From assembly GCF_042453785.1 (NCBI RefSeq), contig NC_091668.1, positions 29,079,501-29,143,500 on the forward strand: DNA of 64,000 nt, written 5' to 3'. The notes below the pieces were generated by a model, which saw only the letters and a program-made list of their open reading frames with translations, had not been told where the DNA came from and did no database searches. The DNA is from Malus domestica (lineage: Eukaryota; Streptophyta; Magnoliopsida; Rosales; Rosaceae). The position numbers and the translations under genes were made by a program. Each line of letters starts with the position of its first letter. Position 1 is the stretch's first letter. Shown here in pieces: positions 1 through 64,000 of this stretch.

Positions 1-195
1 TTCATGATTGCAGCTCGGTTCCTCATGTGCTGCGACAAATAGGGGTTCATATATGGTCTTTATGTTGTCTACGTCAATCCCTGCGAAAGCACAAGCATCA
101 TTGTCTGATTCAGGAAAGAATAAGCTTTGTATTGCTTCGAGTGTAATGAACATTGCCCGGGAGGTTAGTACGAACGGTTGAAACAACTTCTTTTA
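1..195 (-). other. Unidentified open frame running off the left edge
   Basis: Reading the minus strand from about 195 to 1 there is a stop-free frame of about 64 codons with varied, protein-like composition. It includes the stretches SRAMFITLEAIQSLFF and FAGIDVDNIKTIYEPLFV. It begins just after an in-frame stop and continues past the window edge, so it could be an internal or last exon or a decayed gene piece. I do not recognise the family. It lies downstream, on the same strand, of the isolated palmitoyltransferase exon at 538-675, but its sequence does not resemble that family. Chance openness over this length is possible. Confidence 0.25.
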
Positions 196-537
196 GAACC
201 CACTATGTAATTAGCTGTTCCTACCTTAGTTGTAGTTGTGGAAGCCGGGTTTTTCTATTTGTGTAGTGAAATGATCTCTAAAACGGGCTTAGGACCGCGG
301 GTAGCTGCTGTTGAAACAGAATTCATAGGCAACAGCGCCAGATAAGTACTTTGCTAACCGCAGATAAGGACTTCTTCACAAAGTGGCACAAGTGCTCATA
401 ACACACCACTCAAAACTTACATTTTACTCAACATCTAAACATAAAGCATTAAAACCAAAACTTCAATTCATCATCTTTCCCTCAATTTTCTCACCAACCA
501 AACAGACAATACCAAAAAACCGCTCCAAGAAGCTTAC

Positions 538-675
538 ATTTTTCTTAGATTCTTGATTGGAGACCGCACTATCTTCAACATCAGGAACGTAGGAAGCAGG
601 AACATGACCTGGGTTGGTGAGAACACAGCAAAAAAAGGAGAATAGGTAGAGAGATGCCAAGAAAGAGATTATGTG
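538..675 (-). pseudogene. Orphan DHHC palmitoyltransferase (PAT) exon
   Basis: The minus strand encodes a hydrophobic segment (LASLYLFSFFCCVLT) followed by NPGHVPASYVPDVEDS. The DPG-x-VP-x-x-x-x-PDVED pattern is characteristic of plant DHHC S-acyltransferases of the PAT13/15/16 type, where it sits between the second membrane span and the cysteine-rich DHHC domain. The exon ends at a consensus donor (AAT|gtaagc). No upstream or downstream PAT exon, and no DHHC domain, is visible in the neighbouring 500 bases, and the frame is closed by a stop a short way upstream. It is therefore read as a single captured or relict exon. A second PAT fragment, from a different part of the protein, lies inside the hAT-like element near 28.6-28.9 kb. 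Confidence 0.6.
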
Positions 676-759
676 CCTATGTTATGATGTGGTTGAGTCC
701 ATACTAAATGTATGAACTCAATGAAATAACCAATTCGAATTTAAAATTTAATAAAGTTA

Positions 760-925
760 TGCGGTTTCGGTTTCGAAGGGCTGGAATCGAAACCAAACTG
801 TTTTTCCCCTATTTGGTTCGGTTTTAAACCAAAACGGTTTTGAAACATCAAAACCAAACCGTTCGGTACTCTTCGATTTGGTTCGTGTTTCGGTTTCGAT
901 TTTTGGGTTCAAGTGCCCACCCCTA
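760..925. repeat. CGGTTTCGG-rich repeat with a hAT-like right end
   Basis: This stretch is built from short repeats of GGTTTCGG/GGTTCGG and their complements and ends in GCCCACCCCTA at 925. The same composition and nearly the same terminus (GAACCCACCCCTA) close the complete hAT-like element at 28298-29929. It is probably the right end of a related non-autonomous element. No matching left terminus or 8-bp target duplication was found in the first 760 bases, so the other end may lie outside the window or be lost. The orphan PAT exon at 538-675 would be internal to such an element. Confidence 0.45.
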
Positions 926-1581
926 ATTTTCACCCTTTCATCTCATCTCTCTCTCTCTTCTCTTCTGTCCTCCCTCCCTTCCTCCCTCACCACACTCGAT
1001 CGACTAGGCACTCCCTCCGCCATCTCTTCCCACAAATTCAGTCCACACAAATTAGATTCAATCATGTCTCAAGATTGCAACGCCAAACTCTCACTAGCAT
1101 CTATAGATCTGATCTCGAACGAAAAAGATGTTTAGAATCGAGCGAACTAAACCAAAACTGAGTCAATCTGCTTTTGTGCGGTTTTTCTTTAAAATTTTTG
1201 GTTCTCAAATTGAATCGAACTGTTTTCATCTCTAATTAAGTTTCCTAGGTAGCCACCTAGGTCAAATTAGCCTAGCTCCTACTAGGCCATGGGCTCCACC
1301 CATTCACTTGGGCTATTTGGTACGGTTGGAGCTGGCTTTTCCCCAAAAAATGCCAATTATCTAATATCTTGCAAATGGTGGAGTTGCTCTAAAAGTTGAG
1401 GATGTTATTTTTGAACGAAAAAATCTGAATCAAGCTGACACCTCCAAAATTTTTGATACTTACAAGAAGAGACTAATCAAAGAGATCGAAAATCAATCAA
1501 CTTTGCCTTCAACAAAACCCTAATTCCTAACCGAGAGAGTTTTGGAATTTGGTGCGGCAGACCGACAGATAATTTGAGAAA
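926..1581. other. Intergenic, no gene seen
   Basis: A CT-rich tract covers about 940-1010, followed by ordinary AT-rich sequence. Short open frames here are low-complexity serine/leucine readings of the CT tract and are not supported as genes. Confidence 0.5.
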
Positions 1582-1727
1582 GGGATGTGATATCTACATA
1601 CCATTTTTTACTTCTCCACATCTTTTTAGTTTTCGACTGTTGAATCAGATGAATTAAAGAAGATCAACGAACATAAATTAACAAGAGTGTGTAAAAAATA
1701 AAAATAGATGTGTGGATAGCACATCCT
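1582..1727. mobile_element. MITE, GGGTGTG-type (first copy)
   Basis: The segment opens with GGGATGTGATATC and closes with GTGTGGATAGCACATCC, imperfect inverted ends. Its interior (TTTTCGACTGTTGAATCAGA, then AAGAAGATCAACG) is shared with the better preserved copy at 56239-56390. That second copy has a 10-bp direct repeat at its ends, suggesting a Mutator-like non-autonomous element. Confidence 0.6.
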
Positions 1728-1970
1728 TTGATAAATTTCGTATTTTGATAGAGTTTGGGCTTCGGATGGATATACGAAAGACGAAGAGGTCATTTTTCGT
1801 ATTTTCATTCAATGAATAAAAAAAATAAAACATGACAAAGCCATCCTCCACACCTCCCAAAACCCCCGCGCACCAACACTAAAACCCATCAAAATTTTCC
1901 AGGAAAATCCTTCAGATTCCGGGAAAGTTGTCCTAAACCCCAACCTCCTTGTTCCGCCAGCAACCCAGAA

Positions 1971-4900
1971 ATGTCCATCTCCTTCTCCTCAAACTCCTTT
2001 CAACTCTTCTTTCATAAACCTTTCTTCTCTGTAAGACTCTCTCCATCTCCCTCTCTCTCCCCTGTCTCTCTCAAGTGTGATTTTGGGCTAATGGTTTCCA
2101 TTGCAGCAGCAGAGCAATTTTCAGAAGCAACAAGTAGCTGGGTTTTGGAGAAAGCCAGAGTCTTTGAGGAGGTTGGTGGTCAAAGCAGGCGCAAAAAAGA
2201 TATCTTTTGGTACAGAATGCAGGGATGCCTTACAAACTGGGATAGATAAACTTGCTGATGCTGTTTCCCTTACCTTAGGACCTAAAGGTATCTGGGTTTT
2301 CCTCCTTTTCAATTTTTATTACTCTGGGTGTTCGGCATTTTGGTTTTGTTTTCTTAATTATTTCGAAGGCTTATAGTTTTCTGTTATGAATATATTTTCG
2401 TATGGTGAACCATTGTTGCATGACTTTACAAGTATATGTTAGGAATTGTAGTTTCCTTGTCGAATACAATCGGTGCAGTTGATATAATTTGGTACCTTCT
2501 TCGGTCGGACTTGAACTTCTAGTTAAACGGTTTTGCTGAATATTGGTGTAGTGAAATGCCAAAAAGATTGCGGTGATCATGGAGTTCTAGGTAGATACCG
2601 TTTCCATTTTGTTGAATTATTAGAACAATCAATAGGAGGGTTCTTGATTGATAGTTGCATCTTAGTTGGTCAACCCTTGAGGTTATCTAGAATATCGATC
2701 ATTATGACACATACTTTTCCAAGGATTTGAAGTGTTTTATATTTGGAACAATGAGGCGTACATGAATCTTGTTGCCGGTTATATGTGATATGAAACTAAA
2801 AGATGCCCCAAATTTGAAAATAATGCAACTAATTTGTGTTTTTACACATTTACAAATAATTAGGTGGTTATGCGTTTACTTTGTTGATTGATCTTAAGTG
2901 AAACATGCAGGACGTAATGTTGTTCTTTCTGAGTCTGAAAAACTGAAAGTGATAAATGATGGTGTAACAATTGTTCAGTCCATAGAGCTATCAGATACAA
3001 TTGAGAACGTGGGAGCGATGCTAATCCAAGAGGTTGTTCTTGGTTGCTAGATAATTCTCTTACTGAATCTTATCTTGATGCATTTCCAAGCATAAAATTA
3101 GAAAGATTAGATCTTTACTTTCGTACTTGCAGGTTGCAAAGAAAATGAATAATTTGGCAGGTGATGGTACCACCACTGCTGTCATTTTGACAAGAGAAAT
3201 GATCAGAGGTGGACTTTTGGCAGTAGCTTTTGGAGCTAACCCAATTTCTTTGAAGAAAGGAATGGATAAGACTGTAAATGAACTGGTCAAGATCTTGAAG
3301 GAGAAGAGTCTTCCAGTAAAAGGAAGGAATGACATTAAAGGTGATCATTTCTTGTCATTCAAATTACATAAAATCACATTCCGCGTTGTTTTTTCCCTTC
3401 TCGTATCTCTTATGGATATAATGTCAAGAGTCTTTTCCCCTTTTTTCAGCTGTAGCTTCAATTTCTGCTGGAAATGACAAGTTCATCGGTAATTTGATTG
3501 CTGAAGCTATAGAAAAGATTGGACCTGATGGAGTAATCTCAATTGAGTCATCCTCGTCATTTGAAACGTCTGTTTTAGTTGAAGAAGGGCTGAAGGTAAT
3601 GAAATGATTTTTGCCCAGTAAAAAATATGACAATGTATATAAACTTCTGAATTTAAAATTGAGTTATTCAGATTACAGAAATCTTCATAGAAATTAATGA
3701 GGATAAGGTTTTTATGATCGTTTGCCAGATATGTATGCTTAGTTGCTTACATATTTTGTTATCCTAATCACAAAACAAAAATTCAAAACTAGAGTTGGGC
3801 TCTGGTTGATTGTTTTATTCTTTTAGTTTCTATTAGAATTCTTGTTTACATATTCAAATTAATGCACTATTATTTTTTGTTCAGTACAGTTTGACAAGGG
3901 ATACATGTCCTCCCACTTCATTACGAACCAGGAAAAATCTCTTGTGGAGTTTGACAAAGCTAAGGTCCTAGTAACTGATCACAAGATCTCAACTGTTAGA
4001 GAAATTGTTCCTTTATTGGAAAAGACAACCCAACTGAGTATCCCGCTGCTAATCATTGCAGAGGATATCTCAAAGCAAGTACTGGAAACACTAGTGGTGA
4101 ACAAAAAGCAGGGTTTACTTAAAGTCGCTGTTGTTAAATGTCCTGGATTTGCAGAGGGGAAAAAAGCTATTCTGCAAGATATTGCACTTATGACAGGTGA
4201 ACATATTCATCACATGCCGACCTTCATTTATCTTTTTCACATGCTTCTGAGATTTATTCAGCACACTTTATAACAACATGGGCCATGATGATTATGTAAA
4301 TCTCATTTATCAAACGTATTGGTCTACTAGTTTAAAAAATTCCATGGCTGCCTTCAAAGTCTATGAAAGAACATCGTTTTTCAAACTTGGTGAGAACTAT
4401 AGGTTCTTTACCTCAGACTACTAATACTTCTGCATGACGGTATTAGTATATTTGTTCTGTGTCAGCAAAAATAAATAATCAAAATCGCAACTTTCAGGTG
4501 CTGATTTTCTCTCTGGAGATTTTGGTTTGACCCTTGAGAGTGCAACATCAGATCAACTTGGAATTGCAAGAAAAGTGAAAATAACAAGTAATTCAACAAC
4601 GATAGTTGCAGACCCTTCTACTAAAGCTGAGATTCAGGCAAGAATATTACAGATCAAGAAGGATCTGGCAGAAACAGAAAATGCACACCTGTCGAGAAAG
4701 CTCTCTGAAAGAATTGCCAAACTTTGCGGTGGAGTTGCTGTAATTAAGGTCTGCAATATGGAAGAGCTACAATGTCAGATACAATGCGTAGAAATGTCTT
4801 CTATTTTTATTTTTATACATTCCTTATGCTGATTGTCCATTCGTGCTGGAAATTAGGAAAAGCTTATGTTTGTGCATTTGTGCTGCAAAGTAGTAATTAT

Positions 4901-6284
4901 AAATGAATCTCTTTGATTACTGTTCTTTTTCGGAGTTCTATTTTTATCATGATTTTATTATTAACTGATTTTCATGTGCCATAGGTAGGAGCACATACTG
5001 AGTTAGAACTTGAAGATCGCAAACTCAGAATTGAAGATGCAAAGAACGCTACATTTGCTGCTATGGAGGAAGGAGTGGTGCCTGGTGGTGGTGCCACATA
5101 TGTACATCTCTCAGAATTTATTCCTACCATAAAGAATTCTATGGAAGATTTAGATGAGCAGATTGGTGCTGACCTTGTAGCAAAGGTGAGGGCCTCCTTT
5201 TCTCACCTTTACTCACACGTACAATTAGGCACACTATCAATCCACATGCACATATACACGCCCACATGGCCCCTACAGGCATCTATCTGTATATAGGGCA
5301 AGAAAGAGGAGAAAAGTCCACAGTGTTGCCGAGTCTTTTCACTCTTTGTTGTTGCACCTATCATCCAATGTTCAGTTTTCCTCGGAAGGTGACACATGGT
5401 TCTATGGTTAGACCTTATGTTAAACAACAGGCAACATCAGTTGAGTCAGTAATAGTTCTATGGTTAGACCTTATGTTAAACAACAGGCAACATCAGTTGA
5501 GTCAGTACGCTCTTGATGTTCTTACCAACACGGAATTGAAATTTTCTACACACACAGAAAAAGCCTAAGCTACTTCTCAGAAAAATCATTATGCGATTGG
5601 CCTCTTTCATTGGATTTGAAAGTCTTTAGCTGCTACAATCCATTGATTAGAGGGTTAAAATTTTATTTAATAGCGTAGTCATGTCAACTTTAATTAAAAA
5701 GCATATAGTTTGAACTTTGGATAGGAGATAGCATAAGGCTTGTCTGATATCATTTGTGTTCGTAGAAATTAAATTGTTGAGTTAATATGGTGAATTAAAT
5801 TGGCAAAGATATTGAAGCGAAAGATATATTTCAAATTTCTTTTTTATGTTGAAATTTTAGCCTAGGATGCAAAATTTTGAACTAAATTTTTATGCCTAAA
5901 TGCGTTATCTTTGTATAAAAATTTAATATTTCAGTTATGCCTTGTTGAAGGCCTATACCGTTTTCATGCAAAAAAAATCTGTCTCGAATGCAGGCTCTAC
6001 TTGCTCCTGCAAAAGCAATTGCAACTAATGCAGGGGATGATGGAGAAGTTGTTGTGGAGAAGACTAAAAGTTCTGATTGGAGAGTTGGGTACAATGCAAT
6101 GACAGGAAACTATGAAGATCTCCCAGATGCGGGAGTTATAGATCCTTGTAGGGTTTCAAGATGTGCCCTTCAAATTGCAGCCTCCATTGCCGGAGTGATT
6201 CTTACAACTCAAGCTGTATTGGTGGAGAAAACAAAGAAGAAAAAGCCAGCTGTTCCTTTTGTTCCGGGAATAACTCCTCAGTAA
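1971..6284 (+). CDS. CPN60A2: Chloroplast chaperonin 60 alpha-type subunit (Cpn60-alpha2-like)
   Basis: Nine exons are inferred: 1971-2030, 2107-2287, 2911-3032, 3133-3340, 3450-3595, 3890-4196, 4498-4748, 4985-5185 and 5994-6284. All junctions are GT-AG and in phase, giving 588 residues. The protein is a GroEL-type ATPase fold: LGPKG and NDGVTI near the nucleotide pocket, AGDGTTTA (ATP phosphate binding), apical KGYMSSHF, and the catalytic aspartate in RIEDAKNA followed by EEGVVPGGG. The N-terminal ~45 residues are Ser/Phe-rich and basic, like a plastid transit peptide. [19 protein letters not shown] and [10 protein letters not shown] match the plastid alpha class, not beta. Departures from canonical alpha1 (CPGFAEGKK in place of APGFGERRK, a Lys-rich tail ending GITPQ) suggest the divergent alpha2 paralogue, known in Arabidopsis as EMB3007. 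The role is plastid protein folding in mixed alpha/beta rings. Subclass assignment is by eye. Confidence 0.88.
5399..5506. repeat. Tandem duplication in intron 8 of the chaperonin gene
   Basis: A 52-base unit starting GTTCTATGGTTAGACC and ending GAGTCAGT occurs at 5399-5450 and again, apparently identical, at 5455-5506 (period 56). Perfect identity suggests a recent event. It lies wholly in an intron and does not affect coding. Confidence 0.9.
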
Positions 6285-7005
6285 ACACAGTCAAGAGAGT
6301 TGCATGAAAGCTGAGGAAGAGGCGAACTGGAATTTCATATCCCATGCTGTGCAACCAAGCTTCGGAACTCAAGTACAAGTTCTTGTGGATATGATATGAA
6401 GATGAAACAAGCTTTGAACGCTGTGACAAAGAATCTGTTAGGAATCGGAATTTTATACGTGAGGTTGAACATATGCAATCAAGATTTTGTATACGTTCGC
6501 GGCCAGCCTTTCAGTTGATATGTTTTTGCCCAAGTTGTAAACTGTGTTCCTACCAATCAAGGATTTGTTCATCTATAAACAGTTGTTGCTTGTACATTTG
6601 CTCGTGTACTTGTTACTGATAAAATAGACAATGAAAACCGTCGTTTTTGGATTGAACTCCGAACGTTAGTTGAGCAGGTACAACAACAATTTACCCATTA
6701 CTTAACAAAGAGTAATGCTAGGATGCATACAACCATCATCCAATAAGATATCACCAATATCTAGCGGAGGTGTAGCAACAAAAGCAATAATAAATACAGA
6801 TACTGCAGTCAATAAAGTAGGGATCATCAAAACACCAAACCATCCAATGTAAAGACTGTTTTTAGTGCTGGTTATCCAGTTACAAATTTGTCACTTGTCA
6901 TGTCAAATGGTATACTAATGTAGTATTAAATTATGATATTTCTAGCATTTTCTTCGAAAATGTTACTCTTACTTAATGGAACCTACTTCCATAGCTTTTT
7001 AGCTA

Positions 7006-7223
7006 AAAAGGTCATTGAAATTAACATAACTCATCACTTTGATCCTTGAGATTTAAAGTCGATAAAAGTGGTTCCTAAGATTGTCCACAGTCAATCATTT
7101 TGGTCATTTCGTAAAAAAATTTCGTTGACTATGGACAATCTTAAGAATCACTTTTATTGATTTTAAATTTCACCGATCAAAATGAAGAGTTATGTTAATC
7201 TCATAGACTATTTTGGCTAAAAT
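7006..7223. mobile_element. MITE, long imperfect palindrome
   Basis: TTTTAGCTAAAAAGGTCA at the left and TATTTTGGCTAAAA at the right are inverted complements. The pairing continues inward through AACATAACTC, GATAAAAGTG and AAGATTGTCCA, so most of the 218 bases can fold as one hairpin. The same family (ATCATTTTGATCC motif) recurs at 19842-20110. Confidence 0.75.
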
Positions 7224-7698
7224 GCATACTTGTATTGGTGGGTGGGCCTTACTTCTGATGGAGAAATGTCTCGTACAAATGTGGCAAGAAAAATGTGATA
7301 ACTTATAATATATGTAACATTACTCATTATTTAATGGAAGTTAACAAAAATGCTACTCTTACCATATTTTCCATACCATATTTGTACCATCTATTTAATA
7401 AAAATGAAACCCATATGTGTTGGTGGACCTTACCTCTATTAGAATAATGGTATAAATGTGGTATGAAAAATGTGATAAGTGTAGCATTACTCAGAAAGTT
7501 AAAACTATATATGACTTTGCATCGAATTTGAATCATTCTTTGCTTGGTTGAGTTGATAAGAAGACGCCATAACGAAAAGCATGCAGAAATCCAAACTGGA
7601 GTTTTAGTAAAAAGAATCTCCAACTGTATCACCCAAAGCCATCCTTTTCTCTACCTTCATCCCTTCACAAAACTTGCCTGGCTATACATAAACTATAC

Positions 7699-7722
7699 AT
7701 ATATATATATATATATATATAT
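7699..7722. repeat. (AT)12 microsatellite upstream of the RING gene
   Basis: An uninterrupted run of AT dinucleotides lies about 55 bases before the chosen start codon, preceded by TATACATAAACTATACAT. It probably lies in the promoter or 5' UTR and could vary in length between individuals. Confidence 0.85.
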
Positions 7723-7777
7723 CCTCCCCTTCTTCTTCTTCCCTTGGGCAAACAAAATCTCGTTCGAATTCCGAAAA

Positions 7778-9122
7778 ATGTCACTGCAGGCTCATCGTCC
7801 TCGTGTTACTGTCAACGGAATAAGAAGAATGAGAACACACCGTTACTTCTGGTGCCAACATTGCCAACGTACCATAAGGATTGCCTCTTCCAACCCATAT
7901 ACAATTCTATGTCCCTACTGCTCCACCGAGTTCAACCATGAGCTCGATGTAGCAAATCCTAGGCTTGCCGATCATCTTATTACAGGCCTAGAACAACCAC
8001 CCTCCCCTGCTGCCCGGTTACTGGAGTCCTTGTCTCTCGCCCTCGATTCAAGGCTTCCAAGAGCTCGATGGCAGACGGAAAACGAAGACGAACGATTGTC
8101 TTGGATCACCCTCCGATTTGATAGACCACCTCGCACTCCGCGACTCCAAGTTTCTGCGTCATCAGAAAACGTTGTGCCTCGACCAAATTATAATCGCGAG
8201 GATGGCGCTTTTGAGGATGCGGTAAGAGATGTTACTGGAGAGACTTGGACTGTTGAGAATGACCGTCCAGGCCCCCCTCCGGCAGCAACTTCTGCCATTC
8301 GAGCTTTGCCATTGGTGACAGTCTCGGAAGGGCAGTTAGCGAACGAGCCCAGTTGCCCCGTGTGCAAGGAAGCGTTCGAGGTTGGTGGGGAAGTGAGGGA
8401 GATGCCATGCAAGCACGTCTACCATTCTGATTGCATACTCCCTTGGCTTCACATCCACAATACTTGTCCGGTTTGCCGCTACGAGCTTCGAACAGCCGGC
8501 AGCTGTAACCCTAATGACGATTACTATGGAGATGAGGAGGAGGTGACTGAAAGCCCAGATATTTGGGGGTGGTGGAATCACTTCATATCCTTCTGGCCAT
8601 TTTCTGCATTGGTTAATTGGACGCAACGTTACTTGGATAACCAACAACGTACTGGAGGTAATTTTCTACTTTCAAGTTTGAACATTTTAGATAGTATTAA
8701 AATATCGGTACCGGTAGAAATATTGATATGCATATTTGTGAAAGTATTGATAGATGTATCGATATCAGTTGTTTTCGATGAAAATGATGAAAACTTGTTT
8801 AAAACGTGAACTTTAAAATGAACGGTAGAAAATGTTAAAAACTGGTATAGACAAAATATAAAAAAAATTCCAATATTTAATATGGGTTGAAGTTTAGACT
8901 TCATCATCTTTCTATATCTTTATCTAATGGTTTTGATATTTTTACCTGAAATAAATATCGACCATATTGAAAAAAAATTTAAACAATAATTGCAAGTTTG
9001 AAATGAAAATTCTGATTTCGACGCTTATGTTTTTGTTTTTTAAATGAGTTTTTTTGTATCGTGCAGACAGAACCTGGTGGTCCCTCTTGGATGATTCTAT
9101 AGGACATTTGTTCCTTAATTGA
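7778..9122 (+). CDS. RING-H2 E3 ubiquitin ligase with N-terminal zinc ribbon
   Basis: Two exons, 7778-8657 and 9067-9122, join in phase (GGA G|AC AGA) to give 311 residues ending in LLDDSIGHLFLN. Residues ~22-50 hold CxxC (WCQHC) and CPYC, the zinc-ribbon found at the front of plant BCA2/RDUF-type ligases. Residues ~192-235 form a C3H2C3 RING: CPVC, then CKHVYHSDC, then CPVC. An acidic segment and an aromatic Trp-rich tail follow. The ATG at 7778 is chosen because the upstream in-frame extension only translates the AT microsatellite and leader. Without splicing the frame would run into intron sequence and stop at 8809 with an unlike tail; the acceptor at 9066 (gtgcag) gives a more family-like WW-containing end. 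The predicted role is E2-dependent substrate ubiquitination; substrates are unknown. Confidence 0.85.
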
Positions 9123-9184
9123 GCTGGTAAACCGCAAAACATATTACAAAAATTTGTGAATTACTTTTCTTCAAGCACGCATTG

Positions 9185-9412
9185 AAAGATGTATGGTTTG
9201 TTTGATATTATTTTTAAAATGATTGGAAACACTTTAGATTCTAAAAACACCGCTTTGTACAAGAAGCATCAATTGCATGAAGCAATAAAGTATTTTTTCC
9301 ATAATTCATTTGCATTTTTACCAATGATTAGTTCTAAAAGCACTTTTAACCATTTTAAAAGAACTTCTAAACGATCTTTTAATTTGGCAGGTAAATCCGA
9401 ACTAATAAATTA
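9185..9412. mobile_element. Degraded Tourist-type MITE
   Basis: The stretch has the layout of the intact element at 40399-40623: TGGTTTGTTTG at one end, AAAAGCAC repeated internally, and TTTAAAAG motifs near the other end. The terminal inverted repeats have decayed and no clear target duplication remains. Confidence 0.45.
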
Positions 9413-11020
9413 GAAAATTAGAAAAATTTTGTTGGTATTAAACTTTTCTTTTTCCTTTTATTTTTCTTTTTGTCTAATTCTGTTATGTATTAATCCTCCA
9501 TTATTTTCATTTCTTGTATTTGTTGCAGTTTCTTTTTAGAACAGATTGTACAATTTGGAGCACTTTTAATTAGTTTGATGGATTCAATTTATCAAAGAAT
9601 TGTGATTGTCCATAAGAAATCAGAAGGAAAAAAATTATGTTTGTTCATTGACGTTTTAAGATTTATACAATCAACCTATTTAGTAAAATGAGACTGTTGT
9701 TGTTGTTCAGTCCTCAAATAACATTGTACATAAACTAAAGAAAAGAAATATACCTCTGTCATCTCTAATTCCATTATTCATATATACTGTTGCTTCTCTC
9801 TATCTTTTTTCTTTTGGAAAAAAAAAATTACACATAAGACAATATGTCAATTTCAAATTCCTTAAACTAAAATGAAAACTAGCTAGCTCTAGCTAATAAA
9901 AAATCATATATACATTTTTTATAGGGCTAACTATGTTTTGAGGTAATTTTTAAAATGGGTCATGAGGTTTAGTTTTCTCACATTGCCCCCTAAGTTTTTG
10001 AAGTTGTATCAATGTTACCTTTGAATTTACATCTAAATATCTTTTAAGTTGATGAGTTTTTTTAGTCAATATGGTGCAAATGTGGTTTACATGTCATCGC
10101 AAGTGTATTCAGTTGAGATGTTGAGGGATTTTAATTAAGTTTCTAGAGATTCTATATAAAATTTTGAGTGAATTTTCTCAAATTCTCAAGGACAGATGTG
10201 AGATTTAAGAATGCTTAGAATGCATTATGAAACCTCTCTAATTCCCTTGAATTTCTCAACTTTTTAAAATATATTAAATCAATTTCTAATCGAATAGACC
10301 TAGAATGTTATAAACTCCTTTAAAATTCTGATTGTATACACCTAAACTTTGAAGAGAATTATTTAAAATCCTGATTGAATACCCCTGAATTTCTAAAAAG
10401 AATTAAAATCACTCAAAATCCCAATTGAATATATCCCCTAAATTTATAAGGATTTCATGCTCACTTTGTCATCAATTTAATAAAGCTTCAAATAATTTAT
10501 TACACAAAAGGTGTAAAAAAAGTAATGCTAGGTAGACTAAATTTGGAAACTAAATGATGTGTCACCAATAAAAAATAAGCACGTTAATCAAATAATCCAA
10601 TCATTAACTTCCATGTCATTTAGAGGGGGAGTAGTCAAATGAGGATTTTAAAGTATTTTAAAAGACTTTAGAATCATGGTGTAGTCAACTAGGATTTTAA
10701 AATATTTTAAAAGAATCCATTCAAATACAGGGATAGTCAATTAAAGGATTTTAAAAGACTTTAGAATCCTAGTGTAGTCAACTATGATTTTAAAGGATTT
10801 TTATAGAGTCCATGCAAATTTATAGATATTAAAACATTCATAGATTTTGAAGGATTTCTTTCAATAAGAGATTTTGTAGGATTTGAGAAGGGATTATAAA
10901 AAAGGTCGTACCCAGTGCACAAAGCTCCCGCTTTGATTTTAAAAATAAAAATAAAAAATGTTCTGGCATATACTAGTATTTTTACTACAACGGTATTATT
11001 TGCACTAAAATATTGGAAGA
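9413..11020. other. AT-rich intergenic DNA with repetitive segments
   Basis: No gene is visible. From about 10620 to 10810 the sequence repeats the phrase GTAGTCAACTAGGATTTTAAA and close variants (TAGTCAA-x-GATTTTAAA), followed by GACTTTAGAATC, in three tandem-like units. From 10120 to 10440 related phrases containing AATTCTCAA and GATTGAATA recur. These look like decayed MITE-class repeats with no intact ends. Confidence 0.45.
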
Positions 11021-11105
11021 GTAGGGTAAATGGTAACACACCCTCTCTGTATTATGAAAAACAACTCGTATACTCTCTCAGTTGTGTATATCCTGCCTGT
11101 ATCTG

Positions 11106-11683
11106 AAAATCTTACTTTCTTGGACTTGAGTTACGCCTTTGATTTGCGAAGCGGGGACCTTGCTGTGCTTGATGCTTGTTGCCTGCGTCTCCGGCGTCTT
11201 TGGGTGCTGGACTTGGTCGAAGATAATGAGTTGGAGGCTGTAGGATCTTACTGTCCTTTACTTGAGGAACTCCGTGTTTTTGCTTGTCATCCTGACATTA
11301 TTATCCGCGAGGTGACTGAATCCGGGTTTGTTGCTGTGTCTTATATGGCTGCAGAAAACTCCGCTGCATCCTCTATTTACGCTTTCAGTTCTAGCACCCG
11401 CAGGAAAAAAGCGTTTGGGGAACGGCATTGTGTGCTGAAAGGTTGTCCAAAGCTCAAGAAACTTGAGATAAGGGAGTGCCCGTTTGGGAATGTGGACTTG
11501 CTCTCGGGTATAGAGAAGTATGAATCTGTGAGGTCACTTTGGATCTCAGCCTGCAATGTGACAATGGCCGCCTGCCGGTTATTGGCAAGTGATGGGGGGA
11601 ATTATGACCGTCTGGCCGATAAAGTTTATGTTTACCGTTCAGTTACAGGGCCGAGAAGGGATGCCCCGCCTTTTGATCTCAGT
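11106..11683 (+). pseudogene. Truncated TIR1/AFB auxin-receptor F-box fragment
   Basis: The plus-strand frame reads leucine-rich-repeat sequence typical of TIR1/AFB proteins: NLTFLDLSYA, LRRLWVLDLVEDNELEAVGS, LLEELRVF, then GCPKLKKLEIRECPFG and EKYESVRSLWISAC, and near the end VYVYRSVTGPRRDAPPF. A full-length family member is about 570-590 residues with an N-terminal F-box. Here the F-box and first repeats are absent, and about 120 residues between VTESGFVAVSY and VLKGCPKL are replaced by a short unrelated linker. After DAPPF the homology ends although the frame runs to 11764. It is best read as a decayed partial copy, by eye nearest AFB2/3. A short functional LRR protein is unlikely, since auxin-binding and SKP1-binding parts are missing. 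Confidence 0.82.
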
Positions 11684-12550
11684 TTCCGAAGATTCGAAAC
11701 TCTTACTCTACGTTTTGAATCTTACAGAGTACGTGGTTGCATGTTCTTCAAGTATCCTGCTTAGGGCTGAAACTTGTTTCAGTGGGTCGAGTGACAGAGA
11801 AGTTATCGAGAGCCTTGCAGCTAACTGGGAGCGCGTCTTGCTGCGTTGTTTGAAGCATGTCTGTCTCATTAACAACGGCCTTGCCTTCCAACATGGCTGC
11901 AGAAAAACCTGCCAGGAATATGTTGCTTCTGCTGTTGAGAATAGCAGCGGACCGCGGTTCATATCGAAGGCCTATGCCGTTGTGACTTGTGAAGCGAATT
12001 ACAGACAAGGTGATCGTGTCATGGATGATGAGGACGGAAATTGAAGATGTATTGCTTGTGCACCGGTTCTCACATCTTATTCGATCAAAGCCTCAAGAGT
12101 CTGCCGAGCGAGGGTTTAAGGTTTAGGGTTTAGGGTTTTCGATTTATTTATATTTTGGTTTGTGACGGTCATGTATTAATAATACATGACCATCCCTGAA
12201 CAGTTGACAATATAAGCTGCTTGCTCAGGACTCCGAGTATATAAATAATAGACACATATTTTCAAGTATATACAATTGAATTGCATTAAATATTAAACAA
12301 TTTATGAGAGACAATGTTCGTTAGCTTGGACTGTATTTAGTCCAAATCATACAAACTTAACTACTATGCACCTACGCTGTCCTAGAGTTCATTCAAAATT
12401 TCCATATTTTTCTTATAATTTACATCATTATTTTTTTTTTTCTTCAAACTTTTGTCGATATCTGACATTTTATCGATACCTCGGTCGAAGCTTCCATGTT
12501 TTTGGATCTACGACAATTTCCACAAGTACAGATATTTAAGACGACCTTAA
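11684..12550. other. Intergenic, with an interstitial telomere-type motif
   Basis: The open frame ending at 12044 has no recognisable homology. At 12111-12138 the sequence AGGGTTTAAGGTTTAGGG continues as two perfect TTTAGGG units, the plant telomere repeat, here as a short interstitial or telo-box tract. The rest is AT-rich and carries no gene I can support. Confidence 0.5.
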
Positions 12551-15500
12551 TCAACCGAACCAACAGAGCAGATGAAAGATGAGGAGTCCTGAAAATTCCA
12601 ACAACCAGATCTCCTTGTAGAAAGCTCCTGCTGATGAAACTGCAAAAAGCACTCATCAGGCGATCAACTTACATATCAAAAGTAAAAGTCAAAGAATTTG
12701 ACACGCCAAGCACCGAATATCGCATACAAAAAATCATGTACACAAATTGAATAAAGACATGTCCATGGATGCATGATTCATCCAACCAAACATTTGCTTA
12801 TTTGTCTCGGTTGTCAAATGGTTATACCATTCTTAAGTTATAATAGCACAGAACAGAGTTTCGTTGCTCTTTAAAACTCCGTCTCCATATACATTTGTAT
12901 TTAATGGATCAGGTCAGTGTTAAAGTTCTATTTCCGATTGAGATTCATAATCACGAAAAGTACATTCACCAACTAAAACTCTAAACTGATTCTCGTGTCT
13001 CTGTTAAGGTTGCACCAAATTTTAAATTTTTATAGATTCAATAAAATAAGATCCAAGATCTGCCTAAAATTTGTGTTTTGTACAAAAGTTCATATACTCA
13101 TAAATGTTTATGCTTATATGAGTTACCTATGTGCTTTGCACAGTTGAACATAAGATGTACTGTCAAATGAACTATTCCACAGAAAAGCCAATCGAGATTT
13201 AGAAGAAATAACCGGATTCAGAATTATTAACTGTTAAGTAACTTACACGAGGAAGGTGATGGAGATATTGAGTCTTGTGCACTTCCCTTGTTTCCGGGAC
13301 TGGAAGCATAGAACGTTATAGGTGCATGTGGCACGTGTGGGGACAATTGAGATGAGGGACTCAGAGAAGGTGAATATGGGGAACCATTAGTAGCATAGGT
13401 AGGAGGAGCAGTGGGGTTAGAACGAGAAGTTGGTGAGGAGATTGGAGGAATTCTAGAACCGTGATATGGACATGGACGAGGATGTGCAGGTACCTTGGAT
13501 GGTGCTGGTGGGAGATGATGAATCTCAGGTGAGGGTGCTGGTGGGAGATGATGAATCTCAGGTGAGGGTGCTGGTGGGAGATGATGAATCTCAGGTGAGG
13601 GTGCAGGGGAGAGAAGATGAATGCCAGGTGAGGGTGCTAAGGGGAGGTGACGAATGTCAGGGGAGGGTGCCGGGGGGAGAAGATAAATGTCTGGTAAGGG
13701 CGCTGGTGGGAGATGATGAATGTCAGGTGACAGTGCAGGTGGAAGATAATGACTGTGAGGTGACGGTTCTGGAGAGTGAACTGGTGAAGCAGGATACGGA
13801 GAAATTGATGACTCTGGAGATGGAGCTGGTGAAGGAGTTGGCTCTGGAGATGGAGCTGGTGAAGGAGTAGGCTCTGGAGATGGAGCTGGTGAAGGAGTTG
13901 GAGAGGTTGCAACGGGCGCACCCTTTGGATAAGAAGATAAACTGATACTTTTAACTTTACCAAAGACAGTGTTATTAAGACCCAGATTTTTTGCACGGGA
14001 ACCTGTGATTGTTTGAACCAACTGTTTCAATCTCTCCGGCACAATGACCCCTACATCAGACACGAGAGATGCCTGAACCACAACTGGGGGCGCTTTAGTT
14101 GAACCTATTATGTTTATCATTCGCAAAAATACATCCTGCAAAATGAGAAAAAAATTGCAGTTAATAAAAAAAATACAATGTAAAATCTGAGACCATCAAC
14201 TAGTACTAGATTGCTCAATCTGATATTTTCGGTCCTTAACAACTATGAAAATCCAGATGGACATTTAAATTTGGACTACACTCAATGGCAAATACACTAT
14301 CCTATTTGGTGTTGTTGTTTCCTTGATTGTTAATCAATTATGCTTCTATTGCATAACTGAACAAGTCTTGCATAGACTCAAATATGGTAAGAAACTTGGA
14401 TCCCAGAATTTTCGAAACTAATATAACTGTCAATCCCACGTTCTAATCACGTTTTACGAAATAGTGCTAAGCCAATGAACCTAATACATCAATAGCCCAA
14501 AAAGCCACGCCTAAAGAGAAATGTGCAGAAAGTTGCCAGAATAGTGTTATACCTCATAAGGCCTCAGATGCAATCCAAACTTCAACTGCTCATTTAACTC
14601 AACAAAATTTTCCACTATGTCCGATATAGAATTATTGAGAGTAAAATTAAATAAAATCTGGGGTTTCTGCCAGATTGAAGCTGATTGCACAGGAATCACA
14701 GTAATTCCCCCAGGATACTTCAGAATCTCAAACATAGATGGCTGCCCGAAAATTGATGCTGTCAATGTAAGATTGTATTGCTTAAGGAATAGGTCAACTA
14801 AAGATGACCTCAGCACACTTAAGTAAACTGGATCTATTGGAACATTTATTGGATCAGAAAGAGCACCGAACACTACATCAGTCAGATCAGATGCATCAAA
14901 TTGGTGCATGGACAAGATAGCCACCTGTTGACAACAAGCAGACTTCAGTTTGTTGCTTCACTTTGTACGAAAAGCAATATGATACGGGCTACAATAGCAA
15001 AAGATTGAAACTGTACCTTTGTACCTGGGACACCTATTTCTCCATTGATATCATATTCTAATCTTCGGATGCGTGGAACAAGGTCCATAACTGGCTTTTC
15101 CAGTCTGAAGTATGCCTGAACTGTGGCTGGAAAAAGATAAATAGATATATAAGCTTTCACCTATTCATTTCGGTCATCACGAATTTATGCGACAGAAATT
15201 AGAAACCATAAAGTTCAATAATAAATTAACAACAAAAAGGTTAAAGTAATAACGATTAAAGAACAAGCATGTTACCTAATCAACAAAAATACTAACACAA
15301 TTTAAAACTATTCGTTAGATTTCCAATTATCTTTCAACTTCTTAAATGCATTAAATGAATTTTGTTTTGGGCCTGTGAAAAGGTTGTTATTAGGTACATG
15401 ATTATAGTATGGAACGTACAATATAGTATTGATTATACTAACGCAGCATTGGATAATTTAGTATATGATTATAGTATGGAACGTACAAATACATTACTTA

Positions 15501-16398
15501 AATCAGTTTGTCTTAGCTCAGCAGCAATTATCTCCAATAATATTAGCAGGTTGGTAAACATGTATTATATATCCTAAATTTGTACATTGTACTTTTTTTA
15601 TGGAAACATATGTAAATCATATCTTCCCTTACTATAATCATATACCATATCATCCAATCTTGCGTGTCCACTATCCAGCCTCTGCAGTCTGCACCAAGCC
15701 GTCATTAGGAGCCTCTTTGATTTTTGGAGTTTAAGGTAAAATTCAGTGAGTTTCAGGTTTGTATCCCAAGACTGAAAACATAGGGGTTTTCTTAGACATC
15801 TGAGGTGTCCAATTTGGAAGTTGAGATGGTTCATTACACTTGGTGAAGTTTTGGTCCTTTCACTCAACATTACTCTCGAGAAAATCATATTTTAGTTATT
15901 TTTAAAAGAGATGTTGAGAAAACACAAGGAGTACTTGGAGCTAACGGAAAACTTGACGCAAAAGCGAGCGCAGTGGCGTTCTAGGATTCATACACCCGCC
16001 CCCACTTAGTGGGATAAGGCTTTGTTGTCGTTGTTGTTGGTGTTAAAAGAGATATTGAATCATATATTTGAAGCATAACCTTGTGTTGATCCTATCGTAT
16101 TTTAATCATGGCAGGACATGTCTTATTTATTGGAATTGCATGACACCTAACATGTTTATGGCACTGCTAATTTGCTAATTACTTTTATATTTTATTTATA
16201 TACTTATGCCAGTGCAAAAAGTTATATTATGTGCTTGATCTATTTTATTTTATGTAATTGTTAGGATGCAGCAAGTTCCATTGTGTGTGTTGAGCTTAAC
16301 TTTTGGTTTTGCATTTGAGTTCAGTTGCTTTGCTTGGATTTCCTAACAAACCGTTCCTCGAAACATAGATTTGAAAAATGATGAGGATTATTCTTAAG

Positions 16399-16431
<33 letters not shown>

Positions 16432-19191
16432 GTTATTATGATATGTTTAATATCACTACTACTATTATTATTCCAATGTGAAATTAAATACTTATTAAAA
16501 TGTAGTTATAAAAGTATACAAACAACAGTAAACAAGCAGTCCACAAAAGATACAACAATAAAGTCTATCAGCCAGTTAGTTCAAGCTTATGCAGCACGAA
16601 CACGGTATAAAAGCACAAAATGCTAAGACTCAAAAGCCACGGATTGCATTAATAATGAGAAGAGGTGTATCTCTGATTCAATTTTATATTATTCTACACT
16701 TCAGTCAAAATTACCTGAAAAACAACATTATAAACAAGATTCAAAGAGGCCAACCATGGTACCAACAAAGCAATAAAACAGACTTAAGTCAAAATCACAG
16801 TTCTAGCTCCTATATTAATTTATACTTCATCCCACCTTATATTTTTGTTTTCTTGTCCTTTTTACTCAGACTGCTCAGAGTTCATCTATCATAAATCAAT
16901 TGACTTAAATAGGAGACTGAGCATACCATATACAAGGATATCACGACTCTCAAAGCCATAGCTACTAAGTTACTAATGTGGGCATGTCATCGACTGCATC
17001 TGTACATCTTGATTAGAAAATATGCACCCTCTTTGTAAACTATAAACGCAAGACTAAGCTCATTGGGACAACTCTAAAACTAAAGCTTCTTTCAAAAAAA
17101 AAAAAAAGATGTGCTTATGGTAGTGCACGGATCAGAAATTAAAAGGAGATAATAAAAACAGGTAATCCAAAGTCAAAGAATTGATGTCAAAGGCATTTGT
17201 TTGGGTCAAATGTTATCAAGAGTCTTTTGATTTGGGTCTTAGGAAAATACAATGTCCTTATCCTAACAAATTTGGCCTAAGTTCCATGGAACTTTAAAGT
17301 CCTTCATCCAAACACATCCTAAATGTTCTAGGAATCCCCTTTTATTAATGAGTCTACTAATATTTCTACAAGTTCTATGAGTCCTATAGGACTTTAATGT
17401 GCCTTTCTATTTCTTGGAGTCATTGAATGTTCTATTTGAAGCCTATATCATTTCCTATTTTGAAGGTATAAATCCATTTCCTTTCTTACTTGTGAGGAAA
17501 TAAAAAGTTAATTTTCTTGAGTCCTTGACTGTCTAACATTTATTATTGTCAGTTCTTTCGACGAACCAACACCAGAGAAAACGTATCAAAATAACATAGA
17601 CCACTACCATTGTAAATCCACAATGTTCATAAACTGCTATTTCCACTAAAGGTAAACAGGTGGTTCGACTACATGACAGAAGATTACATGGTGAAACATC
17701 CAATTATCAGACGATTTGCACTTCTGCAGTCGACTACAGAATCCTTATCATCGTCAATGCACAGTAAATAACATATGATATCAAGTAGAGTAGTAGTATG
17801 GACATGGCAGGATAATAGAGTCAGTTCCAACCATATAGTAGTACAATCCGCCGCATTCAGAAAAGAGAGCATTTTGGGGAGTATGAATTTTATATGGGTG
17901 TTGATGTCTAAATAGATCCATTGAAGGTAAGCGTCATAAGTGCTCCTAAATTCACCTAATTCAAAGGGAACACTCTGTATTTAGCAAATGTGAACATGAA
18001 ATTCCTTTTTCATGATTTAGCCAGATGCAAACACATCTAACATTTATAAAGATAATGTCTAGGAAATTAGAACACAGTGCAGAAGAGTGCGAGCACGCGC
18101 ACAAGATTACCATATGTATTTAACTAACCTCAAATATGCTTTTATATGCTACTCCTGTAGATTGTAATTCAGTTCACCATTTATTCTGATATTATATATA
18201 TGTTTATTCTTTTTTTAGCTAAAGATCTTATACATCTTTTTGCACGTTCTCTTTACTTCCGGAATGCAAGAATATTGAATCCTCTTAATAGTTGGTCAAC
18301 CGGCTGTATACTGTATGGTAACGTTAATTCACATTGACAATCGTTTCGTGAAACTTGTATGTTGGAAGCACAAGTTATAAAAAAGAATGTTTCTTAACTT
18401 TCTTTAGTTAAAAATGTGAAAATCTTTAAACTTGCTATCCCCCACCACATATGTAAGTAGTTAAGTACTAAACTTTTTGGTTGGAATTAAACAAAATTGT
18501 TATCAGACGAGAGGCATTTTCGATGCAAGGGTTGGATATAGTCTATAAAAAAGGTGCGTTGCCCATATCCTATAAATAGCCTGGTGAGTCAAGAGAAACA
18601 TTGCAAGACCTGAATTATACAACACAGAGAAATCCCACTTGCGCCTCTCCAAAAATCATCAAAAAACCCCAATTTTTATCTGAAAAAGCACAAAAATCCC
18701 TAATTACTAGCTAAACCCATTTGAATTTTGGATAGCTGAAACTACCAAACATTTACACAAAACCCATTTGCTTCAAACCTCCAGAAACCCCCAAATGTAT
18801 ACATTAAACCCAAATATTACCACATACCCATTTGCTCAAAACATCAGCAACACCTAATTAATTCAAAAAAATGAATAATCGCAGTGAAGTGAAGCAAAAA
18901 ACACAGTAGAGAGAGAAAGAGAGAGGGGAATGTGGACATACCACTGAGCTTAATTTTCTCTTTGGCATCAAACTGGGAGCTATTTGCATAGTAATGTGGG
19001 ATCCAGAAGATACCAGAGAGTAAAATTGAGAAGCTAAGGATCAAAACGGCGACGCATCGGAAGCTCAGCTCTTTGCCGATTTTCCTGAAAACCACCGAAC
19101 ACCGCGGACAGATGAGTCCCGAAGAATTCTGAGCCTCCTGAGTCTGCCGCTGCTGTTGCTGCTGCTGCAGATTTGCTTCACTCTTCCCCAT
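12551..19191 (-). CDS. Proline-rich membrane-anchored protein, DUF7036 type (copy 1)
   Basis: Five exons on the minus strand: 19191-18942, 15126-15017, 14924-14553, 14135-13247 and 12639-12551. They join in phase to 569 residues. Exon 1 encodes a Gln-rich cytosolic start, a CPRC zinc-knuckle-like pair, and one membrane span (VAVLILSFSILLSGIFWI). Exons 2-4 encode the conserved extracytoplasmic domain (TVQAYFRLEKP, YDINGEIGVPGTK, FGQPSMFEILKYPGGITVIP). Exon 4 then carries a long Pro/Ser-rich region with (SP)n-like hydroxyproline contexts and 11-residue repeats. Exon 5 encodes a hydrophobic tail (LLEFSGLLIFHLLCW) resembling a GPI-signal or second anchor. Exon 5 is short and supported by the paralogue, where acceptor, frame and stop line up. 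I recall this family as DUF7036 / hydroxyproline-rich proteins of unknown function. A cell-surface or wall role is inference. Confidence 0.78.
13497..13905. repeat. In-frame minisatellites in exon 4 of copy 1
   Basis: From 13497 to about 13640 a 33-base unit (plus-strand GGTGCTGGTGGGAGATGATG core) repeats at least three times almost perfectly, with diverged units continuing to ~13740. It encodes the 11-residue motif PSPEIHHLPPA on the minus strand. From about 13817 to 13905 a 30-base unit (GGAGATGGAGCTGGTGAAGG) repeats three times and encodes PSPAPSPEPT. The tandem paralogue carries only one copy of each motif. Confidence 0.9.
15905..16055 (+). mobile_element. RTE-type LINE 3' end inside intron 1
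   Basis: The segment reads GGAGCTAACGGAAAACTTGA, then GGCGTTCTAGGATTCATA, then CCCCACTTAGTGGGATAAGG, then TTTGTTGTCGTTGTTGTTGG. This matches the 3' terminus of the RTE LINE copies at 46.0, 46.7 and 50.75 kb, including the TTG-repeat tail. It is heavily 5'-truncated. The second gene copy lacks it, so it inserted after the tandem gene duplication. Confidence 0.8.
16397..16434. repeat. (TTA)n microsatellite
   Basis: About twelve ATT/TTA units in a row within intron 1 of the first proline-rich gene. No function is implied. Confidence 0.85.
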
Positions 19192-19841
19192 TCGAAGAGC
19201 ATCTGGGATTTCCCCCTCTTTCTCTCTCTAAAGAGTGCAGAAACGACAGGAGAGAGGAAGAAGAAGAAGAAGAAGATGATGAAGAAGATGTGGGAGACAA
19301 GTGTTCATGGTGGGTATTGTTGCCCTGTTTAAACCATTTACAAGGACAAACTACTCTCTTTTACTCTCCCTCTCCTCGTTTTTTACTCTCTCTCTCTCTC
19401 ATCTACACACTGTCACCCGCTAGTCACGTACATTACGACTTCGTAGTCGCTGTCTATGTTTACAGAGTTCTCAGACCAAGAACAAAAATAATGCCGTGAA
19501 AACTTCTTATAATCTGAATCGTTCATTTTTTTTATGATATAAAAATTATTTTTAAAAAAAATACATTAATTTGAATAAGGGAATGACTTTCATTCGTATG
19601 TGTACACTGTCCTGCAAATCGAAATTTATGATGACAAGTAATATTTTTATTTTAATCAGTATCCAAATGAAATGATTTTTCTTTTTTTATTTCGGAAATG
19701 ACCTATAGATGATGCTAAAAATAATAATGGTTCAGCTTATGAAATAGTGAAATGATGTAACATCAACATGTAAAAAAGAATAACTTCTTACATATAAGAT
19801 GTCAAGTAGTGTTCTTGTTTAGTTTTTTTTTTTTTTTGGCT

Positions 19842-20110
19842 TTTTAGTTAAAATGGTCCTTGTGATTGCCCATTGACCACGTCAATCATTTTGATCCTTC
19901 TATGAAAAATCTCGGTTAAATTGTTAAATTGAAGAAACCACCAATTCAAAGAGAGATGTTGATTTGACAAAAATGCCCTCAATAGAGATTTCTCATAGAA
20001 TGGCCAAAATGATTGACAGTGAACAATCTCATGGACCACTTCTATCGATTTTAAATCTCAGAGACAATAGTAAGAATTATACCAATCTCAAGGACAATTC
20101 TGAATAAAAA
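19842..20110. mobile_element. MITE related to the 7.0-kb palindrome
   Basis: It begins TTTTTAGTTAAAATGGTCC and ends CTCAAGGACAATTCTGAA, inverted ends with the shared internal phrase CAATCATTTTGATCC / AAAATGATTGACAGT. Pairing is imperfect and the middle is asymmetric, as if one arm were rearranged. It lies in the spacer between the two tandem proline-rich genes, on the promoter side of copy 1. Confidence 0.65.
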
Positions 20111-21013
20111 ATCTATTTTTATAGGAGACAGACATATATTGCTTGCAAAAAAGGGATTTGATAGATTCACATAAAGGGTCGTAATGTACCTAAAAACAAA
20201 CAAGAAAATAAATAATGTAATGTACCTAAGAACAAACAAGAAACTGAAAGATGAATGACCTATTTGGAACTGCTCACGTACGAAGCACTTCTTTTCAAAA
20301 CGTCCACATAACTTTAGCACAAAAAGCACTTTCTTCACACCATAGCCTACTATTTCCTCAAGATTGTCAATTGGCCTCTTGCCAAAGTCCAAAAGTGGCC
20401 TTGGTGCCAAATTAGGACTTGCTACCAAAACCATCAAAGAAAGAAAACAAAGAATAAAACCTAACGTGCTTGATTAGTGCAGAGATTCATTGGCCCTTTA
20501 AAAGTCCCCTTTGGGGTTAAAAACAAAAGACACCAAGAAAAAGGGGGCACCTCCTCAATGATTCACTGTGTTTTTTCTCTCTTTTTATGTAAAGAAACAA
20601 GTATATGGTATACAATTTCTTCTTTCTGTAACGATTTTTTCTTTGCGCGGCGTTGCAGATGCTCGAAAAAGCGCCTGCATATATTACAATTGATTCAATA
20701 AAAAGATAGGGTTCTTTTTTGAAACTTCTGCAAGCTAGGGTGTGCTGCAACTGGTCACACTATCTCTAGGAGGCTTCCCTTCGGAAAGAACATCCCGTCA
20801 TCGCAACCTCACAAATGCAGAAGGGAGATGAGAGGCCTGCCACCGTTTGGCTTTGACCTGCAATCTTCTCCTAATTCACTTGTATATGTGTTGCATAAGG
20901 AACATGTGTCTCTGAAACTTTTCACATTGGCACTCTACCATTACCGCTGAAAACAAAACTAAACCGTTGGGATGCGGTGTACGCCTTGCAAATTTTCTTA
21001 AAGGGAAGAACGA
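20111..21013. other. Spacer between the tandem proline-rich genes
   Basis: It holds a tandem 44-base repeat near 20177-20240 (AATGTACCTAAAAACAAACA and variant). Otherwise it is unremarkable sequence that presumably includes the 3' UTR of copy 2. The short open frames show no recognisable protein. Confidence 0.5.
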
Positions 21014-24000
21014 TCACCGTGACCAACAAAAGAGAAGAAAGATGAAGACTCCTGAAAGTTGCAATAACCGGATCTCCTTGTACAAAGGTCCTACTGCTAA
21101 AGCTGCAGCAAAAAACACTTATTGTGTCATTAAATTGGATATCAGAAGTAAAAATCAAATAGTTTGACATGTCAAGCAAGGGCACCAGTAAACGAAATCG
21201 TGTAGTCACTTCAGAAAATGATAATGTCAATGGATGCACCTAACAAATGCGACATGTCAAGCAAGGGAAGTAGTAAACGAAATCATGTAGTTACTTTTCA
21301 GAAAATGATAATGTCAATGGATGTACCTAACAAATGCCTATAGATCTCTAAGCTAACGGCACAGTAAAGAGTATCCATGCCTTTCAAAATCTGCCCCATG
21401 TACATTTGGCTTTCTGTCAATCAAGTCAGTCTTAAAATTCCATTGCCGATTGAGATTCATAACCATACAAAATTGATCCACTAATTCAATCTCAAATTTG
21501 ATTCTCAAATTTCCATTAAGGTTGCACCAAAGTCAGTTTGTAAAGGATTCAATCCAACAATATCCAAAATCTGCTAAAAAAAATTTCTTTTGTATACGAA
21601 ATTCAAATCATCACAAACTTACGTACATGTATCAATCACCTATGTATTTTGTACATTTGAACCAGATTCAGATTCAATCAAAACCTGAGTAATCCCCACT
21701 TCAAAAATTAAGCCACAACAATTTTTTAGTCTATAAGTTTAACTTCTCGTAACATGCATTAGTAAAGCAAGCGAACTCTACTCTTACTGAAAACCATGGT
21801 ACCAGAAGTTGCAAAACTGACTGCTAACGCCTCTTTACAGAAAGACCTATTTCTATTAGGGAAAACCAATTTTAATAAATGACAAAATCATAAAAAATAG
21901 GCACTTAATTTCTAATTAAAAGAGCACAGAATCATAAATTCCCATCCACCTGAACTCTGAGCCAGAATTCTGTACCATTATAACACTTGAAAGACCATAC
22001 ACAAGAAACGACATAATGCATTAAATCAAAAATCATATATGCTACATCACAAGCAGGAGAGAAAAAAAAACATATTTTGTAACTTACACGACAGGGATGG
22101 GCCAGGTGATGGAGATATCAAGTCTTGTGCAATTCCCTTGTCTTCTGGACTGGGAGCATAAGACACTACAGGAGCAGGTGAAACATGCGGGGACAATTGA
22201 GATGAAGGTGGTGAGGAGGATGGAGGAATTCTAGGAGGATATGTAGGAGGAACAGTAGGGTAAGAACGAGAAGTTGGTGGGGAGGATGGAGGAATTCTAG
22301 AACCTTGGTGCGGCCATGGATGAGGATGTGCAGGTACCTTGGATGGTGCTGATGAGAGATGATGAATGTCAGGTGAGGGTGCTGGAGCGTAAACTGGAGA
22401 AGCAAGATACGGAGAAATTGATGGCTCTGGAGTTGGAGCTGGAGAAACAGTTGGAGGGGTTGCGGAGAGTGTACCTTTCAGATAAGAAGATAAACTGATA
22501 CTTTTTACTTTACCAAACACTGAGTTATCCAGGCCAAGATTTTTTGTGGGAGAACCCGTGATTATTTGAGCCAACTGCCTTAATCTCTGGGGCCCAAAGC
22601 CTCCAAACTCAGACATTAGGGAAGCTTGAACTACAACTGGGGCTGCTGTTGTTGAACCCATTGTGTTTGTTATTTGCAAATATACATTCTGCATGCACAC
22701 ACAAAATACAGAGTTATTTATCACTGAAATAAGACACAAGTCTGAGAGCATCAACCAGTACTAGTATATTCATTATCCTTTCAAAACTTCTGGAAGAAAA
22801 TTCAGCACTCTTTGCGGCTACCCTTTTGTTGCCTTTGTTACCGCTATTGTTAAATATTATGCCTTCCATTGCATAACGAAGACAATTCTTGCACAAATTC
22901 ATAGATGGTAGGAAACTTGGATCGATAATAAAATTTCAATTGGTAAAGATGCTCCTAGCATGTTAGAATATAAAACAAATGTTGTAACTTGTTGTAACAG
23001 CTTAGGTTTCGGAAATAGTGGTGAACCAACAACCTTGATACATCAGAATCCCAAAATTTCATGCCTAAAGAGAAGTGTGCAAAAAGTTACTAGAGTAGGT
23101 GTTATACCTCATAAGGCCTCAGATACAATCCAAACTTCAACTGCTCCTTTAACTCGCCAAAATTTTCCACTATATCATCTATACAATTATTGAGAGTAAA
23201 ATTAAATAAAATCTCGGGTAACTGCCAGATTGAAGCAGGTTGACCAGGTATCACAGTGATTCCCCCCGGATACTTCAGAATCTCCAATGTAGATGGCTGC
23301 CCGAAAATTGATGTTGTCAGTGTAAGATTGGATTGCTTAAGGAAAAGCTCAACTAAGGATGACCTCAGCACACTTAAGGACACAGGAACTATTGGAACAT
23401 TTATTGGATCAGAAAGAAAACCAAACACCACATCAGTCCAATTATGTGCAGGAAATTGGTGCATAGACAAGATAGCCACCTGTTGACAATAAGCAGACTT
23501 CAGTTTGATGCTTCACTTTGTATGAAAGCAACGTGATAGGCCTATAATGGCAAAAGATTGAAATTGTACCTTTGTACCTGGGACACCTATTTCCCCATTG
23601 ATATCATATTCTAATCTTCCAATGTGTGGAACAAGGTCCGTAACTGGCTTTTCCAGTCTGAAGTATGCCTGAACTGTGGCTGAAAAAAGATGATGAGACA
23701 TATAAGCATTCACCTATTTATTCTGGTTAAAGTTCAACAAAAATAAAAATAGTTAAAGCAACAAAGAACAAGCATGTTAGCTAATCAACAAGAAAAATAA
23801 CGGATATTACATCTATTTATCAAATGTCCAATTAATCTTCTAACTTCTTAATTGTATTAAATGATTTTTTTTTTGGGGGGGGGGGAAGAAAGAAGGTTAG
23901 AAATACTTTACTTACACTGGGTCATCTCAGCTCAGCAGCAATTATCACCTACAATTCTAATAAATTGCTACAAAATAACAATAAACACATTGTATATCCA

Positions 24001-25400
24001 AATTGATACAATTTTGTTGCAATACAATAATATATTCCACTCAATGCCACTATAGACACACACTATATGGTCCACTCTTGCCCTTGTGTAACATGTCTGT
24101 CTAAACTCTTTAACTAGACTACACCTAGCAGTCATTAAGATAATAGGGAGTTCCTTAAGGTAAAATTTGGGGAGTTTGTTCGTATCGCAAATAAAAAGCA
24201 CAATAGCAGTTAGCGTAGACCTCCTAGTTGCCCAATTTGGAAGTTAAGATAATTCATTGTACTTGGTGGAGTTTTTGTCCATCCATAGAAAATTTATTAT
24301 CTATAAAATTATATTTTAACTAGCCAATTGGCACACACTCACATGCACACCAATGGGCCTATAATTTTTTGTAATTGAGACATCCAATTTCAGACAATTT
24401 CCATATCTGTGGTAAACTTCAGAAGCCTGGTTCCTCATGAATGTATACTAAAGAGAACATAGCTATTGATATATAATTAGAAAAAAGAATTCCGACTAAG
24501 GCCAGACATTACGGTCACTTCCAAATCTAACTCACTCTTGTTCCAACCATATAGTAGTACAATCAACTGCCACTAAAACGAAAGAATTTCTGGAAATATG
24601 AAATGCATTTAGGGAAAGTTCAGTGTTTAGAAAATCTCTACATGATATTCGTCTTTCCATGATTACCAGAAATCATGAAAGAACCACTCTCTTTCCCGTC
24701 CACATCCTAACTTTAAGGTGATTTACCGCCTCCCCAAGACACCAGAAATGCTTAAAACCGAAGACCAGAATTATACAGTACAGTGAAATACCAGTTTCCC
24801 CACCCTAAACTAATCATGAGTCTATGCGAAAAGCCCAAAAAAATCCCCCTAATTACTAGGTAAGCAACCACCACGCCATTATCACATTAACGCGAAGAAG
24901 ACCTGAAACTATCAAACATCTACATAACAAGGTCATTTACCAGAACCCCATTTGCTCAAAACATCCAGAGATCCCCAATCATACAGTAAAGATAAATACT
25001 ACCCATTTGCTCAAAACATCAGAAAAAATCAACATACCCATTTGCTCAAAACATCAGCAAAATCAAAATAGGAGGCAAAAATTAAAAAAAAAAAAAAAGC
25101 AGAATAATCAAAGTGAACCAAATAGATTTACAATAGAGAGAGGGGGATAGTGGACATACCACTGAGCTTAATGGCCTGTGTGGCATCAAACCCCGAGTTG
25201 GTAGCGCGGTGAGGAAGGATCCAGAAGATCCCAGAGAGAAAAACCGATAAACTGAGAACTAAAACGAAGACGCATCTAAAGCTCAAGCCTTTGGCGATTC
25301 GGTTGAAAACCATCGAACATCCAGGACAGATGAGTCCCGAAGCACTCTGACCCTCATGATTCGGCTGCTGCTGGTGCAGGTTTGCTTCACCCTTCCCCAT
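21014..25400 (-). CDS. Proline-rich membrane-anchored protein, DUF7036 type (copy 2)
   Basis: Five exons on the minus strand: 25400-25160, 23679-23570, 23479-23108, 22688-22088 and 21102-21014. They give 470 residues. Exons 2, 3 and 5 are exactly the same length as in copy 1 (110, 372 and 89 bases), and all phases agree. The N-terminus (MGKGEANLHQQQ, CPGC, then span FVLVLSLSVFLSGIFWIL) and the conserved domain (TVQAYFRLEKPVTDLVP, VFGFLSDPINVPI, FGQPSTLEILKYPGGI) closely match. The Pro/Ser-rich region is about 100 residues shorter because it lacks the repeat expansions. The C-terminal tail is LLQLSGVFIFLLFCW. Gene order and strand show a head-to-tail tandem duplication with copy 1, about 1.8 kb apart. 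Function is unknown; secretion and surface anchoring are inferred. Confidence 0.8.
23867..23886. repeat. Adjacent T and G homopolymers in intron 1 of copy 2
   Basis: A run of about ten T is followed directly by about ten G. Such a tract is prone to length error in sequencing and assembly. It is intronic. Confidence 0.75.
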
Positions 25401-26908
25401 TTGAAGGGCATCTGGGAATTTCCCTCTCTTTCTCTTTCTTTCTTTCAGTCTAAAGAGAACATAATCGATCCAAGGAAGAAGAAGAAGAAGAAGAAGAGGA
25501 AGGTGGAAGATGTGAGGGACAAGTGTTCATGGTGGGCATCGCCCTGTTTCAACCCTCTTTCCTTTTCTTTTTACTCTCTCTCTCTCTCCAGTTCAAACCA
25601 CACTGTCACTTGACAAGTCGCACAATAGTCTATCCTTATTGCTTCTTATATATATATATTTTTTTTTTACGAAGAATATTATTATTTCAAAATATCTCTA
25701 TTAATTTCTATTAGTTAATGAATTCTTTTTGTCAATTATTTTTTTTAAGAAGAATATTATTATTCCAAAATATCTATATTAATTTCTATTAATTAATAAA
25801 ACTCTCTTTATCAACTAAAAGAAAGTGAAAAAATTATTTTGTCTTCTATCACACATAAAAAATGATAGGCAATAATGTAATTTTACAATTTCAAATTTTA
25901 CTGTTTTTTATTGAAACCTCACATACGGATGATGTTAAAATATCTCAAATATTTAAAATTAAAACAAAAACAAAAATCTCACACCCCCCACGTTCTCTCT
26001 CTCCCTCTCTCCTTCTCATTTTTCTAAAAAAATTGTGTTCATAATGTTCATGCACACAAAGTGTGTAGGCAAATGCTAGTATTATATTAAGTATGTGTTT
26101 ATTGCAACGAATTATCTCGAATTAGATTAATTTCAGGAACTAATATGTACTTGTCAGACTAAGAAGCATAATAGTAATAAATAATAAAAAAAACAACCCT
26201 TTATATATAATAAAATATTCATGTTATTTGCTTAAACTTCTATTTCCACCAACGTCAAAATTTTCAACTAAAATATTATGATTGACTCGTTGCGGGACTT
26301 AACTCAAATTTCTCATTCTTACTGTAAGTATATTATCATATTTAAAAATAAATTTTACAATGAACTAAAGAAAAATAGAGAGGTTAAACTCAAAGCACAG
26401 TAAGAAAGTCTTGAATACGGTACAATCAACCAGTCTTTTTTATATTATATTATTGTTATGTTTAGGCTACCGAACGTTGAGAAGAAGCAAAGATGAAAAG
26501 AAAGTGGGAGAGCATAAAGATTAAAAAGAGATGAAGAAGGTATTGATGGATAATATTTTATAAAAGTTAGAAGAAAAGAAAAATGCTCCATCCACCATGA
26601 ATTGAATTTGAAATGTTGATATGATCCATATTGATAGGGATTTTCATCAGTAACACTAATTTATTATTATGATGGGAATACTTTTGTTCTCTGCTCTTAA
26701 ATAATGGTGATGATCACTATCATATTTATTACCTTAAATTTTGAAATTTATGTAGTGAATAGGCAAAAATCTTAAAATTTAAACTTGTCAAATGGTAATA
26801 TGTATGGTGGTCAACATTACCAAGTGTAATAATACAATTGGTATGCTCAAAACGTGGTTGGGAATACAAAACTTGAAATTAAAAAAATTCAACCAGATGT
26901 ATCATGAC
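25401..26908. other. Promoter of copy 2, then AT-rich intergenic DNA
   Basis: The first 200 bases contain a GAA-rich 5' UTR (AAGAAGAAGAAG) and a CT-rich promoter tract, as in copy 1. At about 25671-25822 a 77-base unit is tandemly doubled (GAAGAATATTATTATT...CTATTAATTTCTATTA). The rest is AT-rich without gene signals. Confidence 0.55.
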
Positions 26909-28610
26909 CAAGGAAGAAAATATCGGTAATATCGGAAATATCAGTAGTCCAAAAACACAGAAATATCGGGATAATATTGATATCGATAAAAACTACATGG
27001 AAACCATGGAAATTGTAAAAAAAACTTGGAAATTTTTAATGAAACTTTGCAGGATGTTTATTTAGTCAATTATCTATTAGTTTATCACAAAAAATTGGAA
27101 GGAAATGCATTGCATGATGGATTTAACTGATTTAAGTTGATTATATAGCGAGCTGGCAAACATTGTGAGTGTAGAAAATATGTAGTAATTAATGAAAGAA
27201 GTTTAAACACACCATAATCATTTATATATAATTAATTAGTACAATATTGGGAGGTTTTATTTAGGATATTAAAAAAAAAAATAGGAAGTGAATAAAATGA
27301 TGAAGAATAATGTGCCGAATTTGACACTTTAAATTTCTTACACATAAGCATGCGTCTAGGAGTTGAAGTTCCAAATTATAGTATATCAATTAACGATTGA
27401 AAATCAATACGTTGAATAAGACCAAACTTTAATTTGGATGCCGATTATGTTTTTTCAAGTTTATATAAAGTAAAAGAATTGAATTTTGGAAGCCAGGAGT
27501 GTGTCAATTGTTTTATAATTTGTCCGAATACATATATCAGGTTGCTACTCAACGTAATTTGAAAGTATATCTAGTGCAAGGACTTGTCTTTTTTTGTTGA
27601 TAAGCAAAGGGTTTGTAGCTTTTTTTGCTAAGCAATAGAACATATTATGTTTGTTTAATCTTTAGCATTTAATCGTTGTCCACAAATATAGGATAGAAGG
27701 CCCCAAATTAGATCTGGCTCTTAAGTCTTACCTAGTTGGAGTCACAAGTTCACATGTACCAGCCCTCGCAAGTCGCAGCAAAACGTTTTGGTTTTTGTAA
27801 TCCCACCATTGGCGGACCTAGAATTTTTGGTGAGGAGGGGCCTCTCATAAAGGTTTTTTTTTTTTTTTTTAAGCGGATGGTATTTACAAGGCTAATATAT
27901 ATCTCAAAATCAAATATTCAAAACAACATATGCACATATAATATTACATACACACAAAAATTATAATTGTTCTTGACGAGTTTTTATATTTTAAAATCGT
28001 TTTATTATAATCCCGCTGCCTATACTATTATGTAGAATAGAGAAATAAAAACTTTACAAACCATAACTCTCATGTAATATGTAGAATAGAGAATAAACGA
28101 TAGAGAAACAAAGAAATTTAAAACTTATTTGTTGAATAAATTTCGAATTTAGGATTATAAAATGTATGAGATTTCAAAAAGAAAAGGGTAATTTTTTTTT
28201 TATTTTCATAATTAAAATTGAATGTTTTCTATTCAAAGAAATGCGAAATATTGCTTTGATTTTAAATGCTATTAATTTGTGTTAAGGAGATAGCTAGTAG
28301 GGCTGGGTTCGGTTCTTATCGGTTCGGTTTTTTGCCAAAATCGAAACCAAACCGAAATTTCGGTTCGGTTCGGTTCGGCTCAAATTTTTTTCGGTTCGGT
28401 TTTTTTTTCGGTTCGGTTTTTTCGGTTCGGTTTCGGTTTTTTTTCGGTTTTTTTTTTTTTTTTCCTCCAAAAAATGCAAAACAACCACAACATTAAGCAA
28501 TTACAGCTCGCATAGAACCAGTCTCCCACGAGGCTCACGAGCAAGCAACAGACCCGTAGATATGCCAACCTAAAAGAACAATAATATACAACTTGTTAAT
28601 TCCTAATAAC

Positions 28611-28867
28611 CTCAATTGTGGTCTTGTTTTGCAAAGTGAGGTAGATATGCCAACCTAAAAGAACACTCAGCGCCACACATAAGGGAACTAGCAACAGCCC
28701 AGAAATGACCTGAAACTTGAAAAGAGAAAAATGATAAGCAAGCTGTCTTGTATCCAAGTATCAAACATAAACCCAACTCTTAACCTTACATATGCAGTTT
28801 GAAAAGAGTCTCCAGTTTCCTGGTCTTCTTTTTCGGGATCATAAGTTAGGCTACCGACGAGCAAAAC
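28611..28867 (-). pseudogene. Captured DHHC palmitoyltransferase exons
   Basis: Exon a (28867-28790, 26 codons) encodes VLLVGSLTYDPEKEDQ to SFQTAY. Exon b (28709-28611, 33 codons) encodes VISGLLLVPLCVALSV and LLGWHIYLTLQNKTTIE. Together they cover the third/fourth membrane-span region of plant PAT15/16-type S-acyltransferases, just after the DHHC domain. The intervening 80-base intron is retained with normal splice sites, so the capture was at DNA level and not from spliced RNA. The preceding DHHC exons and the following YHEGVRA-type exon are absent. A 25-base piece of exon b (28641-28665) is repeated at 28556-28580, a scar of the capture or a later rearrangement. Confidence 0.85.
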
Positions 28868-29207
28868 CTGAAAGTTTAATCGCAGATCCAATGTTAAACA
28901 GGATGAAATAAATAAAGGAAAAGAAAGAAAATTATATCTTAAGCATTGACCATCTTTTCACTACAAAGAGAGTCACCTTCTATGACTCCATCGAAAAGAC
29001 AAACACAACACAACACAACAAAAATTAAAGAAATCAATCACAAACCATTTACGATATCTTCACGAAATCAAGCACAAAATCTAAATATTGAATCGCATAC
29101 ACTAACAGCAAATCAATAACCCAAAATCCCTAAATCTAGAAAACCCTAAGTTACTCTTCCTAAATCCCTAAAATTGAATACCTTTTGATTGAGAGAGAAT
29201 AGGGGAT

Positions 29208-29432
29208 GCCACAGGGTCAGAACGCTCGCAGCCATGGGGATGGGTGCTGGAGCCAGAGGGAGGACTGAGAGAGAAGAGGGGTTGCCGCAGGGTTACCACG
29301 CTCGCAGCCATGGGGATGGGTGTGTTGGAGGCAGAGGGAGGACTGAGAGAGAAGAAGGGTTGCTGCAGGGTCTGCACGCTCGCAGTCATGGGGATCGGTG
29401 TTGGAGCCAGAGGGAGGACTGAGAGAGAAGAG
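29208..29432. repeat. Three-unit tandem repeat (~74 bp) in the inner hAT element
   Basis: Each unit contains CACGCTCGCAGCCATGGGGA (or a one-base variant) followed by GGAGCCAGAGGGAGGACTGA and GAGAGAAGAGG. The frames through it are low-complexity and do not look like a protein. It may derive from the promoter or leader of the captured gene. Confidence 0.85.
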
Positions 29433-30022
29433 GGGACGAGAGAGAGAAGAGGGAGAAATTGGAGGCATGGAGGAAGTCTGGAGGTGTGGCTGCGCTAGGG
29501 AACGAGAGAGAGAGATGAGGGGAATGACAATTACAAATAGAAAAAGTGTGGCTGCTAGGGTTTTGTTGATTTGGTTATAAAAATTAAAAAAAATCTCCAA
29601 AATCCGGGGGGCATGAAGAGGTTTCGAACCCATGCGCTCCACCAACTTGGAAAGTTTCACTAAAACCAACTTCACAACAAGTTATGTTTTGTTATAATTG
29701 TATGACTAAACTATTTATAAACATTGAAAAAAATAATTAAATATATATATCGGTTCGGTTCAGTTCGGTTCGGTTTTCGAACCTCAAAAACCGAAACCGA
29801 ACTGGGCAGATTCGGTTCGGTTCGGTTTGAGAGATTCGGTTGGTTTTTTTTTCGGTTCGGTTTTTTTCGGCTTCGGTCCGGTTTGGTTTTCGGTTTTTTT
29901 CGGTTTTCGGTTTTTTGAACCCACCCCTAATAGCTAGATAAAATATTAAAGCTAATTGGGAGATGGGTTTATGCTTGAAACTTGGAAAGCAGGACTTGAA
30001 GCAATAGAAAGATGCATAATTC

Positions 30023-30063
<41 letters not shown>

Positions 30064-30157
30064 TTAGAAAGCAAGCAATAGAAAGATGCATAATTCCCTA
30101 ATATATATATATATATTTGTTTTAGAAAGCCAAGACCTTTACTCCCTCCGCCGGTGA

Positions 30158-30311
30158 ATCCCACATCACCCACGCAAGCGCAGTGAGCAAGCAAACATGC
30201 CTATAAAAGCCACATTCCCAAGCTTGGTTTCTGTAATCCCACATCGCCCACGCAAGGGCAGTGAGCAAGCACACATGCCTATAAAAGCCACATTCCCAAG
30301 CTGAGGAAAGC
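30158..30311 (+). promoter_or_regulatory. Doubled plant snRNA promoter (USE + TATA)
   Basis: Two near-identical modules occur in tandem. Module 1 has the upstream sequence element ATCCCACATCA (30158-30168) and TATAAAA (30202-30208). Module 2 has ATCCCACATCG (30236-30246), an exact match to the plant USE consensus RTCCCACATCG, and TATAAAA (30280-30286). In both the gap between USE and TATA is 33 bases, the spacing known to specify RNA polymerase II snRNA genes in plants. Module 2 places the expected start about 32 bases after TATA, exactly where U2-like sequence begins. Confidence 0.85.
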
Positions 30312-30358
30312 ATGCCTTGCTCGGCCCTTTTGGCTAAGATCAAGTGTAGTTATCTGTT
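30312..30358 (+). pseudogene. 5' fragment of U2 snRNA
   Basis: ATGCCTTGCTCGGCCC followed by TTTTGGCTAAGATCAAG and TGTAGTTATCTGTT matches the first ~45 nucleotides of plant U2 snRNA, with substitutions and two one-base additions. One addition falls in the branch-site recognition element (canonical GUAGUA reads GTAGTTA). Homology then stops abruptly, without the Sm site or stem-loops III/IV. It cannot be a functional U2 gene. It lies inside the outer hAT-like element, directly before its right subterminal repeats. Confidence 0.85.
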
Positions 30359-30605
30359 GAGGCTTCTCAGCGTTTTTTAAATATTTTTGGGTTTTGATCT
30401 CACGATATTATAAAAAATATCGCGATAGTTTCGGAAATATCGTGATATTATCGATAGTTTTGAAAATATCGTGATATTATCGATAATATCGCGATATTTA
30501 GACGAAAACCAATTGGATACCTATTAAAATATCGTTACCGTGAAAAACCAATAATATCGGCGAAATATCGCCGATATTATCGGCATTTTCTTCCTTGATC
30601 ATGAC

Positions 30606-31966
30606 ATACCGAGTCATGTTCCCAGCACACTGAAAATTTATCGTGCTTGAAGATGGTGAACAAACATGCACCCTTATTATTTTTATAGGGCAGATACATG
30701 GCACCACTTTTTTACACAACTTTTGATACAAGTTTTTTTAGGCCCACTTCGTAATATATTTCAACCATCTGAACCGTCTGTCTTTTAAATATTCCCTCAA
30801 AGGTCCTGTCTATAAAAAATCGCTCAAATCTGAAATCATATGACTGTTGGATTAAAGCTTTAGAGTTTGTGGAACTGTATTCTTACATTTTCTTTACTAT
30901 AAATGAATGTCTTATTGGTTTGAGATTTGACTTTAGAAAGTGAGCCCCACAAAAACTTGCATAAAAAATTATGTAAAAAAAGTGAAATAACATATCCGTC
31001 ACCTATTACTATTATTTTAACTTTTGGGTTAATTTCATATGCCATATATTTTACCATTTAATTATTTATTGTTTTAATTTCACTCAATTAAGTGATGAGG
31101 ACGCAAGGAAGATCACCCACTCACATCGACTAGTTATTTATGCACGATTTGTATGATGGAGGTGGGTGCTCATCATAAGCATATAAAAAGGGTTAGTGAT
31201 GTAGAATGTGATTGGACAACGGCTTCCTACTTTTCTACTATCTTACTTGCTAGGCAAGCCTTTTGCCATCCATTTTTTTTCTTGTGTTTCAATAATTTTT
31301 TGGCCAATTACATTTCGCAAGACAGTTTGAATCTTCATTAAATTGATGATATGGTGAGTATGAAATCCAGAACTAGGTTGACATATAAGCCGTATTACTA
31401 CAAAGCCCAAAAATCGCATCAATCTAATGGATAATTAGACGTTTAAATATACAAAATGTATAAATTGATATATTTTTTAATCTTAGGTGGCAATGTCAAA
31501 AAATTGAAACATCACAGCCCAATTTAGAAATCACCTCAAACCTTGAGGGTGTAAAATGTAGTTAGCCCTATTTTCATTAGCATTACAGATGTATGATGTA
31601 TATTTCAATTTTGCCTTAGCTAAGTGGCGATCGACTAATATGGATGATGATTTAACTAGGGGTGCAAGTTGGAATAGTGTTTCTGATTTTGACAATAATT
31701 TTTTTTAATCCAAACTCAAAGATTATGAATTCAAATATTTTCCGACAAATTGGGATAGAAATTGGAATGCATTTAAAGATGTTGATAATTCTAAATTTCC
31801 GATTCGAATTTTTCTCAAGTCTTTTGAACTTATTCCGACCAAAAAGTTTTGCAATATTTTGAATAATTTTATAGTTAATTACTCGATGTATGCATTTTGT
31901 AGGCAACTGTTATATTTTGTTGCTAGTTCTAGATAACTTTTGTTCCTTGTTTTTAGACTAAACATA
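30606..31966. other. AT-rich intergenic DNA
   Basis: No gene seen. Near 31661 the sequence TAGGGGTGCAAGTTGGAATA resembles the start of a hAT-type repeat, but no partner end or target duplication was found. Confidence 0.5.
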
Positions 31967-33138
31967 GGGCTGGTTTGGTATTGCTGTGCTTTGAAAAAAA
32001 ACTGCTTCTGCGGTACTATGAGAATAAGCAACTGTGAAATAAAGCAGCAAAGTGTTTGGTAAACTTTTTTGTAAAAGTGATTTTGGAAAAAAAAAAAGTA
32101 TTATAGTGTTTGGTGAACTTTTATGTAAAACAGCTGCGACTGTGAAATAACCAAAAAGGGTTTGGTCTTATTTAGTGTGCCTTGAGGGGCCCACTCCTTT
32201 TATTTGGTCTCCCTCTTCTTCTCTCATTCTTCCATTTTTCCCGTGAAACTCTCATTTCTCTCTAACTCTTTCTCTAACTATGATACTCTCACTCTCTCTA
32301 ATTACCGAGAGAATCACCCACACCAACGCCAATTTTCAAATGAAATCCATACAAATATTCCCTGTTTTAGGTGTAGTTTGATCTATGGATTCGAATGGTG
32401 GCGTTGCATGTGAAGATCAAGTACTCAAAAATGAAGAAAGCCAACCCTTCCCTCTCGATGAAAAACTCTTCGACGAGTTAACCTGAGGCTCGACGAAATT
32501 TGGATGCTTCAAACTCAATTCAACCTTCATTTAATCTCAGGTACAACTTCTGTATCTTGCATATCGAATTTTGGCATGAAATTCTTGGGATTTAACCCTA
32601 AATGCCCTCTTTGTATTCATGCCCATAAATCTAGTGACCTTATTGGTCATTTTTCCAGCGAACTCGAGACTGAATCTACACCAATCGCCAAATCTCAACT
32701 CTAGGTAACTCTCTTGACTTTATCTGTGAAGTTTGAGGTTAAATTCGAAGGACTAGAGCTAATGCATGCTCTGTATTTTTTGCCCATAAACCAACAAAGC
32801 ATCACCGGTGCCATTACAACTAATCAAAGACCAATTCATTTTTAATCGACGAATGGGTAAATCTCTGAACCTCTATGTGAAGTTTTAATTGCTTAAGGTC
32901 ATTTTGGGTACATGAAAGTTTCATTAAAGCGCTCAGCGCCTCTTAGAAAAGAGGTTTAGGCAAAAGCTGAAAAGCTAGTTTTTCAAAATTGCCTTCTGCT
33001 GCTTCTGTATTTTGGCTTTTTTTTCATCAAAAACTGTGAAAAAAAAGCTGAAGTTGGAAGTTTACCAAACACAAAAATGCTCCCAGCTTTTTTTTATACC
33101 TGTTTTTTTTCAAAATCACCTCAGTACTAAACCATACC
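31967..33138. mobile_element. 1.2-kb non-autonomous TIR element
   Basis: The left end GGGCTGGTTTGGTATTGCTG and the inverse of the right end (GGTATGGTTTAGTACTGAGG) match at most positions. Inside both ends lie AAAGCAG / CTGCTTCTG-type motifs and poly-A/poly-T tracts in inverted order. No transposase is seen. The superfamily is uncertain; ends of this style occur in Harbinger-like elements, but no clean 3-bp target duplication is visible. The interior shows no protein I recognise. Confidence 0.6.
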
Positions 33139-33379
33139 GTACACTTATGGGCTATATTGTATATGTAGTTTGATGGACTTTGCTTGACTCTCAAATCTAA
33201 GTGTATTCAATATAGACTTTAAGGAGTAAAAAAAAAAAATTCACTCTATATTGAATAATGACATTTTATGACTTCTAAAAAGGTTATAAGAATCTTGTGG
33301 TATTCAGTTATGACTTTTTGTGAGTCTACAAAATTAGGAGAATTCACAAATTCATTTATTTTAGAGGATTTTAAAACAA

Positions 33380-35650
33380 TAGCTTGGTGGCATCGAAGAT
33401 CGCACATTATATGCACAAGAAAAATAGTGGATGGAATGGGTCCATGGTGTTGAACCTCGATATTAGTAAAGCATAGGATCGAATTGAATGGAGTTTTTTA
33501 GAGCAAATTATGAGAAGGATGGGTTTTGCTAAAGAGTGGATTCACCAAATTATGATATGTGTAACTACTGTAACCTATTTGTTCAAATTAAAAGGGGATC
33601 CAATAGGTTATGTCCGACCTAAGAGAGGGATAAGACAGGGAGATCCACTCTCCCATACTTGTTTGTGCTTTGTGCCGAGGGATTGTTTGCCTTGTTTATG
33701 ACAAGGGAGAAAAGGGGGCAGCTAAAAGGGGTCACCATTTGTAAGGATGCACCAAGTGTAAACCATTTTTTGTTGGCAGATGATAGTTTTATTTTCGCTC
33801 AAATTTTGTTCCAAGAATGTCAAAGGGTCAAGGTGTTGCTCAAGATTTATGAAAATGCTTTGGGGCAAGCAATCAACCATGAAAAGAGTTGTGTAGCGTT
33901 TAGTGGAAATCTCACGGAGATTAATGGGCATCTATTTGCCAATTAATGTTTAGGTGTGTCTCGAGTTGCATACCATGATCGTTATTTGGGTTTAATGATG
34001 GTGATTCCACACCAGGCTCAATAAATGATTGAATGTAGAAAGGGGATCCTAAACAAAAAAGGAGTCCATGACCCACGTATAAGGAGAGGTCGAATTCCAA
34101 ACTTATCTCTCGAGTATACCCATTACCAAAAAATGGAAAGGAGGTTTGGGGTTCAAGATTTGTATGCTTTTAATTTGACTTTATTGGCAAAGCAAGGATG
34201 GAGACTACTTCAATAGCTGGATTCACTAGTGGCTCAGTTGTTCAGAGCCAAGTACTACCCGAAGACGGATTTCATGAGCGCCTTTGTGAAAACAAATGCA
34301 TCTTTTTGCTGGAAGAGCGTAGCAGAGGCTCAGAAGGTTGTACGAAAGGGGGCGATATGGTGTGTGGGGGAAGGCAGTAATATAAATGTGTGGGGGGATA
34401 GTTGGCTCCCGAGACATAATTTCTTCAAGGTTACTAGTCTTATTCCTCCTGGCCTCGACAACTCTTTTACGGTAAACAACTTGCTTGTAGACGAAGGAAG
34501 TACTTCTTGGGATATGGCTCTCTTTTGTGAGGAGGAAGTCCACTTAATTTGTAGCATCCCACTTAGTTCTCTTAAACCGCTGGATGTGTTCATTTGGCAT
34601 GCAGAACAGAATGGTAAGTTCTCCACGAATAGTGCATATCATTTGGCACTTTCGTGTGGAGAGGAGAGAGTGCACGAGTTGCGAGCGTGTGTGCCAGGAA
34701 AAATAAAAATCTATGTATGGAAGAGCTATATGAATGCAATGCCCACGAAAGACAACTTGGTTAGGAGAAAAATCATTCAAGATGCCTCTTGTAGTTTGTG
34801 CAGTGGTAGAGTAGAAACGATTGAGCATGTGTTGCGGGATTGCACAATGGCGGCAAGCATTTGGTTATCTAGTCCGTTGAGCTTTCGAGTTCACGAAGCC
34901 AGAAATATTGCATGGGTGAATTGGATTGCAAATTTGGCACCATCTTTGGCACAAGACAGTTTCGATATCGTACTAATGACGATATGGCATATCTAGAAGG
35001 AACGGAACACGTTAGTGTGGCAAGGCTCGACAAGGCACCCACTGGATATCAATTATAATGCTCAAGTTTGGTTGGCAGAATATAAAAAATAGAAAAACTA
35101 ATGAAAATGACTTGAAAACTTTGAGTTTTAACGATAAGGACAAAATAAAGAGTAAATTAAATAGTACTATAATTGATTTTTTAGTGTAAAAATGTGATTT
35201 TTCGTTAAAGTAAACAGTACCGAGAACTTTTCGTTAATGTTCCCTATAAAAAATGGCATGAGCAACAAATGAAAAGCAACATACAAAAGAAGTTGTAGAA
35301 AAAATGGAAGAAACCAGAAGTGGGTTGGATCAAATGTAATTTTGATGGGGCATGGAAGGATAAGAGAGGCAAACAAGGTTGCTCATAGATTGGCGCAATG
35401 GGTTCTTAACTTTAATCACAAACAAATTTGGTTTGAGGAACCTCCGGATGTAAATTTGGACCTACTAACAGAGGATAGTTAACTATATAATTTTATGGGT
35501 GCATGACGCTTTTTTTCCTTTCAACCAGGTTGAAATCCCCAACAAGAATTTTATCGAGACCCATTAAATATGCACCCTATCCTACTATCTTGTATATATT
35601 CTATATCAATCTAAATGAATATCGTACTTTTTTCTCAAAAGAAAAAAAGT
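33380..35650 (+). mobile_element. 5'-truncated L1-type LINE
   Basis: Decayed ORF2 pieces appear in order. From 33380 come reverse transcriptase motifs (LVASKIAHYMHK, LDISKA, then GIRQGDPLS at 33630). The active-site box follows as NHFLLADDSFIFA near 33770, with LADD in place of the usual FADD. A zinc-binding zf-RVT region covers 34229-34996 (WGDSWLP, WKSYMNAMPTKDNL, CSLCSGRVETIEHVLRDC). An RNase-H-like remnant (IKCNFDGAWKDKRG, then VAHRLAQW) lies near 35325-35400. The 3' end is A-rich near 35640. Multiple stops and frame changes show it is inactive; it lacks ORF1 and the endonuclease. Confidence 0.85.
35091..35244. mobile_element. MITE inserted in the LINE, 10-bp target duplication
   Basis: The direct repeat TATAAAAAAT flanks the segment at 35081-35090 and 35245-35254. 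Leaving out the insert and one repeat restores the LINE reading (LAEYKKWHEQQMKS). The 154-base insert contains TTGAGTTTTAACGATAAGG and ends TTTTCGTTAATGTTCCC. A 9-10 bp duplication suggests a Mutator-like origin. Confidence 0.8.
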
Positions 35651-35992
35651 TCATGGATTTTGATGGACTTTGAATACTTTTTTATGGTAAGTTTTTTTAC
35701 ATAGCAAGTCCGACCTCTCCCCTTTAAGATTTTGATGGATTTTATTTTTCTCAATTCTCAGATAATATATTCCACCACCCATCCTAATATAATGATATCA
35801 TTATCACCACTTTCACCACCATATTGCCACAACCACCTCACCATGACCATCTTGATCCCCAATTCCGGCCGCCACCATTGTGCTGCCATAACCATCATTG
35901 CCATGGCCCATGAGCTCATCGCCACCCCTACTATGACAACCACCACCACCACCCTCATCTCTCTCTATGAAATATTACCAGTCTCCAAAAAA

Positions 35993-36038
<46 letters not shown>

Positions 36039-36879
36039 ACACCAAAATTCTAAGCCTCATTCTTTTCTCCCTCTCTCTATCAATTTTGGCCTACAACACT
36101 AATTTAAAAAAATAAAAAGTCAGGGATCCCCACGGCCCCACCATCTTTGCAAGTAAATCAGCGATTTGTCGGCACATAATATTAAAAGCCTATAAAAAAA
36201 ATCGGTGTCTAGTGCTCTACCTAATCAACTTTTATTTTAATTAATTGGATCTCCTAATCAACTTAAAAGCAGTGTTTTGGGCAGGAAGAAGGAACATGTG
36301 GTGGACCAGCGACCAAGTTTTACTCGTGACGTGCCAATTTGTGTGAAAATGATTATTACCGGATTCTCTTGGGATCCAAATGATCAATTAGTCATTTTCG
36401 TTCATCGTATATCATGCAATTAAAAATTATTTTAAAGTTTAAATTTAAAATTGAATATAAATAGTATATAACGAAAATTAACTGCATAATATACGATAAA
36501 CAGACATAATTGATTGATTCCCGAATCCCAAAGAGTATCCTTTTCTCACTTTGTGTATATATGCACCATCCACGAGGTGCCAAAAGTTAAAAATGTAACA
36601 TGTTTGAACGGTCGAAAATTCAAAATTTTGAAACAAGCGGGCCACTTTTGCATTTTGCTGCGCATTGAAGGGTTCAATTTAATTTTTTGTAGATTTTACT
36701 TTGATATCATGTTATTACTAAAAATAACAGATAAGGAAAAAGACCCAACATTAATGGAAACAAATGTGGTCTTATTTGGTCAAATATCTTTTTTTTAATA
36801 ACTAGTAATGGTTTTTCTATATTAAGAAAAGAAAAAAAAAACTCTTTTTATTCGTTTTTTGACAATACGATATTTTATT
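35651..36879. other. Intergenic, low-complexity
   Basis: It includes a CAC/CAT-rich stretch (35770-35960) whose open frames on both strands are low-complexity, a poly-A run with (TA)14 at 35987-36038, and AT-rich DNA. No gene seen. Confidence 0.5.
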
Positions 36880-37330
36880 TGACATATTTGTTAATTTGTC
36901 CTTTGATTTATATGGAGATGTCAATTTTCTCTTGAACTTTAATTTTAAACTTTTAGTTATTTTAAAATTTTTATAATTAGTCAATTTTCCTATTGAACTT
37001 TAAATTTAGTCGATTAACCTCCGGAATTTTTAGAATAGTTAATTTTTCCCTGGTGCTAGATTTTAAAATGTTTATCCAATTTTTTCTCCATCTTGATCAT
37101 GCAGACAACACATGGCAAATGCATGAGGCAAAAAGAATAGAAATTGGATGGAGAAAATAGGATGAAAAGTTTTAAAATCTAACACTAGGGGAGAAATTGG
37201 CTATTATAAAAATTCAGGGGGGAAATTAGTTAATTATAAAAGTTCAAGAATGTAATCGAATAAAATTAAAGTTCTGGAAAATTGGCAGCTCTATACAAAT
37301 TTGAAGAGTACGTTGACAAATATTTAATTC
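36880..37330. mobile_element. Long-palindrome MITE (~450 bp)
   Basis: The arms pair over roughly 190 bases each. GTCAATTTTCTCTTGAACTT at the left matches the inverse of AAAGTTCTGGAAAATTGGC at the right, and GCTAGATTTTAAAATGTTTA matches the inverse of GTTTTAAAATCTAACAC. A short loop lies near 37100-37130. The predicted product is a near-complete hairpin. Confidence 0.75.
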
Positions 37331-38675
37331 TATTTTAAATTACTGTTATTTGAGCGCGAAGATACAAACTCAGATATAAAAAAACGGACACACGACTCTA
37401 AGTCTCTGACCAACTGATCAAATCCGTGTATGCTATTGAGGAATCTATTCAATAGTGGTTCTTTTCAATTCAAAAACACATCTTTAAAAACACATCTTTT
37501 TAGTTTAAATTTTTAAACATAAAACCACTAAACAAAGGGAATCTTAATGAAACACTTTTGATATTGTTCACATTTAACGTTAAACATTTTTACTTTGAAA
37601 AGTTATTCCTGATACTATTTACTTACATCATTTTCGTTAAAAACTAAATTTTTGAAGATTTTTGGTTAATTTACCTTTAAACAAAAGGGGAAAATGTTCA
37701 ACAGAAACTTTTTGAATTTTGAAATGACCCCCCAAACATTGACAGTAAAAGCGCGCCTAGCCTCTCTCTCTATCTCTCTCTCTCTCTCTGATATGGATAT
37801 AAATGGATTTGTTGTGAAGCACCAGAGACGCTTTGAGAGAGAGTGAGCGGAAATTGTCAAACGCTCTCAGATCCGTTGCAAATTTCAATTCAAATTTTCA
37901 TCTGTAAGCTCCCTCCTTCCTCCTCCCTCCTCCCTCTTATCTGTTTAATTAAGATGGTTGATTTGTTTCACAGATTTACTGCTACTGCTTCTAACATTTG
38001 CTATATCAGATTCATGGATGGTTGTTTCCAAGCTAATTTTTAATGGTTTTTTTTTATTTTTTTATTTTGTTAAGCATTTAGGGGGAACCCTTTTTTGGGT
38101 TCATTCCAAATTGTTCTAAATTATCGCCCTTTATCTGGGTTCTATTAGTTCAAACCCCCTTAATCCAATCTGCCTAATTGATGTAGTTCTCATTTCAAAT
38201 GTGGTTAATTTCCAAATTGTTTTGTTATCTTCGTTCGTTTCAGCTACGAGTCTCACACATTCTGTACTTTCAGTAGTTTCCTTCTTCAGATTCTTGTTGC
38301 AATTACCAAGTCATATCCTTTTCTTTTTCATTTTTTTTCTTCCGATTTTTGGATAAACCCGTGTTGTATTTCCCTTTTTTTAATTCATTTTAAATCTCCA
38401 ACGTTTACCTCAGAAACCAAATGAATTCAGAAGAGAGGGAACGCTGTTTGAATGTTGAGCACAAGTAACTGACCTCAAAATCTACTAGCTTTAGATAGCT
38501 TTGAGTTCATGTGAATCGCTGTTGCCCGACATAATAACTAGCTATACTTAACCAATCTAATTTCTTTCTCAAATTTTATGAATTGTGTAAAATTGTAAGT
38601 TTTTAAGATCTTTTCCTTTTAGTTTGTAAATATTTTCGTTATGACCGCTAACTGTTTGATTGCTGTCCTCACAGA
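37331..38675 (+). promoter_or_regulatory. Promoter, 5' UTR and 5'-UTR intron of the F-box gene
   Basis: A (CT)n tract covers 37759-37790. A leader exon probably ends at 37903 (TCT|gtaagc) and a 771-base intron runs to the acceptor at 38674 (ctcacag), one base before the start codon. The donor and acceptor are consensus; the transcription start is not determined. Confidence 0.55.
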
Positions 38676-40160
38676 ATGGACTCCCTGCCTGATGCTATTG
38701 TTCAATACATATTGTCGTATATGGATAACGCCAAAGACGTTGTAATTTGTAATTGTGTATCCAAGAAATGGAAGGATTCAATGCCTTATATAAGGAGCCT
38801 TTACTTCCCTAGAAGCTCCTTTGATAGCCGTAAGGGCGGAGACAGCCCTGATGACATTGTATTGAAGATGGTTTCAGCGATTGAACGGTTAGAAAATCTG
38901 GTTGTTTATAGCCCCTTCTCTGGTGCTGGCCTTGCTTCGTGGTTATCAATCATTGGTCCCTCTCTTAAGTATCTGGAGCTCCGAATGGACAACCTTGCTG
39001 ATTATCAGGCCTGTCTTGAAAGGCCTTCAAAATTGGATTACTTAACTGCTGCACAAAATTTGGAGTCTTTAAAACTCTGGGGAGTATTAATGGCCCGTTC
39101 ACCAAAGTGGGATGTCTTCCAGAAACTGAAGAACCTTGAAATTGTTGGAGCAAAACTGGAGGATCCTGCGTTGTCAACTGTACTTCAGGCCAGTCCTAAT
39201 CTCACCAATTTGGTGTTACTTGGTTGTGAAGGAGTGAGATTGGTTTCGATTGAGTTGCCACATTTGGAGCAGTGTAAGCTGGACTTCTATGGCTCGGGCA
39301 ACTGCTCACTTTCCATCGTTTGCCCAAAAATGAAAGTCCTTGAAGTGCAAGGCTGTAGCTGGATTCGGGTTCGTGATGCAAAGCATTTGAGCAAACTTTC
39401 AATTGCCAATAATGCAGGTAATGATTTGTTACACTCTTACCTTTGGTGACTTGAAAAATGTAGCATATATCGAGTGCATTTTAATTTCTTGTTCCCCACT
39501 TGTGTGAATTATAAGATGAATTATCCTTGTGTTTTCTGGTGTGTGTTTAGGGAGAGTCTACATGGTTGATTTCGAGAAACTTGTTGCTCTAGAGTTCTTA
39601 TCCATTAGGGGAGTCCAGTGGTGTTGGGACGCAATAAGAAAAATGCTTCAATGGGCAAGTGAAGTAAAGCACCTTTATATGAAGGTGGAATTCACAGGGG
39701 ATTTCGAGACCCTTCAACCCTTTCCAGAGGTTGACTTCGTTGATTTCTTCAATAACCATCCCAGGCTGCAAAAGTTTGATATCCATGGAGCTATGTTTGC
39801 TGCCCTCTGTCAAAAGAACAGCCTGAAAAATGTAAGTTGTTAATATTTCGTAATTTAGTTTCAGTTTAGGTCAATCTTTTAAAGTACGATTGAGTTTATA
39901 TTTCTTTTCTTTTCATTTTTCAGGTTGATTCGGGATTTGCAATTCCTTGCCTGGAAGAAGTGATGATCACAGTGAGATCGCCGCTGAATGCTGAACAGAA
40001 AATGAGCACTCTTGAGTCCTTGTTGAAGTACGGGAAGAATCTGAAGACAATGGTGATAAAGATTCTTCAGATGAAGAGCAGTCACAGCAGTGCAGATGAT
40101 TTCTTCGACGAGATTTGCAGGTTTAGATACATGAACCGAAAGATCGTTAGAATAGAATAA
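38676..40160 (+). CDS. F-box/LRR (RNI-like) protein, At1g10780-like
   Basis: Three exons, 38676-39417, 39551-39831 and 39924-40160, join in phase to 419 residues. Residues 1-40 are a compact F-box (MDSLPDAIVQYILSYMDNAKDV, CNCVSKKWKDSM). Leucine-rich repeats follow (LKYLELRMDNLADY, LESLKLWGVLM, LKNLEIVGAKL, LTNLVLLGCEGVRL, MKVLEVQGCSWIRV). The C-terminal part (FLSIRGVQWCWDAI, VKHLYMKVEFTGDF, FFNNHPRLQKFDIHGAMF) is typical of a small conserved plant group, not the rapidly evolving F-box families. The predicted role is a substrate adaptor of an SCF ubiquitin ligase, with the F-box binding SKP1 and the repeats binding an unknown target. The At1g10780 assignment is from memory. The frame is intact. 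Confidence 0.88.
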
Positions 40161-40398
40161 AAGCTTCCTTAGGGAACTTACTCATTTTTCCTTCTTAATT
40201 CATACCATTGCTTTAACTCTCTGATTAAACACAGCATGACTGCTAATTTCATTGAACTACGATCGTCATTTATTGAATCGATTCAAAATTTGGATTAAAC
40301 TAATTTGTCAACTTTGCGTATGGTTTTGCTGTCTTTAGTTCTATATGCCATAGTATGTGTTTGCTGTATTTTTCTTGTAAGTTATGGACGTAAATTAA

Positions 40399-40623
40399 GG
40401 GTTTGTTTGGATGTGCTTTTAAAATGGTTGAAAGCGCTTTTAGAGAAAATATTTTTGGATTCCAAAAGCACTTTAAGTGCTTTCTGCAAGAAACACCAGT
40501 TATGTGCTTCTTCTAGGAAAGTGCTTTTCTGGGATTTACTTGCATTTTTAATAAGGATTGGTTTTAAAAATATTTTCACCAAAAGCACTTTCAGTCGTTT
40601 TAAAAGTACATTCAAACAAGCTC
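40399..40623. mobile_element. Tourist-like MITE (PIF/Harbinger)
   Basis: The left terminus GGGTTTGTTTGGATG and the inverse of the right terminus (GAGCTTGTTTGAATG) match at 12 of 15 positions. TAA flanks both ends (40396-40398 and 40624-40626), the 3-bp target duplication of this superfamily. The interior carries repeated AAAAGCAC and its inverse. It sits in the 3' flank of the F-box gene. Related fragments lie near 9.2 kb and 43.2 kb. Confidence 0.85.
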
Positions 40624-41521
40624 TAATAATTCTTCGTTGGGAAGTTGAATGCAACTAAACGGATTCAGGAACTCTTGTACTTTTCCCTAGCCAAAATGCA
40701 GAACTAAATGGATTCAGGAACTCTTGTACTTCCTCTTTGTTGGGAAGTTGAATGCAACTAAGGCATCTATGTTTTTGGCAGAAGCATGAAAACTGCCTTG
40801 TTGCAGTTGGAATCGGATCTACGATCGAGTTTTGCAACTGAAATCTGAAAGTTAGCAGTCTTTCAGTTTTGCAACTGAATGCAACTGAAATCTCTTGTTT
40901 ATCCAAGATAAAGGTGCAAACTCTCCTAATGGGAGGTTTGCACTTGCGACCACTTCTCCGTTGGAAGAGAAGGTAGCGCTGCTAGACTAAGAGCGAGTTG
41001 ATTGGCTTACACAATATCTATGGCGCTTTTATACCATGTCGTTTCATCTTATCTTGTTGCGACTAAAGTTGGAAGGCAAATTATGAATCTTCCCCCAGGT
41101 TCATCTTCACTTCATTTAGATGGCCGAAGACCCTTGAAATGAACCTGATTCCAATGAAAGAGGTTCTAAATTCGAATTTCTATTCACTCGTAATGACATA
41201 AAAGCTCGAGATGACATGAAACAGATTTGTGCAAGCAACCACACGAAAGCCCCCAAATCTTCAGTGCTTCTTCTCATAGCGAAAAAGCTTATATACAACC
41301 ATATTCCGTTCTATCACAATTAAGATTCATTAAGTAGTTTGAGAAAGCATGCTTGATTTCTTGGCCAACACGATGCATTTCTGAACCCTTAACAAAACCA
41401 TGTAGCGAATGCCTATCAAATTCTCAATTACCAAGTAAACTAAACCAAAGTAAATATTGGTAAAATTTGCATTTTCTATTTTACTTTCTTGTGTCTACAC
41501 AGATAATCCGAGTAGCGTAAT
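40624..41521. other. Intergenic between the F-box and first p24 genes
   Basis: A 30-base phrase (GATTCAGGAACTCTTGTACTT) is repeated at about 40662 and 40709, and further diverged local repeats follow to 40890. The two genes are convergent here, so both 3' UTRs fall in this interval. No gene seen. Confidence 0.5.
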
Positions 41522-43877
41522 TCAAATAAGCTTCTTCTTTTGGAAAAATCTCTTCAAGTGCCATAGCTGCATACTTGAAACTCCGATGCAGAGGCCCAGC
41601 GATATCATGCTAAACCACGCCACCCTTGAGTTAGTTCGTTCGCTCAAATTCCTCATATCCACTTCTCTATGTATAACCAAAATAAAACAAGGAATAAATT
41701 ACCACAGATACCGACTGGAATTCTCAATTCATTCAAATTAGGAAGATAAGGATTACCTGTTCTTGAGATAGAGTAGATGCACATGGACGGCCTCCACTAC
41801 TTGTTCAAGTTTCCGTAATTCAAGCTCAACACCCTATCTGTGGGCGGATACTCAGAATAATCACGAATAAAGATAATGATGCAAGGAAAATAGAAAGACA
41901 TTAAGAGTTAGGGTTTGCGGAAACTTAAGTGACGATGACACAAGAATAACAACTCTGCTAAACACCAAGTATGTATGGAGTCCATATACACTATTACCCC
42001 GAAATATGTGCGTGCGTCAGCTTGCAATTGAAATTCTGCATATAATGTGAAATTCAATCCTTTCTAGTTCCTAACATTGTTCACGTATCAAATGGAAACT
42101 TTCGTCCCTATGTCATCAAAACTGAATTTTACAGCATTGTTATTATACAAAGGTTCGAATATTAATAAGTGATTTCTAAGATCCGAATCAGCAAAACAGG
42201 TATTTTCTCAATCTTACCAGTTCTATCTTTAAACAGTTAATTAAAGGTTATAGGAACAAAATAAAAAAACGACAAGAATGCAGCACTCTCACGCATCAAA
42301 ACTTGGCAGGCATGATGATGGGTTATTGAGCACATTTTAAAGAGTTCTATAAAAGTGTGGAAGTACAGTTAACTCCAGCACAACATTGATGTATGCTAGT
42401 CTGAATTTAAAATGAAGAGTTGCACTTGATAAGCCAATAATCAATACAAAATTTTTTGTAGTGGTCTAAATGCAAGTTTTCCGTTAAATGAATTTACAGC
42501 TTCAGTTTAGAAATCCATTTCATTTGGCCATCGGAAACCTAAAGTGTTGAAAAAAATTTCAAGACAGTACTGTGTTCAATCTTAACGTCCACCATTGGTT
42601 GCCAATATCTTAGCATCCGCTTATGTGAATGCAAAATAATATGTGCATAAAAAGTGGGTGATATTTGCATTTGTATTATTATAAGAAAAAGTGTTCTCCG
42701 AGCGCTCACCTCAATCTTCTCTTTTCTTGCTACTGAATCCCAATCCTGAGCTGCAATTCCAATTTTCCAGTCAAGGCTGACACTTACTGAACTACCTTCA
42801 CGTTCATCACCATCAACCGAAAAACAAGCCTGGTAGGTTCCAGACTCTTGTGTTGTGAAGGCAAACTGGCCATTTGTTTCATTCTCCCCGTGATGAAGAT
42901 TGTTCCCATACGGCGATGTAATCTAATGAAGGACAAGGACTAAAAGTTACACAAAATTTACACCGGATCTAAGATGAAAATATAATGATGCAAGTCAAAT
43001 GACAGAGAACTCATCAATGCAATCGCTTTCCATCAAAAACTTCATTTCCAGGTCACTACTTTCCCCTTTTCATTTTAGAGGACTTATAAACAAGTGAAAA
43101 ATCTACTGCTCGATTCACTTGACGAACCAAAATTTTCCCGCAAAGTCTCTCTCAACAAACATCATGTCATTATAACCATATAAATTATCCAATGTTCTAA
43201 AAAATGGTGCTTCCTAAGGAAAGCATTTCAAGTGCTTTTGGAGTCCAAAAACAATTTCTCTAAAAGTCTTCCAAACGAGTCCATAGTTGTTCACCATCAT
43301 TAATATACCGGTCCAGTAAGCGTTGGCAGCTTGATGCACCGGAATTCGTTTACGTTTCAGCAGACAATGCTGACAGATACCGTCGAACCAAACATCAAAA
43401 CTAATGCAAAATATGTACATACACAATCTGAGGCACCAGTTGCTTCCAATTTTTTTTTCACAAACAAGAGCATCAAATCGAATCGACAAATGTGACACCA
43501 ACTAATTCATCATCGCATCGCATAAAGATTAGAATTTTCTTCCTTCCAAGCATAACAAAAGAAATGACATTTTTTTTCTTCAGTTACACATCAAAAAGAT
43601 ATCTCAGTCGTATAAATTTTTCAGTAAGAATATTTCAAAGGAAAATGGGAGAATTGGAATTGGAGCAGACCTTGACGGAGATGGTGGGGGAGTGGCTGCG
43701 ATCGTCGGAGATGACGACGTAATCGCCCAAAACGACGACGTTGTTCTGGATTTCTTCAGAGACGCACTTGGTATCGGAGAAGGGTAAGTTCATCCAAATG
43801 GCTTCACCCGTCAGAACCACCGAGCACACGATCAACAAGATGGTCGCGGCCGCCGTCGCAGTCGTTCTCGTCGTCAT
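41522..43877 (-). CDS. p24-delta family transmembrane cargo receptor (copy A)
   Basis: Four exons on the minus strand: 43877-43671, 42922-42710, 41833-41757 and 41666-41522. They give 213 residues. A signal peptide ([15 protein letters not shown]) precedes the GOLD domain, with the conserved cysteine pair in TKCVSEE and YQACFSV. A coiled coil ([26 protein letters not shown]), one membrane span ([19 protein letters not shown]) and a cytosolic tail [10 protein letters not shown] follow. The di-phenylalanine and dilysine motifs are the known COPII and COPI sorting signals of plant p24-delta proteins, so the protein should cycle between ER and Golgi and help select cargo. Splice phases equal those of the tandem paralogue downstream. 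An alternative reading of exon 1 into intron 1 gives a short non-family tail and is disfavoured. Confidence 0.9.
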
Positions 43878-44145
43878 CGCCGTCGTAACTCCTTTGATTT
43901 GATCCCCGAGAAATCAATGTGCATTGATATTGTGTTTGCTTGTTTTTCAAAACGGAGGAACAACTTGTACTGCCAGCCCTCCCGCTCTTAAATGTTTTGG
44001 GCCCACCAAATGACAAATAAACAACTACTTGGCAATCGTTTATTGACGCCAACAAATTTTTAAACACGTGTTAAATACTTATTGGTCGGCCTAAGACTAA
44101 TGTGGCTAGAGAAAATTGTGTAGTTGCAACCATGGTACAAAAGGA

Positions 44146-44344
44146 GGAAAGAGATCCTCTCTAGATCTCTTCTACTAAAGTCATCAAGTCAAGTGATCCA
44201 GATTTTTGAAATTTAATTTAATGGCTAAAAACAGAGGTTCCCTTTAAAAGTTATAATAATTTTAGTCGTTTGATCAAATTTTAGAAGCATAGATCATTTG
44301 ATTTGATAACTTTGGTAAAAGAGATCTGAAGAGGATCTTTTTCC
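44146..44344. mobile_element. MITE with GGAAAGAGATCCTCT ends (copy 1)
   Basis: GGAAAGAGATCCTCTCTAGA at the left pairs with TCTGAAGAGGATCTTTTTCC at the right. Pairing continues through TCATCAAGTCAAGTGATC and its inverse, making a ~200-base hairpin element. It lies in the promoter side of p24 copy A. A second copy is at 54939-55135, and related half-sites occur near 44385-44570. Confidence 0.8.
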
Positions 44345-45210
44345 CAAAAGGATTGAGATGTCTTGTGTGGGTGGAATTGAAAACTCTTTGGATCTCTATA
44401 TGGAGCTAGCAGAAAGAGAGAGAGAGATTTGGATCATTTATTAGAAATTTTACGACCTTTATTAACTCAGCTTAATGGCTCGCCTCATACTAATTAAACG
44501 TCTAGTTCTTTTCTCTCTTTCTTGAATGACTCAGATCTCTGGCTTCGACTTAAAGATCTAGAGAGGATCTCGTTTTGTATGGGCGGTACAATGCTATGTC
44601 AATACTATATCCCACTCAGTGATACGAGTTGTACGTAAAATTTAATTGTTACAAAATATCCATTAGAACTCTGTATGCACGATTGAACCGTTGCAAAGAT
44701 AGATTAGATGACTATATGTAAAATCCAACCAATAATTTTCTAGAGCACTCAGTTGTATGCATCATGAAATAAATTGTCAACTAAGATCCAAATCTCTATA
44801 AATATCCAACTTTTTAACTGTCACTCTTAGATTAGGGTTAGAAATATTATGTACCAACAACACACAATACTCTTTGCTACTGTGGTATTCATGGACTCTT
44901 GACTATGTTGGCTGGTTGTTTTGGGTGAGATTTAATCACTTCTTTGGAGTGCCGTTAACAGCTCCCTTTCAAATTCTCAAACCCGACGACAAACATAATA
45001 TGCATTTACGACCAAATAAGTTGTTCGAGATAGCCGTGGTTCACATCTAAAATCTATTACTGTTGTGTTGCATTTCACAGTTCTCTTTCGGAAAGGAAAG
45101 CAAGAAAACCGAGAGTATGTGAAGTCGTAGTTTACATTACATGACATTGAAATTTTTCTTTCTCGATATCTTTTTTCATCTACAAAACTGAAAAACTGGA
45201 GTAACATCAC
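44345..45210. other. Spacer between the two p24 genes
   Basis: It is AT-rich and contains another fragment with AGATCT/GAGAGGATCTC ends (44385-44575), possibly an older relative of the adjacent MITE. No gene seen. Confidence 0.45.
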
Positions 45211-48200
45211 TTAAATAAGCTTCTTCTTTTGGAAAAAATGCTTCAAGTGCCATAACTGAAGAGTCGAAACAATAATGCAGACAGCCAACGATATCATGCT
45301 AAACCACGCCACCCGGGCATTTGTTCTTTCACTCACGTCCCTCATCTCTGATTCTCTGAGCATCCATCGAAAACAGAAACAACGAATAAATTACAGCAGA
45401 AAGACAGTACAGGAAACGTTGAATGCATTCCTATTAGGTATGTAAACCGTACCTGCCCTTGAGGTAAAGTAGATTCTCATGGATGGCGTCAACTGCTCCT
45501 TCGAGTTTCCGCAGCTCAAGCTCAAGACCCTACATATGAGGGAAATGTCAGTCAATATTTGTGGTGGCTATTCAATATCCGAAACACTTGAGAGTATGTT
45601 TTAGTTTAGTCGTGTTAATGAAATTTCACATACTGTTGCATGTTCAAGAAAGTCTAACAAATAAGACGTATCTAACCTTGAGGAGTCAATGTTAGAACCG
45701 ACGAGGATTGTACCAGCTTATATGCCATGGCAAGGTTATAATCTTAGGTCCAACATATATACAACATAAAGTACGTATAGTAGAGAGGGCAGAATAAAAA
45801 GTAAAAAAGATCTACAGACAGAACTAGATCATTTGGTGAATCACTGTAAGTACAATAATAACTGTATGATGCATCAACACGCAGCTAATGGTCTTGGAGA
45901 ATGCAGAGGGTAAAAGACATAACAAGGCACCAAGCCTTGAACAATACACAATTTTCATATATTCCAATCTTTTTAATCCTAAGGACTCATTAAATATAGG
46001 CTCCGGTTAGAAAATGTGATTATGACACAGAGGCTCAGTGCAAAAAGGGGTAGAGGAAGACTTGGAAAAAAACTTTAAGAAAAGACATGGAGTGCTTGGT
46101 GCTAACGGAAGATTTGGCACAAAATTGAGTGCAGTTGAGTTCTAGGATTCATACAGCCGGCCTCACGTAGTGGGATAAGGCTTTGTTGTTGTACTCATTA
46201 ATCACAGGAGACCCATGAAACTTCAAAGACTTCTTAACAACAATTGATCTGTTAAAGACTCTTAATTAAAGTTGAATTATTTATTAATTATCATATTTTA
46301 TATTCTGATTCTTGAACTACCATGGGCATTTCTCCTTAGACCAAAAAAGACTTATTTTTAAATTTGGGCCAACGAGCTTAGTGTTGGGATTCCGAAGAGG
46401 GTATTGCTTGTCTAATCAAGCTGTACCTACTGCATCAAATACCCTAAAACACATGAATGTGCATCAGGTTGCACATGAAAGTTTGCGTGTATAATACTAA
46501 AGTTTACTCCTTTCTTCCTACCTTCAACCTATCAAGTTCAAATATCACATAGCTAATATCCCAATGGTCATAGACTCATAAGTGATATATACTACTACAT
46601 TATCACAGTACAAAACTTCTAATATTAACGAAACGGTTTTCTGAACTGTGAACATGATCAATAAATAGGATTTTTCAAAAAAGAAAAAAAGTCATGCCAC
46701 CTCATCAAAACTAGGTGACTATGCTTCGTTGGATGTGTGGGCACACGAGAAAGGATAAGATTAGGAATGAGGATATCCGGGGTAAAGTAGGAGTAGCCGA
46801 AATTGAAGGAAAGATGAGAGAAAATCGGTTACGGTGGTTTGGACATGTGCAAAGAAGGCCTACTGACGCTCCGATTAGAAGATGCGACTATGGGACAGAG
46901 GTTCAGGGCCGAAGGGGCAGAGGAAGACCTAGGAAAACTTTGGAAGAGACCCTAAGAAAAGACTTAGAGTACTTGGATCTAACGGAGGACATGACACAGG
47001 ACAGAACACAATGGCGTTCTAAGATTCATATAGCCGATCCCACTCAGTGACTTGGATTTTCCAAGTCTCCAATCGAGAAGTTTTCCTCACTCGGGAAATT
47101 AAGGGAACACTACCTCAACCTATATGCTCCACTCACAAAGCTTCAACATACAAGCTTCAACAAAAGAAAATTCAAAGAACTTAGCGAAGAAGGCTTTGGT
47201 GTATTTAACACAATACGTTGAAATGAAGGAAAGCTTATTTATTGATATCCCCGATAAGTTACAAATATGTACATATACTTGAGTCAAAATAAACAAACAA
47301 GAGAGAGCCTTCACAAAGGTTGCTTAGGAGAAGTCTCAGCAGTCGGTAGAGCCCCAGAAAGAGAAGGCACCGGAGGGGGATCATTCGGAGCCTCAGTACT
47401 GGACAAAACCCTAGAAGGAGGAGGCATCAGAGATTGATCATTTGGAGCTTCATTACGCGGTACAGCCCCAGAAGACGAAGGCAATAAATGCCTTTGGAAC
47501 AAACCCACAAATCTCTGATGATCAAGTAAAACCTGACCATCAGATTCCTTCATCTGGTCAAGCTTCCTCTTCATGTTTGTAGCATAGTCATGTGCGAGCC
47601 GGTGCAACTGTTTATTCTCATGCTTGAGCCCTCTAATCTCCTGTTTGAGACTCATCACTTCAGCCGCCAATGATTCAACTTGGCGGGTTCGAGCAAATAG
47701 GCGTTGGGCCATATTAGACACAGAACCTGCACACTGAACACTGAGAGCCAGAGAATCCTTAACAGACAACTCATCAGACCGTTTGGAAAGTAGTCTGTTA
47801 TCTTTGGGAGTGAGAAGGTTCCTGGCCACTACCGCAGCGGTCATATCATTCTTCATCACGGAATCCCCAACGGTAAGAGGACCAGTAGGGGAGACGAAGG
47901 ATGGGCGCCATATGTTGTCTGGAGAAGGCGGGGCTGCCTCTTCAACAAGGTTCAAGTCAAAACGACGGTCGGAGGGGCCAGACATTTTCAAAGGTGTTGA
48001 AGAGAGAAGAGGTCGGACAAATCAAGATCTTAGAAGTGCAAGAATGGAGCTTCTACTGGTGGATAATCAAGTGTGCTTTGGAACTTAATGTCAGCCCCTA
48101 TAAAAATCTGCACTCGACGAAGCTTCAGAAATCGAAGAGGCGCCTGCTCAGAAATCGAAGAGGCGTTTGCTTTCTCAAAAGCTGGGCTGCTCAGAGACCA

Positions 48201-51200
48201 CGAGGGTCGATCTCAGAAATCGAAGAGGTGTTTGCTTTCTCAAAAGCTGGGCTGCTCAAAGACCACAAAGGCCGATCTCAGAAATCGAAGAGGCTTGCTT
48301 TCTCAAAAGCTGGGCTGCTCAGAGACCACGAGGGCCGATTTCAGAAATCGAAGAGGCACCTACTTTTCCAGCCTTGTCAGCACCTGTCACACGCACACTC
48401 AGCTTTGCGGAAATTATGGGCATTCTGTCGAAGATTTCTGGCGAAGTAGAAAGCACATGAATCGTACTGTTCAATCACCCACTTCCCACACGCAACAGTA
48501 GCTCATGGGTACCACAGATAACTTTGCCAAAGTTCTCTGACAAAGTTGAGACACGTGAAGCTTGCAGCTCCCACTACATCGCTCTGACCAAGAAGGGTAA
48601 AAGAATTGCAAAGAAACAACACTAACAAAGTTTAGACACATAAATTTTGAAGGTCTAGCTACCATATTATTACCCACAAGGGTAAATGAACAGTACCACT
48701 GCTGGATAATTGGAAAGTCCCGGTGTGTCAACCTCTGTGCTTCGTGGCAAGGTAGACTAGCAAACATGCCCAACCTTTACTCACATTCGAGAAAACACTC
48801 CTAACAAGATTGCTTGCTCCAAAATCGAAGAGGCACCGCCCTCCGAATCTCGAGAGCCAGACTCCCAACATGATTACTTTCTCAAAAATCGAAGAGAGGG
48901 TAAAGGAACAGTACCACTGCTGGATAATTGGAAAGTCCCTGTGTGTCAACCTTTGTGCTTCGTGGCAAGGTAGACTAGCAAACATGCCCAACCTTTACTC
49001 ACATTCGAGAAAACACTCCCAACAAGATTGCTTGCTCCAAAATCGAAGAGGCACCGCCCTCCGAATCTCGAGAGCCAGACTTCCAACATGATTACTTTCT
49101 CAAAATCGAAGAAAGGGTAAAGGAACAGTACCACTGCTGGATAATTGGAAAGTCCCTGTGTGTCAACCTCTGTGCTTCGTGGCAAGGTAGACTAGCAAAC
49201 ATGCCCAACCTTACTCACATTCGAGAAAACACTCCCAACAAGATTGCTTGCTCCAAAATCGAAGAGGCACGGCCCTCCGAATCTCGAGAGCCAGACTCCC
49301 AACATGATTACTTTCTCAAAAATCGAAGAGACACCGCTCTCCGAATCTCGAGAGCCAGACCCCCGACAGGTCTGTAATCTTCACACGCAACATCAGCTTT
49401 CCAGATACCACAAACCACTTTTTCAAAGTGCTCTGACAGAGTTAAAACATGTGAAGCTGGCAGCTCCCACTACCGTGCTATAACCAAGCAGGGTAAAGGA
49501 ATAACATTATTACTTGATGTTGGGGAGACTCCTATATATGTCGACTTCCATCCCTAACGGACAGGCAGACCTGCAAAAATGCTCAACCCTTTCTCTTATC
49601 TGAGAGGGCACTCCCAACAAAGCCTTTCGAAATATTCAGCTTTCTTTCCCCCCGATAATACCTCTGTAAACAAGCTATACTAGAGCAAGAATATCTCATA
49701 TCATCAGGGTTAAAAGCAAGAGTATCCCATATCATGCTTTTTCCCTGTCTTTTCCTTTGGCCTTGTTCTTACCTGCAAGACAAGGAGAAAGAGAGCAATC
49801 AGTCAGCACTTGGAATCAAGCTTCCAGCCAGGAACTGACTGCCTGGAACCCCTTACCTGGCATTGCTCTCGAGTACTCATCTTCAACATCTTATGCTTCC
49901 AGGGAAGATACCGCATCTGCCTAAGGAACAGATAGGGCAAGTGAGAAGGATACAAGGAAGCATGTGGAGACAAGCGTAACAGCACACGTGCCGATACATC
50001 CACTACTCTATCAAAAGCAAAAGTATCCCATATCAGCAAGGTCGAACGTACTCTAGATTTGATGGACTTGTTTTGACCCTCAAATTCTTCAGTCGGCCTT
50101 ATACTCTGGAGGAAACCAGAAAACCCTCCAGCTCAGTTCAAGAATAAGCCTGTGGAAAGTTACTTCTTCAAAAGCAAAAGTATCCCATATCATCTCTCCT
50201 CATTTTTCTTCTCTTTATCCTTCATGCTGCCTGCAAGATAGGGAGAATGTGAACAATCAGCCGGAGCTCTGATTGCTTACCTTGTCTGTCACCTCTTTCA
50301 GCAGATCCCCCAGCTCGGCGACTTGGGGGACTCCTACTACATGGTTTGTATCTCGCTTGACCAAGCATGAAACTACAAGTAAGCTTCAAGTGAAATTGAT
50401 ACATTACCTTGTGCATCTCCACCAGTTACAGATACCACCCCTGGATGGAGGAAGAGTACTTCCAGGGAAGATGCCACATCTACCTATGAGACAGATAAGG
50501 CAAGTCAAGACGATACCACACTCCGGTACTTAGAAGTTTCGTGGCTACGAGATCATTCTCCCACAATATTTCCTAATGTCATTTGTACTAAATCATTCAC
50601 TTGTACTCACTAAAGGAGAGCTTGAACCTATGTACTTGTGTAAACCCTTCACAATTAATGAGAACTCCTCTATTCCGTGGACGTAGCCAATCTGGGTGAA
50701 CCACGTACATCTTGTGTTTGCTTTCCTATCTCTATCCATTTACATACTTATCCACACTAATGACCGGAGCAATCTAGCGAAGATCACAAAAAGTGACCGT
50801 TTTCGCTACCTAGGATCTATCTTGCAAGAGAATGGAGAATTAGATGGAGATCTCAACCATAGAATACAAGCTGGATGGATGAAGTGTAAGAGTGCATCCG
50901 GCGTGTTGTGTGACCGTCGTAGGCCACTGAAGCTCAAGGGAAAATTTTATAGGACGGCAATAAGGCCAGCGATGTTGTATGGCACAGAATGTTGGGCGGT
51001 GAAGCATCAACGTACACAAAATGGGTGTAGCGGAGATGAGGATGCTTCGTGGGATGTATGGGCACACGAGAAATGATAAGATTGGGAATTAGGATATCCG
51101 AGGTAAAGTAGGAGTAGCCAAAATTGAAGGAAATATGAGAGAAAATCGGTTCCGGTGGTTTGGACATGTGCAAAGAAGGCCTACTGACGCTCCGGTTCGA

Positions 51201-53317
51201 AAATGTGACTACGGGACAGAGGTTCGGGGCCGAAGGAGTAGAGGAAGACCTAGGAAAACTTTGGAAGAGACCCTAAGAAAAGACTTGAGTACTTGGATCT
51301 AACGGAGGACATGACACAAATGAGCGCAATGGCGTTCTAGGATTCATATAGCCGACCCCACTTAGTGGGAAAAGGCTTTGTTGTTGTTGTATAACGTTTA
51401 TAATTAACTCAACCACCACATTGACCTCCATGACTCTAAACTTAGAGTGAAGGCTGTGCACTTGACTTGATGAATCCATATCACGATTATTAATTGGCAG
51501 AAAGCGGATATGCAGTCACATGTACCAACAACTTTCAACTCACCAATTCATTTCTAATATTATTTCAGACACCAAATTTTAAAAACCTTTAAACATGATA
51601 CTCTGTTCATGTCTATGTCCCTGGGATAAATAAATGTTACCATTAATAAAAACAATAGAAAAAATGAACGACAAAAATTATGGCAGTGCTTACCTCAATT
51701 TTCTCTTTTCTTGCTACTGATTCCCAATCCTTAGCTGCAATTCCAGTTTTCCAGTCAAGGTTGACACTTACCCCTCCACCTCCAGGATTGTTACCATCAA
51801 CCCAAAAACATGCCAAGTAATTTCCAGCCTCATGAGTTGTGAATGCAAACTGACCATTTGTTGCGTTTGCGTTTTGATGAAGATTGTTCCCATATGGTGA
51901 TGTTACCTAAAGAAGAGCAAGAAGTAATATGAAAAGTGCTAAGAAAGCAAAAGGAAATCTAAGACAAAAAGATAATTATCCAAGACGGTAGAGCACTTGT
52001 CAATGTATTAGAACTCCATTTGCAATTTTCCAGTACCATTTCCTTTAAGATCCAAAGGAGTTATCATAATGAAAAATATAATGCTCAATTAACTTGAAAC
52101 AGAAACTTCGTTCATAAATTCACTTAAATTCTCCTCAGACATCAAGTTACAAGTTTGAATCCTGTCCAAGTATTTGAGGTAGAAGAAAATCAAATAATGA
52201 TAATATCGAAAAATTCCCAATACAAAGGACAGACCACCTTTGCATCGACTAGAAACTAGTAAGATGACCAATTGTCTGATTGTTAACAGACGTAATTATT
52301 GCTATACCCCAGCTAAAGGTGTCAATGTGACTCTGCAGCCCAACATGCAGATCAAATCAACGGCCTTGAGAGTGAAAGAAACCCCATTTTGTTCTAGAGC
52401 CTAGAAACTCCTTGATAAAGGGCTGAGTCTGACCACATTAAAAATAGGTTTGACAAGCAACAAAACATCAAAGTAGAACCCAAGATCCCGTCGAATACTA
52501 AAGGAAGGATCGAAGTAATCGTGTAACTTGAAGGAAGAAGATACATTACTCATCAAGGAAACTCCTTTCCAATCCCACAAAATGGTAGGATTCGACAGGT
52601 TAAGTTTCCTTCATGTCTAATCCCTTCTAATCCCCTCCCATTCACCTTAAACTTCCAGATAGCATGAATTTTACGAGTAATCCAATCCTAGGCACCGAAT
52701 GAGCCCATAATATACAAGTCAAATGAGAACCCATCAAAGTAATTATTTTTATTTATTTATTTATTTTTGTATAAAAAACTTATAATTTGTTTCTCCTTTT
52801 GCAATTTACAGCAGGAGTTTCGTTTAATATGCTCTTAATTAAGAGGAGTTAAGTCATACATGGAAAAATAGAGATCAACAAATTTTAGCAAAAAAGACAT
52901 CCAAGCAGGATACAAAGATCCAAACTTTACATTTAAGATCCTCTCTTCTTCTTAAAATCTATCCAAACGGCAGAAAATCCGATAAACTAACTACTGGGTT
53001 TTCTGCTAATCTATGTATCTGCCTAATTGCAATAAAAAATCAAAAAAATTAAAATCGATTACGAATTGAAGGAAGGGGAAAAAAGGAGGGGAATTGGAGC
53101 AGACCTTGGCGGAGATGGTGGGGGTTTGGGAATGATCATCGGGAATGACGACGTAATCGGCCAAAACGACGACGTTGTTCTGGATTTCATCCGAGACGCA
53201 TTTCGTGCCGGAGGCAGGTAACGTCACCCAGATGGCTTGACCAGTCCGTGCCAAGCACAGGATCAACAAGATGGCAGCAGCGACCGAACTCCCACTCCAA
53301 CTCCTCCTCGTCGCCAT
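45211..53317 (-). CDS. p24-delta family transmembrane cargo receptor (copy B)
   Basis: Four exons on the minus strand: 53317-53105, 51906-51694, 45529-45453 and 45355-45211. They give 215 residues. Exons 2-4 equal copy A in length (213, 77 and 145 bases). The architecture is the same: signal peptide ([16 protein letters not shown]), GOLD domain with TKCVSDE and the second cysteine in the family context, coiled coil [20 protein letters not shown], span, and tail HFFQKKKLI. The start of exon 4 was set at 45355 by alignment to copy A; a later AG would shift the frame. Intron 2 is 6164 bases against 876 in copy A, filled with LINE pieces and a retroelement-like block, yet all splice sites look intact. 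The role should match copy A: ER-Golgi cargo selection. The tandem same-strand arrangement shows local duplication. Confidence 0.88.
46040..46195 (+). mobile_element. RTE-type LINE 3' fragment
   Basis: The phrases GACACAGAGGCTCAGTGC, GGTAGAGGAAGACTTGGAA, GAGTTCTAGGATTCATACAG and GTGGGATAAGGCTTTGTTGT follow the RTE LINE consensus visible at 50.75-51.39 kb. It is a short 5'-truncated copy in intron 2 of p24 copy B. Confidence 0.75.
46715..47047 (+). mobile_element. RTE-type LINE, C-terminal coding fragment
   Basis: The plus-strand frame encodes [54 protein letters not shown] and [12 protein letters not shown], the C-terminal signature of plant RTE-clade reverse transcriptases. The copy ends inside the 3' terminal region, exactly where the retroelement-like block begins, and lacks the TTG tail. 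Confidence 0.82.
47311..47991 (-). CDS. Repeat-borne open frame, coiled-coil protein of unknown function
   Basis: A 226-codon minus-strand frame starts [20 protein letters not shown]. It contains a predicted coiled coil ([47 protein letters not shown]) and ends in a Pro/Ser-rich tail with repeats of APNDQ / [17 protein letters not shown] do not recognise a host family; as far as I recall it is a sequence found many times in Rosaceae repeats. It belongs to the retroelement-like block and is unlikely to be a host gene. Confidence 0.5.
   Translation of the reverse strand: MKMSGPSDRRFDLNLVEEAAPPSPDNIWRPSFVSPTGPLTVGDSVMKNDMTAAVVARNLLTPKDNRLLSKRSDELSVKDSLALSVQCAGSVSNMAQRLFARTRQVESLAAEVMSLKQEIRGLKHENKQLHRLAHDYATNMKRKLDQMKESDGQVLLDHQRFVGLFQRHLLPSSSGAVPRNEAPNDQSLMPPPSRVLSSTEAPNDPPPVPSLSGALPTAETSPKQPL
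48125..48360. repeat. Tandem array, ~65-bp unit
   Basis: About three and a half units of TCAGAAATCGAAGAGG followed by GCTTTCTCAAAAGCTGGGC and TGCTCAGAGACCACGAGG. Units differ by a few substitutions and small indels. The shared motif AATCGAAGAGGC also punctuates the next array. Confidence 0.88.
48679..49330. repeat. Tandem array, ~218-bp unit, three copies
   Basis: Units start at about 48679, 48897 and 49115 with AGGGTAAAGGAACAGTACCA (or one change). Each runs through GGCAAGGTAGACTAGCAAAC, AGATTGCTTGCTCCAAAATC and GAATCTCGAGAGCCAGAC to AATCGAAGAG. Copies are nearly identical, so the amplification is recent or homogenised. Confidence 0.9.
50747..51392 (+). mobile_element. RTE-type LINE, 3' half with complete tail
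   Basis: Frames encode [58 protein letters not shown] and, with frame changes, the [11 protein letters not shown] / [12 protein letters not shown] region. The 3' end is CCCCACTTAGTGGGAAAAGG then TTTGTTGTTGTTGT, the (TTG)n tail of RTE elements. It is 5'-truncated and inactive. Confidence 0.85.
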
Positions 53318-55353
53318 CGCAACTCCTCTGCTCTCTCTCTCCTCTCCGTTTCTCTCTCTCCTCTCCGTTTCTCTCTCTTCTCTCTGTTCTCCCCCAAACG
53401 ACGACGTTGTGTGCTTCCTTGGTTTCCGAATCGGAGGAGATACCGATACCCAGCAACGGAAGATGGTTTTTCCTCTGCGTCGACTTTTTCACGCAGGAAG
53501 GAAGGAACTGTGTTTTGTGAATTCTCAGATCTGATGGCGACGACTGGGCCTGAGTTATGTGACTTGTCTTGGTTTGGGCCCAAGGCTGTTTTTTGGGCGT
53601 GGGAGACTGGCTTTTACGAACTGGAGGCCCATCTTCTTTGTTTTCATTCTCTTCTTCAAGCTTAATTATTGATTGATATTGCCCTGTTAATTACCGTCTA
53701 GTGATATTCTTTTGTATTTACAATCGAGAGGTATTAGATTCAACTTACATGGATGACAATGAAAAGAACGTATTTGATTTCTGTTGAAAAAAATGAAGAT
53801 GCTTTAGATCATTATATCCGATTGAAAATTCATTGCTCAACGAATTTGGAAGGAGAATTTTCAGTGAGACATACAAATCACAATTTAAACATGCGTTTAT
53901 TTTATATTTATGTCAAATTGTGTTTGCTCAAAAAGAAAATGTCAAATTGTGATATGCAGCCAGACGAGTATGAATGCCTGGAAGAGCCCATCAGCATCCT
54001 TTAGGGAAAGCATAAACATACACCCTCGTTTAGTTTATCATGGACTCTTGTTTAATTCCAACCATTGCTTTCGTTTGATTAATCCATATCAATAACCAAA
54101 AACAAAAAAGAATACGTAAAAAGCTAAAAAGAGTGTGTAAAATCACATCCCTATTATTTAAAAGTACGCTTGTTTGACCTCACTAATTTTCACTATGTTG
54201 GACTGGACTATTTATTAGTGTAGACCCGTGTTTGTTTTGAGTAGAAATTAAGTTTAATGGGATTAAAGGGAGCTTACGCAGGCTAATTCCCTCGCAAGAA
54301 GGTCTTAGCGAGACACCCCGAGAACCCAAAATGATGTTGTTTCCCCCTCGCCAATTCCCCTTTCCCCTCCACCTCCTCTTTCTCCTCACTTTCTTCTATT
54401 TCTGCTCAATTGAGACTTGATTCACCTCGATCTGATCTGATTGATGCCCAATCATCCCCTTCGACGTGTTCAAGTTCATCCACAAGGAGTAGGATTTTTT
54501 CTCCTCCTACTTTTATCCCCTCTTCTCACAAATTGTTTTTTGTCTTATTTTGGTTATTAAAAAATTAACATAAAATATTGACGTGACTTAACTATAATCA
54601 TTTAAATAGGAGGGAAGAGAAGGGGAGGGAGATTAGGAGGGGAGAGAATCCTACTCCAGAGCGCCTGAAGCTCAACGTCTCCAAAATCTCCCTCTTGGCA
54701 ATTTTTTATAGGTTAGTGCAAATTTCGAAGTTTAGTTCCATTGCAAAATGGAAAAAAACAAAAATATTGGGTTTAAAACATTTTAGCCCGACACCTAGTT
54801 CGGCATTGTATGAAACACTTCACTATTTTTATCTTGTTTAGTTCAAGCCAAGTCAATTCAATCTAGCCTCTAAGATTAATTCAGTTCTAAATGTGTAACA
54901 AATGCACTTAGAATATTTTGGCCATGCTTGTCTCATCAGGAAAGAGATCCTCTTCGGATCATTTCCTCTTAATCCTAGGGATCCATCAATCTGAGCTATA
55001 AAATTTGATCAAATAGTTAAAGTTATTATATTTTTTAAAATGAATAATTGTTTGTAACCGTTGAATCAAATTTCAATGATTCAGATTAGTAGATCCCAAG
55101 ATTAAGAGAAAGGAATCTGAAGGTATCCTTTTCCGTCTCATCATGCACTTGACCTCACCCATGACTCCATGAGTTGACATAAAGTTGAAGGTTCCTATAG
55201 ACCCCATCTACTTTTATATAAAAACATTTTAAGTGGCTAAAGTAGCCTCCCTCCATTATCTTACCCACCATGGACTAATCTTAAAGCTAAATCTACCATA
55301 ATATTCTTCCGTTCCTCCCACAACACCAAGTTACCAACAACAGCAGCAACAAC
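53318..55353. other. Promoter of p24 copy B, then intergenic DNA
   Basis: The first 230 bases contain CTCTC-rich promoter/leader sequence whose apparent long frames on both strands are compositional. The rest carries one MITE (54939-55135). The promoter and leader of the small coiled-coil gene occupy the final few hundred bases. Confidence 0.5.
54939..55135. mobile_element. MITE with GGAAAGAGATCCTCT ends (copy 2)
   Basis: GGAAAGAGATCCTCTTCGGA at the left pairs imperfectly with TCTGAAGGTATCCTTTTCC at the right, and AAATTTGATCAAATAGTTAA is an internal family motif. It is the same family as 44146-44344, here about 220 bases upstream of the small coiled-coil gene. Confidence 0.75.
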
Positions 55354-55797
55354 ATGGAAGATCTCATTGCCCAATTCAGCTTCCTCTCCAACCAAGCCTT
55401 GCAAGACAAAACCTTCGACCCCTCGATGATCGAGGACCTCATGAAGCTGTTCGAGCTCGAAGCTTACAACTCGTGGGCCGCAGTCGAGCTCGAACAGCAA
55501 CAAGAGCTGGAAGAAGCTGAGCGTGCCATGCAGGAAGCGGAGGAGTACATGGACTCGGTGATGGAGAGCGCCATGGACGAGTTCAGACGCTTCGAGGAGG
55601 AGATGGAACGCATGTCGAAAGCGGAATTGGACAAACTGGAGGCGACGGCGGAAGGGGCTAGGAGGATGGGGATGGTGGTGGAAAATGCAGCAACTGTTGC
55701 TGCCAAGAGGTATATTGAGGCTGCACTCAACTCTGCTACTGCTTCAATGAAATCGGCTTGGAAGGGCATTTCTGGTAAGAAGGTTCACCCTTCTTAA
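55354..55797 (+). CDS. Small acidic coiled-coil protein (MEE9-like?)
   Basis: An intronless 147-residue frame with a clean start (CAACAACATGGAAGATC) and codon use typical of an expressed plant gene (GC-richer than flanks). An N-terminal segment (LIAQFSFLSNQALQDKTFDPSMI, ELEAYNSWAAVELE shown in part) is followed by a highly charged helix of Glu/Ala/Met repeats (ELEEAERAMQEAEEYMDSV, RRFEEEMERMSKAELDKLEA), then AAKRYIEAALNSATASMKS and a basic tail KKVHPS. There is no signal peptide or membrane span. From memory it resembles the Arabidopsis small protein called MEE9 (maternal effect embryo arrest 9); I am not sure of that name. Molecular function is unknown. Confidence 0.75.
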   Translation: MEDLIAQFSFLSNQALQDKTFDPSMIEDLMKLFELEAYNSWAAVELEQQQELEEAERAMQEAEEYMDSVMESAMDEFRRFEEEMERMSKAELDKLEATAEGARRMGMVVENAATVAAKRYIEAALNSATASMKSAWKGISGKKVHPS

Positions 55798-56238
55798 TTA
55801 ATCATGTATTAATTGGATTCAAAGTATAAGTACTGCCTTTGTATTTGCTTAATCTTCATGTATTAAAACTGGGATTTGGGCCATGGCAGTGTAAAATAAT
55901 GAGGCGTTTTGGAATTAAGGATAATAATCTTCTACAAAATACAGTTGAGAATAAATCAATACTTTCTGAAATTTTGTTTTTTGTTCAGGATGCATGAATC
56001 ATATCCATTGCATATAAATTGCTCTTTTTTTTTATATATATTTTTTTAAATTTTAATTTTTTTAGAAACGATATCTAAAACTACTCTAATTACGGGGAGC
56101 GGATTCTAACTTGGGTGGACGGTGAGAAAAAGATCATGGCGTAAAGGAACAATCTTTCCAAGAGGGAAGTTTTTGTTTGGAGAGCAATTTGCATAAAACG
56201 AGTTTATTGTTTTGTGGCTTTTTGATCTTATAATATTA

Positions 56239-56390
56239 GGGTGTGGTTTTCACACATCTCATTTTACTTTTTACATATTTTTTTAATTTTCGACTGTCGA
56301 ATTGGAAGAATTGAAGAAGATCAACGGATAAAAATTAATAAAATAAAGAATGTATAAGAAGTAATTTGAAGTACGTGGATAACAAACCTC
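56239..56390. mobile_element. MITE, GGGTGTG-type, 10-bp target duplication
   Basis: It begins GGGTGTGGTTTTCACAC and ends GTGGATAACAAACCTC. The exact direct repeat TATAATATTA flanks it (56229-56238 and 56391-56400). The interior TTTTCGACTGTCGAATTGGA and AAGAAGATCAACGG is shared with the copy at 1582-1727. A 9-10 bp duplication fits a Mutator-like origin. Confidence 0.8.
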
Positions 56391-56400
56391 TATAATATTA

Positions 56401-57786
56401 TCTAATGTGATAAAAAACTTACACATAACATGACATTATTGTTTTTTTCATAATTTTGTTAAATTAAATTAGCCACGGACAAGATCCGAACTCATACCAT
56501 CCATCATGCAAGAATTTAACACCTTTATATCATTGTGATAAATGACTTATTGAACCGAAATGTTGTCACAGCTAAGTCGTTTAATTTTTAATTCTTATTT
56601 GGAGATAGAGAAGCAGCAAACGGGGGTAGCCGTTGATGGTGGGATGTGGATTGTTGTTCATTGTTGACTACTTCGACATCAATAATTGAGTCTGAACTCT
56701 GACTAAATTATTTTATACAGCGTGTATATGTATGTACGAGCAAATCTAAAATTATTAAGGAAGTTTAAAATAAAATAAATTGAAATCACGAAATTTTATA
56801 TTTTAGAATTTAGAATTTTTTTTGTTTGGTTAGATACAAAATTTAATGTGGTATAGAGTTAGTAATATATAAATGAGATATAGTAGTTAAAAAATGTGCT
56901 AGTATTGGTGTTGGAGACGGCGATGATAATGGTGGGTGATGGTGGCAACGGTGATGAAGATGGGTAGATGGGTAGTGGCGGTTGTAGCAGCGGGGGAAAC
57001 ACCGATATGTGGTGGTGGAGGCAGCCGTGATAGTGATGATGGTGGTGGTAGTGGTCACTCATGGTTGAGTTTTTTAATACTTTATTTGTAACTTCCCATT
57101 CATAAAATATTTAAAAATAATAGTCATTTACATGAAATTTAAACTTAAGAATTTAAAGTATCAAATTCAGAGTATTTTTTTCATACGAAAATTCTAAATT
57201 TTTATGTTTATGAATCCAAAAAAGAAAATTGATGCATATTAATTATAAATTTTAATTTTTATCCAAATTTCAAGTTTATTTTCCTGTAGTGTTAATTCTT
57301 TTTTCCCCTCACCAATTGATTCCATTCCAGCATCCAATTAATTTAAAATGATCAGCCTGAATCCTGAATTGGCTAATTAGGGAAATAAAGCAAATTTCTT
57401 TCTTCAAAATTAACAATAGCCTCATTGCCTGGTAAATAAACAGCTAAGCAAAATTTGGCACACCATTTCCAGAACCAATTCAAGATGGTATTTGAAACAT
57501 GAAAGTATATCTTATGTCACACGAAGATCTCGTCCGGCCGGTCTAAATACAATTTTATTGACCCGTCCGGCCGGTCTAAAGTATATGCCGATTAAATACA
57601 TGCTCACAAATGACAATTAACATCTGGTTCAGATTGTTGTGTTTAAATGTAGAATCTGTTACAAGTTCCAGCAAGACTAACAAAATTGCGAATTCAAAAT
57701 TTGAACATTGTAACATTCGCGACGATATATAGACAAAACTGAGTCAGAGACAGGAAGGTTGGATCGATGAGGGTCTGAATATCAAC
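56401..57786. other. Intergenic, AT-rich with a GGT-rich stretch
   Basis: Between about 56900 and 57060 the sequence is rich in GGTGGTG / GGCGATG triplets, producing histidine/threonine-rich spurious frames on the minus strand. A local repeat (GTCCGGCCGGTCTAAA) occurs near 57532 and 57564. No gene seen. Confidence 0.5.
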
Positions 57787-60594
57787 TCACATATCCATAG
57801 CTTGGGGTCCGACTGACGTCTTAGATTTCTTTTCTTTCCTCTTCTTGCTTCCACTTTTGTTTTTCCTTTTCTCTGGCTTGACATCTACGACTGGCCGAGT
57901 ACTCTGCAAGTGCCGATGAATGGCAGCTAGGGGATTCGACTTGAAAGTGGGATGATTAAGAACTGTAGTCAACTGCTTTCCTTCCTTCAATCTGATGAAA
58001 CGGAATCCACTATTACTTAACTGAAATTTCATAGGAGAATGTGAAAATGAAAAGTGAAGATTGCAACCGGATTTAGAGTTACTTACACTAGCCTTTTCTT
58101 GGATTTACAATTTATCTTCAACTCCGAAGCAGGAGTGGGTCGCTTTTCCTTCAACTCCGGAAGGAATTCTGAGAAAGAAGAGAGATCATATGCTTTCAGT
58201 TTCTTCTGTCGACTACGTAGTTTCTTCTTCTGGTAGAAGATAAAGTTAACTCATTAGCATCCAACGCATTGTAAAAGACCACTAAAACATAATGATACGT
58301 GTTCAAGTTATATCAGTAACATACAGAACAAAAAAATCCAGAAAACAATTGTTATTGAAACGAAGAAAATGCCAAGTTCTGACAAAAAACAAAATGCCAA
58401 GTGGAAGTTTGATACAGCATTTTGTTTGGGGTGGGAGAATATTTGAAGACAAAAATCCAGAATTTCTAGAAATCTGCCCTCTTCCTGCCTTAAGCTACTC
58501 CAAGTTCATATAGAGCAACAAAGGTTTTCAAAATCACTGCAGTGGTAACTTCTTCCTGATCAGTTTACACAAGTTGACGGTTCGAAGATTGGGAACCATT
58601 TCAACTCTTATTAAGCCCTAAGAATGGGCTCGGTTTTGGGTTTTCGTTGGGCCCATTTTGAACCCTTACAAATGGGATCAAAATCCCTGTACACTAAATA
58701 TAGGCCACATAGACATCCTATCATCCCTCGTCTGGCCCCAATATGCGGTCCATACTAAGCTTTAAGTTTCCCAGGAAAACGAAATGCAAGACCACATTAC
58801 TCTAATGTGTATCTTTTGGTTTCTTTTTGTTTGTTGCTACTTTATCCCCAACCTCCAAACTCCAAGGCTAATTGTCTTCATCTAAAGCAACAATGCCTCC
58901 CAATTCTCTTCATCAGTGATCCCCATTCCTCCAACATTTATGCACCAAGACTTGTCCATTCTTGTGAAAGACCTAGTTTTAACCGAAGAGCTTAGGGGTT
59001 CAATGCTTGTGTTTGAATCAAAGGGAATCCGTGCAAAGTCAGCAACCCCCCTGCATCTTCATTGTCACCCATCAATAGATGGCGTAAAGATGCTTTCATG
59101 CAACTCACTATGCGTTGTTGCCAAATGGGTGGTTACGCTTTCGATCCCAAGAGAACTCAGAAGAGCCCCTGGCACTAGTCCCCTCTCGCGAATCCTTGAT
59201 TATTCAAAAATGTTACTCATGTCTTTTTGTCCACTATAAATAGGGCTGAAACTCGCCAAGGTTCCATGAGTGGCAGGCCAAATAAAGCTGGGAAGTTGTA
59301 AACTTCCCAAACCCAGGTTTTCATAAATAACAACAAACATGACTTTATGATTATTTTCTCTCTCCCTCCAAACTTGAAAGGAACTCCCTAAGTAATTTCT
59401 TCTGTGCCACTCTCCATGAGGCATTGTTAGATAAACACATCCTATGTCAATTTTCATAGTGTAGCTTCTTATTCTGCTTCACTCAATGATCTTGATCAAC
59501 CCCCACCAAGACACACACCCACACCATGAGTCACCACCATCCAGCACAATTTCTGGTCCACTCAAAATTTCTTAGTTAAGTGTTGATAACCTCACATTCT
59601 CTTCCCCCCCCCAAACAAAACAACAAAAACCACCCCACCCCTTACAAATGATAACAAAAATTACAATGAAACATATTCCTCTCATGCCAAGTTTGATATG
59701 GGAACTCGATTAGACTAGCTAAAATTAAACGACTAGATTTCATGTGCAATCAAGGAGGAATATGGATGCAGTATAGCTAACTGACTAGATTTCATGTGTG
59801 TATCAAGGAGGAATGTGGATGTTGTAGTCTAACATGGAGGATTACGATGGAATATTCCTAAGAGGTTGATGCTCCAAATAAGAACACAACATTTCATAGT
59901 CTTCCTTGATTGCACATAAAATCCAGTCATTTAACCTAGTCCAATTTATTATAGTCTAATCCTCCACATCAACATAGCCTCAAAATGAGCTCAAAGCAAC
60001 CAACCGGAAAACCATGAACATTAAACGTTATGTCACCGCCAATTAATTGCTCTGAAGTCTAAAAACTCAAATATGTCTTCCGCCATTGCAGACCTCCTCC
60101 AATATCACCTCATCAAATGACATATCTAAACAATGTACCACAATAACTCCGGTCATAATACCGGAAAAGCATTGGTATTTCGTCAAACAAAGCGAAAGTT
60201 GATGAATTGGAGATCCTCACCTTAACAATAGCCTTCTGTGCACCCAAGGAAGAAACTGCATCTCTAACCTCTGCATTGTTCATTGACAAAAATTAAACTT
60301 TCGGAAAAGCTATATATCAAAAAGCAATCATCTTTCGGAGAGAAACTAATTGGGGATCAAAATCTGTATCGATATTTACTGTTACGATTCATTTTCAAGA
60401 GACACCGAAAATCCAAACTTACTAGCATAAAATTCGAGCTTCTTTTCGAACTTCCGGCCAGCTTTGGTCGACGATTCTGATCTGCACCCAAAAAATAAAA
60501 CTCAGAGAGAGAGAGAGAGTGAGAGAGAGTGAGAGAGAGAGAAGGGGTTGCGCTGCGTGGTGGTAAGGTCTTACCGTGAACCTGGCTTCCCCAT
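57787..60594 (-). CDS. SLX9: Ribosome biogenesis protein SLX9 (plant type)
   Basis: Five exons on the minus strand: 60594-60575, 60481-60423, 60270-60221, 58229-58087 and 57991-57787. They give 158 residues in phase. The protein is small and basic: MGKPGSRSESSTKAGRKFE, then KKLEFYAKVRDAVSSLG, KKKLRSRQKKLKAYDLSSF, SEFLPELKEKRPTPASELKI, LVLKEGKQLTTVLNHPTFKS, NPLAAIHRHLQST, and a Lys-rich tail ending GPQAMDM. SLX9 is a nucleolar factor needed for pre-rRNA cleavage and 40S export. I set the exon 4/5 junction as CTAGT|gtaagt to atcag|ATTGAAGG because it gives the family-typical LVLKEGKQL; using an upstream acceptor would insert LSNSGFRFI. The gene starts head-to-head with the ARGLU1-like gene. Confidence 0.85.
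59700..59965. repeat. Direct and inverted repeats in SLX9 intron 3
   Basis: The phrase GACTAGATTTCATGTG plus ATCAAGGAGGAAT occurs twice in tandem (near 59731 and 59783) and once inverted (TCCTTGATTGCACATAAAAT near 59904). TCTAACATGGAGGATTA likewise pairs with TAATCCTCCACAT. This fits a small hairpin-forming repeat, probably a decayed MITE. Confidence 0.6.
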
Positions 60595-61701
60595 CACTGA
60601 AACTTTCGAGCTTTGGTAGAGAGAGAAAGAGAGATATACAGAGAGAAAGAGATATTGTGTAGAGGGGAAGGTTAGATGGGTGGAAGTGTGGTAGTTGGGG
60701 CGGTGGTGGTGCTGCGACGGTTGGCGACCGTGGTGGGACCCTGAGTGTTTATGCGGCGGGGCTGCGGATTTAGTAGGCGTTGGGGGTGCGCAGCGGTTTA
60801 TGGTTTGTCATGTTTTATTATTATTTATTTTACATTTTATGAGTATATTTTTAGAAAAAAGTCCTCTCCGTCTTTCGTATTTTCATCCGAGGCCCAAGAC
60901 TTTATCAAAATACCAAATTGATCAAAATCTCCGTCTGTCCGTCCGTCGCACCAAATTACAAATTGCAAATTACAAAACTGCCTCTGGTAGGAGTTAGGGT
61001 TTCGTCCAAGGCGGAGCTGGGCGGTTTCCGATCTTCCTGATTGCTCTCTTGTCGTAGGTACCATCTGCTCTGCTCTGTGCTTCACAGGTATATATCTAAT
61101 TTTTTTTTTCCATCAACAAAATTAACGAACAAACCGGTTTTTTATTTTTTAATTCCATGGCGATGATTAACTTTGCAGTTTCTTGGGGATTAAATTGTCA
61201 GTAGAATATTCAATTTTTATTTATTAATTATGTATATGATTTAGTGGATTGTTCTTCGCTGATTAATCAGTTCCTAATTAGCCCTTCAAAATCAGACACC
61301 ATTGTTTAATTTATGCTTATTGATTTGTGGTTTTTGTGGAAACAGCCTCTTTGCAAGCAAGGTAGGTCTTCGTTCCCCCGACCCTCGCAAAGCGGGAGCC
61401 TTGTTGGCTTGGGGTCTTTATTAATTTTAATCTGTTGTATTTTCAGCATTCTGCTTAATTATTTACATGACAAGTTTTGTATATTCATTAGATTTTCTGA
61501 CAGTTTCTCAGCTGCAACTGAAATGTTAAGAATCGTTGTTTTTATTGCTTAATTGATCATTTGACAGTTTCTCAGCTGCAAACGAACCGTTAATGATTGA
61601 TTTGATTTGGTTTTTATAGGGCAAAGTAGGAAAAATTGTTGTTAGTGTACAAGTTTCATTCTAAGAAATATTCCTAGTAGGCTTAAAGTTGAGGCGGAAG
61701 G
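60595..61701. promoter_or_regulatory. Bidirectional promoter and ARGLU1 leader
   Basis: SLX9 begins at 60594 on the minus strand, and the ARGLU1-like gene runs the other way, with its coding start at 61702. The SLX9 side carries GA-rich leader sequence (60612-60660). The ARGLU1 side carries GTTAGGGTTTCG near 60993, a telo-box-like motif common in translation and ribosome gene promoters, then at least two leader introns (donors near 61055 and 61361, acceptor TTTTATAG at 61620). A shared promoter region of a few hundred bases is inferred; start sites are not determined. Confidence 0.55.
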
Positions 61702-63257
61702 ATGCCTCGTGACTTGGCACGGTCACAATCACGATCACCTTCTTATAGGCGAAGGCTTTCGCCATCTCCAGTGGGGTATAGGTCTAGCAGGAGAAGCCGC
61801 AGAGACAGAAGCCGGTCTCCATATTCCTCGTATTCTTATAGCAGGTGATCCCGTTAATATTCCGGCTTTTTTGTGATAATTTAACTGATTCTCAATCAAT
61901 TGCTGGAAAGATTGAAGCGTCGCATATCGCTGATGTGATTTGGTTTACATAATGTTCGAGTTTCTATGTATGCATCTTCTCATCCTTATTTTTAGGTCTT
62001 TTGGTACTTTTTTATGTCTAGTGTGAATCCTGTTCGTAGACTTGCATGTTACAAGAGAGTGATGTATGTAATTTGTTAAATATCTGACCAAGGATTTTGG
62101 TAATGGCTGTCAGATTTTTTCGCTTGGAACACTTGGATTAGTTTCGTTTAGAACATTGTTTCATTTCCCAATCATGAAGTCTTGTAAATCTGTTTTATAG
62201 AAAATGAATATGTGCGTTCAAGTTTACCTGGAACCTATTATGTTGATGTTGAGGTCACAGCTAAACGGAGCATTCTCATGAAATATCATTTTGAGTCAAT
62301 ATTCTGGATGCTAATTGCTAATATTTGACCATTTTCCCTCAAACCTTCAAGTGGACAGGAATTAGTAGTTCCATTGCCTGGGCTTGGTATGCTTTGACAT
62401 TTTTTGTTCTGAGTTTTCTTTTCCCATCTTCAACTACAGTTGTGGTTTGTAGGTTTCGTTGCTGTCATGCTAATGCCAAAGAATTGCTGACGTTGTCATA
62501 AAATCTGATGGTTGGCTCATTTTGGATCTAACATTGATGGACATGTGACCTTTGGAAAAAATAAATTAGTTCTTGATTGTTTATAAATAACTGGATAAGA
62601 GTCTAGTATGAAAACATGGATTAAAATATAGAGTTGCCAGAGTGATATAAGGTTGCATGCTCTTCCTAAGAATTTAAAAGAATTCAGATTCTTCCCGTCA
62701 AATGGGAAGTGAGCAGGTGATGTTTGTTGTTGGATTTCCTTTTGTTGCTCCATTGTGACCTTTGCTTCTTCATGTGATAAAAGATGGAGCACACAAAGGT
62801 TATACTTAACAATGTATGAGGTAACCGTACATGTTTCTATATATTTTGTGCTACATGGTGGACAGACTTGATAGTTATTGATTATGTGTAGTCATGTCCA
62901 GTTTTAATTGCTGTTGCTAATAGCTTTGTTTTTAGTATACAGACGGAAAAGTCGTTCAATTACCCCTAAGCGTCGAAGAAATCGTTCTCCGACTCCAAGA
63001 CGTCGTAAAAGTCGTTCACTGACCCCAATATGTCATAAAAGTCGTTCTCCAACCCCAAGACGCCGTAAAAGTCGTTCTCCAACCCCAAGACACCGTAAAA
63101 GTCGTTCTCCAGTTTTGAAGCACTATAAGAGGCAAAGAAGTAGGAGCTCCTCCTTGTCTCCTATTCGTAAATCTTCTAGTTCAAGTCTTGGATTGTTGGA
63201 GCAGAAAAATGCCAGTGAGAAATTGAGAAAGGAAGAAGAAGAAGAAGAGAAGAAAAG
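61702..63257 (+). CDS. ARGLU1-like arginine/glutamate-rich splicing protein (5' part)
   Basis: Two coding exons are visible, 61702-61844 and 62943-63257, joined in phase (GC AG|A CGG). The start is [18 protein letters not shown]. The protein is an Arg/Ser domain: [19 protein letters not shown], then five imperfect repeats of [10 protein letters not shown]. It then changes to a Glu/Arg/Lys helix ([16 protein letters not shown]), where exon 2 ends at a gtataa donor. This RS-to-RE layout is that of ARGLU1 homologues, nuclear coactivators and splicing regulators. The remaining RE-rich exons lie beyond the right edge: from 63258 to 64000 I find only intron-like sequence with no in-phase continuation. 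SR-like repeats alone could suggest a classical SR protein, but there is no RNA-recognition motif. Confidence 0.8.
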
Positions 63258-64000
63258 GTATAACAATTACTTAACATCAGTTCTTTTATGATATCAGTTT
63301 TTTTTATGACTTTTTTAAGTTCATCTTTAGAGTAGACTAACAGTTTTAATTCTTTCCTGACTTATGTGCTTACATAGTGGGACTGTTTTCATTGTTACCC
63401 ACAAATTTATGAGTTTTGATTTTTACATGAATAGTAGCCCTCCTGAAAATTACTGTATTTTTTCTGGATGCTTACTATTGTGTTTAGTTCATTGAAACGA
63501 TAGTGTAATTAACATAAGGGAAAGAACCTCCGGTTCATGTTTGAATTAGCCTACTAGACACTCTGTGGAACATGCTTGTTTGTTAACATTTAAGTTTTAT
63601 ACAACAGTACTTTCTTGGAAAATTAAACTAAGGATGGCTGCTGTTTACGTATGCAAAATTGAGATGCACACAACTTTTTTTAATTTGTAAAGAATGTCAG
63701 CTTCAATAGTGGAGTGTGAACCAAATCTCCAAAACCGCAATACTGAAGAGGTATCAAAATCCGATGCTTTACAATGCTATTCAGTGATATGAGGCTTGCA
63801 ATTGTGTTTAAAGAAAGGAAAATTTGTGTTTGAGCATGTTTGTTAGACCTTGCTATGTATTTCTTCATCAGCTAACCTCTAAAGATTCTTCCACCGGATT
63901 TCCAATGGGAGTTGGAATTTGTATAAATTTATTCAGGGAATCCCTCAGTTTGGTTGCAGTTATTTCTTGATTTCAGAAGTTAATAATATGAAATTGAGTT
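63258..64000 (+). other. Intron of the ARGLU1-like gene, running off the right edge
   Basis: AT-rich sequence with no frame that continues the Glu/Arg-rich helix. The AG near 63978 is followed by early stops in every useful phase, so the next exon is expected outside the window. Confidence 0.55.

Follow-up and report, generated by a model that had tools for sequence, protein, structure and literature searches.

Nested hAT-like elements with a doubled snRNA promoter module

The window analysed here, a stretch of 64,000 nucleotides of Malus domestica DNA, contains three hAT-like elements nested one within another, each with its own 8-bp target-site duplication (TSD). Towards the right end of the outer element lie two promoter modules, each consisting of a USE and a TATA box, followed by the 5' part of a U2 snRNA sequence. 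The features are as follows.

26901-26908, no strand: left TSD ATCATGAC, identical to the 8 bases on the right side
26909-30597, plus strand: outer non-autonomous hAT-like element, 3,689 bp, delimited by TIR, 8-bp TSD and homology boundaries across copies
27807-30156, no strand: second hAT-like element (W), ends CATTGGCGGA and TCCGCCGGTG, TSD AATCCCAC at 27799-27806 and 30157-30164
28298-29929, no strand: third nested element, ends TAGGGCTGGGTTC and GAACCCACCCCTA, TSD ATAGCTAG at 28290-28297 and 29930-29937
30158-30168, plus strand: upstream USE ATCCCACATCA, one mismatch to RTCCCACATCG
30202-30209, plus strand: upstream TATA box TATAAAAG, gap from USE 33
30236-30246, plus strand: downstream USE ATCCCACATCG, exact match to RTCCCACATCG
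30280-30287, plus strand: downstream TATA box TATAAAAG, gap from USE 33 and distance to U2 core 43
30312-30358, plus strand: U2 snRNA nt 1-47, from the Rfam U2 model and alignment to U2 genes
30359-30597, plus strand: tail past the U2 fragment, with GAGGCTTCTCAGC, AT-rich TATCGCGATA repeats and the right TIR; no strict 3' box
30598-30605, no strand: right TSD ATCATGAC, the same 8 bases as on the left

The outer element starts with CAAGGAAGAAAAT and ends with ATTTTCTTCCTTG; in another subfamily the ends are CAAGGTATTAAATAT and ATATTTAAAACCTTG. CAAGG at these ends agrees with the rule for hAT ends, and 8-bp TSDs are a feature of hAT transposons. An all-against-all comparison of 33 loci placed in the same orientation gave sharp common ends. 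TSDs were scored by script in the 27 of 39 elements for which both ends were located, and were perfect in 21, matched at 7/8 positions in five and at 5/8 in one; the window copy belongs to the other 12 and has a perfect TSD when taken at full length. The inverted ends and the 8-bp TSDs agree with the hAT-like identity given to the outer element in the initial annotation. The 27 measured copies range from 1.06 to 1.80 kb with the exception of L016 (0.69 kb), and the window copy is longer because the second and third elements are nested inside it. Judged by their length, mostly 1-2 kb, the elements are probably too short to hold the usual hAT transposase.

Element W landed in a USE, and the eight duplicated bases (AATCCCAC) rebuilt that USE on the right (downstream) side. 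The right junction of W is found in eight other copies (L002-L007, L009 and L010) and the left junction in L002 and L004-L007; the composite has therefore been mobile as a single unit. The third element is absent from L002. In the eight copies that share the nested insertion, the upstream USE reads ATCCCACATCG. Elsewhere in the window, positions 12388-12542 on the minus strand are about 64-68% similar to the left end of the element, with no USE nearby, and may be the remnant of a related element.

The two modules of the window copy form a 68-nt direct repeat with 96% identity, 78 bp apart. They had been described as a complete doubled module with a spacing of 33; this spacing is found in both, but the upstream USE, with its one mismatch, is not fully intact.

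The sequence at 30312-30358 scores 42.9 bits against the Rfam U2 model (E 1.8e-7 in a search of 401 bases). As the Rfam gathering score is 46, a search of the whole window at the gathering threshold lists no hit; ten module loci searched at that threshold also gave none. The good fit to the model is limited to approximately the first 47 positions, and the sequence leaves U2 past TATCTGTT. Both Rfam and the alignment thus place the truncation at about 47 nt, as originally proposed, and the RNA beyond it (stem II, the Sm site and the later stems) is absent from the fragment. The retained piece has an inserted C in the region of stem-loop I and an inserted T that interrupts the branch-recognition motif GUAGUA, giving GTAGTTATC in the window versus GTAGTATC in the U2 genes L087, L088 and L090 of the same genome; the earlier observation of a damaged motif is therefore correct. 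Several other subfamilies have GTAGTATGTG, in which GUAGUA is retained and the next bases are altered. The U2 piece points outward, starting 286 bp and ending 239 bp before the end of the outer element at 30597, just inside its right end as had been noted.

The module recurs across copies of the element family

We read 39 elements in total. Of these, 33, including the window copy, were fetched through similarity to the module, and for this reason another six were picked from the best left ends that were absent from the module list. The module is present in 39/39 elements, including, in diverged form, 6/6 of those picked by their left end. The search for the U2 core allowed up to 6 edits; L099 needed 5 and L100 needed 6. 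A USE-like box precedes the U2-like core in every element. The TATA box follows at a gap of 33 in 37/39; the gap is 32 in L099, and L096 has TTTAAA, which was left unscored. The distance from the TATA box to the U2 core is 43 in 36/39 elements, the same as in the U2 gene L087. In nine of the 39 (L007, L009, L011, L013, L017, L022, L085, L096 and L097), a box next to U2 is damaged.

Matches to the left end give the same picture. Among the best 40, 25 are on C1-C10. A correctly oriented module follows downstream of 23 among these 25, and 20 of the 23 modules were found by the family-specific promoter pattern itself, in matches listed as far as C10:40.9 Mb. The initial annotation had asked whether other copies of the outer element share the module, which they do, and it had suggested that the transposon spreads a snRNA promoter, which holds at the level of DNA, the module being present at many sites. 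A local event confined to this copy, the outcome that would have spoken against that suggestion, is rejected since the module recurs in other copies of the family.

Among 100 listed exact matches to the 26-bp left end on C1-C5, at least 30 have a module by three narrow patterns, and 0/100 have one in the opposite direction. The left end is therefore commoner than the detectable module, and many family members may lack the module or have lost it. Across the genome, the 26-base pattern for the left end is matched 1,232 times at up to 3 mismatches and never when reversed; by hand comparison the right ends, reversed, also fit this pattern, so 1,232 is not a count of elements.

The six elements L095-L100, compared with L002, L008, L018, L019, L030 and L054, are about 89-98% alike in their left parts and about 66-90% alike in their right parts with the module, where the likeness is lowest against types other than L054. 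The left and right halves seem to differ in history, as if ends had been exchanged.

Genome-wide counts and USE-TATA spacing

The family-specific promoter pattern, in which the gap between the boxes was free to vary from 20 to 46, has 200 matches in the genome and none when reversed. Among the 100 matches listed of these 200, the gap is 33 in 80, 32 in 19 and 30 in one. The 100 listed matches include tandem units; minus nine neighbours, they correspond to 91 places, distributed over 89 sites with a separation of at least 2 kb. A more general USE+TATA pattern with a free gap of 20-50 gave 232 matches in 651 Mb versus a single match when reversed, and these 232 take in classes other than the family. 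A 34-base pattern composed of the end of the USE and the spacer gave 124 matches and none reversed.

According to excerpts of PMC9845283, the plant USE has the consensus RTCCCACATCG and lies upstream of the TATA box, and the spacing in Pol II snRNA promoters exceeds that of U6/U3 genes by one helical turn. The modules in the window, at 33 in both, conform to the Pol II type; the gap in the U2 gene L087 is 31. We considered a Pol III reading and rejected it on the basis of the gap of 33, given the shorter U6/U3 spacing in the same excerpts (PMC9845283).

The genome also contains a large class with a USE, a gap of 32 and TATAAAAG, with a spacer like ACCGCGGACAAAAGCTGGAGACTCTCCTCAAC; examples are C6:9091123, C4:6650683 and C7:525946-545840, where six lie within 20 kb. 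This class may represent a further family of snRNA genes or a further repeat with a snRNA promoter.

Comparison with the U2 genes of the genome

We read eight U2 stretches (L087-L094) out of 41 U2 matches in the genome, all eight among the ten best. The alignment with the 39 elements covered four of them (L087, L088, L090 and L094) and excluded the other four (L089, L091, L092 and L093). Over the USE, the surroundings of the TATA box and U2 nt 1-47, the four aligned genes agree with the elements; past this point they diverge. An exact USE+TATA pair was found by script in only one of the eight stretches, L087, with its gap of 31. The 16 elements displayed all have CTTG in place of the CTTT of U2, followed by a GAG..TTCTCA tail, and from these common features we infer a single capture.

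Outside the boxes, the promoters of the elements and of the genes are less alike. In the spacer, the fraction of differing sites is 0.577 between the elements and the four U2 genes, compared with 0.359 among the genes themselves; in the leader, the corresponding values are 0.463 and 0.215. These differences exceed those from gene to gene, and the donor is therefore not among the four aligned U2 genes. Part of the promoter may have changed since, or it may have come from a U2 gene outside those read.

We then compared the parts of the module among subfamilies. Across 20 of the 39 elements in six groups, the mean between-subfamily difference is 0.088 in the USE, 0.050 in the TATA box, 0.170 in the spacer, 0.160 in the leader, 0.165 in the U2 part, 0.230 in the tail and 0.590 in the 20 bases upstream. 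The boxes are less variable than the spacer and leader (p 0.016 in 39 copies and p 0.002 in the six left-end copies, both uncorrected for relatedness). For the boxes against the U2 part, the values are p 0.054 and 0.027, respectively, again uncorrected for relatedness.

Several U2-like loci resemble the elements more closely. At C4:20685477-20685778, C1:32328760-32328999 and C6:18918865-18919191, the printed spacer is GTGAGCAAGCAAACAG or close to it, much nearer that of the element. A further U2-like locus, C8:8154807-8155099, has the same box pattern, and the C4 and C8 loci each contain two promoter matches 61 bp apart. These four loci possibly represent the donor type or a sister family. One of the stretches left out of the alignment, L091 (C11:4025270-4025720), is a U2 copy with no exact USE in the stretch read and a run of A at its end; it is likely a U2 retropseudogene.

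Tandem arrays of the promoter part

The number of modules between located ends varies among the 27 copies. There are two in L008, L013 and L015, three in L014, L016 and L017, seven tandem promoter units in L018 (C10:18614061-18614783) and one unit in the other 20. The term doubled, used in the initial annotation, thus fits the window copy with its two modules and does not extend to the family, where copies have 1, 2, 3 or 7. In the sequences looked at, it is the promoter part that has been multiplied, not the U2 part.

The 3' box and the predicted transcript

The plant snRNA 3' box has the consensus CAN3-10AGTNNAA in excerpts of PMC545797. No strict match to it occurs between 30312 and the end of the element at 30597, in keeping with the earlier claim that transcripts would lack the U2 3' processing signals. 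A strict 3' box lies within 286 nt in 7/39 copies. Six of these (L012, L029, L051, L054, L056 and L084) share CATTTGGATAGTTAAA, 106-164 nt after the U2 start, and the seventh (L098) has its match in flanking DNA. By a hand estimate, CATTTGGATAGTTAAA is compatible with a chance match in AT-rich DNA, or it could end a short transcript. For comparison, 4/7 of the U2 gene stretches tested contain a strict 3' box.

In any copy that is open, the snRNA machinery of the plant would be predicted to start transcription at the base equivalent to U2 +1, position 30312 in the window. From the gap of 33, Pol II rather than Pol III would be expected, by the spacing described in the excerpts of PMC9845283. 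The predicted transcript would run 286 nt to the end of the element and may then enter flanking DNA; such read-through out of the right end is suggested because the 3' part of U2 and a strict 3' box are missing.

Probable capture of a U2 gene part by a hAT element and competing explanations

We consider it very probable that a non-autonomous hAT element captured the 5' part of a U2 gene, most likely once, and spread the promoter, as a passenger and a potential outward promoter. The DNA anatomy, that of a hAT family with a captured gene fragment and a Pol II-type snRNA promoter as its cargo, is well supported: the TSDs, the U2 identity, the common position in the copies read and the number and spacing of the boxes are direct observations. 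As for the course of events, a hAT element would have taken in, most likely in one event, the first 47 or so nt of a U2-type snRNA gene together with the USE, TATA box and leader of that gene, and would then have diversified into subfamilies. A hAT transposase acting in trans would have moved the element and carried the promoter to many sites, and in one sublineage the promoter part would have been tandemly duplicated to two, three and up to seven units. The U2 piece itself is most likely a passenger and potential outward promoter, often decaying or silenced.

Several features of the family would also suit a captured snRNA promoter that is functional and under selection in the transposon, where, for example, a transcript pointing outward or a right end with open chromatin would aid amplification and the tandem duplications would strengthen the promoter. 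The USE and the TATA box are less variable than the stretch that separates them, 99/100 promoters among the matches listed have a gap of 32-33, and in elements such as L095 and L100 the gap is still 33 although the spacer contains a single deletion as well as a single insertion. Moreover, promoter units and not the U2 piece have been multiplied, up to seven-fold. However, shared ancestry alone would preserve the spacing, the gap-32 set is also numerous (19/100 among the matches listed), in 10/39 copies a box is broken or the gap differs from 33, and the tests of box variation do not correct for relatedness. We therefore regard selection for a functional promoter as unlikely. Somewhat less probable again is a working promoter that has been kept and multiplied, in which SNAPc-type initiation close to the right end would give short capped outward transcripts or an open end, leading to amplification and to neighbour genes driven by a snRNA promoter. 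If true, one lineage would now be building arrays of up to seven units.

The remaining explanations concern how the U2 sequence and the hAT ends came together. The U2-like loci C4:20685538, C1:32328949, C6:18918865 and C8:8154868 share the box pattern, with a spacer like GTGAGCAAGCAAACAG where printed (not C8), and could be taken to mean that the direction is reversed, the family consisting of decayed U2 genes or U2 pseudogenes that happen to carry hAT ends. The 8-bp TSDs, the hAT-type inverted ends and the approximately 430-900 bp of shared non-U2 sequence upstream of the module in the copies are instead those of DNA-transposon movement and make this origin highly improbable. The U2 block could also have entered this copy later and separately, which the initial annotation had named as an outcome against its proposal. 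It could have come as a retrocopied or SINE-like U2 piece, for example, and the likely retropseudogene L091 suggests that such copies exist in the genome. A retrocopy would not bring a USE and a TATA box, though, and the block lies upstream of the right end in 39/39 elements from several subfamilies, and no TSD was seen around it there by eye; we give a separate insertion hardly any credence. Finally, a chance pair of promoter-like motifs in an AT-rich element gains some colour from the USE scan of the window alone, which is near chance (two matches at up to one mismatch, a number reached in 24/100 shuffles). The adjoining U2 match, a spacing close to the one in a U2 gene and the numbers of matches across the genome (200 and 232, compared with 0 and 1 for the reversed patterns) leave chance a negligible probability, and the pairing is refuted as accidental by the alignment of both the boxes and the U2 part with the genome's own U2 genes.

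Relation to known systems

Capture by a hAT element, our preferred reading, has partial parallels. Like a plant U2 snRNA gene of the Pol II type, the element has a USE, then a TATA box, then U2 nt 1-47, and its TATA-to-U2 distance equals that of L087. Unlike such a gene, it stops at about 47 nt without the remainder of U2, its GUAGUA is damaged, the window copy has no strict 3' box, most of the spacer differs from the four aligned genes, and the gap is 33 versus 31 in L087. With plant non-autonomous hAT elements and hAT MITEs it shares short inverted ends, 8-bp TSDs, a length of mostly 1-2 kb and a large number of copies, but this family is set apart by its cargo near one end, a promoter plus a portion of a Pol II non-coding RNA gene.

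Pack-MULEs and other TIR transposons are cases in which host gene fragments are captured and multiplied by a non-autonomous DNA transposon; the cargo here is the promoter and 5' end of a snRNA gene rather than protein-coding exons. Also comparable, as mobile or copied snRNA, are SINEs derived from snRNAs and retropseudogenes of U2. Both are retrocopies that lack the upstream promoter, whereas here a DNA transposon carries it. Excerpts of PMC4640811 describe Utopia, a group of U2-gene-targeting non-LTR retrotransposons that insert into U2 genes. Utopia is likewise a mobile element tied to U2 genes, but in our case part of a U2 gene lies inside a DNA transposon.

No report of a plant DNA transposon carrying a snRNA promoter was found among the titles and abstract openings listed, from a body of literature that excludes most subscription journals. 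The word snRNA has no occurrence in the available portions of a research paper on Rosaceae transposons (PMC11197308) and a review of plant MITEs (PMC12595863). This absence is weak evidence of novelty. Transposons with protein-coding gene fragments are familiar; a compact snRNA promoter with intact-looking boxes, multiplied by a DNA transposon, is unusual. The family provides a natural experiment on snRNA promoters out of context, concerning which of them fire, what stops a transcript without a 3' box, silencing and the rewiring of neighbour genes, and the arrays of 1, 2, 3 and 7 units make dose effects testable in one genome. For annotation, it serves as a warning that a transposon can be the carrier of USE+TATA pairs and of weak U2 hits in this genome.

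Proximity to hAT transposase domains

We scored 150 of 1,495 candidate hAT dimerisation domains. Among the 91 module positions on C1-C10, two lie within 12 kb of one of the 150 scored domains. One domain, at C9:33122788-33123048, is located 4.0 kb upstream of the module at C9:33118744 on the same strand; it may lie there by chance or mark an autonomous partner of the family.
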